Source: Paracoccus spongiarum
GTDB taxonomy: Bacteria; Pseudomonadota; Alphaproteobacteria; Rhodobacterales; Rhodobacteraceae
NCBI RefSeq assembly: GCF_030732095.1
Contig: NZ_JAVAMQ010000002.1
Span: 186,001-250,000, forward strand
Length of the DNA stretch: 64,000 nucleotides
Direction: 5' to 3'
Part shown: piece by piece, positions 1 to 64,000 of the stretch
How positions within the stretch are numbered: the first letter of the stretch is position 1
How the letters are laid out: the number at the start of each line of letters is the position of its first letter
Made by a program: the position numbers and the translations under genes
Notes under the pieces: model-generated
What the model saw: the letters and a program-made list of their open reading frames with translations, nothing else
What the model was told of the DNA's origin: nothing
Database searches by the model: none

Positions 1-164
1 AGCGGCCGCCGCTCGTCATCCTCCAGCACCGCAAAGCTGCCCGGCGCAACCGACCGGGTGCGACGATCCAGAACCGCCTCGTCGGCATAGATCCAGGGAA
101 ATCCGTGACGGATCGCCTGGGGCCGGGTCCTGGGGCGCAGGCGGATGACGGGAAGATCGCTCAT
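1..164 (-). CDS. RlmI-like class I rRNA (cytosine-5) methyltransferase, N-terminal fragment
   Basis: Only the first 55 codons are inside the window; the gene runs off the left edge. The reading begins MSDLPVIRLRPRTRPQAIRH and continues with GFPWIYADE and a VAPGSFAVLED stretch. This is the pattern of the N-terminal PUA domain of RlmI/RlmK-type SAM-dependent methyltransferases (an RLRP..R...GHPWIF-like opening), which modify 23S rRNA in the cytoplasm. It is divergent from edd across a 218 bp gap. The PUA assignment is fairly safe. The catalytic domain is not visible, so the exact rRNA target cannot be stated. Confidence 0.72.
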   Translation of the reverse strand, partial: MSDLPVIRLRPRTRPQAIRHGFPWIYADEAVLDRRTRSVAPGSFAVLEDDERRP

Positions 165-334
165 GTCGGGTTCCTTTCGCTGCCGATCTGGCACGACCTC
201 CCGCCCGGCACAAGCCGCAAGGCCATCCCCCGGCATCGATGTGGTAGAAGGAAAGGCAAGCGACGCCGCGCAAGGTCGGCACGGTGAGTCCCGCACCGCG
301 GCCGCGTTGCCGAAAAATTCAGCGCAGGTTGCGC

Positions 335-348
335 CGTTAACGCTAACG
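335..348. promoter_or_regulatory. Candidate LacI-type operator in front of edd
   Basis: CGTTAACGCTAACG is a near-perfect palindrome (CGTTAA / CTAACG half sites) around a central CG, the usual shape of a LacI-family operator. It lies 35 bp before the edd start. A LacI-family regulator, PckR, is known to control Entner-Doudoroff and gluconeogenic genes in rhizobia, but no such regulator is visible here, so the link is inference. Confidence 0.35.
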
Positions 349-382
349 ACCTATAGTCGACGGAAAGCCACAGGAGGCCACG

Positions 383-2185
<1,803 letters not shown>

Positions 2186-2188
2186 GCC

Positions 2189-2206
2189 GCGCCCGGCGGC
2201 GGGCGC
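2189..2206. terminator. Hairpin between convergent edd and lysR genes
   Basis: GCGCCCG and CGGGCGC form a 7 bp perfect stem with a GCGG loop, four bases after the edd stop and five bases from the stop of the convergent gene. There is no T tract on either side, so this is a candidate bidirectional terminator by position only. Confidence 0.45.
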
Positions 2207-2210
2207 CAGA

Positions 2211-3074
2211 TCAGGCGGCGGCCGCGACCTCGCAGACCGCGCGACGCAGATGGCCGGTGAACTCGGCCGCCAGCGACCGCGCCGGGCCATCGGCGACATA
2301 GGCATTCAGCCACGTCGCCGGCAGCGGCGGCAGCGCGCCGCCATGATCGACCAGTTCCAGCCCCGGCTGGCAGATCCCGCGCGGCAGCAGGGTCACGCCC
2401 AGATCGGCCGCCGCCAGCACCCGCCACGTGTCGGTGCCGCCATCGCTGATGGTCTGCACCCACTCGATCCCCGCCCGTTCCAGCGCCTGAAGCCCGACCG
2501 GGTAATAGGCGCAATGGGGCGAGTTCGCGATCGGCAGCGGGCGTTGCCGCCAGCTGTCGCCGCTGATCGCGCCGAACCAGCCCAGATCGACCTTGGCCAG
2601 ATGGATCGCGCCCAGCGGCGCCTCGAATTCGGTGGTCAGGATCACGTCATGTTCGCCCTGGCGCATCTGCTGGCGCAGGTCGCGGCTGCGGCCGTCATTC
2701 ACGATCAGTTCGACCCGCGGGTTGTCCTCGCGAAAGGCCCGGACCGCCTGCGCGACGCGGGCAAACAGCCAGTCGCTGGTCAGGCCGACCCGCAGCCGCC
2801 CCTCGGGGCGCTGCCCGGCAAAGCGCGCCAGGATCGCGTCGTTCAGCGCCACCAGCTTGCGCCCCTCGAGGACCAGTTCGGTCGCGAAATCGGACAGCAC
2901 CACGCCGCGCCCCTGCTTGAGCAGGATCGGCGAGCCGAACAGCTCTTCCAGCCGCTTGATCTGCATCGACAGCGCGCTTTGCGTCATGTTCAGCGCATCC
3001 GCCGCCCGGGTCACCGCGCCGTACTCTGCCACGGCCTGAAGCGATCGCAGCGTGGCGATGTCAAGATTTCGCAT
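2211..3074 (-). CDS. LysR-family transcriptional regulator
   Basis: A 287-residue LysR-type regulator. Residues 1-60 hold the winged-helix DNA-binding domain (AVAEYGAVTRAADALNMTQS, then ALSMQIKRLEELFGSPILLK). The remainder is the two-lobed substrate-sensing domain, including LRVGLTSDWLF at its start. It is divergent from the small DUF1127 gene at 3209. LysR proteins often control the gene they diverge from, but DUF1127 peptides are so widespread that the pairing says little. The inducer and targets cannot be read from the sequence. The ATG at 3074 fits the normal LysR N terminus. Confidence 0.9.
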   Translation of the reverse strand: MRNLDIATLRSLQAVAEYGAVTRAADALNMTQSALSMQIKRLEELFGSPILLKQGRGVVLSDFATELVLEGRKLVALNDAILARFAGQRPEGRLRVGLTSDWLFARVAQAVRAFREDNPRVELIVNDGRSRDLRQQMRQGEHDVILTTEFEAPLGAIHLAKVDLGWFGAISGDSWRQRPLPIANSPHCAYYPVGLQALERAGIEWVQTISDGGTDTWRVLAAADLGVTLLPRGICQPGLELVDHGGALPPLPATWLNAYVADGPARSLAAEFTGHLRRAVCEVAAAA

Positions 3075-3208
3075 GAATCACATCCCCTGATGATTCGGAT
3101 CAATATCATTCATTTTACAAATACGACCCTCTGCGCGATCAATCAATCATCCCGAAGCATACGGCGGTTCGTATCAACGGGATTGATCCATGCTGAAGGA
3201 GATTGATC

Positions 3209-3442
3209 ATGGCGAAATCATCGAAAGCCCTGCTGCGCGTGGTCACCGGACATGGCATCATCCCGCGCCCGGCCTGGCTGGAACGACTGCTGACCGCGCT
3301 GGATCGCGACACGCCGGTGCTGGACCTGAAGCGGATCAGCGATCGACAGCTGCGCGACCTGGGGCTGGATCGCAGCGAGGTGCTGGCCGAGATGCAGCGC
3401 ACCCCGGAATGGGACGCGCCGCAGCACTGGCATCGGGCCTGA
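3209..3442 (+). CDS. DUF1127-domain small protein
   Basis: A 77-residue protein whose second half carries the DUF1127 signature (LDLKRISDRQLRDLGLDRSEV), a short arginine-rich helical motif. DUF1127 proteins of alphaproteobacteria are often stress-responsive; some bind RNA and influence phosphate or carbon metabolism. The role of this one is unknown. The start is the ATG at 3209, with AAGGAG at 3196-3201 seven bases before it. A TTG at 3203 in the same frame has no suitable spacing. It lies between the divergent lysR gene and the convergent phosphatase gene. Confidence 0.85.
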   Translation: MAKSSKALLRVVTGHGIIPRPAWLERLLTALDRDTPVLDLKRISDRQLRDLGLDRSEVLAEMQRTPEWDAPQHWHRA

Positions 3443-3473
3443 TCGCCCGCGGAGGACGGGCCGTCTGGCCGTC

Positions 3474-3941
3474 TCAGGCGGCATCTTCGGCGGGCGGCCC
3501 AAAGCGTTCGATCATCCTAGACCGGATCTGGTCGCGGGTCTGGCGATACACCGCCAGCCGGGCCTCGCGGCCCTCGGCCAGTCCGGTCGGGTCCATGATC
3601 GGCCAGTATTCGACGTCGAGATGCACCAGCCGGGTCAGTTCCAGCGCCAGCCGCTGGCTGGCCGGAGACAGCGCGACGATCAGGTCGAAGCCGCCCAGGT
3701 CGTCGCCCCATTCCATCATCTCGTCAAAGCTGCGGCTGCGATGGTTTTCCAGCTTCACGCCGATCTCCTCGCAGACGGCGATCGCGAAGCCGTCGATCTC
3801 CATGTCGTTCCTGACGCCGGCCGACTGCACATAGGCGGCGCGGCCATAGTATTTCTTCATCATCCCCTCGGCCATGGGCGAGCGGATGGCATTGTGGTCA
3901 CAGCAGAACAGGATGGCGTGCGGTATCTTGTCCTGCTGCAT
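3474..3941 (-). CDS. Low-molecular-weight protein-tyrosine-phosphatase-type protein
   Basis: A 155-residue protein with the low-molecular-weight phosphatase P-loop CX5R near its N terminus (C14 to R20 in CDHNAIRS), followed by PMAEG as in this fold. MDPTG late in the protein sits where the general-acid aspartate is expected. Family members remove phosphate from tyrosine in proteins; the arsenate reductase branch shares the fold. The gene is last in a tight hisD / UPF0262 / phosphatase unit, with four bases between it and the preceding stop. That order is common in Rhodobacteraceae. Substrate unknown. Confidence 0.85.
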   Translation of the reverse strand: MQQDKIPHAILFCCDHNAIRSPMAEGMMKKYYGRAAYVQSAGVRNDMEIDGFAIAVCEEIGVKLENHRSRSFDEMMEWGDDLGGFDLIVALSPASQRLALELTRLVHLDVEYWPIMDPTGLAEGREARLAVYRQTRDQIRSRMIERFGPPAEDAA

Positions 3942-3945
3942 CCGG

Positions 3946-4425
3946 TCAGCCCTGCGGGATCAGCGCACAGATCAGGGTGAACAGGCGCCGCGCGGTATCG
4001 ATATCCAGTTCGGCCTTGCCCTCCAGGCGTTCCTGCAACGTGCGGGCGCCCTCGTTGTGGATGCCGCGCCGAGCCATGTCGATCGCCTCGATCTGCGCCG
4101 GCGGCAATTTCTTGACCGCATCGAAATAGCTTTGGCAGATCTGGAAGTAGTCCTTGACGACCTGCCGGAACGGGCCGAGGGACAGGTGGAACTCTGCCAC
4201 CTTCTCGCCGCCCTCGCCGGCCACGTCGAAGACCAGCCGCCCCTCGCGGATGCACAGGTCCAGCACATAGGGGCCTGCGGGCGCGGCGCTGCCGTCGCGG
4301 CCGGGCACGAGGAAGCTGTTGTCCTCGATCAGGTCGAAGATCGCGACGCGGCGTTCCTGTTCGATCTCGGGCGTGGCGGGCGCCATCGCGCTGTCGTCGA
4401 TCTCGATGCGGCTCAGTCGGCTCAT
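3946..4425 (-). CDS. UPF0262 family protein
   Basis: A 159-residue cytoplasmic protein of the uncharacterised UPF0262 family. Typical features are the opening SRLSRIEIDD, the segment ERRVAIFDLIEDNSF and the C-terminal helical part with DMARRGIHNEGARTLQERL. The start ATG at 4425 overlaps the hisD stop as ATGA, showing translational coupling. No catalytic motif is recognisable and the function is unknown. The constant neighbourhood of hisD and the phosphatase gene suggests co-expression, not necessarily a role in histidine synthesis. Confidence 0.88.
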   Translation of the reverse strand: MSRLSRIEIDDSAMAPATPEIEQERRVAIFDLIEDNSFLVPGRDGSAAPAGPYVLDLCIREGRLVFDVAGEGGEKVAEFHLSLGPFRQVVKDYFQICQSYFDAVKKLPPAQIEAIDMARRGIHNEGARTLQERLEGKAELDIDTARRLFTLICALIPQG

Positions 4426-5735
4426 CCGGCCCCCCTGTCGTTCAGCGTGGCCAGCCGGGCCTGGACCGAGGCGCCATGCGCCTGCAGCCCCTCGGATGCG
4501 GCCAGCCGCACCGCCGCCGGGCCGATCGCCGCCAGCGCGCCGGGCGTCAGTCGCGCCAGCGTGGTGCGCTTGAGGAAGTCGAGGACCGACAGCCCCGACG
4601 AGAAGCGCGCCGATCGCGCCGTCGGCAGGACGTGGTTGGGGCCGCTGACATAGTCGCCGACCGCCTCGGGGGTGTGCGCGCCAAGGAAGATCGCGCCCGC
4701 ATGGACGCATTTCGCGGCCAGCGCCTCGGGATCGTCGACGCACAGCTCCAGATGCTCGGGCGCGATGCGGTTCGACAGCGCCGCCGCCTCGTCAAGATCG
4801 CGGACCGCGATGATCGTGCCATAGTCGCGCCAGCTTGCGCCGGCGATGGCGGCGCGGGGCAGCGTCGGCAGGATGCGGTCCACCGCACCCGCGACCGCAT
4901 GGCCAAGCGCCGGATCGGTGACGATCAGGATCGACTGCGCGTCGGCGTCATGTTCGGCCTGCGCCAGCAGGTCCAGCGCCAGCCAGTCCGGGTTCTGCGG
5001 GCCCTCGGCGATGATCAGCACTTCCGAGGGGCCCGCGATCATGTCGATGCCGACCTGGCCGAAGACCTGCCGCTTGGCCGCCGCGACATAGGCGTTGCCC
5101 GGCCCGGTGATCTTGTCGACGGGCCGGATCGTGGCCGTGCCATAGGCCAGCGCCGCAACCGCCTGCGCACCGCCGATGCGATAGACCTCGTCCACGCCCG
5201 ACAGCTGCGCCGCCAGCAGCACCAGCGGGTTGACCACCCCGCCGGGCGTCGGCACGCAGACCACCAGCCGCCCGACCCCGGCCACGCGGGCCGGGATGGC
5301 ATTCATCAGCACCGACGAGGGATAGGCGGCCTGTCCGCCCGGCACATACAGCCCGGCCGCCGACACCGGCGTCCAGCGCCAGCCAAGCGTCGCGCCCTCG
5401 GGGTCGGTCCAGCTGGCATCCTCGGGCACCTGGCGGGCATGGTAGGCGCGGATACGCTCGGCCGCCATGCCAAGCGCGGCGCGGTCCTCGTCCGCGACCT
5501 GCGCCACCGCATCCGCGATCTCGGCCTGCGAAAAGAGCAGGCGGTCGGGCGTCAGATCGAGCCTGTCGAAGCGCGCGGTCAGTTCGCACAGCACGGCATC
5601 GCCCCGCGCCCGGACATCCGCGATGATCGCCGCGACCGCGTCGTTCACATCGGCCGAGTCCTCGCGCTTGGCCGACAGCATCGCGGCAAAGCCCGTTTCG
5701 AAATCTGCATCAGAGCTGTTCAGCGTGACCGGCAT
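4422..5735 (-). CDS. hisD: Histidinol dehydrogenase
   Basis: A 437-residue HisD, the zinc enzyme that oxidises L-histidinol to L-histidine in two NAD-dependent steps, the last reactions of histidine synthesis. Family motifs include GLYVPGGQAAYPSSVLMNA, KITGPGNAYVAAAKR, DMIAGPSEVLI and the late APEHLEL and SGPNHVLPT blocks. An upstream TTG at 5750 is in frame, but the ATG at 5735 is preferred because AGGGGA lies at the right distance before it. No other his gene is in the window. It is translationally coupled to the UPF0262 gene downstream. Confidence 0.96.
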   Translation of the reverse strand: MPVTLNSSDADFETGFAAMLSAKREDSADVNDAVAAIIADVRARGDAVLCELTARFDRLDLTPDRLLFSQAEIADAVAQVADEDRAALGMAAERIRAYHARQVPEDASWTDPEGATLGWRWTPVSAAGLYVPGGQAAYPSSVLMNAIPARVAGVGRLVVCVPTPGGVVNPLVLLAAQLSGVDEVYRIGGAQAVAALAYGTATIRPVDKITGPGNAYVAAAKRQVFGQVGIDMIAGPSEVLIIAEGPQNPDWLALDLLAQAEHDADAQSILIVTDPALGHAVAGAVDRILPTLPRAAIAGASWRDYGTIIAVRDLDEAAALSNRIAPEHLELCVDDPEALAAKCVHAGAIFLGAHTPEAVGDYVSGPNHVLPTARSARFSSGLSVLDFLKRTTLARLTPGALAAIGPAAVRLAASEGLQAHGASVQARLATLNDRGAG

Positions 5736-5825
5736 CGCGTTCCCCTGCAATCACGCCTTGTTAGCGGCAAGCGCCCACCGCCTCAAGCGCCGCCGTGCCG
5801 CCCCCGTGGCCGCGCCGCCCCCCGA

Positions 5826-6302
5826 TCAATCCGGGTGCGCGGGGGCACGGCCCGAGGGCGCCACATAGGGTCGGGTCATGTCGCGCAGGTCCAGATTGAT
5901 GCATTCGACCTCGGCCATCAGCGTGCCGTCGCCGGCAAAGCTCAGCGACAGCCGGCCCGTGCCGTCAGCGCCCGGCAGCCATTCCAGCGCCAGAAGTTCC
6001 AGCACCGTGGCCTCGTCGCGGGCTATGCCATCGCTTTGCAGTCCCAGCACGTCATTGACGACCAGCAGGGCGCGGACCCGCTCGAAGGGGCGGCCCTCGG
6101 CGCGGGCCTGATCGGCGTCCTCCCACCGGAAGCGGTTGATCAGCAGCGCCAGCCGGCGCTGGCGGGCATCGTGGCGGATGTCGGCGCCTGTCAGCACCGC
6201 ATCCTGCACCAGCGCAGACATGATCCGCAGATCCTCGGCGTCTTCGGCCCGCAGCGCGATCGGGCGCGGATCGGCATCGCGGAAGCTTGCGTCGCGCACC
6301 AT
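5826..6302 (-). CDS. DUF2948 family protein
   Basis: A 158-residue protein with the DUF2948 pattern: an opening LRAEDAEDLRIMSALVQDAV, then RRLALLINRFRWE, and a VLELLALEW segment. The family is restricted mainly to alphaproteobacteria and has no assigned function. It lies three bases downstream of murA and is probably transcribed with it. No signal peptide or membrane segment is visible, so it is expected in the cytoplasm. Confidence 0.85.
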   Translation of the reverse strand: MVRDASFRDADPRPIALRAEDAEDLRIMSALVQDAVLTGADIRHDARQRRLALLINRFRWEDADQARAEGRPFERVRALLVVNDVLGLQSDGIARDEATVLELLALEWLPGADGTGRLSLSFAGDGTLMAEVECINLDLRDMTRPYVAPSGRAPAHPD

Positions 6303-6305
6303 CGC

Positions 6306-7577
6306 CTATTCCTCCCTGACCCGCTCGATATGGGCACCGACGCCGCGCAGCTTGCGCACCACATGCTCGTAGCCGCGGTCGAGGTGATAGACGCGGCTGA
6401 CGGTGGTCTGGCCCTCGGCGGCCATGCCCGCGAGAATCAGGCTGACCGAGGCGCGCAGGTCGGTCGCCATGACCGGGGCGCCGCGCAGCTGCTGGACGCC
6501 GGTGACCGTCGCGTGGCCGCCATGCACCTCGATCTGCGCGCCCATCCGGGCCAGTTCCGGCGCATGCATGAAGCGGTTCTCGAAGATCGTCTCTTCCAGC
6601 ACGCTGGTTCCCTCGGCCATGCACATCAGCGCCATGAACTGCGCCTGAAGGTCGGTCGGAAAGCCGGGATAGGGCTCGGTGGTCACATCGACGGCGCGCA
6701 CCCGCCCGTTGCTGCGCGCGACCTTCAGTCCGCGCGGGGTCTCCTCGACGCTGAGGCCGGCCTGGTCCAGCTTGTCGCAGAACGCGGCCAGCAGGTCGAT
6801 CCGGCCGCCCAGACATTCGACCTCGCCGCCGCACATCGCCGGGGCCAGCATGTAGGTGCCCAACTCGATCCGGTCGGTGACCACCGGATGGGTCGCGCCG
6901 TGCAGTGCATCGACGCCCTCGATGGTGATGGTGCCGGTGCCCTCGCCTTCGATCCTCGCGCCCATCCGGCGCAGGCATTGTGCCAGATCGACGATCTCGG
7001 GCTCGCGCGCGGCGTTCTTCAGAACGGTGGTGCCGCGGGCCAGAGTGGCGGCCATCAGCGCGTTTTCCGTGGCACCGACCGAAACGATCGGAAACTCGAC
7101 CACCGCGCCGGTCAGCCCGCCAAGCGGCGCGCGGGCATGCACATAGCCGTCGCGCAGATCCAGCTCGGCCCCCATCGCCTCGAGCGCCTTGAGATGCAGG
7201 TCGACGGGCCGCGCGCCGATCGCGCAGCCGCCGGGCAGCGACACCTCGGCCTGGCCATGCCGCGCCAGCAGCGGCCCCAGCACCAGGATCGAGGCGCGCA
7301 TCTTGCGCACGATGTCGTAATCGGCCCGCTGGCTGGTCAGGTCATGGCTGGACATCGCCAGCACCTGCCCGTCCTGCAGGCTGGTCGCCTCGGCGCCAAG
7401 GCTTTGCAACAGCTCGGTCATGGTGCGGATGTCGGACAGCCGCGGCGCGTTGGTCAGCGTCAGCGGCTGGTCGGTCAGCAGCGTCGCTGGCATCAGCGTC
7501 AGACAGGCGTTCTTGGCACCGGCAATCGGTATCTCGCCCTTCAGCGGGCCGTTCCCGTGAACGATGATCTGATCCAT
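6306..7577 (-). CDS. murA: UDP-N-acetylglucosamine 1-carboxyvinyltransferase
   Basis: A 423-residue MurA, which transfers enolpyruvate from phosphoenolpyruvate to UDP-GlcNAc, the committed step of peptidoglycan synthesis. The nucleophilic cysteine is present (C118 in [11 protein letters not shown]), so the fosfomycin-sensitive form is expected. The opening [11 protein letters not shown] and the late block YHLDRGYEH are also typical. The ATG at 7577 directly follows the stop of a small upstream gene (TAGATG), indicating an operon with that gene and the DUF2948 gene. Confidence 0.97.
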
Positions 7578-7748
7578 CTAGCTGTCGTCTCCGCCTGTCT
7601 CGCTGCCGCTGTTATCGTCGCCGTCGGCTTCTGCGGCCCTTGCACGGGCCTGTGCCTTGCGCCGCTGAAGATTGGCCCGCAGCGCGGCCCGCAGCCGCGC
7701 CTCACGGGCCGCCTTGCCATCAGAGGTACCGGGCCGATCATCGCTCAT
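7578..7748 (-). CDS. Small basic hypothetical protein upstream of murA
   Basis: A 56-residue open frame starting MSDDRPGTSDGKAAREARL, then an alanine/arginine-rich helix (LRANLQRRKAQARARAAEA) and an acidic tail ending SGSETGGDDS. Its TAG stop abuts the murA ATG. The tight junction, the clear charge pattern and the lack of any other use for this DNA support a real gene. I recall similar short basic proteins before murA in related genera, but could not check this. Function unknown. Confidence 0.6.
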   Translation of the reverse strand: MSDDRPGTSDGKAAREARLRAALRANLQRRKAQARARAAEADGDDNSGSETGGDDS

Positions 7749-7879
7749 CCCGCCCTGTTAGCGCCGCACCGCGCGACAGTCCAGCGATGCGGCGGCCCGT
7801 GACGCGGCGGCGACGGCAAAAAACCCCGCTGCCCCCTTGCGCGCCCCCGCGCCTTTGTCTAAACGCCCCTGCACAAGGC

Positions 7880-7954
<75 letters not shown>

Positions 7955-8150
7955 GTCCAGCCATATCACGTCGAGGCAGATACCGGGTCTGCACAGCCTC
8001 TCAGCGATGGCTGTGCGGGCGCCGCGTCGGGTTGATCCGATGGCTGGTCCGGTGACGGACCGATGGTCGCGGCGGCGCGGGTCCGCGCCCGTGTCGCCGG
8101 GGGGCGCGGCCGCCAGATGGCCGATCCGCGGATGACGGGGTGGCGGGCAG

Positions 8151-8182
8151 CGTCAGGGACGGGCGGCGTCAGGGACGGGCGG
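8151..8182. repeat. 16 bp tandem duplication at a gene end
   Basis: CGTCAGGGACGGGCGG occurs twice in a row (8151-8166 and 8167-8182). The second copy contains the stop codon of the minus-strand gene that ends at 8169, so one copy is coding and the other lies just after the stop. Confidence 0.8.
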
Positions 8183-9068
8183 CGGGGACCACCGGCAGCG
8201 GGGGGACAGGCGCCGGGTCGGGCAAGGGGTCCTCGATCGCCAGCGCCGGCACGGCGCCCGTGCCGCCAAAGCCCGCCCAGCGGTAATCCTGCAGGACCCG
8301 CCAGGCCATGTCCTCCATCTCGGGGAAAAGGGTCGGCTGCGGGACGCGGGCGCGGGCGAAGAACTGGTAGGTCAGATAGGCCAGCCCGGTCGGCCCCGGC
8401 CCGTTCGGGCGCCAATGCACCAGATCGACGAACAGCGCCCCGTCATCCTTGTAGTGGTCGCGCGCGGCACGGGCGAAAAGCCCCGCCGGGATGATCCAGA
8501 CCGGCCGGCCGACATGGCGTTCCAGCCAGTCGCGCTGGTAATGGAACACCGGCTGCGCCTGCGCGTCGAGGTCGGGGTCAAGCGGCGACCACGGCATGTA
8601 GAGGACCGGCTCGGCGCCCTTCGACACCGCAGTCATGGCGAACCAGTAGAGATGTTGCAGGTTCTGGCGCCCCTGGGCCGAGGCCGGGTGCGGCAGTCCG
8701 GTCTTCAGGTCGCCAAGCTCGGTCATCACCAGCCGGTCGTAGCTGCCTGTCCGCGCATAGCCCAGCGCCCGCCAGCGCGCGGCATTCGAGGAAAAGCCCG
8801 CGAAGTCGAAATGCGTCGGGCCGGGCCACAGGCTGGGGAAATCGACGCCGTCATTATAAGCGTGGTCGTCGGTGGGAAAGATCGCCGCCAGCATCGAATG
8901 ACCGGTGAAGGCGATGGTCGCCTGCGGGTCCAGCGGTTGCGGCAGCGTTTGCGGCAGGGCGCCCTCGGCCTGTGCGGCGACGGGCCATGGCGCGCCGCGC
9001 AGCAGGGCGGCGCCGGCAAGGGCGGCCAGAAACCGACGGCGCGGGATGGGAGGCATCAACCGGATCAT
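8169..9068 (-). CDS. Tat-exported protein of unknown function, possibly SGNH-hydrolase-like
   Basis: A 299-residue protein with a twin-arginine-like signal (PRRRFLAALAGAALL, then a likely cut after VAAQA), so it should be periplasmic. The mature part starts with FTGHSMLAAIF and near its end has FVDLVHWRPNG. A GxS early and a DxxH late match the layout of SGNH/GDSL esterase active sites, but the match is weak and the usual GDS is GHS. Two ATGs are possible (9068 and 9056), neither with a strong ribosome site. The C terminus is proline-rich. Family not recognised with certainty. Confidence 0.6.
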   Translation of the reverse strand: MIRLMPPIPRRRFLAALAGAALLRGAPWPVAAQAEGALPQTLPQPLDPQATIAFTGHSMLAAIFPTDDHAYNDGVDFPSLWPGPTHFDFAGFSSNAARWRALGYARTGSYDRLVMTELGDLKTGLPHPASAQGRQNLQHLYWFAMTAVSKGAEPVLYMPWSPLDPDLDAQAQPVFHYQRDWLERHVGRPVWIIPAGLFARAARDHYKDDGALFVDLVHWRPNGPGPTGLAYLTYQFFARARVPQPTLFPEMEDMAWRVLQDYRWAGFGGTGAVPALAIEDPLPDPAPVPPLPVVPAARP

Positions 9069-9109
9069 GCCCGCGATATTAGCGCGGCGCGCGAGGCTTC
9101 CAAGCCCCC

Positions 9110-9970
9110 TTACAGCCCGTCCTCGCCGCACACGGCGATGGCGACCTCGATGCCCTTCGCGCGCAGCGCCTCGATGCTGGCACGCGGCGTCGCGTCGTCG
9201 ACGATGACGAGGTCGAAGCGATCCAGCGGCAGCATCGCGTGCAGGGCGCGGCGGGTGAACTTGGTGTGGTCGGCCAGCAGGATGCGGCGGGCGGCGCTGT
9301 CGAACATCGCCCGCTTGGTCTCGACCATCTCGGGGGACTGGTGGAACACCACGCCGTCGGTGATCGCCGACAGGGACATGAAGGCCAGGTCGGCGCGCAG
9401 ATTGCGGATCTCCTGCGTGGTGACGGGGCCCATGAAGGCGTTGCACCAGTGCTGGAACTGCCCGCCCAGCCCCAGCAGCGTAAGGTCGCGGATGTCCTTC
9501 AGCGCGGCCATCATGCGGATCGAGTTGGTGATCGCCGTCAGCGGCACCCGTGCCGGCAGATGCGGCACCATCCGCTGGACAGTGGTGCTGTCGTCCAGGA
9601 ACACCGCCTGCCCCGGCTCGATGCACTGCGCGGCGGCTGCGGCGATTGCCGATTTCTCGGCCGCCTGCCGGCTGTCGCGATAGATGTCGCTGGATTCGAT
9701 CAGGCTGGTCGGCGCGGCCGAGACGATCCCGCGCGTCTTGCGCAGCAGGCCGCGGCTTTCCAGATCGTCCAGATCCCGATGCGCGGTCATCAGGCTGACG
9801 CCGAAGCGTTCGACCAGATCCTCGATACGCATGGTGCCCTCGGCCATCACCGCCTCGGCCATCAACTGGCGCCGGGCGATCTGCCGTGCCTGCCGGCTGT
9901 CGCTGGGGATGTCCTCGGCGATGGGGCGAGGCCGCGGGGCGGCAGAGGGGGATGAGGTCGCATCGGTCAT
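9110..9970 (-). CDS. DeoR/GlpR-family transcriptional regulator (first of two)
   Basis: A 286-residue DeoR-type repressor. The N-terminal helix-turn-helix is at about residues 35-80 (MRIEDLVERFGVSLMTAHRD, then DLDDLESRGLLRK), followed by the sugar-phosphate-binding domain (FLDDSTTVQRM, ITNSIRMMAAL, LLGLGGQF, LLADHTKF). It starts at the ATG at 9970. It lies downstream of the erythritol ABC importer genes on the same strand, past a strong hairpin, so it may have its own transcript. A second DeoR gene sits at 23438-24217, and the two are clearly different in sequence. The effector is probably a sugar phosphate. Confidence 0.88.
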   Translation of the reverse strand: MTDATSSPSAAPRPRPIAEDIPSDSRQARQIARRQLMAEAVMAEGTMRIEDLVERFGVSLMTAHRDLDDLESRGLLRKTRGIVSAAPTSLIESSDIYRDSRQAAEKSAIAAAAAQCIEPGQAVFLDDSTTVQRMVPHLPARVPLTAITNSIRMMAALKDIRDLTLLGLGGQFQHWCNAFMGPVTTQEIRNLRADLAFMSLSAITDGVVFHQSPEMVETKRAMFDSAARRILLADHTKFTRRALHAMLPLDRFDLVIVDDATPRASIEALRAKGIEVAIAVCGEDGL

Positions 9971-10072
9971 GGCTTTTCCCTTAGCGCCGCGGCGCGCGAA
10001 AGGCGAGAAGCTGTGCGGCCGCCCCAATGGATGTGGCCAAGGCGGCGCGGCCACGGGAGCGTCGGAAGAACG

Positions 10073-10097
10073 GGCGGGCGCGACCTGCGCGCCCGCC
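10073..10097 (-). terminator. Hairpin after the sugar-binding protein gene
   Basis: GGCGGGCGCG (10073-10082) and CGCGCCCGCC (10088-10097) form a perfect 10 bp stem with a five-base loop. It begins nine bases past the stop of the binding-protein gene that ends at 10106. This probably closes the ABC importer operon and separates it from the deoR gene. Confidence 0.6.
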
Positions 10098-10105
10098 TGC
10101 CAGGA

Positions 10106-11053
10106 TCACTCCGACAGGGTGAAGGGTGCGGTCACCTTGTCGGCGTTCTCGGCGGTGATCAGCATGCAGTCGAACAGCTGCTTTTCGCTGGCCGCGCCGG
10201 TCTCGCCGGTCTTGATGAAGTTGTCGGCCTGGCGGATCGCCTCGGCCGAGAATACCGCGACGGGCTGCAGCACCGTATACTGCATCTCGCCGGCCTTCAC
10301 CGCCGCGACCGCATCGGGCGAGCCGTCGAAGCCGCCGACCTTCACCTGCTCCAGCTTGCCCGCCTCCTTCAGCGCGGCGATCGCGCCCAGGGCCATCTCG
10401 TCATTGCCCGAGATCACGCCGATCACGTCGGGATTGGCCTGCAGCAGCGACTGGGCCTTCTGGTAGCCTTGCGTGCGGTCCCAGTTGGCGACCTCCTGGC
10501 CGACCTTTTCCAGATCCGGATACTGGGTCAGGACCGTCTCGAAGCCGTTCGAGCGGGTCTGGGCGTTGTTGTCGGCGGGGTTGCCGAACAGTTCGACATA
10601 CTGGCCGCTGTCACCCACCGCCTCGACCCAGGCCTGCGCGCCAAGTGCCGCGCCCTGGGCGTTGTTCGACACCAGCTGCGCCTTGGCCAGTCCCTCCTGG
10701 TTGATCTCGGCATTGACGAGGAACACCGGGATGCCCGCATCGACGGCCTTCTTGACCGCGCCGACCGAGCCGTCGGCATTGGCGGGATCGAGGATGATCG
10801 CCTTGGACTGGTTCGTGATCGCGGTGTCGATCAGCGTGCTTTCGGTGTTGGTGTCGCCCTTGTGGGCCGCGACATTGGCGGTATAGCCCAGCTCTTCGGC
10901 CGTGGCCTTGGCGACCTCGCCCTCGGTGAACCAGTAGGGGTTCGCCGGGTCGTTCACGATGATCGAGATCAGGCCCTCGGCCTGTGCGGCCCCGGCCATC
11001 AGCGGCGCGGCGGCCACGGCGGCCAGAAGCAGGCGGCGCGTCATCTTCAGCAT
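10106..11053 (-). CDS. eryG: Periplasmic sugar/polyol-binding protein of a ribose-type ABC importer, probably erythritol
   Basis: A 315-residue binding protein with a Sec signal peptide (MTRRLLLAAVAAAPLMAGAA, then QAEG) and a RbsB-type fold (IIVNDPANPYWFTEGEVAKA, IISGNDEMALGAIAALKEAG written here in part, and GGFDGSPDAVAAVKAG). It would capture the substrate in the periplasm for the permease and ATPase encoded just upstream. The substrate is inferred from the adjacent eryABCD genes and from the equivalent eryEFG importer of Rhizobium and Brucella. The gene is last in the operon and follows an intercistronic hairpin. Other polyols or pentoses remain possible. Confidence 0.8.
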   Translation of the reverse strand: MLKMTRRLLLAAVAAAPLMAGAAQAEGLISIIVNDPANPYWFTEGEVAKATAEELGYTANVAAHKGDTNTESTLIDTAITNQSKAIILDPANADGSVGAVKKAVDAGIPVFLVNAEINQEGLAKAQLVSNNAQGAALGAQAWVEAVGDSGQYVELFGNPADNNAQTRSNGFETVLTQYPDLEKVGQEVANWDRTQGYQKAQSLLQANPDVIGVISGNDEMALGAIAALKEAGKLEQVKVGGFDGSPDAVAAVKAGEMQYTVLQPVAVFSAEAIRQADNFIKTGETGAASEKQLFDCMLITAENADKVTAPFTLSE

Positions 11054-11102
11054 TCTTCTCTCTCCCTTTGGGTTGGTGGAACTGCCGTGTCCGGCAGGCT
11101 TT

Positions 11103-11135
11103 CCGCCCGGCCTCTTTTTCCGTTCTGCCGGGCGG
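11103..11135 (-). terminator. Intercistronic hairpin between permease and binding-protein genes
   Basis: CCGCCCGGC (11103-11111) pairs with GCCGGGCGG (11127-11135) around a 15-base loop, in the 99-base gap between the permease and binding-protein genes. In such operons a hairpin here can protect mRNA or cause partial termination, letting the binding protein be made at a different level. No T tract follows, so full termination is unlikely. Confidence 0.45.
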
Positions 11136-11152
11136 GGAAGGTCGCGAACGCC

Positions 11153-12190
11153 TCAGCCCTTGCGGCCGCCGCGTCCGTATTGAAGCGAGTTCATCAGCAC
11201 CGCCAGCACGATCACCGCGCCGGTGAACACGGTCTGCCAATAGGACGACACGCCGATGATCACGAGGCCGTCCGACAGGAAGCCGATCACGAAGGCGCCC
11301 AGCATGGTGCCCTGGATGGTGCCACGCCCGCCGGTCAGCGCCGCGCCGCCGATCACAACCGCGGCGATCGCCGTCAGCTCGTAGGTGACGCCAGCGGTCG
11401 GCCCGGCCGAGGTCAGTTGCGAGGCCAGCACGAGGCCCGCGATGGCCGACAGGATGCCCGACAGCGTATAGACGGTGATCTTCACCCGGCGGGTCGGCAC
11501 GCCCGACAGTTCGGCCGCGCGTTCATTGCCGCCCGAGGCGTAAAGCCAGCGCCCGAAGGAGGACCGCGTCAGCATCAGCGCCGCGAGGACCGCCAGCACC
11601 GCCAGCACGATCACCGAGATCGGCACACCGGCGATGCGGTTGAAGCCCAGCCAGTCGAAGCCGGTATTGCCCAGCTCGGCCCGGCCCGACAGGTTGTTGT
11701 AGGTCAGCCCGTTGGTCATCAGCAGCGCGACCCCGCGCGCCACATACATCACCCCCAGCGTGGCGACGAAGGCCGGCACCTTGAAGATCGAGATCAGCAC
11801 CCCGTTCACGGCCCCGACCAGCCCGCCGACGAGGCAGGTCAGCACGACCACAGCCCAGACCGGCGGATACAGGATCACGCCCAGGGCGTCGATCTCGAGC
11901 CCCTGCATCATGGCGCCGGCGACGACGCCCGACAGCGCCAGGATCGAGCCCACCGACAGGTCGATGCCGCCGTTCAGGATCACCAGCAGCATGCCGATCG
12001 CCAGGATGCCGTAGATGGCCACATGGCTGGCCATGATCAGGAAGTTGCCGACCGTCAGGTAGTTCGGCGACAGGATGGAAAAGACCACGATGATCGCGAT
12101 CAGCGCAAAGAAGGCCCGGCCTTCCAGCAGCAGGCGACCAAGGCTGAAATCGGCCTTCTTGGCGGGGCGGGTGATGGTGGTGTCCGACAT
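11153..12190 (-). CDS. eryF: ABC importer permease, ribose/erythritol type
   Basis: A 345-residue inner-membrane permease of the RbsC family with about 8-10 membrane segments. Typical stretches are FSILSPNYLTVGNFLIMASH, GGIDLSVGSILALSG and GGRGTIQGTMLGAFVIG. The start is the ATG at 12190, preceded by GAGGGAGA; a GTG at 12208 is in frame but lacks a good site. It lies between the ATPase gene and the binding-protein gene. Substrate assignment to erythritol comes from context. Confidence 0.85.
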   Translation of the reverse strand: MSDTTITRPAKKADFSLGRLLLEGRAFFALIAIIVVFSILSPNYLTVGNFLIMASHVAIYGILAIGMLLVILNGGIDLSVGSILALSGVVAGAMMQGLEIDALGVILYPPVWAVVVLTCLVGGLVGAVNGVLISIFKVPAFVATLGVMYVARGVALLMTNGLTYNNLSGRAELGNTGFDWLGFNRIAGVPISVIVLAVLAVLAALMLTRSSFGRWLYASGGNERAAELSGVPTRRVKITVYTLSGILSAIAGLVLASQLTSAGPTAGVTYELTAIAAVVIGGAALTGGRGTIQGTMLGAFVIGFLSDGLVIIGVSSYWQTVFTGAVIVLAVLMNSLQYGRGGRKG

Positions 12191-12217
12191 GGTTCTGGTC
12201 TCCCTCACTCTCGTCCC

Positions 12218-13774
12218 TCAGGCGACCAGCGACTCGCCCGAGGCGGCCATGATCTTTTCCTTGGTGACGGTGGAATCGAATTCGGCCGAGATCCGGCCCT
12301 TGTGCATGACGACGATCCGGTGCGCGATCGACAGGCATTCGCTGACCTCGGAGGTCGAGTAGAGGACCGCAAGCCCCTGCTTGGCTTCCTCGGCCAGAAG
12401 CCGGAAGACCTCGGCCTTGGCGCCGATGTCGATGCCCCGCGAGGGTTCGTCCAGCATGATGACGCGCGGCCTTGTGGCCAGCATCTTGCCGATCACCACC
12501 TTCTGCTGATTCCCCCCCGACAGCGAGCCGATGGCAGCGTCCGGCCCGGAGGTCTTGACTGTCACCTCGCGGATGCTGGCGTCGATCAGGCTGCGCTCGG
12601 CCCGCTTCTGGGTGAACAGGCCCCTGGTGAAGCTGGCGATCGAGGCCAGCGACAGGTTCTCGCCCACGCTCATCGTCTGCACCAGCCCGTCGCGCTGGCG
12701 ATCCTCGGGGACCAGGGCAAGGCCGCGGGCGATGCGTTCGGCGATCGACAGGTGCGAGATCTCGCGCCCCTCCAGCACCACCTCGCCCGATGTCGGTCGC
12801 AGCCGCCCGGCGCAGGTTTCCAGCAGTTCGGTGCGCCCCGCCCCCATCAGCCCGTAGATGCAGACGATCTCGCCCGCATGGACATCCAGCGACAGCCCGT
12901 CCACCAGGTTGAAGCCGCCCGCCGGATCGGCCAGGGTCAGGTTGCGGATCGACAGCGCGGGCTGGCCCAGCTGCGTCGCGGGCGGGCTGCCGAGGTCGTA
13001 GTTGTCGCCGACCATGTTGCGCACGATCCATTCAAGGTCGATGTCCGAACGCGGGGCATAGGCGGTCATGGTGCCGTCGCGCAGCACCACCGCATGGTCG
13101 GTGATGGTCAGCGCCTCTTCCAGGTGATGCGAGATATAGACAATGCTGACCCCCTTGGCCGTCAGGTCGCGGATCACCTTGAACAGCACCTCGACCTCGC
13201 TGGCCGACAGCGCACTGGTCGGTTCATCCATGATGAGGATGCGGCTGTCCACCGACAGGGCGCGGGCGATCTCCACGATCTGCTGCTGGCCAAGGCGCAG
13301 TTCCTCGACCGGGGTCAGCGGGTCGATCTCTTCCTCCAGCTCGGCCATCAGGCGGCGGGTCTGGCGCTCTTCCTCGGCGAAATCGACTCCGCCGGGGCCG
13401 CTGATCTCGCGGCCCATGAAGATGTTGTCGCGCACCGACATGTTCGGCGCGAGGCTCAGTTCCTGGTGGATGATCGAGATGCCGCGGTCGCGCGCCTCGG
13501 TGGAATTGTTGAAGGCGACGGGGCTGCCGTCCAGGATGATCTCGCCCGATGTGGGCTGGATGACGCCCGACAGGATCTTCATCAGGGTCGACTTGCCTGC
13601 GCCGTTCTCGCCGAACAGCGTCGTGACCTGGCCGCGATGGATGTCGAAGTTGACACCCTTCAGCGCGTGGACATTGCCATAGGACTTGGCGACGTTGCGG
13701 GCGGCCAGCACGACCTCGCGCGCGTCGGGGCGGCCCGCGGGGATGTCGCCCGTGACGGTGACGTGCGCGCTCAT
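12218..13774 (-). CDS. eryE: ABC importer ATPase with two nucleotide-binding domains, ribose/erythritol type
   Basis: A 518-residue duplicated ATPase of the RbsA/XylG type. The first domain has the Walker A motif GENGAGKSTLMK and Walker B LIMDEPTSALS. The second carries YGLMGAGRTELLE, the signature LSGGNQQKVVIGKM and Walker B VIMLDEPSRGIDIG, the degenerate arrangement usual for this group. It energises uptake through the permease encoded downstream. Its ATG overlaps the stop of the DUF2291 gene as ATGA, so the two are translationally coupled. Confidence 0.9.
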   Translation of the reverse strand: MSAHVTVTGDIPAGRPDAREVVLAARNVAKSYGNVHALKGVNFDIHRGQVTTLFGENGAGKSTLMKILSGVIQPTSGEIILDGSPVAFNNSTEARDRGISIIHQELSLAPNMSVRDNIFMGREISGPGGVDFAEEERQTRRLMAELEEEIDPLTPVEELRLGQQQIVEIARALSVDSRILIMDEPTSALSASEVEVLFKVIRDLTAKGVSIVYISHHLEEALTITDHAVVLRDGTMTAYAPRSDIDLEWIVRNMVGDNYDLGSPPATQLGQPALSIRNLTLADPAGGFNLVDGLSLDVHAGEIVCIYGLMGAGRTELLETCAGRLRPTSGEVVLEGREISHLSIAERIARGLALVPEDRQRDGLVQTMSVGENLSLASIASFTRGLFTQKRAERSLIDASIREVTVKTSGPDAAIGSLSGGNQQKVVIGKMLATRPRVIMLDEPSRGIDIGAKAEVFRLLAEEAKQGLAVLYSTSEVSECLSIAHRIVVMHKGRISAEFDSTVTKEKIMAASGESLVA

Positions 13775-14427
13775 TGGACGGTCACCTCGACCGGGGTGAT
13801 CATCCAGTTCTTAGGGTTGATCAGGCGGAAGGCGCCGGTCACGGTCAGCGTCTTGCCGGTCAGGCCTGCGGTGTCGATCGGATCGAGGATCTCGGCCTTC
13901 ATGGCGCGGTTGATGCCGGCGCCGGCGTCCTGGTATTCGATCTGGTTCTTGAACTGGCCGAAGGCGATGTCGCCGGGGGCGTCGCGCAGGTCGGTGCCGT
14001 TGATCGCGGGCCCGGTCTGGACGCGCAGGGTGATGTCGGCGGGCAGCCCCTCGGCCGCCAGGGGATAGACGCCCGATTTCGCCTCGCCCGCCACGCCGGT
14101 GACGGTCACGAACATGATCGCGCCGGTCGAGGCAGCGGTGCCGTATTGCGCGGCGGCCGCATCCTTGTCGGCCAGCACCGCAGGCGCCAGCGTCGCGGCA
14201 TCGACCGCCCTGGCCTTCACCACATCGCGGATGCGCGGGAATTCCTGCTGGCCGTAGCTGTCGGCCGAGAACGCCTGCGCGCGGACATCAGCCTCGGAAC
14301 CGACCGGCACCACGGTGGTATCCAGCGCGATGGCGGCCAGCACCACCGCTCCGAGGCCGAGGCCAATCATCAGGCCGCGGCGCGACGGTGCGGGGGCTTT
14401 CGGGGCGGCGGCATTGTTCTGAGTCAT
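13771..14427 (-). CDS. DUF2291 family membrane-anchored protein
   Basis: A 218-residue protein with one N-terminal membrane segment (GLMIGLGLGAVVLAAIALD) and a periplasmic domain containing AFSADSYGQQEFPRI and FGQFKNQIEYQDAGAGINRA, the DUF2291 pattern. Members are encoded beside ribose-type ABC importers; their role is unknown, perhaps assisting assembly or substrate capture. It is the first gene of the importer operon and is divergent from eryA across 501 bp. The start at 14427 is the first ATG giving the membrane segment near the N terminus. Confidence 0.8.
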   Translation of the reverse strand: MTQNNAAAPKAPAPSRRGLMIGLGLGAVVLAAIALDTTVVPVGSEADVRAQAFSADSYGQQEFPRIRDVVKARAVDAATLAPAVLADKDAAAAQYGTAASTGAIMFVTVTGVAGEAKSGVYPLAAEGLPADITLRVQTGPAINGTDLRDAPGDIAFGQFKNQIEYQDAGAGINRAMKAEILDPIDTAGLTGKTLTVTGAFRLINPKNWMITPVEVTVQ

Positions 14428-14928
14428 GCTGAACCCTCTGCTTGAAGCTTGCGGCACAGGCCGGACCGCAGTGACATGGTCCCGGGGCGGCGGTGGCCGT
14501 CCGGGCGTGGCGTGCAAGATGTCATGACCCCTCCCCTGATCGCCGATCCGGGCAGCGCCTCCTCGCGCCGGCCCCTGATCGCCATGTAGTGTTACCACTG
14601 TGTTATATCTCTGGTCAACTCTGTTAACACATCCCTCGAAAAAATTTCGTGCAACTCGCCCGCGTCGCGTGGCGCCCACCCCGAACCGCGCCTGACGGCC
14701 GCACGGCCGGCCCGGCAGAAATCCGGCCGGAGCCCCGATTCCTCATGCCGATACCCATGCGATCACCCCACAGCACCCAGTTGACTGGCACAAGGACGCG
14801 CAGCCACGCGCGCAATCTTGGTATCCCTATGGGCATCATATCTGAAATTTATTATCATGTGCGTAAAAAAATACGTTCCTTGTGCGATAATTATGGTATA
14901 TACCGCCAGGGAAGGCTGGGAGAGCAAC
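14428..14928. promoter_or_regulatory. 501 bp divergent control region between the ery importer operon and eryABCD
   Basis: No convincing gene lies here. Two AT-rich islands stand out from the GC-rich background. One (about 14585-14655) contains GTGTTA twice (14589-14594, 14600-14605) and the palindrome TGTTAACA (14622-14629) inside CTCTGTTAACAC. The other (about 14836-14905), next to eryA, holds an imperfect inverted repeat. Each island probably carries one of the two divergent promoters with operator sites. EryD is the known repressor in Rhizobium, and DeoR-type proteins are also encoded nearby. Confidence 0.55.
14848..14894. promoter_or_regulatory. Candidate operator before eryA
   Basis: ATTATC at 14851-14856 and its reverse complement GATAAT at 14886-14891 are centred 35 bases apart (a little over three helical turns). 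Flanking bases partly match, giving roughly 8 of 10 positions in each arm. The element ends about 35 bases before the eryA ATG, a position suited to repression, possibly by EryD. Confidence 0.35.
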
Positions 14929-16500
14929 ATGAGCGGCCACGACATCCTGATCGGCATCGACGCTGGCACTTCGGTCATCAAGGCCGTGGCCTTCGATCTG
15001 GCCGGGCGTCAGCTGGCGACGGCCTCGGTGGCGAATCGCTATCAGACCGGCGCCGGCGGGGCGGCAACGCAATCGCTGTCGCAGACCTGGGCAGACTGCG
15101 TCGCGGCGCTGCGCGGGCTGGCCGGCCGGATTGACGGGCTGGCCGGGCGGACCGCCGCGCTGTCGGTGACGGCGCAGGGCGACGGCACCTGGCTTGTGGG
15201 TCGGGACGGGCCGGTCGGCGATGCCTGGCTGTGGCTTGACGCACGTGCCGCGCCGACCGTGGCGCGGCTGGCGGGCGGCGCGGCGGATCGCGGCCGGTTC
15301 GAGGCGACCGGCACCGGGCTGAACACCTGCCAGCAGGGCGCGCAGATGGCGCATATGGACGTTCATGCGCCCGAATTGCTGGACCACGCCGAGGTCGCCC
15401 TGCACTGCAAGGACTGGCTGTATCTGAACCTGACCGGGATCCGCGCCACCGACCCGTCCGAGGCCAGCTTCACCTTCGGCAATTTCCGCACCCGGCGCTA
15501 TGACGAGGCGGTGATCGACGCACTTGGACTTGGCCATCGCCGCGCCCTGCTGCCCGAGATCGTCGAGGGCACCGACACCACGCATCCCCTGTGCGCCGAG
15601 GCCGCCGCGCTGACCGGCCTGCGCGCCGGCACACCGGTCTGCCTTGGCTATGTGGACATGGTGATGACGGCCCTGGGCGCGGGCGTGCATGGCGGCGGCG
15701 CGGGCGATGTCGCCTGCTCGACCGTCGGCTCGACAGGGGTGCATCTTCGGGCGGTGCGCGCCGAGTCCGTGCATCTGAACCCCGAGGGTACCGGATATGT
15801 CATCTGCCTGCCGGTTCCGGGCCTCGTGACGCAGGTGCAGACCAACATGGCCGCGACGCTGAACATCGACTGGGTGCTGGGCGTCGCTGCGGGCATCATC
15901 TCCGACATGGGACAACCGGTCACCCATCGTGACCTGGTCGGCCGGATCGATGGCTGGCTGGCCCAGTCGCGGCCCGGCCAGATCGTCTATCACCCCTACA
16001 TCTCCGAGGCCGGCGAGCGCGGCCCCTTCGTCAATGCGGACGCGCGGGCCGGTTTCGTCGGGCTGAACGCCACCCACCGTTTCCCCGACCTGCTGCGTGC
16101 CGTCGCCGACGGGCTGGGGATGGCGATGCGCGACTGCTATGCCGCGATGGGCCCGCTGCCGGGCGAATTGCGCCTGACCGGCGGCGCGGCGCGGTCGCCC
16201 TCGCTGCGGGCGATCCTGTCGGCCAGCCTGAACGCCGCGGTGCGCGTGTCCGCGCGCGACGAGGCGGGCGCGGCGGGCGCGGCGATGATGGCCGCCGTGG
16301 CGATCGGGGCCTATCCCGACATGGAGGCCTGCATCGCCGACTGGGTCACCCCGCTGCTGGGCGCGGCCGAACCGCCCGACCCCGACCTCGTGCTGACCTA
16401 TGACCGGCTGTTTCCCGCCTTCAGTCGCGCGCGCTCCGCCCTGCCCCCTGCCTGGCAGGCGCTGTCCGAGGCCCGCGACCCATCCCCGAAAGGACCATGA
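14929..16500 (+). CDS. eryA: Erythritol kinase
   Basis: A 523-residue FGGY-family carbohydrate kinase. The N-terminal ATPase core begins HDILIGIDAGTSVIKAVAFD; the second domain has RLTGGAARSPSLRAIL. In Brucella and Rhizobium, EryA phosphorylates erythritol to L-erythritol-4-phosphate. The start is the ATG at 14929 with GGGAG upstream; the frame is open further upstream through the AT-rich promoter but that part is not protein-like. It begins the eryABCD operon and its stop overlaps eryB as ATGA. Identity to EryA rests mainly on the complete ery neighbourhood; alone it could be another polyol kinase. Confidence 0.87.
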   Translation: MSGHDILIGIDAGTSVIKAVAFDLAGRQLATASVANRYQTGAGGAATQSLSQTWADCVAALRGLAGRIDGLAGRTAALSVTAQGDGTWLVGRDGPVGDAWLWLDARAAPTVARLAGGAADRGRFEATGTGLNTCQQGAQMAHMDVHAPELLDHAEVALHCKDWLYLNLTGIRATDPSEASFTFGNFRTRRYDEAVIDALGLGHRRALLPEIVEGTDTTHPLCAEAAALTGLRAGTPVCLGYVDMVMTALGAGVHGGGAGDVACSTVGSTGVHLRAVRAESVHLNPEGTGYVICLPVPGLVTQVQTNMAATLNIDWVLGVAAGIISDMGQPVTHRDLVGRIDGWLAQSRPGQIVYHPYISEAGERGPFVNADARAGFVGLNATHRFPDLLRAVADGLGMAMRDCYAAMGPLPGELRLTGGAARSPSLRAILSASLNAAVRVSARDEAGAAGAAMMAAVAIGAYPDMEACIADWVTPLLGAAEPPDPDLVLTYDRLFPAFSRARSALPPAWQALSEARDPSPKGP

Positions 16501-18020
16501 CGATGAACGAGACCAGCGAGATGATCGACCTGTTCGTGATCGGCGGCGGCATCAACGGCGCCGGCGTCGCCCGCGACGCCGCAGGCCGCGGGCTGAAGGT
16601 GGTGCTGTGCGAGAAGGACGATCTGGCCGAGGGCACCTCGTCGCGGTCGGGAAAGCTGGTCCATGGCGGGCTGCGCTATCTGGAGTATTACGAATTCCGG
16701 CTGGTCCGCGAGGCGCTGATCGAGCGCGAGGTGCTGCTGCGCGCCGCGCCGCACATCATCTGGCCGATGCGATTCGTGCTGCCCCACAGCCCGCAGGACC
16801 GGCCCGCCTGGCTGGTCCGGCTGGGGCTATTTCTGTACGACAATCTGGGCGGGCGCAAGAAACTGCCGGGCACCCGGACGCTGGACCTGACCCGCGATCC
16901 CGAGGGCACGCCGCTGCTGGACCAGTATGTGAAGGGATTCGAATACAGCGATTGCTGGGTCGATGATGCGCGGCTGGTGGTGCTGAACGCGCTTGATGCC
17001 GCCGAGAAGGGCGCAGAGGTGCTGACCCGCAGCCCCTGCGTATCGGCCCGGCGCGAGGAGGGCGCCTGGACCGTCGAGACCCGCAACGAGACCACCGGCG
17101 AGACGCGCCGGTTCCGCGCCCGCTGCCTGGTGAACTGCGCCGGTCCCTGGGTCAGCGACTTCATCACCCGCGTCGCCGGGGCGAATTCCACCCGCAACGT
17201 GCGGCTGGTCAAGGGCAGCCACATCATCGTTCCGAAATGGTGGGCGGGCAGCCATGCCTATCTGGTCCAGAACCACGACAAGCGGGTGATCTTCATCAAC
17301 CCCTACGAGGGCGACAAGGCGCTGATCGGCACCACCGACATCGCCTATGAGGGCCGGGCCGAGGACGTCGCGGCCGACGAGGCCGAGATCGACTACCTGC
17401 TGGCCGCCGTGAACCGCTATTTCAAGGAAAAGCTGCGCAGGTCGGACGTGCTGCATACCTTCTCGGGGGTCAGGCCGCTGTTCGACGACGGCAAGGGTAA
17501 CCCCTCGGCGGTGACGCGCGACTATGTGTTCGATCTGGACCAGACCGGCGGCGCGCCGCTGCTGAACGTGTTCGGCGGCAAGATCACCACCTTCCGCGAA
17601 CTGGCCGAGCGCGGCATGCATCGCCTCCAGGAGGTCTTTCCGCAGATGGGCCCGGACTGGACCGAGACCGCCCCCCTGCCCGGCGGCGAGATCGCCAATG
17701 CCGATTACGAGGGTTTTGCCAACCTGCTGCGCGACCAGCACCCCTGGATGCCGCGCAGGCTGGTGCATCATTATGGCCGGCTGTATGGCGCGCGCACCAG
17801 CGACGTGATCGGCGGCGCCGCATCGCTTGCGGATCTGGGCCGGCATTTCGGCGGCCAGCTTTACGAGGCCGAGGTGCGCTATCTGGTGGCGCGCGAATGG
17901 GCGCAGCGGCCCCAGGACATCCTGTGGCGGCGCACCAAGCATTACCTGCATCTCAGCGACGCCGAGCGCCAGGCCTTCACCGACTGGTTCAACCAGTCGG
18001 ACCTGGCCCGTGCAGCCTGA
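16497..18020 (+). CDS. eryB: L-erythritol-4-phosphate dehydrogenase (GlpD family)
   Basis: A 507-residue FAD-dependent dehydrogenase of the glycerol-3-phosphate dehydrogenase family. The FAD-binding motif is at residues 10-30 (DLFVIGGGINGAGVARDAAG), followed by SSRSGKLVHGGLRYLE, and LVNCAGPWVSDF in the middle. In the erythritol pathway, EryB oxidises L-erythritol-4-phosphate to L-3-tetrulose-4-phosphate, probably at the membrane with a quinone acceptor. The ATG at 16497 overlaps the eryA stop; a second ATG at 16503 is possible. Without the ery context it would be called glpD, but the immediate neighbours favour EryB. Confidence 0.87.
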   Translation: MTMNETSEMIDLFVIGGGINGAGVARDAAGRGLKVVLCEKDDLAEGTSSRSGKLVHGGLRYLEYYEFRLVREALIEREVLLRAAPHIIWPMRFVLPHSPQDRPAWLVRLGLFLYDNLGGRKKLPGTRTLDLTRDPEGTPLLDQYVKGFEYSDCWVDDARLVVLNALDAAEKGAEVLTRSPCVSARREEGAWTVETRNETTGETRRFRARCLVNCAGPWVSDFITRVAGANSTRNVRLVKGSHIIVPKWWAGSHAYLVQNHDKRVIFINPYEGDKALIGTTDIAYEGRAEDVAADEAEIDYLLAAVNRYFKEKLRRSDVLHTFSGVRPLFDDGKGNPSAVTRDYVFDLDQTGGAPLLNVFGGKITTFRELAERGMHRLQEVFPQMGPDWTETAPLPGGEIANADYEGFANLLRDQHPWMPRRLVHHYGRLYGARTSDVIGGAASLADLGRHFGGQLYEAEVRYLVAREWAQRPQDILWRRTKHYLHLSDAERQAFTDWFNQSDLARAA

Positions 18021-18032
18021 GGGGTGGGAATC

Positions 18033-18965
18033 ATGCCGCTGACCCTGTCGCTGAGTACCAACCCCCTCGTCAACCGCTTTGCCGATCCCGATGACCTGAT
18101 CGACACCGTGGCGCGCGATCTGCGCATCCGCGACCTGCAGCTGACGCATGAATTCATCAACCCGTCCTGGCCCGCGCCGGTGATCCGCCGGCTGACCCGC
18201 CAGATGGGTGCCGCGCTGACGCGGACCGGCGTGCGGGTGACCAGCGGCATGACCGGGCCCTACGGGCGCCTGAACCATTTCGGCCATCCCGACCGCGACG
18301 TGCGGCGCTACTATGTGGACTGGTTCAAGACCTTCGCCGACATCACCGCCGATCTGGGCGGCGTGTCGGTGGGCACGCAGTTCGCGATCTTCACCTACCG
18401 GGATTTCGACGACCCGGTGCGGCGCGAGGATCTGATCGCCACCGCCATCGACTGCTGGGCCGAGGTGGCCGACCATGCAAGGGCCGCCGGCCTGTCCCAT
18501 CTCTTCTGGGAGCCGATGAGCGTGGGGCGCGAATTCGGCGAGACGATCGCGGCCTGCATGGCCCTGCAGGACCGGCTGAGCGCGGCCGGCATGGCAGTGC
18601 CGATGTGGATGATGGCCGATATCGACCATGGCGACGTGACCAGCGCCAATCCCGACGATTACGACCCCTATGCCTGGGCCCGCGCCGTGCCGAAGGTCAG
18701 CCCGATCATCCATATCAAGCAGTCGCTGATGGACAAGGGCGGCCACCGGCCCTTCACCGCCGACTTCAACGCCCGCGGCCGCATCCAGCCCGCGCCGCTG
18801 CTGGCGGCCCTTGCCGAGGGCGGCGCCACCGACAACGAGATCTGCCTGGAACTGAGCTTCAAGGAGCGCGAGCCGAATGATCGCGAGGTGATCGGGCAGA
18901 TCGCGGAAAGCGTCGCTTTCTGGGCGCCGCATATCGACACGGGCGCCGAGAGACTGAATATCTGA
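18033..18965 (+). CDS. eryC: Tetrulose-4-phosphate racemase (xylose-isomerase-like fold)
   Basis: A 310-residue protein of the sugar-phosphate isomerase/epimerase superfamily. It begins MPLTLSLSTNPLVNRFADPD and contains LQLTHEFINPSWPAP, GMTGPYGRLNHFGHPD and SHLFWEPMSVGREFGET, as expected for EryC. In Brucella, EryC was once thought a dehydrogenase but was shown to racemise L-3-tetrulose-4-phosphate to the D form. A GTG at 18024 is in frame, but the ATG at 18033 has a G-rich site upstream and gives the usual N terminus. It follows eryB by 12 bases. Confidence 0.87.
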   Translation: MPLTLSLSTNPLVNRFADPDDLIDTVARDLRIRDLQLTHEFINPSWPAPVIRRLTRQMGAALTRTGVRVTSGMTGPYGRLNHFGHPDRDVRRYYVDWFKTFADITADLGGVSVGTQFAIFTYRDFDDPVRREDLIATAIDCWAEVADHARAAGLSHLFWEPMSVGREFGETIAACMALQDRLSAAGMAVPMWMMADIDHGDVTSANPDDYDPYAWARAVPKVSPIIHIKQSLMDKGGHRPFTADFNARGRIQPAPLLAALAEGGATDNEICLELSFKEREPNDREVIGQIAESVAFWAPHIDTGAERLNI

Positions 18966-18975
18966 CGGCAAGGCA

Positions 18976-19028
18976 GAAGGAATCACCGCAATGTCGCAGT
19001 GTCCCGGCGCCGTCCGGCGCCGCTGATG
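18976..19028 (+). promoter_or_regulatory. Ribosome site and 11-codon leader frame overlapping the eryD start
   Basis: AGAAGGAA (18976-18983) sits eight bases before an ATG at 18991 that opens an 11-codon frame ending in TGA at 19024-19026. This stop overlaps the eryD ATG at 19026 as TGATG. eryD has no good ribosome site of its own, so its translation may depend on ribosomes finishing the leader. Confidence 0.45.
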
Positions 19029-19976
19029 GCCCGGCGCGGTGGCATCGATCCCGAGGAGGGGCTGGCGATCCGCGCGGCCTGGCTGCATTATGCGGGCGGG
19101 CTGACGCAGGCTGCCGTGGCCAAGCGGCTGGGGCTGGCGACCGTCAAGACCCACCGGCTGATCGCCCGCGCGGTCGCCGAGGGCGTGGTGAAGGTCTCGA
19201 TCGACGGCGAGATCGTCGAATGCGTGATGCTGGAAAACCGGCTCTGCGCCGAATTCGGGCTGAAGACCTGCGAGGTGGCGCCCGATCTGGGCGAGGAGGG
19301 GCTGCCGCTGCGCGCCCTTGGCATCACCGGCGCGGCCTTCCTGCGCCGCGAGATCGAGCGGGGCGAGTATCCGGTGATCGGGCTGGGGCATGGCCGCACC
19401 CTTGCGGCAGCGGTCGACCAGCTGCCGCGCTTCGAGGCGGGCGGCACGCGCTTCGTGTCGCTGCTGGGCGGGCTGACGCGCAACTACGCGGCCAATCCAC
19501 ATGACGTGATGCATCGCCTGGCCGAAAAGACCGGTGCGCAGGCGCTGGTTCTGCCGGTGCCGTTCTTCGCCAATTCGCCGGGCGACCGCGACGTGGTGCT
19601 GGCGCAGCCGGGGGTGCGCGAGCTGTTCGACCTGTCGAACGGCGCGGGGCTGAAGGTCGTCGGCATCGGCACCGCCGACGGGGGCGCGCAGCTGGTCGCC
19701 TCGGGGATGATCGAGCCGCGCGAGATCGCCGAGATCACCGCCGCCGGCGCGGCGGGCGAGATGCTGGGCCATTTCTTCGATGTGCATGGCCGGGTCCTTG
19801 AAACCGGCCTCAGCAGCCGGACCCTCTCGGCCGATCTCGATCGGGCGAGCGACAGCCGCATCGTCGCGATCGCGGGCGGGGCCAGCAAGACCGAGGCGAT
19901 CCGCGCGGTGCTGCACAGCGGCCGGCTGTCGGGGCTGATCACCGACGAGGCCACGGCGCGTGCGCTGATCGGCTGA
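19026..19976 (+). CDS. eryD: SorC/DeoR-type regulator of the erythritol operon
   Basis: A 316-residue SorC-family regulator. The helix-turn-helix is near residues 10-50 (RAAWLHYAGGLTQAAVAKRL, GLATVKTHRLIARAVAEGVV), and the C-terminal sugar-binding domain includes VIGLGHGRTLAAAV and VGIGTADGGAQL. EryD of Brucella and Rhizobium represses the ery operon until erythritol or a product is present. The chosen ATG overlaps a short leader frame; a GTG at 18999 would add nine residues but is poorly spaced from the ribosome site. It ends the operon before a perfect hairpin. Confidence 0.87.
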   Translation: MARRGGIDPEEGLAIRAAWLHYAGGLTQAAVAKRLGLATVKTHRLIARAVAEGVVKVSIDGEIVECVMLENRLCAEFGLKTCEVAPDLGEEGLPLRALGITGAAFLRREIERGEYPVIGLGHGRTLAAAVDQLPRFEAGGTRFVSLLGGLTRNYAANPHDVMHRLAEKTGAQALVLPVPFFANSPGDRDVVLAQPGVRELFDLSNGAGLKVVGIGTADGGAQLVASGMIEPREIAEITAAGAAGEMLGHFFDVHGRVLETGLSSRTLSADLDRASDSRIVAIAGGASKTEAIRAVLHSGRLSGLITDEATARALIG

Positions 19977-20027
19977 ACCGCCATCCTCGCGCCACCCCGC
20001 AGGCGATGGCGTTTCCGGCAGGGGGGC

Positions 20028-20048
20028 GGGACGGGCAAGGCCCGTCCC
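20028..20048. terminator. Hairpin between convergent eryD and aldolase genes
   Basis: GGGACGGGC (20028-20036) and GCCCGTCCC (20040-20048) form a perfect 9 bp stem with an AAG loop, in the 193 bp gap between two convergent genes. It probably ends transcription from both sides. A second, smaller GCGCC/GGCGC hairpin lies just after it. Confidence 0.6.
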
Positions 20049-20169
20049 GGTCGCTGCCGCTGGGCCGGCGGCGCCTTCGGCGCGGCGTCGCGCAGGGCGG
20101 CGGCACGGAGATCGGCCGCCGGCAGCGCGCCCGGGGCCACCCTCCCGAGGGCCGCCCGATCGCCGCGGA

Positions 20170-21204
20170 TCAGTAGCGCGCGGCCATTTCCGACAGCGTC
20201 AGCACCCGGATGCGCGAGGCGTTGCCGGCGGTGCCGAAGGCCTCGAAGCGGTGACGGCAGACCTCGGCCATCATCGCCATCGCGGGCTTGAGGTATTTGC
20301 GCGGATCGAATTCCGAGGGATCCTCGGTCAGAGTCTTCCGGATCGCCGCGGTCATCGCCAGCCGGTTGTCGGTGTCGATATTGACCTTGCGGACGCCCGA
20401 GCGGATGCCGCGCTGGATCTCGTCGACCGGGACGCCCCAGGTCGGGCGGATGTCGCCGCCATAGCTGTTGATGATCGCCTGCAGATCCTCGGGGACCGAG
20501 CTGGAGCCGTGCATCACCAGATGGGTGTTCGGAATGCGGCGGTGGATCGCCTCGATGACATGCATCGCCAGGATGTCGCCATCGGGCTTGCGGGTGAACT
20601 TGTAGGCGCCGTGGCTGGTGCCCATCGCGACGGCCAGCGCGTCCACGCCGGTATCGGCCACGAAGCGCGCGGCCTCGTCGGGATCGGTCAGCAACTGGTC
20701 CTCGGACAGCTTTTCGGTCGCGCCATGGCCGTCCTCCTGGTCGCCCATGCCGGTCTCGAGGCTGCCCAGAACGCCCAGTTCCCCCTCGACCGAGACGCCG
20801 CAGGCATGGGCCATTTCGACCACCCGCGCGGTGACATCGGCATTGTAGGCGTAATCGGCCGGGGTCTTGCCGTCGGATTTCAGGCTGCCGTCCATCATCA
20901 CGCTGGTAAAGCCGTTCTGGATCGCGGTGGCGCAGGTCGACAGCCCGTTGCCGTGGTCCAGATGCATGCACAGAGGGATCTGCGGGAATGCCCGCGACAG
21001 CCCCTCGATCAGCCCGGCCAGTACCTGGTCATTTGCATAGGACCGCGCGCCGCGGCTGGCCTGCAGGATGACCGGGCTGTCGGTGGCGGCGGCGGCCTGC
21101 ATGACCGCAAGCCCCTGTTCCATGTTGTTGATGTTGAAGGCCGGCACGGCATAGCCCTGTTCGGCGGCGTGATCCAGAAGCTGGCGCAGGGTGATCATGG
21201 CCAT
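20170..21204 (-). CDS. Class II fructose-1,6-/sedoheptulose-1,7-bisphosphate aldolase
   Basis: A 344-residue metal-dependent aldolase of the CbbA/FbaA class IIB type, opening [20 protein letters not shown] and [10 protein letters not shown]. It contains the zinc-site block LCMHLDHGN, the GEMG-like VEGELGVLG and the late [10 protein letters not shown]. It condenses dihydroxyacetone phosphate with glyceraldehyde-3-phosphate, and enzymes of this type also use erythrose-4-phosphate to form sedoheptulose-1,7-bisphosphate. The ATG at 21204 has AAGGATA upstream. It is the last gene of the minus-strand run deoR-eryH-eryI-fbp-fba, five bases after the phosphatase stop. Probably a pathway-dedicated copy. 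Confidence 0.92.
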
Positions 21205-21209
21205 CGCGT

Positions 21210-22187
21210 TTATCCTTTGCTGGAGGCGAGGTAGCCGAGGATCGTCGCGACCTCGTCCCTGGCGCCGAAGATGAGGGGGGTGAAGTCATGCGGTGCCCGC
21301 GGGCAACGGTCCAGGATCGCGCCCTGACCGTCGCTGGCCGCGCCGCCCGCCTGTTCGATGAGGAAGGCGATCGGGAAGGCCTCGTAGGTCAGCCGCAGGC
21401 GGCCCTGATGATAGCCGGGCCGGGCATCGGCGGGATAGAGGAATGCGCCGCCCTTCAGCAGGATGCGGTGCAATTCGCCGACCGCCGCAGCCAGCCAGCG
21501 CATGTTGAAATCGCGCCCGCGCGGGCCGTCGCGCCCGGCGCGCAGATCGGCGGCCCAGCCTTGCAGCCCCGATGGCCAGTGGCGTTCGTTCGAGGCGTTG
21601 TAGGCAATGGTCGAGGCGGCGGGCGCGAGGCGCAGATCCTCGTGCGAGACGCGGAAGATTGCGGCCTCGGCGTCATGGGTGGCGATGTGGACACCGTCGC
21701 CAAGCGACCAGCCGAAATCCAGGGAATGACCGAAGGACGCATAGCCCGCCGCCACCACCGCACGGCCGGGCCGCAGGAAGCCCTCGGGCGCGGCGGGCAG
21801 GATGCAGAACAGCAGGCCCAGTGGCGCGCCGATGCCGATGCTGCCCGAGCCGTCGATGGGGTCGATGGCGACGTCGAAGCCGCCGCCGGGGTTCAGCACG
21901 ATCACCGCCTCGGCCTCTTCGGACAGGACCTGCCGCACCCCCGCCGCCCGAAGGGCCGCGATCAGGTGGTCATGCGCCGCGACATCCAGCGCCTTCTGGC
22001 GGTCGCCGCTGTCATTGGTGCCGACAAGCGCCTCGGGGTCGCCATGCAGCCGGCCGGCCGCCAGCCGCGCGGCCAGCGGCGGCAATGCGTCCGCGATGGC
22101 GCGGATGATGGCGGCGGGGCCCGGCCCCGCCAGCGCATCCTCCAGCGGGCGACCCGTCGCCGGGCCGTCATTCGGCAGCTTCAGCAT
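21210..22187 (-). CDS. Class I fructose-1,6-bisphosphatase, CbbF-like (possible sedoheptulose-bisphosphatase)
   Basis: A 325-residue class I FBPase. Metal-site residues are present: E90/E91 in VLSEEAE, and D109 and D112 in [11 protein letters not shown]. Also seen are GGAFLYP and [17 protein letters not shown]. It is not of the GlpX (class II) type. CbbF proteins of related photosynthetic bacteria hydrolyse both fructose-1,6- and sedoheptulose-1,7-bisphosphate, and the flanking aldolase supports that double role here. GGAGG precedes the ATG at 22187. Dual activity is inferred, not shown. Confidence 0.92.
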
Positions 22188-22205
22188 GGCGGTGTCCTCC
22201 GGCGC

Positions 22206-22667
22206 TCAGGCCCGGTTGTATTTCGCATCGACCGCGTCGATGGCGTTCACATTGCCGGCCGACTTGCCCGCGGCGTCGAAATTCGCGGTCTCGGCAAGGA
22301 AGGCGTCGGCGATGGTCTTGGCCACCTCGGCGCCGATCACGCGGGCACCCATCGTGATGATCTGGGCGTTGTTCGACAGCGCCGCGCGCTCGGCCGAATA
22401 GGTGTCATGGGTCAGCGCGGCACGGATGCCCGGCACCTTGTTGGCCGCGATGCAGACCCCGATGCCCGTGCCGCAGACCAGGATGGCGCGGTCATAGGTG
22501 CCGTCCAGCACCTGCGAGGCCACCCGGTCGGACAGGTCGGCATAGAAGGCATCCGGCCCGGCATCGGTGCGGCTGATCTCGGACACCTCGTGGCGGCCCC
22601 TCAGATGATCGGCCAGCACCCTGGCCAGCCCCTCGCCCGCGCTGTCGCCCGCAATCGCCAGTTTCAT
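22206..22667 (-). CDS. eryI: RpiB-like D-erythrose-4-phosphate isomerase
   Basis: A 153-residue protein of the RpiB/LacAB sugar-phosphate isomerase family, opening [18 protein letters not shown]. The active-site region [20 protein letters not shown] contains the conserved cysteine and glycine-rich loop, followed by [20 protein letters not shown]. In Brucella the equivalent protein (RpiB, renamed EryI) converts D-erythrulose-4-phosphate to D-erythrose-4-phosphate. Placement directly after the TIM-like gene repeats the known ery arrangement. A plain ribose-5-phosphate isomerase role is the alternative. Confidence 0.87.
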
Positions 22668-22679
22668 GTCGTCACTCCT

Positions 22680-23432
22680 TCAGATTTTCGCGGCGCAGCG
22701 CGCCAGAATGTCCAGATATCCCTCGACCTTCCAGGCCGAGCGTCCGATGAACAGCCCGTCGATATGCGGACAGGCGATCAGTTCCTCGCAATTGCCCGGA
22801 TTGACCGAGCCGCCGTAGAGGCAGGGCACCCGCCGGCCCAGCACGTCACCGGCCACCGCAATGATCTCGGCCTGCCTTGCATCGGCATAGTCCGACGTGG
22901 CGGGGATGCCGTTCTCGCCGATCGCCCAGACCGGCTCATAGGCCAGCAGGACCGGCGCGTCGCTGCCCGCCACCCGCGACAGGGCGCCGCGCACCTGCCT
23001 CGCCAGCACGTCGGCGGCGCGGCCCGATTCGCGTTCGGCCAGGGTCTCGCCGATGCAGATCAGCGGGATCAGCCCGTGGCGGATGGCGGCCTCGGTCTTC
23101 AGGCCCACGGTCTCGTCGGTTTCGCCAAAATGTTCGCGGCGCTCGCTGTGGCCCAGCTCCACGATGTCGAGATCGCAGTCCCGCAGCATCACCGGGCTGA
23201 TCTCGCCGGTCCAGGCGCCCGCGTCCGCCCAGTGCATGTTCTGCGCGCCCACCTTGACCGAGGTCTGGGCCAGCATCGCCTTGACCTCGCGGCAGGCGGT
23301 GAAGGGCGGGATGACGAAGCGCTGGATGCGCGGGTCGCGCCCGGCATCGGCGGCGGCCAGCCCATCGGCGAAGGCGCGGGCCTCGGCCAGGGTCTTGTTC
23401 ATTTTCCAGCTTGTGCCGATCCAGCAGGCCAT
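22680..23432 (-). CDS. eryH: TIM-like D-3-tetrulose-4-phosphate isomerase
   Basis: A 250-residue triose-phosphate-isomerase homologue. Catalytic residues are present: lysine in TSWKMNKT, histidine in ELGHSERREHFGE and glutamate in LAYEPVWAIGENGIPA. Two features differ from ordinary TIM: the usual N-W-K is S-W-K, and the mobile loop reads AIGENGIPAT instead of AIGTGKTAT. Both are as I recall for EryH (TpiA2), which acts on tetrulose phosphate. ATG 23432 has GAGGA nine bases upstream; an ATG at 23441, overlapping the deoR stop as ATGA, would add three residues. Confidence 0.88.
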   Translation of the reverse strand: MACWIGTSWKMNKTLAEARAFADGLAAADAGRDPRIQRFVIPPFTACREVKAMLAQTSVKVGAQNMHWADAGAWTGEISPVMLRDCDLDIVELGHSERREHFGETDETVGLKTEAAIRHGLIPLICIGETLAERESGRAADVLARQVRGALSRVAGSDAPVLLAYEPVWAIGENGIPATSDYADARQAEIIAVAGDVLGRRVPCLYGGSVNPGNCEELIACPHIDGLFIGRSAWKVEGYLDILARCAAKI

Positions 23433-23437
23433 GGCGA

Positions 23438-24217
23438 TCATTCCTCGGGGCTTGGGGGGCGGGCGATGGTCAGCACGATGCCGGCCCGGTCGATGGCGGC
23501 GCGATCCTCGGGCGCGGGGGGCGCATCGGTGATGATCGCATCGAATTCGGTCAGTTCGGCCAGCAGGTGCAGGGCCGGACGGCCGAAGCGCTGATGGTTG
23601 ACCAGCAGCACCCGCCGCTCGGCCGCGGCCATCATCGCGCGCTTGGCGCGCACCACGGGCTCGTCCATGTGAAAGGCCTGCAGCCCGGCCAGCGCGGGCG
23701 TCGAGATGAAGGCGACATCGGCGCGCAGCCGGGCCAGCGCCTGTTCGGTCACGATGCCGAAATAGCCGTTGAACTTGGGGCTGAAGACGCCGCCCAGGGC
23801 GATCAGGTTGACGCGCGGCGCATCCTTCAGATGGTCGAGGACGGCGGCGTTGTTGGTGATGACGGTCAGCGGCGCCTTGTCGGCCAGCCGCGCCCCCAGC
23901 AACGAGGCCATCGAGCCGTCATTGACCATCACCGTCATGCCTGATTCCACCAGGTCCAGCGCGGCATGGGCCATGCGCGACTTGGCGCTGCTGTCCTGCA
24001 ACTCGCGGATGCGGAAATCGCTTTCGAACTGGGTGCCGGCCTCGATGGTGGCGCCACCACGGACCTTGCGCAGAAGCCCCGCCTGTTCCAGATCATCGAG
24101 GTCGCGGTGAATCGTCATCTTCGACACGGCGAAACGATCGGCCAGGTCGTCCAGATCGACGGCGCGGGCCTCGACGAGGATGTCCATGATCGCCTGTCTG
24201 CGTTCCTCGCGCTTCAC
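23438..24217 (-). CDS. DeoR-family regulator of the eryH-eryI branch (second of two)
   Basis: A 259-residue DeoR-type repressor with an N-terminal helix-turn-helix at residues 1-55 (AVDLDDLADRFAVSKMTIHR, DLDDLEQAGLLRKVRGG) and a sugar-phosphate-sensing domain (MVNDGSMASLLGARL, VITNNAAVLDHL, LIALGGVFSPKFNGYFG). The GTG at 24217 is chosen because GAGGGAGG lies just before it. It heads the run deoR-eryH-eryI-fbp-fba and is divergent from the transketolase gene, so it probably controls both. A deoR gene next to tpiA2 and rpiB is standard in ery loci. Confidence 0.88.
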   Translation of the reverse strand: MKREERRQAIMDILVEARAVDLDDLADRFAVSKMTIHRDLDDLEQAGLLRKVRGGATIEAGTQFESDFRIRELQDSSAKSRMAHAALDLVESGMTVMVNDGSMASLLGARLADKAPLTVITNNAAVLDHLKDAPRVNLIALGGVFSPKFNGYFGIVTEQALARLRADVAFISTPALAGLQAFHMDEPVVRAKRAMMAAAERRVLLVNHQRFGRPALHLLAELTEFDAIITDAPPAPEDRAAIDRAGIVLTIARPPSPEE

Positions 24218-24361
24218 GGCAGCCTCCCTCGCGTCGTCCGACTCGCCCTGATGCCGTTGTAACAGAGAAGCCCGCCAATGCAACATTAATTTTGTTACTT
24301 TGTGATTTTTGATTGTTATTTTTCACGCCCGCGCGTATCAAGCAGGAAAAGGAGGACCACC
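24218..24361. promoter_or_regulatory. Divergent promoter region between deoR and transketolase genes with candidate operator
   Basis: This 144 bp gap has an AT-rich centre (about 24280-24325). GTAACA at 24259-24264 and TGTTAC at 24293-24298 form an inverted repeat centred on the AT-rich stretch. TAACAGAG at 24260-24267 recurs in reverse at 14619-14626 before the importer operon, suggesting one regulator, probably the adjacent DeoR protein, acts at both places. Confidence 0.4.
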
Positions 24362-26383
24362 ATGCCACTCGATTCGCCCAAAGATCCCGCCATCGCCGCC
24401 AAGGCCGCGCTGGACCCCGAAAACTTCGCGCTGGCCAATTGCGTGCGGGCGCTGGCCATCGACGCCGTGAACGCCGCCAATTCCGGCCATCCCGGTGCGC
24501 CGATGGGCATGGCGGATGCCGCGACGGTGCTGTTTCGCAACCACCTGAAATTCGACGCCGCCAACCCCGACTGGCCCGACCGCGACCGCTTCGTGCTGTC
24601 GAACGGCCATGCCTCGATGCTGCAATACGCGCTGCTGCACCTGACCGGCTATGCGGACATGACCATCGATCAGCTCAGGAACTTCCGCCAATGGGGCGCG
24701 ATCACCGCGGGACATCCCGAATACGGACATGCCAAGGGGATCGAGCTGACCACCGGCCCGCTTGGCCAGGGTCTGGCGATGGCGGTGGGCATGGCGCTGG
24801 CCGAACGCGGGCTGGCCGCCGAATTCGGCAGCGATCTGGTGGATCACCATGTCTATGTGATGCTGGGCGACGGCTGCCTGCAGGAAGGCATCGGGCAAGA
24901 GGCGATCAGCCTTGCCGGGCATCTGGGCCTGGGCAAGCTGGTCGTGCTGTATGACGACAACTCCATCACCATCGACGGCCCCACCTCGGTCAGCTTCTCC
25001 GAGGATGTCCCGGCGCGGCTGGCGGCCTGCGGCTGGCATGTGCAGAGCTGCGACGGCCATGACGGCCGCGCGCTGGATGCGGCGATTGCGGCGGCCAAGG
25101 CCGAGACCGGCAAGCCGTCGCTGATCGCGATGAAGACAGTGATCGGCTTCGGCTCGCCCAACAAGGCCGGCAGCTATGCCGTCCACGGCTCGCCCCTTGG
25201 CGCAGACGAGGCTGCGCTGACCAAGGAGGCCCTTGGCTGGTCGGCGGCGCCGTTCGAGATCCCGGCGGAACTGGCCCGGGAATGGCGCCAGATCGGCGCC
25301 CGCGGCGCCGCGGCGCGCGAGGCCTGGGAAGCCCGGCTGGCGGCCTCGGCTGACCGCGCGGAATTCACCCGCCGCCTGTCGGGCGACCTGCCTGCCGGCT
25401 ATGACGCGGCGGTGACCGCGGCGCGCGAGGCGCTGTTCGCCGCGCCGAAGAAGGCCGCGACCCGCAAGGCCAGCCAGATGGCGCTGGAGCCGCTGACCGA
25501 GGCCCTGCCCGAGATGATCGGCGGATCGGCCGATCTCACCGGCTCGAACCTGACGCGCGTCAAGGCGGTGGACAGCCAGTACACCCGCGAGGCGCCGGGC
25601 CGCTATATCGGCTATGGGGTGCGCGAATTCGGCATGGCGGCGGCGATGAACGGCATCGCGCTGCATGGCGGCTTCATCCCCTATGGCGGCACCTTCCTGG
25701 TGTTCTCGGACTATGCGCGCAACGCGATCCGGCTGTCGGCGCTGATGGGGATCGGCACGATCTATGTGATGACCCATGACAGCATCGGGCTGGGCGAGGA
25801 CGGCCCCACCCACCAGCCGATCGAGCATCTGGCCAGCCTGCGCGCCATCCCGGGCCTGACCGTGCTGCGTCCCGCCGACACGGTCGAGACGCTGGAGGCC
25901 TGGGACATCGCGGTTCGCAACCGCAAGGTGCCCTCGCTGCTTGCCTTGTCGCGCCAGGACGTGCCGCAGTTGCGGCTGGAGGCGGGCGACGAGAACCTGA
26001 CCGCCAGGGGCGCCTATGTGATCCGCCAGTTCGGCGAGGGCCGCGACGTGACCCTGATCGCGACCGGCACCGAGGTCGCCATCGCCGTGCAGGCCGCCGA
26101 GACGCTGCATGCCGAGGGGATGACCGTCGCCGTCGTCTCGATGCCCTCGTGGGAACTGTTCGACGCCCAGCCCGAGGATTATCGCCGCGCCACCCTGGGC
26201 GACGCGCCCCGCATCGCCATCGAGGCGGCGGGCAAGTTCGGCTGGACCCGCTATGTCGCCAGCGAGGATGACGTGATCGGCATGACCGGCTTTGGCGCTT
26301 CGGCGCCCATCGACCGGCTGTATCGCGAATTCGGCATCACCGCCGACGCCGTCATCGCCCGCGCGAAGGCGCTGGCGGGCTGA
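24362..26383 (+). CDS. tkt: Transketolase
   Basis: A 673-residue thiamine-diphosphate transketolase. Motifs in order: SGHPGAPMGMA, GPLGQGLAMAVGMA, the cofactor-binding segment VYVMLGDGCLQEGIGQEA through YDDN, and the central FGMAAAMNGIALHGG and DSIGLGEDGPTHQPIEHL. It moves two-carbon units between sugar phosphates, linking erythrose-4-phosphate, xylulose-5-phosphate and fructose-6-phosphate. AAGGAGG lies just before the ATG at 24362; the frame upstream is open but not protein-like. It is divergent from the deoR-eryHI-fbp-fba run and probably co-regulated with it. The copy looks pathway-dedicated (CbbT/Tkt type). Confidence 0.95.
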   Translation: MPLDSPKDPAIAAKAALDPENFALANCVRALAIDAVNAANSGHPGAPMGMADAATVLFRNHLKFDAANPDWPDRDRFVLSNGHASMLQYALLHLTGYADMTIDQLRNFRQWGAITAGHPEYGHAKGIELTTGPLGQGLAMAVGMALAERGLAAEFGSDLVDHHVYVMLGDGCLQEGIGQEAISLAGHLGLGKLVVLYDDNSITIDGPTSVSFSEDVPARLAACGWHVQSCDGHDGRALDAAIAAAKAETGKPSLIAMKTVIGFGSPNKAGSYAVHGSPLGADEAALTKEALGWSAAPFEIPAELAREWRQIGARGAAAREAWEARLAASADRAEFTRRLSGDLPAGYDAAVTAAREALFAAPKKAATRKASQMALEPLTEALPEMIGGSADLTGSNLTRVKAVDSQYTREAPGRYIGYGVREFGMAAAMNGIALHGGFIPYGGTFLVFSDYARNAIRLSALMGIGTIYVMTHDSIGLGEDGPTHQPIEHLASLRAIPGLTVLRPADTVETLEAWDIAVRNRKVPSLLALSRQDVPQLRLEAGDENLTARGAYVIRQFGEGRDVTLIATGTEVAIAVQAAETLHAEGMTVAVVSMPSWELFDAQPEDYRRATLGDAPRIAIEAAGKFGWTRYVASEDDVIGMTGFGASAPIDRLYREFGITADAVIARAKALAG

Positions 26384-26390
26384 CGTTAAC

Positions 26391-26421
26391 GGGCGCGCCG
26401 CGCGGACGCCGCGGCGCGCCC
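26391..26421. terminator. Perfect 12 bp hairpin after the transketolase gene
   Basis: GGGCGCGCCGCG (26391-26402) and CGCGGCGCGCCC (26410-26421) pair perfectly around a seven-base loop. It begins seven bases after the transketolase stop and ends seven bases before the stop of the convergent gene, so it can serve both directions. Confidence 0.65.
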
Positions 26422-26428
26422 CCTGCCC

Positions 26429-27295
26429 CTAGCGGGTCAGCCGCGCGATCAGCGACGAGGTGTCCCAGCGCCCGCCGCCCATGCCCTGCACCTCCTTGTA
26501 GAACTGGTCCACCAGCGCGGTGACGGGCAGCGAGGCGCCCACCTCGTCCGCGGCCGACAGGCAGATCGCGAGGTCCTTGCGCATCCAGTCGACCGCGAAG
26601 CCGTGATCGAACTCGCCGGCCGCCATGGTCTTGTGGCGATTGGCCATCTGCCAGCTTCCGGCGGCGCCCTGGCTGATCACCTCGACCACGGCGGCGCTGT
26701 CCAGACCGGCCTTCTGCGCGAAGGCCAGCGCCTCGGCCAGACCCTGCACCAGCCCGGCGATGGCAATCTGGTTGCACATCTTGGTCATCTGACCGGCGCC
26801 GGCCTCGCCCATCCGGCGGCAGATCCGGGCATAGGCGTCGATGATCGGCGCGGCGCGGTCGTAATCGTCTGCATCACCGCCGCACATCACCGACAGCTGG
26901 CCGTTCTCGGCCCCCGCCTGCCCGCCCGAGACCGGCGCATCGACATAGCCCAGCCCGGCCCCGCGGGCCGCCTCGGCCAGTTCGCGCGTCACCGCCGCCG
27001 AGACGGTGGTGTGATCGACGAAGACTGCCCCCTTCTGCATGCCCGCGAAAGCACCGTCATCGCCAAGGCAGACCTGCCGCAGGTCGTCGTCATTGCCCAC
27101 GCATGCCATCACGAATTCCGCGTCCGCCGCCGCCTCGCGCGGGGTTTCGGCGCGATCGCCGCCATGCCGGGCCACCCATGCCTCGGCCTTGGCCGGGCTG
27201 CGGTTGTAGACGGTTACCGCGTGACCCGCCGCGCGCAGATGCCCCGCCATCGGCGCACCCATCACCCCAAGGCCCAGAAAAGCCAGTTTCGCCAT
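26429..27295 (-). CDS. Beta-hydroxyacid dehydrogenase (3-hydroxyisobutyrate / tartronate semialdehyde reductase family)
   Basis: A 288-residue NAD(P)-dependent oxidoreductase. The dinucleotide-binding motif is at the N terminus (LAFLGLGVMGAPMAGHL), the substrate motif DAPVSGGQAGAENGQL follows at about 120, and the catalytic lysine lies in GAGQMTKMCNQ. The family reduces or oxidises short beta-hydroxyacids; the exact substrate cannot be told. The ATG at 27295 has AGGAAGGAA upstream. It converges on the transketolase gene across a hairpin and is not obviously part of the erythritol pathway. Confidence 0.85.
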   Translation of the reverse strand: MAKLAFLGLGVMGAPMAGHLRAAGHAVTVYNRSPAKAEAWVARHGGDRAETPREAAADAEFVMACVGNDDDLRQVCLGDDGAFAGMQKGAVFVDHTTVSAAVTRELAEAARGAGLGYVDAPVSGGQAGAENGQLSVMCGGDADDYDRAAPIIDAYARICRRMGEAGAGQMTKMCNQIAIAGLVQGLAEALAFAQKAGLDSAAVVEVISQGAAGSWQMANRHKTMAAGEFDHGFAVDWMRKDLAICLSAADEVGASLPVTALVDQFYKEVQGMGGGRWDTSSLIARLTR

Positions 27296-27482
27296 GCGTG
27301 AATTCCTTCCTGTTGCCGCATCCCGACACCTGATCGGGGTTGTTCCGTGCCGCGCCCCGCTCTCGTTGTAATGGCAGCGCGGCTGTCTTATGCAGCACCC
27401 CACCACCCAAGCGCGGCCCGGTCAAGTTCCGGCCGCCATCCTGCCAAGGCACAGCGGAACTGCCCATGGACAAGCTGCCGGA

Positions 27483-29909
27483 ATGCTGACCCTTTTTCGC
27501 TGGCTGCTGCGGCTGACCATCGCGCTGATCGTGCTTGTCGTGCTGGCCGCGGTGCTGGTCTGGTATTTTGCCGTCCGCTCGCTGCCCGACTATGGCGCCA
27601 GCTACCGGATGCAGGGGCTGTCGGCCCCGGTCGAGATCGTGCGGTCGACCGAGAACGTCCCGCACATCTTCGGACAAAGCGACACCGACATGTTCTTCGC
27701 CCTCGGCGTCGCCCATGCGCAGGACCGGCTGTTCCAGATGATCCTGCTGCGTCGCGCCGCGCAGGGCCGGCTGGCCGAGGTCGAGGGCAGCCGCGCCTTT
27801 GCCTCGGATGCGCTGGCCCGGCGGCTTGAACTCTATCGCAGCGCGGCGGCCTCGGTGGATGCGCAGGATCAGGATACCCGCGCCGCGCTGGAGGCCTATG
27901 CGGCGGGGGTGAACCAGTGGATCGCCGAGGTCAACGAGAACGCGCTTGGCCGGGGGGCGCCGGAATTCTTCCTCTATCCGCAGCAGATCGCCTTCTGGCA
28001 ACCCGCCGATTCGCTGGCCATCCTGAAGCTGGTCGCCGCGGCCTCGTCGAACGCCGCAGCCACCGAGGTGCTGCGGGCGCGGCTGTCGCTGGCCTCGCCG
28101 CAGAACGGGCCGGCGATCCTTGCCGGCGACGGCGCCCCCGCCGGCCTGCCCGTCTATGCCTCGATGTTCGGCGATGTGCGCTTCCTGCAGACCGAGCCCG
28201 AGCGCGAGCAGGCCGGCGTCGCGGGGCTGTCGGGCTTCTTGCCCACGGGGTCCGGGCTGGGCGGGAACGGCTTCGCGGCCGCGCCCGACCGCACCGCGGC
28301 GGGCGGCGCGCTGCTGGCCAGCGATCCGCACGGGCCGCTGACCGCGCCGTCGCTGTATTATCTGGCACGGCTGCAACTGTCATCGGGCGGCGTGATCGGC
28401 GCCACGATCCCGGGGATTCCGGCGATCCTGTCGGGGCGCAACCCGCATCTCGCCTGGGGGCTGACCCCGGCGCCGGTGGACGATGCCGACATCGCCATCG
28501 AGGAGGTGCAGCCCGGCGATAGCGACCGCTATCGCGGCGTGGATGGCTGGACCGCGTTCACCACCCGGCGCGAGGTGATCCGCATCCGCGACGGTGTCGA
28601 CCAGCCGATCCTGCTGCGCAGCACGGCCAACGGGCCGCTGGTGCCGGGGCTGGTGCCGGGGCTTGCCGATGTCGTCCCGCAGGGGCATGTTGCCGCGCTG
28701 CGCTGGACCGGGCTGTCGCCGCGCGACAGCACCATGTCGGCGCTGATCGCCCTGATGCGCGCGCCCGACACCGACAGCGCGGCCTCGGCCCTGTCGCGCG
28801 CGGTGGCCCCGCCGCTGGCCGCCATGCTGGCCGATGGCGACGGCGTGCGGATGCTGGTCGCGGGTCGCCAGCCGCGCCGCGCCGCGGAACATCCGTCCGG
28901 TGGCGCGATGCCCGCGCCGGGCTGGCTGGCCTCGGCGGCCTGGTCCGAGGCCGATCCGGCACCCGCCGACGCGGCCGCCACAGAACCCTCGACCGGCATC
29001 CTGATCGCCACCGAAGAGCCCGGGGCCGCCGCGCTGCGCCGCGACCGGCTGACCCGGCTTCTGCAGGATCGCGAGGTCCATTCGCGCGACAGCTTTGTCG
29101 CCGCGCAGCTGGACGTCGTCAGCCCGGCCGCCCGCGCCCTGCTGCCACTGGTCGGTGCGAACCTGTGGTTCGCGGGCGAGCCCGCCGCCGCCGGCACCGT
29201 CGAGCGCCAGCGTCAGGATGCGCTGGCCCTGCTGGCCGAATGGGACGGCGCGATGAGCGAGCACCTGCCCGAGCCGCTGATCTATGCCGCCTGGATGCGC
29301 GCCCTGCAGGACCGGCTGATCCGCGACGAGCTGGGCCCGCTGGCCGACGACATCGCCACGCTGCGCCCCGCCTTCATCGCGGCGGTGTTCCGCAATCGCG
29401 ACGGCGCCGCGGGCTGGTGCGACATCGTGCAGAGCGCGCCGGTCGAGGACTGCACGACCATCGCCCGGCAGGCGCTGGACCGGGCCATCCTGGATCTGGC
29501 CGAGCGCTTCGGCCCGCAGGTGACAAGCTGGCGGTGGGGCGATGTCCACCTGGCGCGGCACCGGCATCCGGGGCTGGGCGACCTGCCGGCGCTGGACTGG
29601 ATCGTCAACCTGACGCAGTCGATCTCGGGCGGGCAGTTCACCGTGGCGCAAAGCGGCCTGACCGGCCTCCCGCAGGATCCCTTCGCGGCGTCCAGCGGCG
29701 CGGGCTATCGCGGCGTCTACGACCTTGCCGACCCCGACAGTTCGGTGTTCATCACCGCGACCGGGCAATCGGGCCATCCGCTCTCGCGCCATTACGACGA
29801 CTTCGCCGGGCTGTGGCGTCGCGGCGAATATATCGGCATGTCGCTGGATCCCGACCTCGCCCGCGCCGCGGCGCTGGGCGTGACGCGGCTGATCCCCGAG
29901 GCCGACTGA
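27483..29909 (+). CDS. Penicillin-acylase-family protein lacking the usual nucleophile serine
   Basis: An 808-residue N-terminal-nucleophile (Ntn) hydrolase homologue. A membrane anchor is at residues 3-28 ([20 protein letters not shown]), followed by the alpha-chain part ([29 protein letters not shown]) and the beta-chain part from about residue 261 ([40 protein letters not shown]). Relatives process themselves before a serine in an (A/G)SN(x)(W/F) motif that becomes the catalytic N terminus. Here that place reads GGN (G261), with the nearest serine at 257. It may be inactive, processed elsewhere, or have another role. The start at 27483 puts the membrane anchor at the N terminus. Confidence 0.85.
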
Positions 29910-30048
29910 CGCCGCCGGGCGGCGCTGCGTGGCCATGCTTGCGGGGTCCGGCCCGCTATCTGCTTGCAGAGTGCAGCCCCCGCGACTAGAACGGCGGAAA
30001 TTTTCAGGCCGCCGCGGCCCGGCGGCCCTTCTTGCCATGAGGACGATG

Positions 30049-31383
30049 ATGCAGGTCAAGGAAACCCAGAACGAAGGTCTGAAGCGGGGATATCAGTTCA
30101 CCCTGCCCGCAGCCGAACTGGCCGCGACGGTCGACGCCAAGCTGAAAGAGGCGCAGCCCGAGATCGAGATGAAGGGCTTCCGCAAGGGCAAGGTCCCGAT
30201 GGCGATGCTGAAGAAGCAGTTCGGCCCGCGGATCCTGGGCGAGGCCATGCAGGACGCCATCGACGGCGCGCTGCGCCAGCATCTGCAGGACAGCGGCGAC
30301 CGCCCGGCCACCCAGCCCAAGGTCGAGATGGAAAACGGCGATGGCTGGAAGGAAGGCGACGATGTCGTCGTGAATGTCAGCTACGAGGCGCTGCCGGCCA
30401 TCCCCGAGGTCGATCTGGGCGGCCTGAAGCTGGAAAAGCTGACCGTGCCGGCCGAGGAGTCCGCGATCACCGAGGCGCTGGAGAACCTGGCCAAATCGGC
30501 GCAGAACTTCGAGGACCGCCGCAAGGGCAGCAAGGCCAAGGACGGCGATCAGGTGGTGATCGATTTCAAGGGCTTCGTGGATGGCGAAGCCTTCGAGGGC
30601 GGCGCGGCCGAGGATTACCCGCTGGTACTGGGCTCGAACAGCTTCATCCCGGGCTTCGAGGCGCAGCTGGTCGGCGCCAAGGTCGAGGACGAGGTGAAGG
30701 TCGAGGTCACGTTCCCCGAGGAATACGGCGCCCCGCATCTGGCCGGCAAGGATGCGGTCTTCGACTGCACCGTCAAGGCCGTCAAGGCCCCGAAACCCGC
30801 CGAGATCGATGACGAGCTGGCCAAGAAGTTCGGCGCCGAAGACCTCGACGCGCTGAAGACGCAGATCGCCGAGCGGCTGGAGCGCGAATACGCCGGTGCC
30901 GCCCGCGCGATCCTGAAACGCTCGCTTCTGGACCAGCTGGACGAGCGGGTGAAGTTCGACCTTCCGCAGTCCCTGGTCGAGGCCGAGGCCGCGCAGATCG
31001 CGCATCAGCTGTGGCACGAGGACAATCCCGAGGTTCACGACCACGACCACGGCAGCATCGAGCCGACCGACGAGCACAAGAAGCTGGCCGAGCGGCGCGT
31101 GCGCCTGGGCCTGCTGCTGGCCGAGATCGGCCAGAAGGCCGAGGTGACCGTCAGCGACCAGGAGATGACGCAGGCCGTGCTTCAGGCCGCGCGCCAGTAT
31201 CCGGGCCAGGAACGCGCCTTCTTCGAGTTCATCCAGCAGAACCAGGCCGCCCAGCAGCAATTGCGCGCACCGCTGTTCGAGGACAAGGTGGTCGATCACA
31301 TTGCGGGGCAGGCCGAGGTGAGCGAGAAGAAGGTCAGCAAGGAAGAGCTGGAAAAGGCCGTCGAGGCGCTGGACGAGCTGTAG
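30049..31383 (+). CDS. tig: Trigger factor (ribosome-associated chaperone, peptidyl-prolyl isomerase)
   Basis: A 444-residue trigger factor. The N-terminal ribosome-binding domain has the family motif region [17 protein letters not shown]; the FKBP-like isomerase domain spans about residues 160-245 ([35 protein letters not shown]); the rest is the long helical chaperone domain. It binds nascent chains at the ribosome exit. ATGs at 30037 and 30046 are also in frame, but GAGGA at 30039-30043 fits the ATG at 30049, which gives the usual MQVKET N terminus. A histidine-rich patch (HDHDHG) is present in the C domain. Confidence 0.96.
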
Positions 31384-31411
31384 GCTCGTCGTCCTCCCCA
31401 TGGTGATTCGC

Positions 31412-31438
31412 AAGGCCGCGGCGCTCCGTCGCGGCCTT
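31412..31438 (+). terminator. Terminator hairpin after tig
   Basis: AAGGCCGCG (31412-31420) and CGCGGCCTT (31430-31438) form a perfect 9 bp stem with a nine-base loop, 28 bases after the tig stop. The following bases are only slightly T-rich. Confidence 0.6.
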
Positions 31439-31482
31439 CGCCTGTTGCACCAGCCTTGTCCCGGCGCGCGGCGGGGCGGGCT

Positions 31483-31518
31483 GCGCCTCCGGCGGGGATA
31501 TTTCTGCACAGAAGATGG
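31483..31518. repeat. Short intergenic repeat with GGGGATATTT core, copy 1
   Basis: CGCCTCCGGCGGGGATATTT followed by CTGCACAGAAGATGGG resembles a short element that I recall scattered between genes in Rhodobacteraceae (GC-rich start, GGGGATATTT, then an A-rich end like GAAGAA). A second, weaker copy lies at 54498-54535. Confidence 0.5.
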
Positions 31519-31598
31519 GGCGGTCGCCCGCGATCTGCCGGTCGCGGCGCAGGCAGGGTGACTTGCGGCGGCGCGGGACCGCGCCTATGGTGCCCGCC

Positions 31599-32021
31599 AT
31601 GCCCGCAGACCTGAACCTGATGAAGCTTTGCGTCGGCGCCGAGGGGCCCGAGGATCTGGCACTGTGGCAGCAGCAGCGCTTTGGTGCGGGCCCCGCGATG
31701 CATGTCACGCGGATGTGGCCCAAGCGAGACGAGGCGCTGCTGGACGGCGGCTCGATCTACTGGGTGTTCAAGGGGGTGATGCTGGCGCGGCAGCGCCTTT
31801 TGCGCCTTGACGAGCGGATCGGCGAGGATGGCATCCGGCGCTGTGCGCTGGTGCTGGACCGCGACCTGGTGCGGGTCGCTGCGGTGCCGCGCCGGCCGTT
31901 CCAGGGCTGGCGCTATCTGAAGGGCGACGAGGCGCCGGCCGACCTGCCGCGCGCCCGGCTGTCCGAGGATCCGCTGCCCCCCGCCGTCGCCGCGGCCCTG
32001 GCGGATATGGGGCTGGTCTGA
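31599..32021 (+). CDS. DUF1489 family protein
   Basis: A 140-residue protein of the alphaproteobacterial DUF1489 family: NLMKLCVGAEGPEDLALWQQ at the start, HVTRMWPKRDEALLDGGSIY, and a C-terminal RPFQGWRYL region. The family has no known activity; the even charge pattern and lack of signal peptide suggest a cytoplasmic protein. An ATG at 31587 would add four residues. It ends four bases from the convergent alcohol dehydrogenase gene. Confidence 0.85.
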   Translation: MPADLNLMKLCVGAEGPEDLALWQQQRFGAGPAMHVTRMWPKRDEALLDGGSIYWVFKGVMLARQRLLRLDERIGEDGIRRCALVLDRDLVRVAAVPRRPFQGWRYLKGDEAPADLPRARLSEDPLPPAVAAALADMGLV

Positions 32022-32025
32022 GGGA

Positions 32026-33180
32026 TCAGCGGGCGGCCTGAAGCGTCGCGCGCAGGTCTGCGGCCGTCAGGTCGGCGGGATTGGCCTTCATCGAGGACGA
32101 GGACAAGGCGGCGTCGGCGGCCGCGTCCTCTGCCCGGTCGTCGATGCCAAGCGCGGCGAGGCCGGGAAGGCCCGCCTTGCGGGACCAGTCCGCAAGCAGC
32201 ACCGCTGCCTCCTCGACCGTGGCGGCGGGCCGGTCAAACGCCGCACCGATCCAGCCCGCGACCCGATCCAGCCGGGTGGCCAGCCGCGCATCGGCGACCG
32301 CGCGGCGGTTGGTCGCCAGCACATGCGGCAGCAATGCGCCGCAGATCGCGCCATGGGCGGCGCCGGTGAGCCCGCCGAGCGGGCCGGCCAGCCCATGCAC
32401 CGCGCCCAGCCCCGCATTCGCCAGCGCCAGCCCGCCGCAGAGACTGACCCAGGCCATCTCGTCGCGGGCGGCGGGATCCTCGTCCTTCATCAGCCGCCGG
32501 AGCGCGGCGAGGCCGCGCGGGATCGCGTCGCGGCACAAGGCGTCGGTGAGCGGGCTGGCGCGGGTCGAGACATAGGGCTCGATCACCTGCGTGATCGCGT
32601 CAAGGCCGGAGGCCAGCGTCACCACGCGCGGGCAGCCATCCGTCAGCGCCGGATCGACGATGGCCAGACGCGGCAGCATCCGCGGATCGCGCAGGCTGAC
32701 CTTTCGGCGATGTTCGGGCACCCCGATCACCGCGTTGCGCGTCACCTCGGCGCCGGTGCCTGCGGTGGTGGGCAGGGCGATGAAGGGCAGCGGCGGGTGA
32801 TCCAGCGGCAGCCCCTGCCCCACCACCTCGAGATGGTTCAGCATCGGCCGCGTCGCCGGAAGCAGCGCGGCGATGGCCTTGCCGGCGTCGATCACCGCGC
32901 CGCCGCCGATCGCCACGACGACCGCCACCTGCGCGCCGCGCGCGTGGTCCAGCCCGGCCTCGATCATCGCCATCTCGGGTTCGGCGGCGACGGTCAGGGA
33001 GGTCACCTCGCAGCCGTCGCGGACCATCGCCTGTCGCAGGACCGCGCTGCGGGCCGGATCGCGGCCATGCACCAGAAGGACACGACGGCCCAGCGCGGCG
33101 ATCCGCTCGGCGGCTTGATCGGCCTGGCCGCGCCCGAACAGGATCTCGGTCGCGGTGGCAAAGGAGAAGGCGGTCGGCAT
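32026..33180 (-). CDS. Iron-containing alcohol dehydrogenase
   Basis: A 384-residue group III (iron-dependent) alcohol dehydrogenase. The NAD-binding GGG motif (VVVAIGGGAVIDAGKAIAAL) and the substrate loop LPTTAGTGAEVTRNAVI are present. Metal ligands are in SGLDAITQVIE and in the histidine pair of GAVHGLAGPLGG and GAAHGAICGALLP. Relatives act on simple alcohols, butanol, lactaldehyde or maleylacetate; the substrate here cannot be fixed. It stands between DUF1489 (convergent) and ribH2 (same strand, upstream gene, separated by a hairpin), so it is probably transcribed alone. Confidence 0.9.
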   Translation of the reverse strand: MPTAFSFATATEILFGRGQADQAAERIAALGRRVLLVHGRDPARSAVLRQAMVRDGCEVTSLTVAAEPEMAMIEAGLDHARGAQVAVVVAIGGGAVIDAGKAIAALLPATRPMLNHLEVVGQGLPLDHPPLPFIALPTTAGTGAEVTRNAVIGVPEHRRKVSLRDPRMLPRLAIVDPALTDGCPRVVTLASGLDAITQVIEPYVSTRASPLTDALCRDAIPRGLAALRRLMKDEDPAARDEMAWVSLCGGLALANAGLGAVHGLAGPLGGLTGAAHGAICGALLPHVLATNRRAVADARLATRLDRVAGWIGAAFDRPAATVEEAAVLLADWSRKAGLPGLAALGIDDRAEDAAADAALSSSSMKANPADLTAADLRATLQAAR

Positions 33181-33290
33181 GACGGGCTCCGGCAGCGGCG
33201 GTTCTGGGGGGGGCGAATCCGGGTGCGGCGATTACGAGGTTCTATACGGGCGGGCTATTCGGGCGGCAAACCGGCGGGCGGCAGGCGATC

Positions 33291-33314
33291 GGGCAGCCCC
33301 GGAGGGGGCCGCCC
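33291..33314 (-). terminator. Hairpin after ribH2
   Basis: GGGC-A-GCCCC pairs with GGGGC-C-GCCC (33291-33300 with 33305-33314), nine pairs with one A/C mismatch and a four-base loop. It starts six bases past the ribH2 stop on the minus strand, so it is a likely terminator. Confidence 0.5.
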
Positions 33315-33320
33315 GGAAGG

Positions 33321-33797
33321 TCAGGCGACCGCGGCGCGATCCGCCGCCGCAAGGGTGCGGTCCAGATCGAGGATCTGGTGGACGGCACGGGCGGCCTCGG
33401 CGCCCTTTGTCAGGAAATGATCCCGGAAGAAATCGATCAGCAGCGGCGTTTCCTGGAAGTTGTGCGGGGTCAGCGCGACCGAGAAGCAGGGGACGCCGGT
33501 GTCGAGACCCACGGTCATCAGCCCGTTGACCACGGCCGCGGCCACGAAATCATGGCGATAGATCCCGCCATCGACCACAAGGGCGGCGGCGACGACCGCG
33601 TCGTGACGGCCCGACTGCGCCAGCTTCCGGGCCAGCAGCGGCATCTCGAACGCGCCGGGGACGTCGAAGGCATCGGTCCGGGCGCCGGGCATCAGGCGGG
33701 CGATCTCGGCCAGAAAGCCCTCATGCGCGCGGTCGACGATGTCGGCATGCCAGCGCGCCTTGATGAAGGCGATGCGGGGGGTGGTGGTATCGGTCAT
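33321..33797 (-). CDS. ribH2: 6,7-dimethyl-8-ribityllumazine synthase, type 2
   Basis: A 158-residue lumazine synthase, which joins 5-amino-6-ribitylaminouracil and 3,4-dihydroxybutanone phosphate in riboflavin synthesis. Substrate-binding stretches are IAFIKARWHADIVDRAHEGF, DVPGAFEMPLLARKL and VALTPHNFQE. The last resembles the RibH2 group of Brucella and Mesorhizobium, in which the phosphate-site sequence differs from that of ordinary RibH. It stands alone, without other rib genes, behind an FMN riboswitch. The ATG at 33797 is the first that gives the usual N terminus. Confidence 0.92.
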   Translation of the reverse strand: MTDTTTPRIAFIKARWHADIVDRAHEGFLAEIARLMPGARTDAFDVPGAFEMPLLARKLAQSGRHDAVVAAALVVDGGIYRHDFVAAAVVNGLMTVGLDTGVPCFSVALTPHNFQETPLLIDFFRDHFLTKGAEAARAVHQILDLDRTLAAADRAAVA

Positions 33798-33848
33798 CTT
33801 TGCGGAACCTTCCGTTTTCACAGCGTAAGGTCCCAGAGCACGAGCCTT

Positions 33849-33874
33849 GACCGCACCGGGGAAGGGGCGCGGCC
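33849..33874 (-). promoter_or_regulatory. Candidate expression-platform hairpin of the FMN riboswitch
   Basis: On the minus strand GGCCGCGCC pairs with GGTGCGGTC (nine pairs, two of them G-U) around an eight-base loop, directly after the aptamer and about 50 bases before ribH2. It could form a terminator or compete with an antiterminator. No T tract follows, so the mechanism is uncertain. Confidence 0.35.
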
Positions 33875-33875
33875 T

Positions 33876-34000
33876 CGGTCCTCTTTCATCCGGACTATAC
33901 CGTCGGCCCCGGAGTTCCACCGGATCTGCTGACCCTTCCCGAAGGAAGGCGCTCGCGGGCTGTCACCGCCGGTGGGGAATTTCACCCCGCCCTGAGAACG
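33876..34000 (-). ncRNA. FMN riboswitch (RFN element)
   Basis: Read on the minus strand from 34000, the conserved RFN blocks appear in order: TCAGGGCGGGGTGAAATTCC, CCACCGGCGGT, AGCCCGCGAGCGC, GGTCAGCAGATCCGGTG, ACTCCGGGGCCGACGGT and ATAGTCCGGATGAAAGAGG. This is a full FMN aptamer in the leader of ribH2; FMN binding is expected to lower ribH2 expression. Confidence 0.96.
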
Positions 34001-34097
34001 GGATGCCGATAGCACGCCGTCACGCCCGCGCCAAGATGATTGAGGCGGCGGGTCGCCCCGCCGCCCCGCCCCGACTGACCCCGAACGGGAGGTCCGG

Positions 34098-35576
34098 TCA
34101 GCCGATCCAGTCCACCATCTGCGCGTAGACGAGGAAGGCCGAGGCGATGGCGATCCAGATCCCGAACAGCGGCAGGAAGAAGCGCACCCAGCGATCCCAG
34201 CTGACCCCGGCCAGCGCCAGCGTTGCCATGAAATAGCCCGAGGTGGGGTAGAGGATGTTCGACAGCCCGTCGCCCAGCTGATAGGCCAGCACCGCGCTTT
34301 GGCGGGTGACGCCGATCAGGTCGGACAGCGGTGCCATGATCGGCATGGTCACAAGCGCCTGACCGCTGCCCGAGGGCACGACGAAGTTGAAGCCCAGCTG
34401 TGCCGCAAACATCCCCAGCGCCGAGAAGGTCGCGGGCAGCCCGCCCACCAGCCCGCCAAGGCCGTTGACCAGCGTGTCCATCACCTGCCCCTGTTCCAGC
34501 ATGACGGCGACCGCGCGGGCCAGCCCCACGATGATCGCGCCGACCAGGACGTCCTGGAACCCCTCGTTGAAGGCCTCGCAGATGCGGGTGGCGCTGAGCC
34601 CGGCGATCAGCCCGACACTGATGCCCATGATGACGAACAGGCCCGCCATTTCGGTCATGAACCAGCCGCGGCTGAGCACGCCCCAGACCATCACGGCGAA
34701 GAAGCCGACCGTCGCGATGCCGCCCCATTTCTGCCGCGGAGTGAAGGTCAGCGCCGGCGTGTCCAGGTCGTGGACATAGACGCGGCGCTTTTCCTGTTCG
34801 GCGGCGTTTCCGGCCATCAGGCTGGCGGCGGGGTTGGCACGCACCTTCAGCGCATAGCGCATCAGATAGGCGATGCCAGCGCCGATCAGGCAGACGAACA
34901 GCAAGGCCCGCAGCCCGAAGCCGGAATACAGCGGCAGTTCGGCAATGGTCTGGCCCAGCCCGGTATTGATCGGATTCAGCACGCCCGCCGTGAACCCCGC
35001 CGTGGTGGCCAGCAGCGCGGTGGCGACCGCCACCACCGAATCAAAGCGCAGCGCGATCATCAGCGGCAGGATCACCGGCACATAGACCAGTGCCAGTTCC
35101 TGCGTGCCGATCAGCGTGGCGATGACCGCGAAGGTGATCATCAGGACCGGGATCATCAGCACGCTGCGCCCGGCAAAGCGGCGGGTCAGCTTGTCCACCG
35201 CCACGTCGATGATGCCGGTGCGGCGGATGACCATGAACATGCCGCCGATGATGAGGGTGAAGAACACCACCTGGGACGCGTCCATCAGCCCGCGCGGCAC
35301 CGCCATCATGAACTGTTCCAACCCGACCGGCGTCGGATCGACATGGCGGAAGGTGGCAGGATCGACCGCCGCGCGCCCGTTGTGCAGCGTGATCCGGTCG
35401 TAAAGGCCCGCCGGTATGACATGGGTCAGGGCCGCGGCGATCGCGGTGAAGATGAACAGGATGACGTAGATATGCGGCATGCGGAAACCGCCGCCGCCAT
35501 CGCTGTCGATGGCGCTGCGGGCCTCTGGATCGTCGGGGCTTGCGCCGGTGCTGCGGTGCTGTGCGGTGTCGGACAT
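34098..35576 (-). CDS. YfcC-family membrane transporter
   Basis: A 492-residue integral membrane protein with about 12 membrane segments, of the YfcC / C4-dicarboxylate anaerobic carrier-like group. Typical parts are PHIYVILFIFTAIAAALTHV (first segment), LIIGGMFMVIRRTGIIDVAV, the GTQELALVYVPVILPLMIAL region and FNFVVPSGSGQALVTMPIMA. Related carriers move amino acids or peptides or C4 acids; no substrate can be given. The N terminus before the first segment is acidic and probably cytoplasmic. It is divergent from a GntR regulator that probably controls it. Confidence 0.82.
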   Translation of the reverse strand: MSDTAQHRSTGASPDDPEARSAIDSDGGGGFRMPHIYVILFIFTAIAAALTHVIPAGLYDRITLHNGRAAVDPATFRHVDPTPVGLEQFMMAVPRGLMDASQVVFFTLIIGGMFMVIRRTGIIDVAVDKLTRRFAGRSVLMIPVLMITFAVIATLIGTQELALVYVPVILPLMIALRFDSVVAVATALLATTAGFTAGVLNPINTGLGQTIAELPLYSGFGLRALLFVCLIGAGIAYLMRYALKVRANPAASLMAGNAAEQEKRRVYVHDLDTPALTFTPRQKWGGIATVGFFAVMVWGVLSRGWFMTEMAGLFVIMGISVGLIAGLSATRICEAFNEGFQDVLVGAIIVGLARAVAVMLEQGQVMDTLVNGLGGLVGGLPATFSALGMFAAQLGFNFVVPSGSGQALVTMPIMAPLSDLIGVTRQSAVLAYQLGDGLSNILYPTSGYFMATLALAGVSWDRWVRFFLPLFGIWIAIASAFLVYAQMVDWIG

Positions 35577-35659
35577 GGATGGTCTCCCGGTCGGGGCGCC
35601 GGCGGCGCTGGTTGAAGCGGAGGGTCGCGCCTTTCGAGGCATCTTATCTGATCTCTCTT

Positions 35660-35671
35660 GTAAAATGTTAC
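35660..35671. promoter_or_regulatory. Candidate operator between yfcC-like and gntR genes
   Basis: GTAAAATGTTAC is an inverted repeat (GTAA, four bases, TTAC) in the AT-rich middle of the 186 bp divergent gap. Its size and location fit a GntR/FCD-type operator controlling both genes. Confidence 0.3.
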
Positions 35672-35762
35672 CTGATGCGCCAGATTGCCACTATGCGAAA
35701 ATCGGAAAGGGTTTCCCTTCGATTTATTGAAAGTCCATCAACGGCGGGGACGGGAAAGCGAC

Positions 35763-36425
35763 GTGAAACAGTCACATGATCTTCAGTCGGATCAGGCCTT
35801 TGCGGCACTTCTGGCGGCGCTGAAGGATGGCCGGCTGCGCAGCAGCGAATTCCAGGCGATGCCGTCGCTGGCGGCGGTTCTGGGCTTTCCCCTTGCCGCA
35901 ACGCGCGAGGCGGTCAAGCGCGCCGAGGAACAGGCTCTGGTGGTGATTCTGCCCAAGCGCGGCGTGATGATCATGGAGGCGGGGCAGGACATCACCCGCG
36001 CCTGCATGGACATGCGCGCCGCGCTTGAGAAAGAGGGCGTGCGCCGCCTGCTGGCCTCGGGGCGGCCCGATCTTGGCCGGTTGCGCGATGCCCATGAAAG
36101 CCTGCTGGACGAGGCCCGGACCGATCCCGGCGCCGACCTGTCACGCCGGGCGCTGGCGACCGACCTGACGCTGCACGACTTCATGGCCGGCGGGCTTGAC
36201 AACCCCTTCCTGAGACGCGCCTACGAGGCCAATCGGAACCGCATCACCATCATCCAGAATGTGCGCACCTTCCTGCCCGACCGCGTGGTGCCCGCCATGC
36301 AGGAGCATCTGCAGATCATCGAGGCGATCGACAGCGGCGATCCGGTCCGCGCCGCCGAAGAGATCGAGCGCCACCTGCGCCAGACGCTGCGCTGGTGGGG
36401 CGTGGCGCCGGATGCTCAGGGCTGA
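35763..36425 (+). CDS. GntR-family transcriptional regulator (FCD type)
   Basis: A 220-residue regulator with an N-terminal winged helix (AMPSLAAVLGFPLAATREAV, KRAEEQALVVILPKRGVMIM) and an all-helical FCD-like sensory domain (LHDFMAGGLDNPFLRRAYEA, EHLQIIEAIDSGDPVRAAEE). The GTG at 35763 is the likely start, with GGGAAAG upstream. It is divergent from the YfcC-type transporter and probably responds to that transporter's substrate. Its 3' end overlaps the convergent binding-protein gene by ten bases. Confidence 0.82.
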   Translation: MKQSHDLQSDQAFAALLAALKDGRLRSSEFQAMPSLAAVLGFPLAATREAVKRAEEQALVVILPKRGVMIMEAGQDITRACMDMRAALEKEGVRRLLASGRPDLGRLRDAHESLLDEARTDPGADLSRRALATDLTLHDFMAGGLDNPFLRRAYEANRNRITIIQNVRTFLPDRVVPAMQEHLQIIEAIDSGDPVRAAEEIERHLRQTLRWWGVAPDAQG

Positions 36426-37450
36426 ATCATCGCCGCGCTCCATTCGCTCAGCAGCCCGGCACGGCGCAGACGGTCGTCATAGACCAGCAGCCCGGCATCG
36501 AGGCGGATCGGACGCAGATGCGGCGAGGGCGCCGCGCCGGTGCCGGGGATCAGCGCAACCCCCGCATTCTCGGCGATCCGGGCCTGACTGGACGGGGCCA
36601 GCAGCCAGGACAGCAGATCGGTGGCGTCCGACGGGTTCGGCGCATTGGCCGGCACCAGCGCCGAGCGGACGATCGCCAGCGTATAGTCCTCCAGCACGAG
36701 GCGCACCAGGTCGGGATCGTCGGGCGCGTAGCGCGAGGCATAGCTGGCCACGACGTTGTAGGCGATCGTGACCCGGCCGGCGCGCAATTCGTCGATCATC
36801 TCGCCCGAACAGCAGAACAGCCGGGCGTTCAGCCGGCCCATCACCTCGGCCAGCCGCCAGAATCCCTCGGATTGCTGGCTGTCCTGCGAGATCAGGAAAT
36901 AGCCGACGCCCGAACTGCGCGGATCATAGCTGGCGACGCGGCCGTCGAAGCGTTCGGGGTTCTCGCGCAGCATGGCGATCAGGTCGCGCCGGGTGCGCGG
37001 CACCGGCAGGTCGCCCAGGCCCTGCCGCGAGGCCAGCGTCACCACCGGTTCCAGCGCGACCCCGAACAGCTGGTCCCGCCAGCGGGCCCAGTCGGGCAGC
37101 CCGCCAAGCTGCGGCGAGACCGAGGCCGCAAGCCCGTCATTGGCCAGTTTCATCTGCAGGTCCATCGCCGAGGACATGACCAGATCGAAGGGAACCGCCT
37201 CGTCACGGATCGCGCGGAACACCTCGACGCTGGACGCCTGGACATAGCGAAGGCGCAGGCCGGGACGCGCCGCGACAAAGCCCTCGAGCACGCTGTCGAT
37301 GGCCTCGAGATCGGTAGTCGAGATGACGCTGACCTCGCGCCCCTCCTCGGGGCCGAAGGACCGCTCGACCTCGATCTCGTAGGCGCTGGCGGCCGTCGCC
37401 AGCCACAGCAGCATGGCGGCACCGCGCAGAAAGCCCCGCAGCGGCGTCAT
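36416..37450 (-). CDS. Periplasmic solute-binding protein without its own ABC permease (likely co-sensor)
   Basis: A 344-residue periplasmic binding protein of the iron/spermidine/phosphonate-like class, with a signal peptide (FLRGAAMLLWLATAASAYE). It has VSVISTTDLEAIDSVLEGF, the hinge-region FDLVMSSAMDLQMKLANDGL and SSGVGYFLISQDSQ. The ATG at 37450 overlaps the stop of the sensor kinase gene as ATGA, so the two are made together. No ABC permease or ATPase gene is near. By analogy with binding proteins that pass ligand signals to a kinase, it may present a ligand to the adjacent sensor; this is inference. Confidence 0.78.
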   Translation of the reverse strand: MTPLRGFLRGAAMLLWLATAASAYEIEVERSFGPEEGREVSVISTTDLEAIDSVLEGFVAARPGLRLRYVQASSVEVFRAIRDEAVPFDLVMSSAMDLQMKLANDGLAASVSPQLGGLPDWARWRDQLFGVALEPVVTLASRQGLGDLPVPRTRRDLIAMLRENPERFDGRVASYDPRSSGVGYFLISQDSQQSEGFWRLAEVMGRLNARLFCCSGEMIDELRAGRVTIAYNVVASYASRYAPDDPDLVRLVLEDYTLAIVRSALVPANAPNPSDATDLLSWLLAPSSQARIAENAGVALIPGTGAAPSPHLRPIRLDAGLLVYDDRLRRAGLLSEWSAAMIQP

Positions 37451-38838
37451 GGCAGCGCGAGGGACAGCGTCGCGCATGCGCCCTTCTCCGGTCCGGGGCG
37501 CAGGTCGAAGCTGCCGCCATGGGCGGCGGCGACCTCGCGCACGATGGTCAGCCCGAGGCCGGATCCGACGACATCGCCGACATTGCTGCCGCGCCGGAAC
37601 CGCCCGGTCAGGTCGCTGTCGCCCTTTGCAAGCCCGCGCCCCGCATCCTGCACCGACAGGTGCGCCATGCCGTCCGCCTGGTAAAGCCGCAGGGTGATCC
37701 GCCCCTCGGAGGCCGAATATTTCAGCGCATTGTCGAGGATGTTGCGCAGCGCGACCTCGATCATCCGCTCGTCGCCATGCAGCGGACATGGCCTGTCGAG
37801 GCCCTGCGCGGCGATCTCGATGTCACGCATCTCGGCCAGCGGCGCGACCGCGCGCAGCACCGAGGCGGTCAGCGCGGCCAGATCGAAGGGCGCGGCGGCG
37901 AACTGGTCGCTGCGATACAGCACCATCGCATGGTCGAGGATCTGGTTGGCCGAGCGGCTGCTTTCGCCGATGGCGCGCACCATGCGCCGCAGGCGCTGCC
38001 GGGTCGCCTCGTCCGACGTTTCGGCCAGCGCCATCTCGGCCTCGTTGCGCACCAGCGACAGCGGCGTGCGGATGCGGTGCGCGGCCTCGAAGATGAAGGT
38101 CTCGGCCAGTTGCAGCGCGCCCCGCAGGCGCGCGATGAAGCCGTTCAGCGCGCCCACAAGCGGCACCAGCTCGCGCGGCGTGGGATCGCGCACCGGGCGC
38201 AGGTCCTGCGGGCCGCGCCGTGTCACCGCCGCCGCCAGACGATCCACCGGCCGGATCACCGCCCGCGCCGCGAACAGCGCAACCGGCACCGCCAGCAGCA
38301 GGAACCCCAACCCGATCCAGACCGCGCTGCGGGCCGTGTCGCGGGCGATGGCGGCCTGGCCATAGCGGGTCTGGCCCAGCACCACGACGATCTCGGCCAT
38401 GCGGTTGTCCAGAAGCACGCGCCGGGTGATCGCCGCCAGCCGCAGACGGCTGGCCCGGTAATCCGCGCTCCAGAACACTGGCGACAGGTCGCCCGGAACC
38501 TCGGGCGGCGGCGGCAGGCCCTCGTATCCGGTCACCAGCCGCGATCCGATCGCGAGGCTGTAGAAGATCCGTTCCTGCCCCATCGCGCCCAGCATCGAGA
38601 AGGTCGCGTGGGGCAGGTCAAGCTCCAGCCCGTCATCGACGGCGCGGATGCCGTCGCCCACCGAGATGACGGCCGCGCCCAGGACCGCGTCCTGGCTGGC
38701 CCGCGAGGCACGCTCGGCCGCGAAGCGCACGGTGAAGAACAGCGCCACCACCAGCAGCAGCGACAGCACCAGGAACTGCCACACCAGCCGCCGCCGCAGC
38801 GAGATGCCGGCCGGCAACGCGGCGCCGGCCGGCGTCAT
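37447..38838 (-). CDS. Sensor histidine kinase, TctE-like
   Basis: A 463-residue sensor kinase. It has a membrane segment at about 19-38, a periplasmic part to about 170, a second membrane segment at about 172-194, a HAMP region and a histidine-kinase core. The phosphorylated histidine is H254 (FIFEAAHRIRTPLSLVRNE). The ATP-binding domain has LRNILDNALKYSASEG and GSGLGLTIVREVAAAHGG. TctE kinases sense tricarboxylates and switch on tctCBA, which lies divergently beyond the response regulator. It overlaps both neighbours by four bases, forming a tight three-gene operon. Confidence 0.88.
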   Translation of the reverse strand: MTPAGAALPAGISLRRRLVWQFLVLSLLLVVALFFTVRFAAERASRASQDAVLGAAVISVGDGIRAVDDGLELDLPHATFSMLGAMGQERIFYSLAIGSRLVTGYEGLPPPPEVPGDLSPVFWSADYRASRLRLAAITRRVLLDNRMAEIVVVLGQTRYGQAAIARDTARSAVWIGLGFLLLAVPVALFAARAVIRPVDRLAAAVTRRGPQDLRPVRDPTPRELVPLVGALNGFIARLRGALQLAETFIFEAAHRIRTPLSLVRNEAEMALAETSDEATRQRLRRMVRAIGESSRSANQILDHAMVLYRSDQFAAAPFDLAALTASVLRAVAPLAEMRDIEIAAQGLDRPCPLHGDERMIEVALRNILDNALKYSASEGRITLRLYQADGMAHLSVQDAGRGLAKGDSDLTGRFRRGSNVGDVVGSGLGLTIVREVAAAHGGSFDLRPGPEKGACATLSLALP

Positions 38839-39500
38839 TCGGGAATCAGCCGATAGCCCACGCCGCGCAGCGTCTCGAGGCGCGCGCCCGAACCGTCAAG
38901 CTTGCGCCGCAGCCTGCCGACATAGACCTCGATCGCGTTGTCGCTGACCTCCTCGTCGAACGAGAACAGCCGGTCGATCAGATGCGGCTTCGAGAAGGTC
39001 TGCCCCGGCCGCGACAGCAGGATTTCCAGCAGCCGCAACTCGCGGGCGCGCAGTTCGCGCAGCTCGTCGCCCACCGTGATGGTGGCCGACAGCGCGTCGA
39101 AGATGAAGCCCGCGTAATGGCGCCGGCTGTCCGCCGCGCCCGCATGGCGGCGCAGGACGGCGCGGCAGCGGGCCTGCAGCTCGGCGAAATCGAAGGGCTT
39201 GGTGATGTAGTCGTCGGCACCCTGATCCAGCGTGCTGACCCGGTCCCCGACCGAGGCGCTGGCCGTCATCATGATCACCGGCGTCTCGCGCCGCGCCCCG
39301 CGTTCGCGCGCCAGGAAGTCGCGGCCGTCACCATCCGGCATGGAAATATCTAGCAGGATCAGGTCGTAAGGCGCGGATTCCAGAAACTCTCTGGCTTCTG
39401 CAAGGGTCGCTGCGCGATCCACGCCATGCCCGTCCATCGCCAGCCGCGAGGCCACCGAGGCGGCCAGGTCGTCACTGTCCTCGACCAACAGGAAACGCAT
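38835..39500 (-). CDS. Response regulator, TctD-like (OmpR/PhoB class)
   Basis: A 221-residue response regulator. The receiver domain has the acidic pair E7-D8, the phosphorylation site D51 (LILLDISMPDGDG), and K101 in ITKPFDF. The C-terminal winged helix includes LRARELRLLEILLSRPGQTF and AIEVYVGRLRRKLDGSG. It is first in the operon with the kinase and binding-protein genes and is divergent from tctC; it probably activates that promoter. A candidate palindrome lies between them. Confidence 0.9.
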   Translation of the reverse strand: MRFLLVEDSDDLAASVASRLAMDGHGVDRAATLAEAREFLESAPYDLILLDISMPDGDGRDFLARERGARRETPVIMMTASASVGDRVSTLDQGADDYITKPFDFAELQARCRAVLRRHAGAADSRRHYAGFIFDALSATITVGDELRELRARELRLLEILLSRPGQTFSKPHLIDRLFSFDEEVSDNAIEVYVGRLRRKLDGSGARLETLRGVGYRLIPE

Positions 39501-39523
39501 TCGCCCAACTTTTCGGCAATTCG

Positions 39524-39539
39524 TGACAGGTTGGTGTCA
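39524..39539. promoter_or_regulatory. Candidate TctD binding site before tctC
   Basis: TGACA-GGTTGG-TGTCA is an inverted repeat with a six-base spacer, located 24 bases from the start of the response regulator gene and 68 bases before tctC. The site is suited to control of both divergent operons. Confidence 0.35.
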
Positions 39540-39606
39540 GCTTTCCATCAAATCTTCTACGCTGCAAGTCCGCGCCGCGATCCGGCGCATCCACTGGGAG
39601 GATACC

Positions 39607-40566
39607 ATGAAGACCTGGACCCGTGCGGCGATCGCCGCGCTGATGATGACCGCAGCCATGCCGGCCATGGCCGAGGAATGCATCGCCCCCGCCAACCCCG
39701 GCGGCGGCTGGGATTTCACCTGCCGCCAGATCGGCCGCATCATGACCGAGATCGGGCTGGTGCCGAACATGGTGCAGGTCACCAACCTGAACGGCGCCGG
39801 CGGCGGCGTGGCCTACACGCAGGTCGTCAGCTCGCGCGGCGACGATCCCGCCCTGTTCGTGGCCGCCTCGTCGGCAACCACCACGCGGCTGGCGCAGAAC
39901 GCATTCGCCGGGGCGACGGCCGATCAGGTCCGCTGGGTCGGCTCGATCGGCGGCGATCCCGGCGTTCTGGTCGTGGCCAAGGACAGCCCGTTCCAGAACC
40001 TGACCGACCTCGTCGAGGCGGTGAAGGCCGATCCGGCCTCGGTCGCCTTTGCCGGCGGCTCGGCGGTGGGTGGCTTCGACCACCTGAAGGTGCTGATGAT
40101 GCTGGACAAGGCCGGCTTCGAGGACGCCCGCGCGGTCAAGTATATCGGTCTTGACGGCGGCGCCGACGCCATCACCCAGACGGTCGGCGGGTTTGCCCAG
40201 GCGATGACGGGCGATCTGTCCGAGATCACCGGCTTCATCAAGTCGGGCGATGTGCGGCCGATCGCGGTGCTGTCGGAAAGCCGCGTTTCGGGCTTCGAGG
40301 ACGTGCCGACCGCCAAGGAGCAGGGCGTGAACATCGTCGCGATGAACTGGCGCGGCATCTACGTGCCCAAGGACATCAGCGACGAGGATTACCAGAAATG
40401 GGTCGACATGCTGCGGCAGGTCGGTGAATCCGACCAGTGGAAGCAGGTGATGGCCGAAAACGGGCTGGAACCCTACAACCTGTTCGGCGCCGAGTTCGAG
40501 GCCTTCGTGAACGAGAACATCGCCGAGATCCAGGAGATCTCGCGCGAGATCGGGTTGCTGCAATGA
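39607..40566 (+). CDS. tctC: TctC-family tricarboxylate-binding protein
   Basis: A 319-residue periplasmic binding protein of the tripartite tricarboxylate transporter (TTT) family. The signal peptide is TRAAIAALMMTAAMPAMAEE. The mature part has NPGGGWDFTCRQIGRIM, VTNLNGAGGGVAYTQVV, FAGGSAVGGFDHLKVL and a C-terminal YVPKDISDEDYQKWVDML typical of TctC. GGGAGGA lies just before the ATG at 39607. Its stop overlaps tctB as ATGA. Substrates of this family range from citrate and tartrate to aromatic acids, so the ligand is not fixed. Confidence 0.92.
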   Translation: MKTWTRAAIAALMMTAAMPAMAEECIAPANPGGGWDFTCRQIGRIMTEIGLVPNMVQVTNLNGAGGGVAYTQVVSSRGDDPALFVAASSATTTRLAQNAFAGATADQVRWVGSIGGDPGVLVVAKDSPFQNLTDLVEAVKADPASVAFAGGSAVGGFDHLKVLMMLDKAGFEDARAVKYIGLDGGADAITQTVGGFAQAMTGDLSEITGFIKSGDVRPIAVLSESRVSGFEDVPTAKEQGVNIVAMNWRGIYVPKDISDEDYQKWVDMLRQVGESDQWKQVMAENGLEPYNLFGAEFEAFVNENIAEIQEISREIGLLQ

Positions 40567-41006
40567 TCCGCGGCGACCGCATCTTCGGAGCGGTGATGAT
40601 CGTGGTGGCGCTGGGGTATATCCTCAGCGCCAGCAGCATCCAGACCAGCTTCATGTCCGACCCGGTCGGCCCGCGCATCTTTCCCTACATGATCGCGGCC
40701 GTCGTCATCCTGTCCTCGCTGGTGATGGTGCTGCGGCCCGATCCCGATCAGGACTGGCCCGCCGGCCCGATGGTGGCGCAGCTTGGCCTCGCCCTGGCGG
40801 TGCTGGTGGGCTATGCCTATGCGATCACGCCGCTGGGCTTCATCCTGCCCACGACCATCGCCGCCGGCGTCATCAGCTGGCAGATCGGCGGCAATCCGCG
40901 CCGCGCGGCCATCGCCGGGCTGGGGCTTGCCGTTGGCCTGTTCGTGCTGTTCCGCGTCATCCTTGGGCTGGGCCTGAAGGGTCTTCCCGCTGGCATGGGG
41001 TTCTGA
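40563..41006 (+). CDS. tctB: TctB-family small membrane subunit
   Basis: A 147-residue inner-membrane protein with four predicted membrane segments (RIFGAVMIVVALGYILSAS; YMIAAVVILSSLVMVL; LGLALAVLVGYAYAI; AIAGLGLAVGLFVLFRVILG). It includes the family motif DPVGPRIFPYMIA. It is the small membrane component of the TTT transporter and pairs with TctA. The start overlaps the tctC stop; the gene ends four bases before tctA. Confidence 0.9.
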   Translation: MIRGDRIFGAVMIVVALGYILSASSIQTSFMSDPVGPRIFPYMIAAVVILSSLVMVLRPDPDQDWPAGPMVAQLGLALAVLVGYAYAITPLGFILPTTIAAGVISWQIGGNPRRAAIAGLGLAVGLFVLFRVILGLGLKGLPAGMGF

Positions 41007-41010
41007 GATC

Positions 41011-42537
41011 ATGGAAACACTTGCCAACCTGGCGATGGGATTTTCCATCGCGATCACGCCGTTCACCCTGCTGCTGGCCATCATCGGCTGCTTTGTCGGC
41101 ACCATCATCGGCGCCCTGCCCGGCCTTGGGCCGTCCAACGGGGTGGCGCTGCTGATCCCGATCTCGTTCTCTATGGGGCTGGATGCGATTTCGGCGCTGG
41201 TGCTGCTGACCTCGGTCTATTACGGGGCGATGTATGGCGGCCGCATCAGCTCGATCCTGCTGAACATTCCCGGCGACGAGCCGGCGATGATGACCACGCT
41301 GGACGGCTATCCGATGGCCAAGCAGGGCAAGGCCGCCGAAGCTCTGGTGGTGTCGGGCGTGGCGTCCTTCGTCGGCGCGCTGCTGGCCACCATCGGTCTG
41401 ATGGTCTTTGCGCCCTATCTGGCGCGGGTCGCCTATCAGTTCGGGCCGGCCGAATACTTCGCGCTCTACATGCTGGCCTTCTGCACGCTGGGCGGCATGG
41501 GCTCGAACAACCAGGCCAAGGCGGCGCTGGCCGCGGCTATCGGCCTCGGCATCGCGATGATCGGGCTGGACAAGACAACGGGCATGCCGCGCTTTACCTT
41601 CGGCGAGCTGCACCTGATGGACGGGGTCGACTTCCTCGTGGCCATCGTCGGCCTGTTTGCCGTGGCCGAGGTGTTTCACTTCATCGAAAGCCACGGCAAG
41701 GACAGCGCGATCGGCGTCAAGCTGGGCAAGATCCTCGTGCCGTGGAGGATGCTGAAGCAGACCAGCGGCGCGATGCTGCGCGGCACCGGCATCGGCTTCG
41801 TCGCGGGCGTGCTGCCCGGCGCCGGCGCCTCGCTGGGGTCGTTCCTGGCCTACATGGCCGAGAAATCGGCCGCCAAGGACAAGGCGACCTTCGGCCAGGG
41901 CAACCCCAAGGGCGTCGCCGCACCGGAAGCCGGCAACAACGCCGCGGCGGGTGGCGCGCTGGTGCCGATGCTGACGCTGGGTGTTCCCGGCTCGGGCACC
42001 ACGGCGGTCCTGCTGGCGCTGCTGCTGACGCTGAACATCACGCCGGGGCCGCTGCTGTTCACCGAACGGCCCGAGGTGGTCTGGTCGCTGATCGCCTCGC
42101 TGCTGATCGCCAACGTCGTGCTGTTGCTGATGAACGTGCCGATGATCAAGGTCTTCGTGAAGATCCTGTCGGTGCCGGCCTGGGTGCTGCTGCCGGGGGT
42201 GACGATGGTGGCCTTCGTGGGCATCTACTCGCTGACCGGATCCAGCTTCGACATGCTGATGATGGTGGGCTTCGGCGTGCTGGGCTATGTCATGCGCAAG
42301 CTGGACATCCCGACCGTCCCGGTCATCCTCGGCATCCTGCTGGGCAACGCGATGGAGGACAACCTGCGCCGCGCGATGGTGCTGTCGAACGGCGACTGGA
42401 CCTTCCTCTTCAGCTCGCCTATTGCGGTGGGGCTGTGGATTGCCGCGGTTCTGGGCTTCCTGGCCCCGCTGTTCCTGCGCCGGCTGCTGAAAAAGCCGCC
42501 GCTGCCCACCACCGACCCCACGCTGAACGAGGACTGA
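41011..42537 (+). CDS. tctA: TctA-family large membrane subunit
   Basis: A 508-residue permease with about 12 membrane segments. The two hallmark motifs are present: GALPGLGPSNGVALLIPISF in the first half and GVLPGAGASLGSFLAYMAEK in the second, with LGVPGSGTTAVLLALLL after it. It carries out proton- or sodium-coupled uptake of substrate handed over by TctC. The gene follows tctB directly and precedes the AtuA-like gene by four bases, so transport and metabolism are likely co-expressed. Confidence 0.94.
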   Translation: METLANLAMGFSIAITPFTLLLAIIGCFVGTIIGALPGLGPSNGVALLIPISFSMGLDAISALVLLTSVYYGAMYGGRISSILLNIPGDEPAMMTTLDGYPMAKQGKAAEALVVSGVASFVGALLATIGLMVFAPYLARVAYQFGPAEYFALYMLAFCTLGGMGSNNQAKAALAAAIGLGIAMIGLDKTTGMPRFTFGELHLMDGVDFLVAIVGLFAVAEVFHFIESHGKDSAIGVKLGKILVPWRMLKQTSGAMLRGTGIGFVAGVLPGAGASLGSFLAYMAEKSAAKDKATFGQGNPKGVAAPEAGNNAAAGGALVPMLTLGVPGSGTTAVLLALLLTLNITPGPLLFTERPEVVWSLIASLLIANVVLLLMNVPMIKVFVKILSVPAWVLLPGVTMVAFVGIYSLTGSSFDMLMMVGFGVLGYVMRKLDIPTVPVILGILLGNAMEDNLRRAMVLSNGDWTFLFSSPIAVGLWIAAVLGFLAPLFLRRLLKKPPLPTTDPTLNED

Positions 42538-42541
42538 TCCC

Positions 42542-43903
42542 ATGCCGACCCGCGTTCTGGTGCCTTCGGGCGTCCTGGGGCTGGGCTTCGACCACGCCGC
42601 GCTGATGCGCGGCGTGGCGATGCGCCCCGACATCATCTGCATCGACGGGGGGTCCACCGACAGTGGGCCCTTCAGCCTTGGCGCGGGGGTGTCGAAATAC
42701 TCTCGCGCCGCGACGAAATCGGAATGGCGCAGCCTGATGCGGGCCCGCGCCGAGGCAGGCGTGCCGCTGGTCATCGGCACGGCAGGCACCTGCGGCACCG
42801 ACAGCACGGTGGACTGGATGTATGACATCACCACCGAACTGGCCGCCGAACTGGGCCAGTCGCTGAAGATCGCCCGGCTCTATTCCGGCCAGCCCGTCGA
42901 ACGCATCGCCGAGGCAATGACAGCGGGCCGCATCGCGGCCCTGCCCGCCGCCCCGGCCATCGCGCTGGAGGGCCTTGCCAACATCGTGGCCTTGGCCGGG
43001 GCCGAGCAGATCCAGGCCGCGCTGGCGACCGGCGCCGACATCGTGATCGCCGGGCGCACCACCGACACCGCCACCATCGCCGCCCTGCCGCTGTCGCGCG
43101 GCGATGCCGCCGGCGGCGCGTGGCATGGCGCCAAGATCGCAGAATGCGGCGCGCTGTGTTCCACGAACCCGACCTCGGGGGTGATCATGGTCGATTTCGA
43201 CGAGACCGGCTTCACCGTCGAGCCGCTGGCCGACAGCGCCGCCTGCACGCCCCATTCGGTCAGCGCGCATATGCTGTATGAAAATTCGGACCCGTTCATC
43301 CTCTACGAGCCGGGCGGGCATCTGGACGTGACCGGCGCGCGCTATGCCGCGCTGGACGGCCGCCGCGTCCGGGTCGAGGGCTCGCGCTGGCTGCCCGGCC
43401 CCTACACGGTCAAGCTGGAAGGCGCGCGGGTCGCGGGCTACCAGACCACGATCCTCGCGATCCTGCGCAACGCCCATTACGCGGCCAATGCGCAGGCCTG
43501 GGTGGACCGGCTGTCGGGCTTCCTGGCCCGCGAGATCGAGACCCGGATGGGGCTGGCCCCCGCCGATTACGGGCTGGAGTTCCGGCTGATCGGCGTCAAT
43601 GGCGCGCTTGGCCCGCTGGAAAACCGCTGCGGCGATCCGGTCGAGGTGGGCGTTCTGGGCATCGTCACCGCCCGCAGCCAGGCCGAGGCCGCCGAGATCG
43701 GCAAGCTGATCAACCCCTTCGTGCTGCACTACCCGCTGACCGACGACGAGGAACTGCCGACCTTCGCCTTCCCCTATTCGCCGGCCACCACCGATCGGGG
43801 CGCGCTGTATGAATTCGCCCTGAACCATGTGATGCATCTCGACGATCCGATGGCCGCGTTCCGCATCGAGGTGACGCAGATCGGCGCGGAGGTTCCGGCA
43901 TGA
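42542..43903 (+). CDS. AtuA-like DUF1446 family protein
   Basis: A 453-residue protein of the AtuA/DUF1446 family: RVLVPSGVLGLGFDHAALMR, the conserved DIICIDGGSTDSGPF, PLVIGTAGTCGTDSTVDWMY, DIVIAGRTTDTATIA and YEPGGHLDVTGARYAALDGR. AtuA was named from acyclic terpene use in Pseudomonas, but its reaction is not established. The abundant aspartates and glycines suggest a metal- or phosphate-assisted enzyme; this is inference. It overlaps the DUF4387 gene as ATGA, and the two families usually occur together. Here the pair is joined to a tricarboxylate transporter, suggesting action on a di- or tricarboxylate. Confidence 0.85.
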   Translation: MPTRVLVPSGVLGLGFDHAALMRGVAMRPDIICIDGGSTDSGPFSLGAGVSKYSRAATKSEWRSLMRARAEAGVPLVIGTAGTCGTDSTVDWMYDITTELAAELGQSLKIARLYSGQPVERIAEAMTAGRIAALPAAPAIALEGLANIVALAGAEQIQAALATGADIVIAGRTTDTATIAALPLSRGDAAGGAWHGAKIAECGALCSTNPTSGVIMVDFDETGFTVEPLADSAACTPHSVSAHMLYENSDPFILYEPGGHLDVTGARYAALDGRRVRVEGSRWLPGPYTVKLEGARVAGYQTTILAILRNAHYAANAQAWVDRLSGFLAREIETRMGLAPADYGLEFRLIGVNGALGPLENRCGDPVEVGVLGIVTARSQAEAAEIGKLINPFVLHYPLTDDEELPTFAFPYSPATTDRGALYEFALNHVMHLDDPMAAFRIEVTQIGAEVPA

Positions 43904-44199
43904 AACTGGGTGATGCCGTCCTGAAAGTGCGGTCCAAGAATGCCGGGCCGTTCTGGGTCACCATCGACATCTTCTGCGACCGGCCCGAGATCTTCGCGCG
44001 GGTGCGCGACACCCTTGGCAACCGCGAGGTGGCCGCGCTTTACAACGTGCCCGAGGCAACGCTGAAACGCTTTGACATCGAGGATCTGCGCGTCGTCAAG
44101 TTCAGCCTGCCGCGTCCGGTCGTGCAGGGCTCGGCGGCCGACCGCGACATGCATGGCGCGCAGTATGCGGCGCTTCTGGAGGAACATGACCTCGCCTAG
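43900..44199 (+). CDS. DUF4387 family protein
   Basis: A 99-residue protein of the DUF4387 family: LGDAVLKVRSKNAGPFWVTI, DIFCDRPEIFARV and the late FSLPRPVVQGSAADRDMHGA. The family is known mainly as a partner of DUF1446 proteins and is probably the small subunit of the same enzyme. Its start overlaps the upstream stop by four bases and its end overlaps the next gene by 14 bases. No function has been shown that I know of. Confidence 0.85.
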   Translation: MKLGDAVLKVRSKNAGPFWVTIDIFCDRPEIFARVRDTLGNREVAALYNVPEATLKRFDIEDLRVVKFSLPRPVVQGSAADRDMHGAQYAALLEEHDLA

Positions 44200-45214
44200 A
44201 CGCCGCCTGCTGACCTTCGCGCTGGCCGCGGCCGGCGCGGCGGCCTTCCTGATCCTCGGCCTGCCGCTGCCCTGGCTGCTGGGTCCGATGCTGGCCTGCC
44301 TGATCGCGGCGCTGGCCGGCGCGCCGCTGGCCGGCGCCGGGCAGTTCGGCATCTTCATGCGCACGTTCCTGGGCGTTGCCGTGGGTGCCTCGATCACGCC
44401 CCAGGTGCTGACCGGCCTGCCCGACATCGCCGCCTCGCTGGCGCTGGTGCCGGTCTTCATCGCGGTGATCGCGATGATCGGCTATCCGCTGTTCCGCCGC
44501 GTCTTCGGCTTCGACCACCCGACCGCCTGGTATGCGGCGATGCCGGGTGGCCTGCAGGACATGCTGGTCTTTGGCGAAGAGGCGGGTGGCGACATCCGCG
44601 CGCTGTCGCTGATCCATGCGACGCGGGTGCTGGTGATCGTGACGGTGGCGCCGCTGATCATGCAGCTTTACTGGGGCGTGGACCTGTCGCAGCCCCCCGG
44701 CGCCCCGATCACCGAGACCGGCGCGGCCGACATCGCGATCATGGTCGCGGCGGGCCTTCTGGGCTGGAAGATCGCCGAGCGGGTCGGCCTGTTCGGCGCC
44801 TCGATCCTCGGTCCGATGATCCTGACCGCCGCGCTGTCGCTTATGGGCATCATCGACCACCGCCCCCCGGCCGAGATCATCCAGGCCGCGCAGTTCTTCA
44901 TCGGCATCGCCGTGGGCGTGAAATATGCCGGCATCACCGCGCGCGAGCTGCGCATCGACGTGACGGCGGGGCTGGTCTATGCGCTGCTGCTGGCGGTCAT
45001 CAGCCTGATCTTCATCGAGGTGATCCTGATCCTGGGCCTTGCCCCGGCGCTGGATGCCTTTCTGGCCTATCTGCCGGGCGGGCAGGCCGAGATGGTGGTG
45101 ATCGCGATCATCGCCGGTGCCGATCTGGCCTATGTGGTCAGCCACCACCTGCTGCGCATCATCATCGTCATCACGCTGGCGCCGCTGGTCGCGCGGGTCA
45201 TGTCGCGGCGCTGA
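44186..45214 (+). CDS. AbrB-family integral membrane protein (putative transporter)
   Basis: A 342-residue membrane protein with about 10 segments and the duplicated AbrB/Gate-like fold: LGLPLPWLLGPMLACLIAAL in the first half, RVFGFDHPTAWYAAMPGGLQ, then GASILGPMILTAALSLMGII and YLPGGQAEMVVIAIIAGADL in the second. GGAGGA lies just before the ATG at 44186, which is inside the end of the DUF4387 gene. The family is often annotated as a regulator of aidB, but the protein itself looks like a carrier. In this operon it may export a product or import a second substrate. Its end overlaps the convergent TolB-like gene by 17 bases. Confidence 0.82.
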   Translation: MTSPRRRLLTFALAAAGAAAFLILGLPLPWLLGPMLACLIAALAGAPLAGAGQFGIFMRTFLGVAVGASITPQVLTGLPDIAASLALVPVFIAVIAMIGYPLFRRVFGFDHPTAWYAAMPGGLQDMLVFGEEAGGDIRALSLIHATRVLVIVTVAPLIMQLYWGVDLSQPPGAPITETGAADIAIMVAAGLLGWKIAERVGLFGASILGPMILTAALSLMGIIDHRPPAEIIQAAQFFIGIAVGVKYAGITARELRIDVTAGLVYALLLAVISLIFIEVILILGLAPALDAFLAYLPGGQAEMVVIAIIAGADLAYVVSHHLLRIIIVITLAPLVARVMSRR

Positions 45215-46085
45215 CCGGCGCGGTGCCGGACGCATAGCGCATGAAGGCGAAGGCGTGGCCGTCGGGCGCCCATGAGGGCACGTTCAGGCTGCCCTGCCCG
45301 CCCAGCAGATCGACGATCCGCCGCCGCCCCGACCCGTCGGGCGCCATCAGCCACAGCGACACGTCCAGATCGCGCGGATGGCCCGCCGTGCCGGGCGGAT
45401 AGGCCAGGTAGACGACATGCCGTCCGCAGGGCGAGGGATGGGGAAACCAGTTCACGTTGTCGTCACGAAAGACCGGCGCCGCCCCCTGCCCGTCACGGCC
45501 GACGCGCCAGATCTGCGCATGGCCGGTGGCGTCGGAATTGAACCAGACGACCTGCCCGCAGGCCGAGAAATCCGGCCCGTCATGATGCGCAGACCCCTGC
45601 GGCGTCAGCACCCTTTCTATGCCGCTGTCCAGATCCATCACCGCGACCCGCACGACCCGATCGCCGCCGCGCACGCAGGCATGGGCGATCCAGCGCCCCT
45701 CCGCGCCCAGATGCGCCCCGTGCCACCAGCTTGGGCGCGCCGCCAGAACCTCGCGCGGGCCGTCGGCCTCAAGCATGTAGATGCCCGAGCCATGCGCATT
45801 GTGGCAGGAAAACAGGATGCGCCCGTCGGGCAGGATGCCATGATCGTTGTTGCAGCGGTCCAGCCCGCCGATATCGATGGCCCGCAACCCGGCGGCATCA
45901 GCCCGCCACAGCCGCCCCTCGGCATTGACGAGGAACCAGCCCTCGGGATGCCAGTTCGGCGCCTCGATCAGCCGCGGCGAGCGCAGCACCACCCGGCAGC
46001 GCCCGGACGCGATGTCAAAGACCTCCAGCGAGGATCGCCAGCCGGCCGCGCCGGGCCGCGCATCGGATGGATCGTCGCGTGTCAT
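45198..46085 (-). CDS. TolB-like beta-propeller protein
   Basis: A 295-residue protein built of repeated blades of the WD40-like/PD40 type: PNWHPEGWFLVNAEGRLWRA, ILPDGRILFSCHNAHGSGIY, GPDFSACGQVVWFNSDATGH, PHPSPCGRHVVYLAYPPG and PSWAPDGHAFAFMRY. No signal peptide is seen, so it may be cytoplasmic. Similar propellers occur in TolB and in oligogalacturonate lyase relatives; an enzymatic role is possible but no active site can be named. The start at 46085 is the first ATG; the true N terminus could be slightly shorter. Confidence 0.7.
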   Translation of the reverse strand: MTRDDPSDARPGAAGWRSSLEVFDIASGRCRVVLRSPRLIEAPNWHPEGWFLVNAEGRLWRADAAGLRAIDIGGLDRCNNDHGILPDGRILFSCHNAHGSGIYMLEADGPREVLAARPSWWHGAHLGAEGRWIAHACVRGGDRVVRVAVMDLDSGIERVLTPQGSAHHDGPDFSACGQVVWFNSDATGHAQIWRVGRDGQGAAPVFRDDNVNWFPHPSPCGRHVVYLAYPPGTAGHPRDLDVSLWLMAPDGSGRRRIVDLLGGQGSLNVPSWAPDGHAFAFMRYASGTAPVSAAT

Positions 46086-46154
46086 CGCCTGCCTCGCCCC
46101 TGTCGCCCCACCCGCCCCTCACGGGCGGATGGCCCCGCCCCATCAAAGGCGAAC

Positions 46155-46181
46155 GGCCCCGCCCCGGCAAGGGGCGAGGCC
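46155..46181 (-). terminator. Hairpin after the ATP sulfurylase/APS kinase gene
   Basis: GGCCCCGCCCC (46155-46165) pairs with GGGGCGAGGCC (46171-46181), 10 of 11 positions, loop of five bases. It begins 27 bases after the minus-strand stop at 46208. Confidence 0.5.
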
Positions 46182-46207
46182 GCGCTTGTCGCGGATGCGG
46201 GCCGGCC

Positions 46208-47917
46208 TCAGTTCAGGCCGATCAGCCCCATGCCTTCCAGCGTCAGCAGCACCTGATGCGCGCAGGTATCGACATCCACATCCTGCGTGTCGACGCGCAG
46301 TTCGGGCTTCTGCGGATCCTCATAGGGGTCCGAGATGCCGGTGAATTCCTTGATCTTGCCTTCGCGCGCCAGCTTGTAGAGGCCCTTGCGGTCTCGACGC
46401 TCGCATTCCTCGATCGAGGTCGCGACATGCACCTCGACGAAGGCGCCGTATTGCTCGACCATCTCGCGGACGGCGCGGCGGGTCGCGGTGTAGGGCGCGA
46501 TGGGCGCACAGATCGCGATGCCGCCATTCTTGGTGATCTCGCTGGCGACATAGCCGATGCGCTTGATGTTGATGTCGCGGTGTTCCTTGCTGAAGCCCAG
46601 TTCGGACGACAGGTGCTTGCGGACCACGTCGCCATCCAGCAGCGTCACCGGCCGGCCGCCCATTTCCATCAGCTTGACCATCAGCGCGTTGGCGATGGTC
46701 GATTTGCCGCTGCCCGAGAGGCCGGTGAAGAACACGGTAAAGCCCTGACGCGCGCGGGGCGGCGAGGTGCGGCGCAGCTGCGTGACGACCTCGGGGAAGC
46801 TGAACCATTCGGGAATGTCCAGCCCCTCGCGCAGGCGGCGGCGCAATTCGGTGCCGCTGATGTCCAGCACGGTCGACCCCTCGGGAACCTCGTTCGCGGG
46901 GAAATAGCTTGCCTTTTCCTGCACATAGACCATGTGCTTGAAGTCCACCATCTCGACGCCGATCTCGTCCTCATGGGTCTTGAACAGCTCTTGCGCGTCA
47001 TAGGGACCGTAGAAGTCCTTGCCGGCGCTGTTCTTGCCTGGCCCGGCATGGTCGCGGCCCACGATGAAGTGCGTGGCGCCGTGGTTGCGGCGGATCAGCC
47101 CGTGCCAGACCACCTCGCGCGGGCCGGCCATGCGCATCGCCAGGTTCAGCAGCGACAGCGTGGTGGTGGCCGAGGGGTATTTGTCCAGCACCGCCTCGTA
47201 GCAGCGGACGCGGGTGAAATGGTCCACATCGCCCGGCTTGGTCATGCCGACGACCGGGTGGATCATCAGGTTGGCCTGCGCCTCGCGGGCGGCGCGGAAG
47301 GTCAGCTCCTGATGCGCGCGGTGCAGCGGGTTGCGGGTCTGGAAGACCACGACGCGCTGCCAGCCCAGCTTCTTGAACATGGCGCGCAGTTCGTTGGGCG
47401 TGTTGCGGCGGCCGCGGAAATCGTAATGCGTCGGCGCCTGCAGGCCCTTGACCGGGCCGCCCAGATAGACCGGGCCGGCGATGTTGTGCAGGTAGTTCAC
47501 CGCCGGATGCGCCAGATCGTTGGCGCCGAACACCTTCTCGGCCTCATGCGCCTTGTTGGGCACGTATTTGTCGGTGACCGACATGATCGCCAGGATCACG
47601 CCCTCGGGGTCGCGCAGCGCGATGTCGGTGCCGGGCTCCAGCCCTTCGGCGAATTTCTCGCTGACATCCAGCGTGATCGGCATCGGCCACAGCGCGCCCG
47701 AGGTCAGCCGCATGTCATTGACCACGCCGTTGTAGTCCGCCTCGGTCAGAAAGCCCTTCAGCGGGTTGAAGCCGCCATTCATCAGCAGTTCCAGATCGCA
47801 CATCTGGCGGGCGGTCAGGTCCCAGCTGGGCAGTTTGCCGGCCTCGTGCTTCAGCGCGGCGGCGGCCTCGTCAGAGACATAGAGTTCGGGGATCGGCGTC
47901 TGGTTCGGATGGGTCAT
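46208..47917 (-). CDS. Bifunctional ATP sulfurylase / APS kinase
   Basis: A 569-residue fusion. Residues 1-390 are a Sat-type ATP sulfurylase with its PUA-like N terminus; the catalytic motif QTRNPLHRAH is at 193-202 and GRDHAGPG at about 287. Residues 395-569 are an APS kinase with the P-loop GLSGSGKST at 399-407, DGDVVRKHL and RDRKGLYKLAREGKIKEFTG. Together they convert sulfate to APS and then PAPS in the cytoplasm. The ATG at 47917 gives the standard N terminus. No other cys gene is adjacent. Both active sites look complete. Confidence 0.94.
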   Translation of the reverse strand: MTHPNQTPIPELYVSDEAAAALKHEAGKLPSWDLTARQMCDLELLMNGGFNPLKGFLTEADYNGVVNDMRLTSGALWPMPITLDVSEKFAEGLEPGTDIALRDPEGVILAIMSVTDKYVPNKAHEAEKVFGANDLAHPAVNYLHNIAGPVYLGGPVKGLQAPTHYDFRGRRNTPNELRAMFKKLGWQRVVVFQTRNPLHRAHQELTFRAAREAQANLMIHPVVGMTKPGDVDHFTRVRCYEAVLDKYPSATTTLSLLNLAMRMAGPREVVWHGLIRRNHGATHFIVGRDHAGPGKNSAGKDFYGPYDAQELFKTHEDEIGVEMVDFKHMVYVQEKASYFPANEVPEGSTVLDISGTELRRRLREGLDIPEWFSFPEVVTQLRRTSPPRARQGFTVFFTGLSGSGKSTIANALMVKLMEMGGRPVTLLDGDVVRKHLSSELGFSKEHRDINIKRIGYVASEITKNGGIAICAPIAPYTATRRAVREMVEQYGAFVEVHVATSIEECERRDRKGLYKLAREGKIKEFTGISDPYEDPQKPELRVDTQDVDVDTCAHQVLLTLEGMGLIGLN

Positions 47918-48244
47918 GTCGGATGCTCGGATCGATTGAAGAGGGATTGGCGCCGCGGTCCCGCGATGCGGTGCGCGCCGTCGGCCCGCCCATAGACCCG
48001 CCCGTGCAGACATTCAACCTGTGGCTTGGCGGGCTGCCACGGATTTCGGCAGGGGCTTGCGCAAATGCCCGGCCGGCCACCGGAACAGTGTCGCGCGAGG
48101 CGGCGGGGTGACGGAACGATGATCGGGGGCCCGGCGCATCGGCGGGCGATCTGTCCCGCTCAAGGCCCCGGCGAGGACGATTTCAGACGTTTCGGCGTGG
48201 CGCGGCGAAAAAGCCACAGCCACGCCGTTCCGGGGTGACGGGCG
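47918..48244. other. 327 bp gap between the sulfurylase and cytochrome genes
   Basis: No convincing gene is seen. The part next to 47917 should hold the promoter of the sulfate-activation gene. A perfect 9 bp inverted repeat (CGGCGTGGC at 48193-48201, GCCACGCCG at 48219-48227) begins 18 bases after the cytochrome gene stop and may end that transcript. Confidence 0.5.
48193..48227 (-). terminator. Hairpin after the cytochrome c gene
   Basis: CGGCGTGGC and GCCACGCCG pair perfectly over 9 bp with a 17-base loop, 18 bases past the stop at 48245. There is no T tract, so this rests on position and stem strength. Confidence 0.4.
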
Positions 48245-48652
48245 CTATTCCTGCAACCCCTCGACATATTCCATCAGCGCGACCAGCCGCCACGGCGTCG
48301 GCGTCTCGACCCCGTCGCCGCTGTCATACAGCACCGTCCGCCCCTCCAGCACGTCGCCAAAGGAGGGCATGGCGGTTTCGCCGCGCCCCATCGAATAGCC
48401 GTAGATGTGGCTCATCACCCGGTTGCGGGGAAAGACACCGCCATTGTCGCGGGCGATGCGCGTGATGTCGGCGGGGCGCGGGTTCAGCCCCTCGGCCATC
48501 GGGCCGTCGCCCTTGCCGGCCGGGCCGTGGCAATCCACGCACAAGGCCCTGAAATCGCTGCGTCCGGTGGTGAGCTGGGTCCCGGGCGCGCAGGCCGCGA
48601 TCAGCCCAGCCATCGCCACGCCGCCCAGACCTGCCAGAACCACTGCCCTCAT
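48245..48652 (-). CDS. Monoheme cytochrome c lipoprotein
   Basis: A 135-residue exported cytochrome c. The N terminus is a lipoprotein signal (VVLAGLGGVAMAGLIAAC, cut before the cysteine), so the mature protein is membrane-anchored on the periplasmic side. The heme site is CVDCH, and AMPSFGDVL probably provides the methionine ligand. GKGDGPMAEGLNPRPADIT is common in small class I cytochromes. Its partner enzyme is not evident; it lies downstream of lolDC on the same strand, 49 bases from lolD, probably by chance. Confidence 0.85.
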   Translation of the reverse strand: MRAVVLAGLGGVAMAGLIAACAPGTQLTTGRSDFRALCVDCHGPAGKGDGPMAEGLNPRPADITRIARDNGGVFPRNRVMSHIYGYSMGRGETAMPSFGDVLEGRTVLYDSGDGVETPTPWRLVALMEYVEGLQE

Positions 48653-48701
48653 CGCTGCCTCCGTCGGTTGCGCTGGCCCGACTGTGCCCCGAGGGGCAGC
48701 C

Positions 48702-49376
48702 TCAGGCAACCGTTTCGTTCAGCCGGATCACCCGGTCCATCCGCGCGGCCAGCGCGTGGTTGTGCGTGGCGATCAGCGCCGACAGCCCGGTTTCGCGGAC
48801 CAGCGCCATCAGCACTTCGAACACCCGGTCCGAGGTCTCGGGGTCAAGGTTTCCCGTCGGCTCGTCGGCCAGCAGCAGCGCCGGCGCATTGGCCAGCGCC
48901 CGGCAGAAGGCCACTCGCTGCTGTTCGCCGCCCGACAATTCGGCGGGGCGGTGGCCGGCGCGGTGGGCCAGCCCGACCCGGCCCAGCAGGTCCTGCGCCC
49001 GTGCCGCCGCCGCCCGCGCCCCGACGCCGTTGGCCAGTTGTGGCAGCACGATGTTCTCGGCCGCGGTGAACTCCGGAAGCAGGTGGTGGAACTGGTAGAC
49101 AAAGCCCAGATCGCGCCGCCGCGCCTCGGTCCGGGCCTTGTCGGGAAGCCCGGTCATGTCGCGCCCTTTCAGCAGCACCCGCCCCCGGTCGGGGGTGTCC
49201 AGCAGCCCGGCAATATGCAGCAGCGTCGATTTGCCCGCCCCCGAGGGCGCCACCAGCGCCACCACCTCGCCCCGCGCCACGGCAAGGTCGAGGCCGTGCA
49301 GCACCGCGACCGGGGCCGGGCCGTCCTTGCCATAGGTCTTGCCGATTCCCTCGAGGTGCAGCACCGGATCACTCAT
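48702..49376 (-). CDS. lolD: Lipoprotein-releasing ABC transporter ATPase
   Basis: A 224-residue ABC ATPase: Walker [17 protein letters not shown]-loop [15 protein letters not shown], signature [15 protein letters not shown], Walker [13 protein letters not shown]. The [10 protein letters not shown] stretch is typical of LolD. It drives release of outer-membrane lipoproteins from the inner membrane. It overlaps the permease gene upstream by eight bases. Confidence 0.93.
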
Positions 49377-50670
49377 AGCGCAGCGCCTCGACCGGGTTCA
49401 TCCGCGCGGCGCGGCGGGCGGGAAAGATCGTCACGATGAAGGACAGCGCCAGCGACAGCCCGACCGCGCGGGCGATGTCCCAGGCCCGCAACTCGGCCGG
49501 CAGGCGATAGATGCCGCGCACCTCGGGCTGCCAGGCGCCGCCGCCCGTCAGCGCGTTCAGCCCGGCCATGATGCTGTCGACGTTCAGCGCCAGCGCCACC
49601 CCCAGCACCACCCCCGCCAGCGTGCCGAGAACGCCGGTAAAGGCGCCGCACAGGAAGAACACCCGCAGCACCGCCCCCTCGGTCAGCCCCATCGTGCGCA
49701 GGATGCCGATGTCGCGGCCCTTGTTCTTGACCAGCATGATCAGCCCCGAGGTGATGTTCATCGAGGCGATCAGCACCAGCACCGACAGGATCACGAACAT
49801 CACGTCATCCTCCATGTCCAGCGCGCTGAGGAAGCTGCCCGAGGCGTCGCGCCAGTTCCAGACCTGCGCCCCCGGACCCGCCGCCTGCAACAGCGGCAGC
49901 GTCCAGTCGTCCACCCGCTCGGGGTCGCTGACAAAGACCTCGATCTCGTCGGCCACGCCCTCGCGGTTGAAATAGCTCTGCGCCTCGGCCATCGGCATGT
50001 AGATGCGGGTGCGGTCGATGTCATAGCGCCCGGCACTGAACACATAGACCACCTCATAGGCGGTGACGCGCGGCGTGGTGCCAAAGGCGGTGCGCGCGCC
50101 CTCGGGGGCGATCAGCCGCACCTTGTCGCCGACGCCGACCGCCAGTTCCCGCGCGATGCCCGAGCCGATGGCGATGCCACGGTCGAAATCCTGCAGCGAG
50201 CCCACCGAAGTCCGTGGATCGACGATACGCGACATTTTCTCTAACTCGTCAAGAGTTACGCCAAACACCTCGGCCACGTTCGAGCTGTCATTGGCGGTCG
50301 CCATGACCTGCCCGCGAATGACCGGCGCGGTGCGGGTGACGCCGGGGATCTGCGCCAGCGTGGCAGCCATCGCGTCGTAATCGGCGATCCGGCCGGGCAC
50401 CACATAGACATCGTCGGTGAATTCGTTCTCGACCCGCTGGGGTGCCATGTAGACGGTGCTGTGGGCGTTGGCGCCCAGGATCGTGTCCACGAACTCGGCC
50501 CGGAAGCCCGCCCGCACCGCCAGCGTGGCGATCAGCGCCATCACCCCCAGCGCGATGCCGACCAGGCTGATCCAGGTCATCACGCTGACCCCGCCCTCGG
50601 CGCGGCGGGCGCGCAGATAGCGCCAGGCGATCATGAACTCGTATCGGGAAAACGGCGCGGGGCTGGGCAT
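49369..50670 (-). CDS. Lipoprotein-releasing ABC transporter permease (LolC/LolE)
   Basis: A 433-residue LolC/E-type permease with one membrane segment at about residues 25-50, a large periplasmic domain, and three segments at the C terminus. The opening [20 protein letters not shown] and [17 protein letters not shown] are characteristic, as is the late [20 protein letters not shown] and the ending [10 protein letters not shown]. Only one permease gene is next to lolD, as is usual in alphaproteobacteria, where one protein forms both halves. The ATG at 50670 gives the standard N terminus. Confidence 0.93.
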
Positions 50671-50804
50671 CGGCGGACCTTGGCGGAAATCGCGCCGACC
50701 CTGACCGCGACAGGGCCGAAGATCAAGCCGACAATGCCGTGAAGCACCGCGCCGCGCACAGACGGATATTGCGGTGCGCGCGACGGGATGCCACAAGATG
50801 TGGC

Positions 50805-52181
50805 ATGGCCAAACCCGTCGCCGCCTTCACCTGCACCGCCTGCGGCGCCGCCCACAAGAAATGGGCCGGCCGGTGCGAGGCTTGCGGCGCCTGGAACACC
50901 ATCGTCGAAGAGGCGCCCCTGTCGCAGGGGCCGGGACGCGGCCTCGGCGCCGCCAAGGGGCGCGCGGTGGCGCTGTCGGGCCTGGCGACGGACGAACCGC
51001 CGCCGCCGCGCAACCGGTCCGGGCTGGCCGAACTGGACCGGGTGCTGGGGGGCGGGCTGGTGCCCGGCTCGGCCATCCTGGTCGGCGGCGATCCCGGCAT
51101 CGGCAAATCGACGCTGCTGTTGCAGGGTGCGGCGGCGTTTTCGCGCACCGGGGTGGACGCGATCTATTTCAGCGGCGAAGAGGCCAGCGCGCAGGTCAGG
51201 ATGCGGGCGCTGCGGCTGGGGCTGGCCGATGCGCCGGTGCGGCTGGGGGCCGAGACGAACCTGCGCAACATCCTGACCACGCTGGATGCCGAGCGTCCGC
51301 AGCTGGCGGTGATCGATTCGATCCAGACGCTGTGGTCCGACACCGTCGAGGCCGCGCCCGGCAGCGTCGCGCAGGTCCGCGCCGCCGCGCATGAGCTGGT
51401 GACCTTCGCCAAGCGGCGCGGCGTGGCGGTGGTGCTGGTCGGCCATGTCACCAAGGAAGGCCAGATCGCCGGCCCGCGCGTGGTCGAGCACATGGTCGAT
51501 ACGGTCCTGTATTTCGAGGGCGAGCGCGGCCACCAGTTCCGCATCCTGCGCAGCGTCAAGAACCGCTTCGGCCCCGCCGACGAGATCGGCGTGTTCGAGA
51601 TGACGGGCGCCGGGCTGGCCGAGGTCGCCAACCCCTCGGCGCTGTTCCTGTCGGAACGTGGCCAGCCGGTGCCGGGCAGCGCCGTCTTTGCCGGCATCGA
51701 GGGCACGCGGCCGGTGCTGACCGAGGTGCAGGCGCTGGTCGCCCCCTCGACGCTGGCCTCGCCCCGCCGCACCGTGGTCGGGCTGGACTCGGGCCGGGTC
51801 AGCACCATCCTCGCCGTGCTCGAGGCGCGCTGCGGGATCCCCTTCGCGGGTCTCGATGTGTTCCTGAACGTCGCCGGCGGGATGCGCGTCAACGAACCGG
51901 CGGCGGACCTGGCCATCGCAGGCGCGCTGCTGTCGGCCCGCGAGGACAGCGCCCTGCCGCCCGAAGCGGTGCTTTTCGGCGAGATCAGCCTGTCGGGCGC
52001 GCTGCGTCCGGTGTCCCAGACCGAAAACAGGTTGAAAGAGGCGCAGAAACTTGGTTTTTCACAGGCGATTTTACCCGACGGCCAAAAGCTCGAGGGCGTC
52101 GATGGCGAACGCGGCGGCATGGCATTCCGCCGCATCGGGGATCTGACGGGATTTGTGGGTGATGTCTTCGGCGCCGGCTGA
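50805..52181 (+). CDS. radA: DNA repair and recombination protein RadA (Sms)
   Basis: A 458-residue RadA. A four-cysteine zinc finger is at the N terminus (C10, C13, C24, C27), followed by the RecA-like ATPase with Walker A GGDPGIGKSTLLLQG at about 94, the RadA-specific KNRFGPADEIGVFEM, and a C-terminal Lon-protease-like domain (RVNEPAADLAIAGALLSARE). It acts as a helicase-like branch-migration factor in recombination. The ATG at 50805 places the zinc finger correctly. It is divergent from lolC and followed by cvpA, 41 bases on. Confidence 0.96.
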   Translation: MAKPVAAFTCTACGAAHKKWAGRCEACGAWNTIVEEAPLSQGPGRGLGAAKGRAVALSGLATDEPPPPRNRSGLAELDRVLGGGLVPGSAILVGGDPGIGKSTLLLQGAAAFSRTGVDAIYFSGEEASAQVRMRALRLGLADAPVRLGAETNLRNILTTLDAERPQLAVIDSIQTLWSDTVEAAPGSVAQVRAAAHELVTFAKRRGVAVVLVGHVTKEGQIAGPRVVEHMVDTVLYFEGERGHQFRILRSVKNRFGPADEIGVFEMTGAGLAEVANPSALFLSERGQPVPGSAVFAGIEGTRPVLTEVQALVAPSTLASPRRTVVGLDSGRVSTILAVLEARCGIPFAGLDVFLNVAGGMRVNEPAADLAIAGALLSAREDSALPPEAVLFGEISLSGALRPVSQTENRLKEAQKLGFSQAILPDGQKLEGVDGERGGMAFRRIGDLTGFVGDVFGAG

Positions 52182-52222
52182 ACCACCTGAAACGTAACAA
52201 TATCCGGCGCAGGGGCAGAGCA

Positions 52223-52831
52223 ATGGACGGTTTCACGATCATCGACGCGGTGGTGGCTGCGGTCATCATCCTTTCGGCGATACTGGCGTGGTCGCGGGGC
52301 TTCGTGCGCGAATCGCTGGCGATCCTGGGCTGGATCGCGGCGGCCATCCTGGCCTTCCTGTTCGCAGCCGCGGTGCGCCCGATGATCGCGCAGCTGCCGG
52401 TGCTGGACCGTTTTCTGGGCGACAGTTGCGAACTGGCCACGATCGCGGGCTTCGCGGTGGTCTTCGCGCTGGCGCTGGTGGTGTTCTCGATCATCACGCC
52501 GCTGTTTTCCTCGGTCGTGCAGCGTTCCGCGCTGGGCGGCGTCGATCAGGGCATGGGCTTCCTGTTCGGCGTGGCGCGCGGCATCCTGCTGGTTGCCATC
52601 GCCTTCATCGTCTATGACAGGGTGATGACCAGCCAGCAGGTCGCCATGGTCGAAAACTCGCGCTCGGCGCAGGTGTTCGAGCGGATGCGCGGCCAGATGG
52701 ACGAGCAGATCCCCGACGACGCGCCGGGTTGGATCGTCACGCGCTACGAGCAGATGGTCGGCGGCTGCACCGCCAAGGGGCCGGTGACGCCCGATGCCAC
52801 CCCCGGCGCGACGCCGCCCGCGTCGAACTGA
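52223..52831 (+). CDS. cvpA: CvpA family membrane protein
   Basis: A 202-residue inner-membrane protein with four membrane segments in the first 130 residues (TIIDAVVAAVIILSAILAWS, ESLAILGWIAAAILAFLFAA, TIAGFAVVFALALVVFSII, FLFGVARGILLVAIAFIVYD). WSRGFVRE is a family mark. The C-terminal tail is hydrophilic and ends in a proline/threonine-rich stretch. CvpA is classically linked to purF, which follows here; its role is in envelope homeostasis and is poorly defined. Confidence 0.9.
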   Translation: MDGFTIIDAVVAAVIILSAILAWSRGFVRESLAILGWIAAAILAFLFAAAVRPMIAQLPVLDRFLGDSCELATIAGFAVVFALALVVFSIITPLFSSVVQRSALGGVDQGMGFLFGVARGILLVAIAFIVYDRVMTSQQVAMVENSRSAQVFERMRGQMDEQIPDDAPGWIVTRYEQMVGGCTAKGPVTPDATPGATPPASN

Positions 52832-52891
52832 GCCGCAAGCGCCCCGGCGCCGCAGCGCAGCGAAAATGTGACGCGCCGGTGACGAAAAACG

Positions 52892-52912
52892 GCCCCCTCA
52901 TGTCGAGGGGGC
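52892..52912 (+). terminator. Terminator hairpin between cvpA and purF
   Basis: GCCCCCTC (52892-52899) and GAGGGGGC (52905-52912) form a perfect 8 bp stem with a five-base loop; GTGACTTT follows. It suggests purF is transcribed from its own promoter within the next 60 bases. Confidence 0.6.
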
Positions 52913-52976
52913 GTGACTTTGGGCGCGTGCGGCACTACATACCCCCCGACAGCCCAAAGCCATTCAGGATGCCGCG

Positions 52977-54467
52977 ATGCAACCATTCCTGGCCCATCCG
53001 TTCGATTCGGACCGCCTGCATGAAGAATGTGGCATCTTCGGGGCGATCGGCGTGGCCGACGCCTCGAGTTTCGTCGCGCTTGGCCTTCATGCGCTTCAGC
53101 ATCGCGGACAGGAGGCGGGCGGCATCGTCGCCCATGACCCCGAACAGGGCTTCAACAGCGCCCATCGCTTCGGCTATGTCCGCGACAACTTCACCAAGGC
53201 CGATGTCATGGCGACGCTGCCGGGGCCGCTGGCCATCGGCCATGTGCGCTATTCGACCGCCGGCTCGAAGGCCGCGACCGCGATCCGCGACGTGCAGCCC
53301 TTCTTCGGCGAGTTTCACATGGGCGGCTGCGCCATCGCCCATAACGGCAACATCACCAATGCGAGCGCCCTGCGCCGCGAACTGATCGAGCGCGGCTCGA
53401 TCTTCTCGTCGTCCTCGGACAGCGAATGCATCATCCACCTGATGGCCCGCTCGATCCAGCGCAACATCCCCGAACGCATGAAGGACGCGCTGCGCCGCGT
53501 CGAGGGCGCGTTCAGCGTGATCGCGATGACCAGGACCAAGCTGATCGGTGTGCGCGACCCGCTGGGCGTGCGGCCGCTGGTGCTGGGGCGGGTCGGGGAC
53601 GAAGGCTTCGTGCTGGCATCGGAAACCTGCGCGCTGGACATCATCGGCGCCGATTTCGTCCGCGAGGTCGAGCCGGGCGAGATGGTGGTGATCTCGCGCG
53701 GCAAGATCGAGACATCGCGCCCCTTCGGCCCCTCGACAGGCCGGTTCTGCATCTTCGAGCACGTCTATTTCTCGCGCCCCGATTCGATCATCGGCGGGCG
53801 CTCGGTCTACGAAACCCGCCGCCAGATCGGCGTGGAACTGGCCCGCGAGGCGCCGATCGAGGCCGACCTTGTCTGCCCGGTGCCCGACAGCGGCACCCCT
53901 GCCGCCATCGGCTATGCGCAGGAATCGGGGATACCTTATGGCATGGGCATCATCCGCAACCAGTACATGGGACGGACCTTCATCGAGCCGACCGACCAGA
54001 TCCGCAACATGGGCGTGCGGCTGAAGCTGAACGTAAACCGGGCGCTGATCCGCGGAAAGCGGGTCGTGCTGGTCGATGACAGCGTCGTGCGCGGCACCAC
54101 CAGTCGCAAGATCAAGGACATGATCATCGATGCCGGCGCGGCCGAGGTGCATTTCCGCATCGCCAGCCCGCCCACCGCCTGGCCCTGCTTTTACGGCGTG
54201 GACACGCCCGACCGCGAGAAGCTTCTGGCGGCGAACATGTCGACCGACGAGATGCGCGACTGGATCGGCGTGGACAGCCTGGCCTTCGTGTCGCTGGACG
54301 GGCTGTACCGGGCGGTCGGCGAGAGCGACGGGCGCAACGCCAAATGCCCGCAATACTGCGACGCCTGCTTCTCGGGCGATTATCCGGTCGCGCCATTCGA
54401 CCAGCTTGAACGCGGCTTCCGCATGAAGCCGGGATCCGAGACGGCGATGAACGAGGCCGCCGAGTAG
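52977..54467 (+). CDS. purF: Amidophosphoribosyltransferase
   Basis: A 496-residue PurF, which makes phosphoribosylamine from PRPP and glutamine, the first step of purine synthesis. The catalytic cysteine is C18 (HEECGIFGAIG) behind a 17-residue leader that is probably removed. The PRPP loop is VVLVDDSVVRGTTSRK. Cysteines in GRFCIFEHVYFSRP, AWPCFYGVD and QYCDACFSGDYPV match the four ligands of the oxygen-sensitive iron-sulfur cluster of the Bacillus-type enzyme. Feedback control by purine nucleotides is expected from the family. Confidence 0.96.
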   Translation: MQPFLAHPFDSDRLHEECGIFGAIGVADASSFVALGLHALQHRGQEAGGIVAHDPEQGFNSAHRFGYVRDNFTKADVMATLPGPLAIGHVRYSTAGSKAATAIRDVQPFFGEFHMGGCAIAHNGNITNASALRRELIERGSIFSSSSDSECIIHLMARSIQRNIPERMKDALRRVEGAFSVIAMTRTKLIGVRDPLGVRPLVLGRVGDEGFVLASETCALDIIGADFVREVEPGEMVVISRGKIETSRPFGPSTGRFCIFEHVYFSRPDSIIGGRSVYETRRQIGVELAREAPIEADLVCPVPDSGTPAAIGYAQESGIPYGMGIIRNQYMGRTFIEPTDQIRNMGVRLKLNVNRALIRGKRVVLVDDSVVRGTTSRKIKDMIIDAGAAEVHFRIASPPTAWPCFYGVDTPDREKLLAANMSTDEMRDWIGVDSLAFVSLDGLYRAVGESDGRNAKCPQYCDACFSGDYPVAPFDQLERGFRMKPGSETAMNEAAE

Positions 54468-54485
54468 GATTGCGTCCCGCGCCGG

Positions 54486-54504
54486 CCGGGGGCCAGCCCC
54501 CCGG
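54486..54504 (+). terminator. Hairpin after purF
   Basis: CCGGGGG (54486-54492) and CCCCCGG (54498-54504) pair around a five-base loop, 18 bases after the purF stop. It overlaps the start of a short intergenic repeat. Confidence 0.45.
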
Positions 54505-54535
54505 ACCCCCCCGGGATATTTCAGCCAAGGCAAAC
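54498..54535. repeat. Short intergenic repeat with GGGATATTT core, copy 2
   Basis: A C/G-rich start leads into CCCGGGATATTTCAGCCAAG and an A-rich end. It shares the GGGATATTTC core and layout with the copy at 31483-31518. Both lie just after a gene end and next to a hairpin. Confidence 0.5.
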
Positions 54536-54550
54536 GGCGGCGGGCAGGGT

Positions 54551-54997
54551 TCAGGGTATAATGGGTTCCAGCGCGTCGTAATGCGCCGCCCCGACGCCCC
54601 AGACCGCCTCGGCGAGGCTGTCGGGCTTGTGGCGCATGCAGCGCAGTTCGTCACGCGACACCCACCGGAACCGGTTCACCACCCCCGCGGGGTCGGCGAG
54701 GATGATCGCCGGGGCGGCGACAAGACGCGCGCGGAAGAGGAGTTCGACCTGGTGGAAGCCCCCGGCCGGATCGTGGAATTCGTTGATCAGGAAGGGTTCG
54801 GCCACCGTGATCGCCAGCCCGGTTTCCTGGGCGACCTCACGGATCAGGTTCTGCGGCAGCGACTGGCCGGGTTCGACCCCTCCGCCCGGCAGGCACCACA
54901 AGTCGCTGTGCCGGCCGGGATAGGCGTTCACCAGCAGCAGCCGGTCGTCCCTGAGGATCGCCGCGCGCACCGCCAGCCGGGGGCGCGCGGGCCTCAT
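54551..54997 (-). CDS. NUDIX hydrolase
   Basis: A 148-residue NUDIX protein. The Nudix box is present at about residues 38-60: GGGVEPGQSLPQNLIREVAQ followed by ETGL, with the required glutamates. The segment LLLVNAYPGRHSDLWCLPGG precedes it. Members hydrolyse nucleotide or sugar diphosphate derivatives; the substrate cannot be read. Its ATG at 54997 overlaps the purK stop as ATGA, so it is the third gene of a purE-purK-nudix operon and may serve nucleotide clean-up. Confidence 0.88.
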   Translation of the reverse strand: MRPARPRLAVRAAILRDDRLLLVNAYPGRHSDLWCLPGGGVEPGQSLPQNLIREVAQETGLAITVAEPFLINEFHDPAGGFHQVELLFRARLVAAPAIILADPAGVVNRFRWVSRDELRCMRHKPDSLAEAVWGVGAAHYDALEPIIP

Positions 54998-56028
54998 CCG
55001 GCGATCCGGTTGACATGGCCCATCTTGCGGCCGGGACGCGCCTCGCCCTTGCCGTAGAGATGGACCTGGGTGCGCGGGCTGGCCAGAAGCGCAGGCAACT
55101 GGTCGATGTCGTCGCCGATCAGGTTCTGCATGACCACATCGGCATGGCGCCGGCCATCGCCAAGCGGCAGGCCGGCAACGGCGCGGACATGCTGTTCGAA
55201 CTGGTCGACGGCGCAACCGGCCTGGGTCCAGTGACCCGAATTGTGCACGCGCGGTGCGATCTCGTTGACGATCAGGCCCTGCGGGGTGACGAACAGTTCG
55301 ACCCCCATCACGCCGACATAGTCGAGGGCATTCGCGATCTGCGCGGCGATCAGCACCGCATCCGTCGTGACCCGCGCCGGCAGGCCGCAGGGGATGGTCG
55401 TCGTGCGCAGGATGCCGCCCTGATGCAGGTTCAGCCCGGGATCGAAGGCCGCCACCTGCCCATCCGCGCCGCGCGCGACGATGACGCTGATCTCGGCGGT
55501 GAAATCGACAAGGCCTTCGAGGATCGAGGGCGCGCCGGTCCATCCGCCCGGCCCGTCGTCGATACGGATCTGGCCCTTGCCGTCATAGCCCATGCGCCGT
55601 GTCTTGAGGATCGCGGGACGGCCGAGCCGGTCGATCGCGGCGGGCAGATCCTCGTGGCGCGGCACATCCGCGAAGGGCGCGGTGGCAAGGCCGATCCCGT
55701 TCAGAAAGGTCTTTTCGTCCAGCCGATCCTGCGAGATCGCGAGGGCGCGGCGGTTGGGGCGGATCGGGCGCAGCGCTTCCAGCAGGTCCAGCGCGGAGGT
55801 CGGCACATTCTCGAATTCGTAGGTGATGACATCGACGCTGGCCGCGAAGTCGCGCAGCGCGGCCTCGTTCTCGTAGGGCGCGGTGGTCAGCCGCCATGCC
55901 ACGTCTCCGGCCGGCGCGGCGCCCGGTTCGTAGATATGGCAGCGCAGGCCCAGCCGGCTGGCCGCGACCGACAGCATCCGGCCCAGCTGGCCGCCGCCGA
56001 GGATCCCGATGCTGCGCACCTCAGTCAT
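54994..56028 (-). CDS. purK: 5-(carboxyamino)imidazole ribonucleotide synthase
   Basis: A 344-residue ATP-grasp enzyme. It begins [20 protein letters not shown] and has [53 protein letters not shown] and [10 protein letters not shown], all typical of PurK. It carboxylates aminoimidazole ribonucleotide using ATP and bicarbonate; PurE then moves the carboxylate. The ATG at 56028 overlaps the purE end by eight bases. Confidence 0.95.
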
Positions 56029-56506
56029 CGCGCGGCTCCTCGGGGATCGAGGCGGACAGCGCGGCGCGCCAGTCCTGAAGGCGCTGCGCCAGCGCCGGAT
56101 CGGCAAGGGCAAGGATGCCCGCCGCCATCAACCCGGCATTGGCCGCACCCGCAGCGCCGATGGCCATGGTCGCCACCGGATAGCCCTTCGGCATCTGCAG
56201 GATCGAATAGAGCGAGTCCACGCCAGAAAGCGCCCGCGTCTGCACCGGCACGCCGATGACCGGAAGACGCGTCTTGGACGCCATCATGCCCGGCAGATGC
56301 GCCGCGCCGCCTGCGCCGGCGACGATCACCTTCAGCCCGCGGGCCACGGCCGTCCTGCCATAGTCCCAAAGCCGGTCCGGGGTGCGATGGGCGCTGACGA
56401 TCCGGGCCTCGTAGCCGATGCCAAGCTCGTCGAGGATGGCCGCTGCCTCGCGCATGGTCGGCCAGTCCGACTGGCTGCCCATGATGATTCCCACCGGCGT
56501 TTCCAT
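56021..56506 (-). CDS. purE: N5-carboxyaminoimidazole ribonucleotide mutase
   Basis: A 161-residue class I Pur[54 protein letters not shown] and [20 protein letters not shown] are all conserved. It forms an octamer in the cytoplasm and converts N5-CAIR to CAIR. The ATG at 56506 is chosen because AGGGGGTG lies upstream at good spacing; a GTG at 56515 touches that site. First gene of the purE-purK-nudix operon. Confidence 0.96.
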
Positions 56507-56567
56507 GGCGCGCACCCCCTTCCCGTTGTCTGGCGCCTGCCTTAGCGCGGGCGCGGCGGCATCGCAA

Positions 56568-56786
56568 TCAGGCGATGATGTCGGGGGTCAGTTCGTCTTC
56601 CAGACGGGCGATCTTGTCCTTCAGGGCAAGCTTTTGCTTCTTCAGGCGCTGCAGGGCCAGCGACGAGGTCAGCTGCTGGGCCGCCAGCGCCGCGATGGCC
56701 TCGTCAAGGTCGCGATGCTCGCAGCGCAGGGCGGCCAGCTTGGCGCGGACGATTTCCTCGTGGGACATTTCATGGTGCACGTTCAT
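56568..56786 (-). CDS. YdcH/DUF465 family small coiled-coil protein
   Basis: A 72-residue helical protein with the DUF465 pattern: [30 protein letters not shown] and [20 protein letters not shown]. It is predicted to be a short coiled coil. The function of the family is not known. An ATG at 56768 is an alternative start. Confidence 0.88.
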
Positions 56787-56966
56787 CTGGCGATCTGCTG
56801 GCTGGCGCTTGGACGTTGTTTTTCCAGCTTATAGCCTGTCGGAACGATGCTGTTAACAGAATCATTCCACTGCGATGCATTGCCGCCCGATCCGGCCGAT
56901 TGATCCCTTGCGCCCTTGCCCATTGCACCCGACACTGAGGTGCACAGGACGAAAGGACAGGCCGAC

Positions 56967-57527
56967 ATGATCGCGAAACTCGGCATTGCCGCCCTGGTCA
57001 CCCTGCTGGCGGTGCCGGCCAGCGCGCAGATGGACGACGGGGAACTGCAACGATGCATCTGGCGCTGCCTCGCCGATTCGCCCGGCGCCGCCAGCCAGCA
57101 ATACAATGCCTGCGTGCGCCGGCTGTGCGAGGGACCGGCGCCTGCACGTCCGGCGGGTCCCTCGTGGGGCCATGTCGGGCGGGCCTCGGGGGGCGGGCAG
57201 ATGGCCTCGATCACCGTGGGGGCCAGCACGCTGGCCTTTTCCTGCGAGCGCGGCAAGCCCGCCCTGCTGGCGATCGAGGGGCTGCCGGGGCCGTCACGGG
57301 GGATCGCCGTGACGGTGGATGGCCGGCCCTATCGCGCCGACTTCGCCAGCCGCAGGGGCGTGCACTACACCGCCATCCCGGCCGGTTCGCCGCTGCTGGC
57401 GGCGCTTCTTGCGGGATCCTCGGTCCAGCTGCGCAATCCCGGCGGCAACAGCGTCTCGACCTTTCCGCTGGCCGGGTCGTCGCGGGCGATCGGCACCGCG
57501 ATGGCGCGCTGCGGGATGCGCGGCTGA
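56967..57527 (+). CDS. Secreted hypothetical protein
   Basis: A 186-residue exported protein with a Sec signal peptide (MIAKLGIAALVTLLAVPASA, cut before QMDD). The first part of the mature protein has four cysteines (CIWRCLADSP, CVRRLCEG) that could form two disulfides, then a proline-rich linker and a domain with two more cysteines (FSCERGK, MARCGMRG). AAAGGA precedes the ATG at 56967. No family is recognised. Confidence 0.7.
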   Translation: MIAKLGIAALVTLLAVPASAQMDDGELQRCIWRCLADSPGAASQQYNACVRRLCEGPAPARPAGPSWGHVGRASGGGQMASITVGASTLAFSCERGKPALLAIEGLPGPSRGIAVTVDGRPYRADFASRRGVHYTAIPAGSPLLAALLAGSSVQLRNPGGNSVSTFPLAGSSRAIGTAMARCGMRG

Positions 57528-57645
57528 GGGCGCAGGGGCGGGCCAGAGCCTTGTTTCGCCGCGGCGCGATGCCCATATCGGGTCTCGAAGCGGGTTGCCG
57601 TTCCGGGACCCGCGAGGACCAGTCGCTTGAACGGACAGGGCTGAC

Positions 57646-58056
57646 ATGACCAAGATCTCGCTGGGGGCGCATCCCTACCTGCTGGGCTTCGACCAGCTGG
57701 AGCGCATGGCCGAACGGGCCGCCAAGGGTGCCGAGGGCTATCCGCCCTACAATATCGAGCATCTGCCGCCTGACGGCTTTCGCATCACGCTGGCGGTGGC
57801 CGGCTTTGGCGAGGACGATCTGGCCGTGACGACCGAGGATCGCCAACTGGTGATCCGCGGCCGGATGGCCGAGGCCGGCGAGGGCCGGGTGTTCCTGCAT
57901 CGCGGGATCGCGTCGCGCGCATTCCAGCGCAGCTTCGTGCTGGCCGAGGGGGTCGAGGTCGTTTCGGCCGAGATCGAGAACGGGCTGCTGCATGTCGATC
58001 TGCGGCGGGTGCCGTCCCAGCAGGTCGTGCAGACCATTCCGATCAGCCGCAAGTAG
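57646..58056 (+). CDS. Hsp20 family small heat-shock protein
   Basis: A 136-residue small heat-shock protein. The alpha-crystallin domain covers about residues 35-130: YPPYNIEHLPPDGFRITLAV, GFGEDDLAVTTEDRQLVIRG, GIASRAFQRSFVLAEGVEVV and ENGLLHVDLRR. The C-terminal IPI motif (QTIPISRK) needed for oligomer formation is present. It holds unfolding proteins in a refoldable state. It is followed by the DUF1150 gene 15 bases on, a pairing I recall as common in Rhodobacteraceae. No clear heat-shock promoter was identified. Confidence 0.9.
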   Translation: MTKISLGAHPYLLGFDQLERMAERAAKGAEGYPPYNIEHLPPDGFRITLAVAGFGEDDLAVTTEDRQLVIRGRMAEAGEGRVFLHRGIASRAFQRSFVLAEGVEVVSAEIENGLLHVDLRRVPSQQVVQTIPISRK

Positions 58057-58071
58057 AGAAAGGGGTTCCGC

Positions 58072-58299
58072 ATGGAAACCGCATTCGATTTCGGCGACAA
58101 CACCGCCGACAACACCGTCTATGTGCGCCGCGTCGCCACCGAGACGCTGCCCGACGAAATCCGCGAACAGTTGCAGGGAGTGACCCAGCTTTATGCGGTG
58201 CATGATGCCGATGGCGAAAGGCTTGCGCTGGTGCGCGACCGGTCCCTGGCCTTCGTGCTGGCCCGGCAGAACGAACTGATGCCGGTCAGCGTTCACTGA
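58072..58299 (+). CDS. DUF1150 family protein
   Basis: A 75-residue protein of the alphaproteobacterial DUF1150 family, with YVRRVATETLPDEIREQL, LYAVHDADGERLALVRDRS and a C-terminal FVLARQNELMPVSVH. AAAGGGG lies before the ATG. It follows the Hsp20 gene and probably shares its transcript. Function unknown. Confidence 0.87.
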   Translation: METAFDFGDNTADNTVYVRRVATETLPDEIREQLQGVTQLYAVHDADGERLALVRDRSLAFVLARQNELMPVSVH

Positions 58300-58326
58300 C
58301 GCGCCCGACCGATGTGGGCAGGCTGG

Positions 58327-58351
58327 ACGGGGCGTGCCTTGCGCGCCCCGT
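58327..58351. terminator. Hairpin between convergent DUF1150 and eutE genes
   Basis: ACGGGGCG (58327-58334) and CGCCCCGT (58344-58351) form a perfect 8 bp stem with a nine-base loop in the 72 bp gap between two convergent genes. It is a likely bidirectional terminator. Confidence 0.6.
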
Positions 58352-58371
58352 TCGCGTTGCAGCGCCCGATT

Positions 58372-59361
58372 TCAGGCGACGGCGATCACCGCGAGGCAGT
58401 CGCCGCTTTGCACGAGGCCCGGAAAATGGCGCGCGGCGATGACGCCATCGCGGTTGGCAAGCACATCGACCGGATCGACGCCGGTGCGGTCGGGCGGCCA
58501 GATCCGCGCGATTGGCTGTCCCGCGGCCACGCTGTCGCCCAGATCGGCCAGCGGGTGCAGCAACCCGTCGCGGGTGGCGAAGTGGAAGCAATCGTCGCCG
58601 GGCATGTCCAGCATGATGCTGTCGCCCCCGGTCTCGGCTGCGCCCGACAGGATGCCGGCATGGCGCAGCACGTTGCGCGCGCCCCGCGTGGCGATGGCAG
58701 CCGAGCGCGCGGTGGCCGTGCCGCCGCCGCCCAGTTCGGTGGTGACGAAAACCTTGCCCTGGCTTTCCACCGCCGTGTCGAACATGCCCACCGCGTCGAT
58801 TTCCAGCATCATCATCGTGTAGGGCGCGGCGAAGGCCTTGACCGCCGCGACGCAGGCCGCCTGCTGGTCCTTGTCGTCAAGGTAATGCGCCGCCGCATAG
58901 GGCAGGAAGTCCAGTGTCTTGCCGCCCGAGTGGTAATCCAGGACCAGATCGGACATCGGCACCAGCACATCGTTGAAATAGTTCGCGATCTTCTGGCTTG
59001 GCGTGCCGTCGGGCCGGCCCGGAAAGGCGCGGTTCAGGTTCACCTGGTCGATCGGGCTGACCCGCGCCCCGGCCCGGAAGGCCGGGTAGTTCATGTAGGG
59101 CACGATGATGACGCGGCCGGTCACATCCTCGGGCGCAATCTCCCATGACAGCTGCTGGAGCGCGATGGGGCCTTCGTATTCGTCGCCGTGATTGCCCCCG
59201 GTCAGCAGCGCGGTGGGCCCCGCGCCATTGGCGATCACCGTGATCGGAATCATCACGCTGCCCCAGGCGCTGTCGTTGCGCGAATAGGGCAGCCGCAGGA
59301 AGCCGTGATGCTTGCCTGGCGCATCCAGCGGGATGGTGGGGCGGATCGGATTGCCGCTCAT
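58372..59361 (-). CDS. eutE: N-alpha-acetyl-L-2,4-diaminobutyrate deacetylase (EutE/DoeB)
   Basis: A 329-residue zinc enzyme of the succinylglutamate desuccinylase/aspartoacylase family. Zinc ligands are in TGGNHGDEYEGPIAL and the second histidine in LDYHSGG; LDMPGDDCFHFATRDGLLHP marks the C-terminal domain. It removes the acetyl group from N-alpha-acetyl-diaminobutyrate produced by EutD, giving diaminobutyrate. It overlaps the eutD stop as ATGA and is the last gene of the operon here. The genes that usually follow (asnC, ssd, atf in Ruegeria) are not present. Confidence 0.9.
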   Translation of the reverse strand: MSGNPIRPTIPLDAPGKHHGFLRLPYSRNDSAWGSVMIPITVIANGAGPTALLTGGNHGDEYEGPIALQQLSWEIAPEDVTGRVIIVPYMNYPAFRAGARVSPIDQVNLNRAFPGRPDGTPSQKIANYFNDVLVPMSDLVLDYHSGGKTLDFLPYAAAHYLDDKDQQAACVAAVKAFAAPYTMMMLEIDAVGMFDTAVESQGKVFVTTELGGGGTATARSAAIATRGARNVLRHAGILSGAAETGGDSIMLDMPGDDCFHFATRDGLLHPLADLGDSVAAGQPIARIWPPDRTGVDPVDVLANRDGVIAARHFPGLVQSGDCLAVIAVA

Positions 59362-60554
59362 GCCTTCACCAGCATCTTTCGCGGCAGGCTGCAGAACAGT
59401 TCCGGCGCGCCGTCGGTGATGATGATCGACTCGGTCGTCTCGTAGCCCCAGCCGTCCATCCACAGCCCGGTCATGAAATGGAAGGTCATGCCCGGCCGCA
59501 ACTCGGTCTGGTCGCCCCGGCGCAGCGACATGGTGCGCTCGCCCCAGTCGGGCGGGTAGGACAGGCCGATGGGATAGCCGGTGCGGTTGTCCTTGACGAT
59601 GCCATAGCGGTCCAGGACGGTGAAGAAGGCGGCGGCGATATCCTCGCAGGTATTGCCGGCCTTCGCCGCGTCAAGCCCGGCATCCATGCCCTCCAGCACG
59701 GCCTTTTCGGCCTCCAGCATCTCGTGCGGGGGCTGGCCGAGGAAGATCGTGCGCGACAGCGGGCAATGGTAACGCTGATAGCATCCGGCGATCTCGAAGA
59801 AGGTGCCCTCGTTCGGCTTCATGGGCAGGTCGTCCCAGGTCAGGTGCGGCGCCGCGGCATCAGGCCCCGAGGGCAGCAGCGGCACGATGGCGGGATAGTC
59901 ACCGCCATGCCCGGCCCATTCGTCATAGCGCAGCCCGGCATCATAGATCTCGGCCACGAGGTCGCATTTGCGCATCCCGACCTCCACCTTGTCGGCGATG
60001 CGGCGGTGCATCCGCTCGACGATGCGCGCAGCCTTGCGCATGTAGTCCAGCTCCTCGTCGGACTTCACCGCGCGCTGCCAGTTCACAAGGCCGGTCGCGT
60101 CCAGGATCTGCGCCTCGGGCAGCCCCGCCAGCAGCCGTTCATGGGCCTTGGCGGTATACCAGTAATTGTCCATCTCGACCCCGATGAAGCCGCGATGCCA
60201 GCCGCGATCGGCCATCTGCGCCCACAGGTAATCCATCGGGTGGCGGTCCACCGACTGAACATAGTGGTCGGGATAGCCGATGATGTGATCGTCGCGCATC
60301 CAGACGGTGCGCAGCGCGCCCTGCGCGTCCTGGCCGCGGCCGAACCAGATCGGGTCGCCGGTCGGGCCGACGATCACGCATTGATGCACATAGAAGGACC
60401 AGCCGTCATAGCCGGTCAACCAGGCCATGTTCGAGGGATCGCTGACGATCAGCAGATCAAGGCCGAGTTTCGCCATGCTGTCGCGGGTCTGCCGCAGGCG
60501 GCGCTGGTATTCGCGCGTCGAGAAGCGTTCGGGGGTCCTTTGCAATTCGGGCAT
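59358..60554 (-). CDS. eutD: Ectoine hydrolase (EutD/DoeA)
   Basis: A 398-residue M24-peptidase-like protein. Marks of the DoeA group are MAWLTGYDGWSFYVHQ, VIVGPTGDPIWFGRGQDAQG, GVEMDNYWYTAKAHERL and the late SYPPDWGERTMSLRRGD. It opens the ectoine ring to N-alpha-acetyl-L-2,4-diaminobutyrate, the compound that in Ruegeria also acts as inducer for the regulator EnuR. The gene abuts eutC (stop and start adjacent) and overlaps eutE. An ordinary creatinase or peptidase is the alternative, but the operon makes ectoine hydrolase much more likely. Confidence 0.92.
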   Translation of the reverse strand: MPELQRTPERFSTREYQRRLRQTRDSMAKLGLDLLIVSDPSNMAWLTGYDGWSFYVHQCVIVGPTGDPIWFGRGQDAQGALRTVWMRDDHIIGYPDHYVQSVDRHPMDYLWAQMADRGWHRGFIGVEMDNYWYTAKAHERLLAGLPEAQILDATGLVNWQRAVKSDEELDYMRKAARIVERMHRRIADKVEVGMRKCDLVAEIYDAGLRYDEWAGHGGDYPAIVPLLPSGPDAAAPHLTWDDLPMKPNEGTFFEIAGCYQRYHCPLSRTIFLGQPPHEMLEAEKAVLEGMDAGLDAAKAGNTCEDIAAAFFTVLDRYGIVKDNRTGYPIGLSYPPDWGERTMSLRRGDQTELRPGMTFHFMTGLWMDGWGYETTESIIITDGAPELFCSLPRKMLVKA

Positions 60555-61523
60555 TCAGCTGTCTTTCGAAAACGCGGCAAGCGCGTGGGTGGCAATGGCG
60601 GTGTCCTGCACGCCGGTGCCGGTCAGATCGGCGATGGTGATCTGGCCGGGGTCGGTGCGGCCGGGATGGTGCCCTGCGATGATGTCGCCCAGTTCCGGCA
60701 GGCCGTCGGCGGTGGCGACGATCCCGGCCTCCAGCGCGGCGCGCAGTTCGCCCATCAGCCGGGTCTGGCCGACGCGATCCGCAACATAGAGGTCGGCGCG
60801 ATCAAGGCAGCGCGGGTCAAGTTCGTTCTTGCCTGCCTGATCGCTGCCCATCGCGGTCAGATGCTGGCCGGCGCGCAGCCAGCCGGCGCGCAGGATCGGC
60901 TGCGTGGCGGGCGTCGTTGTGACGATCACATCGCCGAACCCGGCCGCCCTGGCGGGATCGGCCTCTGCCCTCACCGTCAGGCCCGGCTTTGTCATGCTGG
61001 CGGCCAGCGCCCCGGCGCGGGCGGGATCGCGCGCCCAGATCACCGCCTCGCGGATCGGCCGGACAAGGCACAGCGCCTGCAGCTGCATCCGCGCCTGCAA
61101 GCCGGCCCCGAAGATCGCGGCGCGCGCGCTGTCGGGACGCGACAGGTGCCGCGCGGCGACGCCGCCGGCGGCCGCGGTGCGCAGATCGGTCAGGTAGCCA
61201 TTGTCCAGCAGCACCGCCTGCACCCGGCCGGTCTGGCTGGACAGCACCACCATCAGCCCCGAGGTCGAGGGCAGCCCCCTGGCCGGATTGTCGAAGAACC
61301 CCGGCGACAACTTGACGGCAAAGCCCGGAAGGCCGGGGACATAGGCAGTCTTGACGTCCAGTTCGCCGTTCACATCTGGCATGTGCATCGACAGGACCTG
61401 CGGCATCACCACCCCCCCCCGCGCCAGAGTGGCAAAGGCATCCTCGATGACCGCGATCAGGGCGGCGTCCAGATGAATGGCACCCCGCAGCTGGTCTTCG
61501 GTGAGAACCCGGATCTCGCTCAT
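60555..61523 (-). CDS. eutC: Ectoine utilization protein EutC (ornithine cyclodeaminase family)
   Basis: A 322-residue protein of the ornithine cyclodeaminase/mu-crystallin family. The N-terminal part has LVVLSSQTGRVQAVLLDNGY, LTDLRTAAAGGVAARHLSRP and the NAD-binding AIFGAGLQARMQLQAL; GSDQAGKNELDPRCLDRADL follows. With EutA and EutB it is proposed to turn hydroxyectoine into ectoine. It overlaps eutB as ATGA and directly abuts eutD. Confidence 0.9.
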   Translation of the reverse strand: MSEIRVLTEDQLRGAIHLDAALIAVIEDAFATLARGGVVMPQVLSMHMPDVNGELDVKTAYVPGLPGFAVKLSPGFFDNPARGLPSTSGLMVVLSSQTGRVQAVLLDNGYLTDLRTAAAGGVAARHLSRPDSARAAIFGAGLQARMQLQALCLVRPIREAVIWARDPARAGALAASMTKPGLTVRAEADPARAAGFGDVIVTTTPATQPILRAGWLRAGQHLTAMGSDQAGKNELDPRCLDRADLYVADRVGQTRLMGELRAALEAGIVATADGLPELGDIIAGHHPGRTDPGQITIADLTGTGVQDTAIATHALAAFSKDS

Positions 61524-62476
61524 GCGGCCCCCCTGACGATCGCGGCGTGGCGGGCCGGGTCGATGTTCTGGCCGGACAGGATCAGCACCAGCGGGCCGTC
61601 GGTGGCGCGCAGCTTGCCGGCAAGGATCGCGCCCGCGCCGACTGCCGCGGCACCCTCGACCGTCTCGCCGTCCTGCAGGGCCAGATGGCGGATCCCGGCC
61701 GCGATCTCGTCTTCGGTCAGCAGGATCAGGTCGTCCATCAGATCGCGCGTCATCGTGAAGGTCAGCCGGTTCTGCAATCCGATGCCGCCGCCGAGGCTGT
61801 CGGCCAGCGTTTCCAGTTCCTCGACCTCGACCGGATGACCGGCCGCAAGGCTGGCGGCCATCGCGGCGCCGCGTTCCATGCTGATGCCGGTGATGCGGAT
61901 ATCGGGGCGCAGCGACTTCGCCGCCAGCGCCACCCCGGCCAGCAGCCCGCCGCCGGACAGCGGCACCGCGATATGGCCGGCATCGGGGATCTGGGACAGG
62001 ATCTCGACCCCCAGCGTGCCCTGGCCGGCGATCACATCGGCATGGTCGAAAGGCGGGATCAGCGCGAAGCCCTCGTCCCGCCGCAGCCGCCGCGCCTCGT
62101 CAAAGGCCGCATCCTGGCTGGCCCCGATCACCCGGGCCTCGGCGCCCAGCGCGGTGATCGCATCGCGCTTGTTCTGCGGCACGAGGCGGGACAGGCAGAT
62201 GATCGCGGGCAGGCCCAATTGCCGCGCGGCATGGGCCAGCGCACGGCCGTGATTGCCGGTCGAGGCGGTGGTGACGCCCGCCACATCGCCCAGACGCGCC
62301 GCCGCGTTCGACGCGCCGCGCAGCTTGAAGGCGCCGGTATCCTGCAGATGCTCGCATTTCAGCCAGACCGGGCCTCCGGCGATCCGCGACAGGCTGTCCG
62401 AGGTCCGCACCGGCGTCACCCGCACCATGTCGCGGATGCGCGCCGCTGCGGCGGTGATGTCGTCCGGCCCTACCAT
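61520..62476 (-). CDS. eutB: Hydroxyectoine utilization dehydratase EutB (threonine dehydratase family)
   Basis: A 318-residue pyridoxal-phosphate enzyme of the serine/threonine dehydratase family. The cofactor lysine is in DTGAFKLRGASNAAARLG, the substrate-binding loop is TASTGNHGRALAHAARQLG, and the phosphate-binding glycine loop is PLSGGGLLAGVALAAK. In hydroxyectoine use it is thought to remove water as part of conversion to ectoine. It overlaps eutA upstream and eutC downstream, so the operon is tightly coupled. Confidence 0.9.
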   Translation of the reverse strand: MVGPDDITAAAARIRDMVRVTPVRTSDSLSRIAGGPVWLKCEHLQDTGAFKLRGASNAAARLGDVAGVTTASTGNHGRALAHAARQLGLPAIICLSRLVPQNKRDAITALGAEARVIGASQDAAFDEARRLRRDEGFALIPPFDHADVIAGQGTLGVEILSQIPDAGHIAVPLSGGGLLAGVALAAKSLRPDIRITGISMERGAAMAASLAAGHPVEVEELETLADSLGGGIGLQNRLTFTMTRDLMDDLILLTEDEIAAGIRHLALQDGETVEGAAAVGAGAILAGKLRATDGPLVLILSGQNIDPARHAAIVRGAA

Positions 62477-63174
62477 GTGCGCAGCCGGAACAGCCGGCCC
62501 GGTCCCCGGGCCGGAACCTGCGCCTGGTCCAGCATCGACCAGAACAGCGCCAGATTGGCGCTGACCACCGGCTTGCCCAGGCGATCCTCGATCTGGTCGA
62601 TGATCCGCACCGCCGGCAGCGCGGTGCAGGACATGAACAGCGCCTCGGCGTCGGGATGGTCGGATTCCAGCGCAAATTCGATGATCTCGGCATCCGACAG
62701 CAGGGCCATGTCGCGATCGTCTGCATGGCCCATCGAGTGCCGGGTGACCACGCCCAGCCCGTTGGCCTGGAAGTGATCGCCGACCAGATCGGTCGTCTCG
62801 GGCAGATAGGGGGTCATCAGGGCGATCCGCCCGACACCCATCGCCGCAAATCCGCGCAGCGCCGCGGCGACCGGCGTGCTGATCGGAGCGCGTGCCCCGA
62901 TCTCGTCCAGCACCGCCCGGCCCAGCACCGCCGAGGCCGAGGTGCAGCCGAAGCCGATGCCCTTCAACTCGACGCCGGGCACCAGCAGGTCTGCGGCGGC
63001 GCGCAGGCGCGGGCCGGTCTTCCTGAGGTTCTCGGCCGTGGTCGGGTTGTCAAAGGCGATGCGCGTGACATGCAGCCGGCAGCCCGGCGGCAGCAGGCGC
63101 GCGGCGTCCTCCTCGATGGTGAGGTCGGTGGCCAGGGCGATCAACCCGAAGCGGTTCATGCTGTCGCGCCACAT
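62470..63174 (-). CDS. eutA: Ectoine utilization protein EutA (maleate isomerase/Asp-Glu racemase family)
   Basis: A 234-residue protein of the AMDase/maleate isomerase family. Two cysteines at the expected places form the likely catalytic pair (GIGFGCTSASAVLG and LFMSCTALPAV). It is proposed to act with EutB and EutC in converting hydroxyectoine to ectoine. GAGG lies before the ATG at 63174; an ATG at 63159 would shorten it by five residues. It overlaps eutB by seven bases and follows usp. Confidence 0.88.
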   Translation of the reverse strand: MWRDSMNRFGLIALATDLTIEEDAARLLPPGCRLHVTRIAFDNPTTAENLRKTGPRLRAAADLLVPGVELKGIGFGCTSASAVLGRAVLDEIGARAPISTPVAAALRGFAAMGVGRIALMTPYLPETTDLVGDHFQANGLGVVTRHSMGHADDRDMALLSDAEIIEFALESDHPDAEALFMSCTALPAVRIIDQIEDRLGKPVVSANLALFWSMLDQAQVPARGPGRLFRLRTW

Positions 63175-63192
63175 GGTCTGCCTCGTCCGTGC

Positions 63193-63639
63193 TCACACGA
63201 CCATGACCGGGCAATCGGCCAGCCCGGTCACCTTGTGGCTGACCGAACCCAGCAGATAGCCCTCGGTCGCGCCCAGCCCGCGCGAGCCGACGACGATCAG
63301 ATCGCAGCCCTTTTCCTCGGCCACCGCGACGATGGTGCGCGCGGGCTGCCCCGCCTTGATGAAGGCACTGACCCGTGCCACGCCGGCATCGCTGGCATGG
63401 CTCTTGGCATAGTCGGCGGCGTCGCGGGCGGTGCCCCGCATCGCCTCGTCCAGATTGCCGCCCGGTTCGACGCTGCCGCGCACCATCGACAGCGACGCCT
63501 CGAGCATCGAATGGTGGCGATAGACGGTCAGCACCACCAGCTGCGCCGCGCACAGCCGCGCCAGCTCGGTCGCCTTCATCAGCGCGCGTTCGGCGCCGTG
63601 CGAGCCGTCATAGGCGATCAGGATCTTGTCGAAGACCAT
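63193..63639 (-). CDS. usp: Universal stress protein linked to ectoine uptake (TeaD-like)
   Basis: A 148-residue UspA-type protein. It opens FDKILIAYDGSHGAERALMK and has the ATP-binding motif GSRGLGATEGYLLGSVS ending in DCPVMVV. In Halomonas the related TeaD binds ATP and tunes the ectoine TRAP transporter TeaABC. The position between the TRAP permease gene and eutA matches the uehABC-usp-eut order of Ruegeria. Gene ends 18 bases before eutA. Confidence 0.92.
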   Translation of the reverse strand: MVFDKILIAYDGSHGAERALMKATELARLCAAQLVVLTVYRHHSMLEASLSMVRGSVEPGGNLDEAMRGTARDAADYAKSHASDAGVARVSAFIKAGQPARTIVAVAEEKGCDLIVVGSRGLGATEGYLLGSVSHKVTGLADCPVMVV

Positions 63640-63651
63640 CGGCGCCCCCTT

Positions 63652-64000
63652 TCACTTGTCGAAGGCAAGGTCGCGCAGGAACAGCGCGATCTGCGGAAAG
63701 AAGATCAGCAGGACGGCCACCGACAGCAGGATCAGGATGAACGGTGGCGTGCCGCGCACCACCTCGGCATAGGGCCGCTTGAAGACGGCGATGGCGGTGA
63801 AGATGTCGCAGCCGAAGGGCGGTGTCGCGCTGCCGATGGCGACCTGAAGCGTGATGATCGTGCCGACCAGCACCGGATCGAGGCCGACCGACTGCACCAC
63901 CGGCGCGAAGATCGGCACGAAGATCAGGATCACCACGATCGGATCGACGAACATGCAGCCGACGAAGAAGGCAATCGAGATGGTGAACAGCACGCCATAC
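63652..64000 (-). CDS. uehC: TRAP transporter large permease, C-terminal fragment (ectoine, UehC-like)
   Basis: Only the last 115 or so residues are inside the window; the gene runs off the right edge. The fragment has three or four membrane segments and typical DctM-family sequence: ISIAFFVGCMFVDPIVVILI, FAPVVQSVGLDPVLVGTIIT, IGSATPPFGCDIFTAIAVFK and a C-terminal membrane segment. The operon context (usp, eutABCDE) makes ectoine/hydroxyectoine the likely substrate. The small permease and binding protein (uehB, uehA) should lie beyond 64000. Confidence 0.87.
   Translation of the reverse strand, partial: YGVLFTISIAFFVGCMFVDPIVVILIFVPIFAPVVQSVGLDPVLVGTIITLQVAIGSATPPFGCDIFTAIAVFKRPYAEVVRGTPPFILILLSVAVLLIFFPQIALFLRDLAFDK

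Follow-up and report, generated by a model that had tools for sequence, protein, structure and literature searches.

A sensor-importer operon with a predicted citramalate-lyase-like AtuA-DUF4387 pair in Paracoccus spongiarum

Gene organization of the locus

The window, a 64,000-nucleotide stretch of the Paracoccus spongiarum genome analysed here as a whole, includes six closely spaced plus-strand genes with the expected Pfam families. The first three encode a complete tripartite tricarboxylate transporter (TTT), composed of the periplasmic binding protein TctC (39607..40566; PF03401, 105 bits), the small membrane subunit TctB (40563..41006; PF07331, 67.6 bits) and the large membrane subunit TctA (41011..42537; PF01970, 503 bits). 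Next are AtuA/DUF1446 (42542..43903; PF07287) and DUF4387 (43900..44199; PF14330), which are adjacent, score above their curated cut-offs (86 vs. 22.8 bits and 89.5 vs. 27 bits, respectively) and are predicted to form the large and small subunits of a citramalate-lyase-like C-C lyase. The sixth gene (44186..45214) encodes a membrane protein with an AbrB duplication domain. As read from the sequence, the junctions are, in order, a 4-bp overlap, two 4-bp gaps, a 4-bp overlap and a 14-bp overlap, the last of which presumes the ATG start chosen here for the AbrB gene at 44186 (a mechanical list of open reading frames has an earlier TTG at 44072). The six-gene operon and its coordinates, as proposed in an earlier sequence-only reading, are borne out by these families and junctions.

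The AbrB protein matches PF05145 (261.6 bits) and TIGR03082 (163 bits vs. a cut-off of 94.7) and is the sole PF05145 match in its own genome. Its gene directly follows DUF4387 in only 18 of the 73 related loci that have at least 1.5 kb of downstream sequence; thus, the protein looks like an accessory, and the product export suggested for it in the earlier reading would be a conjectural role.

Three genes diverge from the operon on the minus strand. An OmpR/PhoB-type response regulator (38835..39500) has TctD as its best NCBIfam model, at 183.7 bits and under the cut-off of 337, and is paired with a sensor histidine kinase (37447..38838) that carries a 2CSK_N sensor domain (81.9 bits). Beyond the kinase, and absent from the earlier reading, is a gene for an extracytoplasmic solute-binding protein (36416..37477 or 36416..37450; PF13531) with a signal-peptide-like N terminus, a possible co-sensor. 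TTT importers adjoining a two-component system are also described for the citrate systems BctCBA/BctDE and TctCBA/TctDE; in the accessible portion of that account, BctC, a TctC-type protein, is required for signalling, and no C-C lyase is described in these operons (PMC5812351). By contrast, the window operon includes a predicted C-C lyase and has the extra binding protein after the kinase.

The divergent promoter region contains a conserved direct repeat, TGACAGGTT-NN-TGTCAGCTT, with an 11-bp period (39524..39543, plus strand), which is a probable operator of the response regulator. The 17-base core of the repeat, a pattern picked after viewing the sequences, occurs without mismatch in 40 of 47 intergenic regions (the window and 46 relatives, with L084, L092, L093 and L096 left out) and is found with at most three mismatches in all 47, vs. 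1 of 940 shuffled regions. The genome has only a single such site at up to two mismatches, and the window has one weaker match to the core at 11687 (three mismatches; 0.45 expected). Binding of the regulator to this repeat would provide for ligand-dependent induction of the operon.

Homology to citramalate lyase

The AtuA family takes its name from terpene catabolism, and the public records consulted list the pair as 'acyclic terpene utilization AtuA' or as DUF1446 and DUF4387. While these labels persist, a relative of the pair is already named citramalate lyase in deposited structures. The AtuA/DUF1446 protein matches 9erq_A (E 1.5e-68) and the DUF4387 protein matches 9erq_B (E 6.2e-11), and the chain names of PDB 9erq/9evf include 'Citramalate lyase, subunit A (cmlA)' and 'subunit B (cmlB)'. 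A literature search found no publication on 9erq/9evf; the identity comes from the deposited chain names and from the 9evf title, 'Citramalate lyase - ADP - pyruvate complex'. The earlier statement that neither DUF1446 nor DUF4387 has a proven reaction is, in view of these deposited subunits, not upheld, while the view of the pair as a two-subunit enzyme gains support.

Homology to CmlAB is near full-length for both subunits, which are of 453 and 99 residues in the window (matched over residues 4-446 and 9-92) and of 456 and 105 residues in CmlAB. The AF2 model of the large subunit (pLDDT 91.3) shares the fold of 9evf_A (Z 47.4, rmsd 2.6, 445 residues aligned; subunit A only), the single Foldseek match at E 0.001 or better. 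Nearly all structure matches ranked after 9evf_A cover only the segment from about residue 291 to 433 and were rejected as kin. Over 110 AtuA rows, 37 columns of the large subunit are at least 97% invariant, and both the window protein and 9erq_A retain all 37, including D35, S38, D40, R172, D175, K198, E201, C202, H243, Y246, E247, K291, E293, E368 and H429. In the small subunit, 12 columns reach an invariance of 95% or more across 109 rows; the window protein retains all 12 and 9erq_B 11.

The window AtuA differs from CmlA in sequence and in genomic setting. The two are 34% identical and fall in separate clades of a quick tree with starred branches between them and several long branches (110 rows: the window, 9erq_A and 108 of 149 locus proteins, with L101-L130 and near-identical rows left out and L016 trimmed to 450 residues). 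The window clade has 25 fixed differences from the CmlA clade, including Q301/R307, N391/R393 and N248/K254, with T174 and T176 also among the window residues concerned; three of the 25 are losses of an Arg or Lys present in CmlA. A Salmonella copy shares 94% identity with 9erq_A and an Escherichia coli copy 92%; in both cases the gene belongs to a glutamate-fermentation operon, with methylaspartate ammonia-lyase just upstream and a class I fumarase downstream. A Prevotella copy has a similar setting. The methylaspartate route of glutamate fermentation needs a citramalate-cleaving step. In the same quick tree, with its long-branch warnings, the window AtuA groups apart from the solved enzyme and its glutamate-fermentation counterparts, and no methylaspartate-pathway gene occurs in the block or among the nine recurrent neighbour families; the window pair is coupled instead to TctCBA and the set of kinase, regulator and binding protein. 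In an iron-response table, Prevotella intermedia has its AtuA-family genes listed next to a methylaspartate ammonia-lyase (PMC10434189, seen as an extract); neither this source nor the available part of PMC8307300 alters the reading.

Conservation of the neighbourhood

Synteny was compared in the best 80 of 337 confirmed relatives, a set of closest relatives, not a random sample. DUF4387 follows AtuA in 79 of the 80 loci (L070, the exception, offers just 58 bases of downstream sequence), and a homologous TctA directly precedes AtuA in 57. Kinase and regulator homologues are upstream in 50 loci, and the solute-binding protein accompanies them in 49. Three window genes outside the block (GntR, TolB-like and Sat/CysC) recur in none of the 80, and any family other than the block's nine is limited to eight loci at most, as expected if the products enter central metabolism. 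The window type, with its homologues, is present in 81 of 390 genomes of the order.

A survey set beforehand as a test of whether such pairs lie near carboxylate transporters gave a divided answer. In an even sample of 299 genomes of the phylum, TctA is within 10 kb of DUF4387 in just 4 of 19 positive genomes, and a search for TctC added no further genome within 10 kb; thus, a general TTT-DUF1446 link is rejected. The four linked genomes all belong to the family of the window, where the association holds (4/5); elsewhere the pair keeps different company. A hand-made, incomplete set of neighbour proteins, run against the remaining 15 regions, detected an ABC ATPase in three (L153, L154 and L159), CoA transferase or CoA-ester lyase homologues in four (L155, L161, L162 and L166), a 2-hydroxyacid dehydrogenase in two (L159 and L164), only response regulators in one (L160) and, some regions being short, no recognised partner in six.

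Pfam scans of the neighbours were also tried as a guide to substrate and rejected, as the result was mixed (EamA, IlvD/Edd, TauD, zinc dehydrogenase, TPP enzyme pieces, RND efflux, DctM and housekeeping genes). A malonyl-CoA synthase is near one Shinella plasmid copy of the pair. The record of the plasmid locus L140 is unannotated.

Proposed function and candidate substrates

The gene set is probably self-contained, serving to sense, import and split a small hydroxylated organic acid, in support of the sense-import-metabolise unit proposed earlier. With a probability of about two in three, the unit is a dedicated uptake-and-cleavage module for a 2-hydroxy-2-substituted succinate, namely citramalate or a similar tertiary hydroxy acid; the sequence-only suggestion of a di- or tricarboxylate or hydroxy-acid is likewise favoured, with a hydroxylated di- or tricarboxylate as the likely substrate class. 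TctCBA would import the acid. The AtuA-DUF4387 pair would cleave between the tertiary carbinol carbon and the adjacent carbon carrying a carboxylate, releasing a 2-oxo acid, which would be pyruvate in the case of citramalate, along with acetate or a product at the acetate level; the pathway would then call for no other dedicated enzyme. Expression would be turned on through the direct repeat ahead of tctC by the divergent kinase and regulator, to which TctC or the extra binding protein may relay the signal. The 9evf structure contains ADP and pyruvate, and the carboxylate may be activated by ATP.

The reaction and substrate class assigned to the pair are predictions from homology. A precedent for the chemistry may be ThnQ/ThnS, an AtuA-like pair of anaerobic naphthalene degradation that, by the description in the accessible part of the source, cleaves a tertiary hydroxy acid, cutting next to the tertiary hydroxyl carbon; by the same description, it differs in its CoA-ester substrate and in a degradation operon with CoA enzymes (PMC12016498). 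Weighing against the proposed module are the separate clade with its fixed differences and the limited phylum-wide proximity of TctA. The decarboxylating dehydrogenase (Iso_dh), Ldh_2, hydroxypyruvate-isomerase-like and aldehyde dehydrogenase genes of sister-clade loci would, in addition, be superfluous for citramalate alone.

Within this module, several acids are candidates. Since the window AtuA is in a separate clade and 34% identical to CmlA, citramalate is just one candidate substrate, and the fixed differences and separate clade together indicate that the substrate of the window clade may differ from that of CmlA. Another tertiary hydroxy acid (e.g., citrate, homocitrate, 2-isopropylmalate, 2-methylcitrate or 3-hydroxy-3-methylglutarate), cleaved to an oxo acid and acetate or another small acid, has a little less than an even chance. 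The changed positions are consistent with such a substrate, as are the several characterised TctCBA systems that import citrate, according to the portion of PMC5812351 available. MmgE/PrpD genes, of a family whose known substrates have a four-carbon dicarboxylate unit in common in the part of PMC12290011 at hand, are near the pair in three loci; however, all three fall outside the window clade.

A citramalate operon proper, with citramalate as the cargo of TctCBA and the pair acting as a genuine citramalate lyase that forms pyruvate and acetate, is a narrower form of the proposed module, with which its odds overlap, and is rather unlikely. The homology and fold shared with 9erq/9evf, the full set of 37 invariant positions and the scarcity of other gene families around the block argue for it, while the low identity, the separate clade and the 25 fixed differences, with their three lost Arg/Lys residues, argue against it.

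The dehydrogenase and isomerase-like genes of the sister-clade loci, together with an IlvD/Edd-type dehydratase that precedes the pair in L060, might point instead to sugar-acid-like or polyhydroxy substrates, handled by the pair through lyase or other chemistry in an importer-fed pathway. This is improbable, as the 57 TctA-preceded loci have, anywhere, no Ldh_2 or isomerase cluster, Iso_dh in one, IlvD/Edd in two and the aldehyde dehydrogenase cluster in five.

A CoA-thioester substrate, with the importer as an incidental neighbour, would accord with ThnQS (PMC12016498, in the part available), with the terpene AtuA and with the CoA-enzyme homologues in 4 of the 15 other phylum-sample regions, but is very improbable given the operon overlaps and synteny with TctCBA and the lack of a CoA ligase, CoA transferase or acyl-CoA enzyme among the identified neighbour clusters of the 80 loci (most small clusters being outside the identified set).

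Implications for the AtuA-DUF4387 family

Once the window type is recognised as a probable lyase served by a dedicated importer, a conserved pair of DUFs resolves into a short list of candidate acids. Beyond the module itself, the window clade may, tentatively and at somewhat under even odds, represent a new substrate class of lyases that work without CoA, and possibly with a nucleotide, on di- or tricarboxylates bearing a tertiary hydroxyl, citramalate excepted. Each such lyase would have an importer and a three-part sensor of its own. If so, uptake and a single C-C cut would make a complete catabolic pathway. The pair also offers a way into the question of how the carboxylate of a free acid might be activated when neither coenzyme A nor an acyl carrier protein takes part.

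Operon and divergent genes

The tctC (39607-40566), tctB (40563-41006), tctA (41011-42537), AtuA/DUF1446 (42542-43903) and DUF4387 (43900-44199) genes and that of an AbrB membrane protein (PF05145, ending at 45214) lie on the + strand as a single unit, as the sequence-only reading had outlined, with successive junctions of 4, 4, 4, 4 and 14 bases. Divergent from these and upstream of tctC are the genes of an OmpR-type regulator and a 2CSK_N kinase, together with that of an extracytoplasmic binding protein, which is absent from the sequence-only reading. Family searches of the 3.93-Mb assembly, in which the window spans 186001-250000 of contig C12, find one AtuA and one AbrB homolog, each inside this operon, and the nearest rows to the window AtuA are of Paracoccus species. 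A convergent ORF on the opposite strand (45198-46085) shares 17 bases with the AbrB gene at that gene's 3' end.

Relationship of the enzyme pair to citramalate lyase

Each subunit has one clearly related PDB sequence, both in entries 9erq and 9evf, where the large chain is named 'Acyclic terpene utilization AtuA family protein' and 'Citramalate lyase, subunit A (cmlA)' and the small chain 'DUF4387 domain-containing protein' and 'Citramalate lyase, subunit B (cmlB)'. The alignments span almost the full length of the window AtuA and DUF4387, and the large subunit, modeled with AlphaFold2 (52 sequences, pLDDT 91.3), aligns with 9evf_A over 445 residues (Z 47.4). Entry 9evf is titled 'Citramalate lyase - ADP - pyruvate complex'; a literature search found no paper describing either structure. 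The earlier statement that no proven reaction is known for either DUF seems outdated, as the PDB already names that of the family.

The large subunit has 37 columns that are at least 97% invariant among 110 AtuA rows, and both the window protein and 9erq_A keep all 37; of the 12 small-subunit columns at 95% (109 rows), all 12 are retained in the window protein and 11 in 9erq_B. By contrast, the tree, built by a quick method and with several long branches, groups the window protein with 76 other rows in a clade that is separate from the 11 CmlA-like rows. Fixed differences separate these groups at 25 large-subunit and 6 small-subunit positions, as expected at 34% identity, and include Q301, N391 and N248, where the window clade has Gln/Asn and CmlA has Arg/Lys. 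Thus, while homology to citramalate lyase makes the predicted reaction type of the window pair well supported, citramalate as its substrate is not well supported.

Over its aligned part, 9erq_A shares 94% identity with a Salmonella copy and 92% with one from E. coli. Both pairs reside in an operon holding glutamate mutase genes, where methylaspartate ammonia-lyase immediately precedes the pair and a symporter and class I fumarase follow it; the Prevotella pair has a similar gene set. This enterobacterial pathway, which leads to (S)-citramalate, is described in PMC4682846, where the DUF1446 gene is given as of unknown function in 2015. According to the structure names, CmlA/CmlB supply the citramalate-cleaving step. 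The terpene AtuA pathway also includes an intermediate, 3-hydroxy-3-isohexenylglutaryl-CoA, that is cleaved in the same sense. The shared theme is a cut that parts a tertiary carbinol carbon from a carboxylate-bearing carbon.

CmlAB-type pairs are noted in 1084 of 5426 E. coli genomes (query L143, 6986-8670), and five listed E. coli records label them acyclic terpene utilization AtuA and DUF4387. In the plasmid collection, 12 Klebsiella records match the window protein. On one Klebsiella plasmid (L141, 6977-15036), an AtuA-DUF4387 pair of 56% CmlA identity neighbors two aldehyde dehydrogenases, two further dehydrogenases and a fumarate hydratase.

Gene neighborhoods

Neighborhoods were compared in the best 80 of 337 confirmed relatives (genome_contigs). 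TctA is directly before AtuA in 57 loci; a more distant one lies downstream in 8 or is divergent in 3, and it is absent within the limits used in 12, six of which have less than 4 kb upstream. Homologs of the binding protein, kinase and regulator are upstream in 49 of the 80 loci (47 of the 64 with at least 6.3 kb upstream). The proposed sense-import-metabolise unit is supported. AbrB follows DUF4387 in 20 loci and occurs anywhere in 28; in Paracoccus seriniphilus (L131, 10739-11601), an MbcA/ParS/Xre antitoxin and RES-family pair takes its place.

Clustering of the 80 loci, based on simple gene calls, yields nine recurrent families, all belonging to the block, and none beyond these in more than 8 loci; three window genes from outside the block occur in none of the 80. 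Thus, the pair is the sole widely recurrent enzyme where the importer is present, which fits a lyase with products going straight into central metabolism. A point against this is the enzyme content of sister-group loci (L073, L076, L083, L089, L091, L095 and L099), which variously hold an isocitrate/isopropylmalate-type decarboxylating dehydrogenase, Ldh_2, a hydroxypyruvate-isomerase-like protein and aldehyde dehydrogenase around AtuA; in six of the seven, TctA lies downstream at a greater distance. Among the 57 TctA-preceded loci, these clusters number 1, 0, 0 and 5, respectively, and IlvD/Edd is found in 2.

The pair's transporter coupling changes outside the window's group. The suggested coupling to a tricarboxylate-type importer is common in the 80 best relatives but the exception in the phylum sample, where TctA is within 10 kb in only 4 of 19 genomes. 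Annotated plasmid copies outside the group are accompanied by iron-type ABC importers, MFS carriers, lone TctC genes, MmgE/PrpD, hydantoinases or 2-hydroxyacid dehydrogenases. On a Streptomyces linear plasmid (L138, 9001-17249), the pair adjoins an MFS carrier, with NRPS and ketosynthase genes about 2 kb on; on a haloarchaeal plasmid (L146, 5989-7673), it is among CoA transferase, CoA ester lyase and acetate-CoA ligase genes.

Regulation

The 106 bp that separate the regulator gene from tctC include a direct repeat, TGACAGGTT-NN-TGTCAGCTT (39524-39543). Its 17-base core, picked after the sequences had been inspected, matches perfectly in 40 of 47 regions (the window and 46 of 50 relatives with regulator and kinase) and has at most three mismatches in all 47, compared to 1 of 940 shuffled regions. 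The extended repeat, at up to two mismatches, has one site in the genome, and the reversed control none. PMC4513871 describes PhoB boxes as repeats set 5 nt apart; PhoB is of the same regulator subfamily, and the window repeat (TGACAG-N5-TGTCAG) is spaced alike. In Bordetella, signaling with BctDE needs citrate-bound BctC (PMC5812351); by analogy, the kinase here may receive its signal through TctC or the extra binding protein.

Biological meaning

The operon is probably a unit dedicated to sensing, importing and cleaving a tertiary hydroxy acid. It is ordinary in kind, being built on a family whose reaction the PDB already names; what is new is the clade, the coupling and, perhaps, the substrate.
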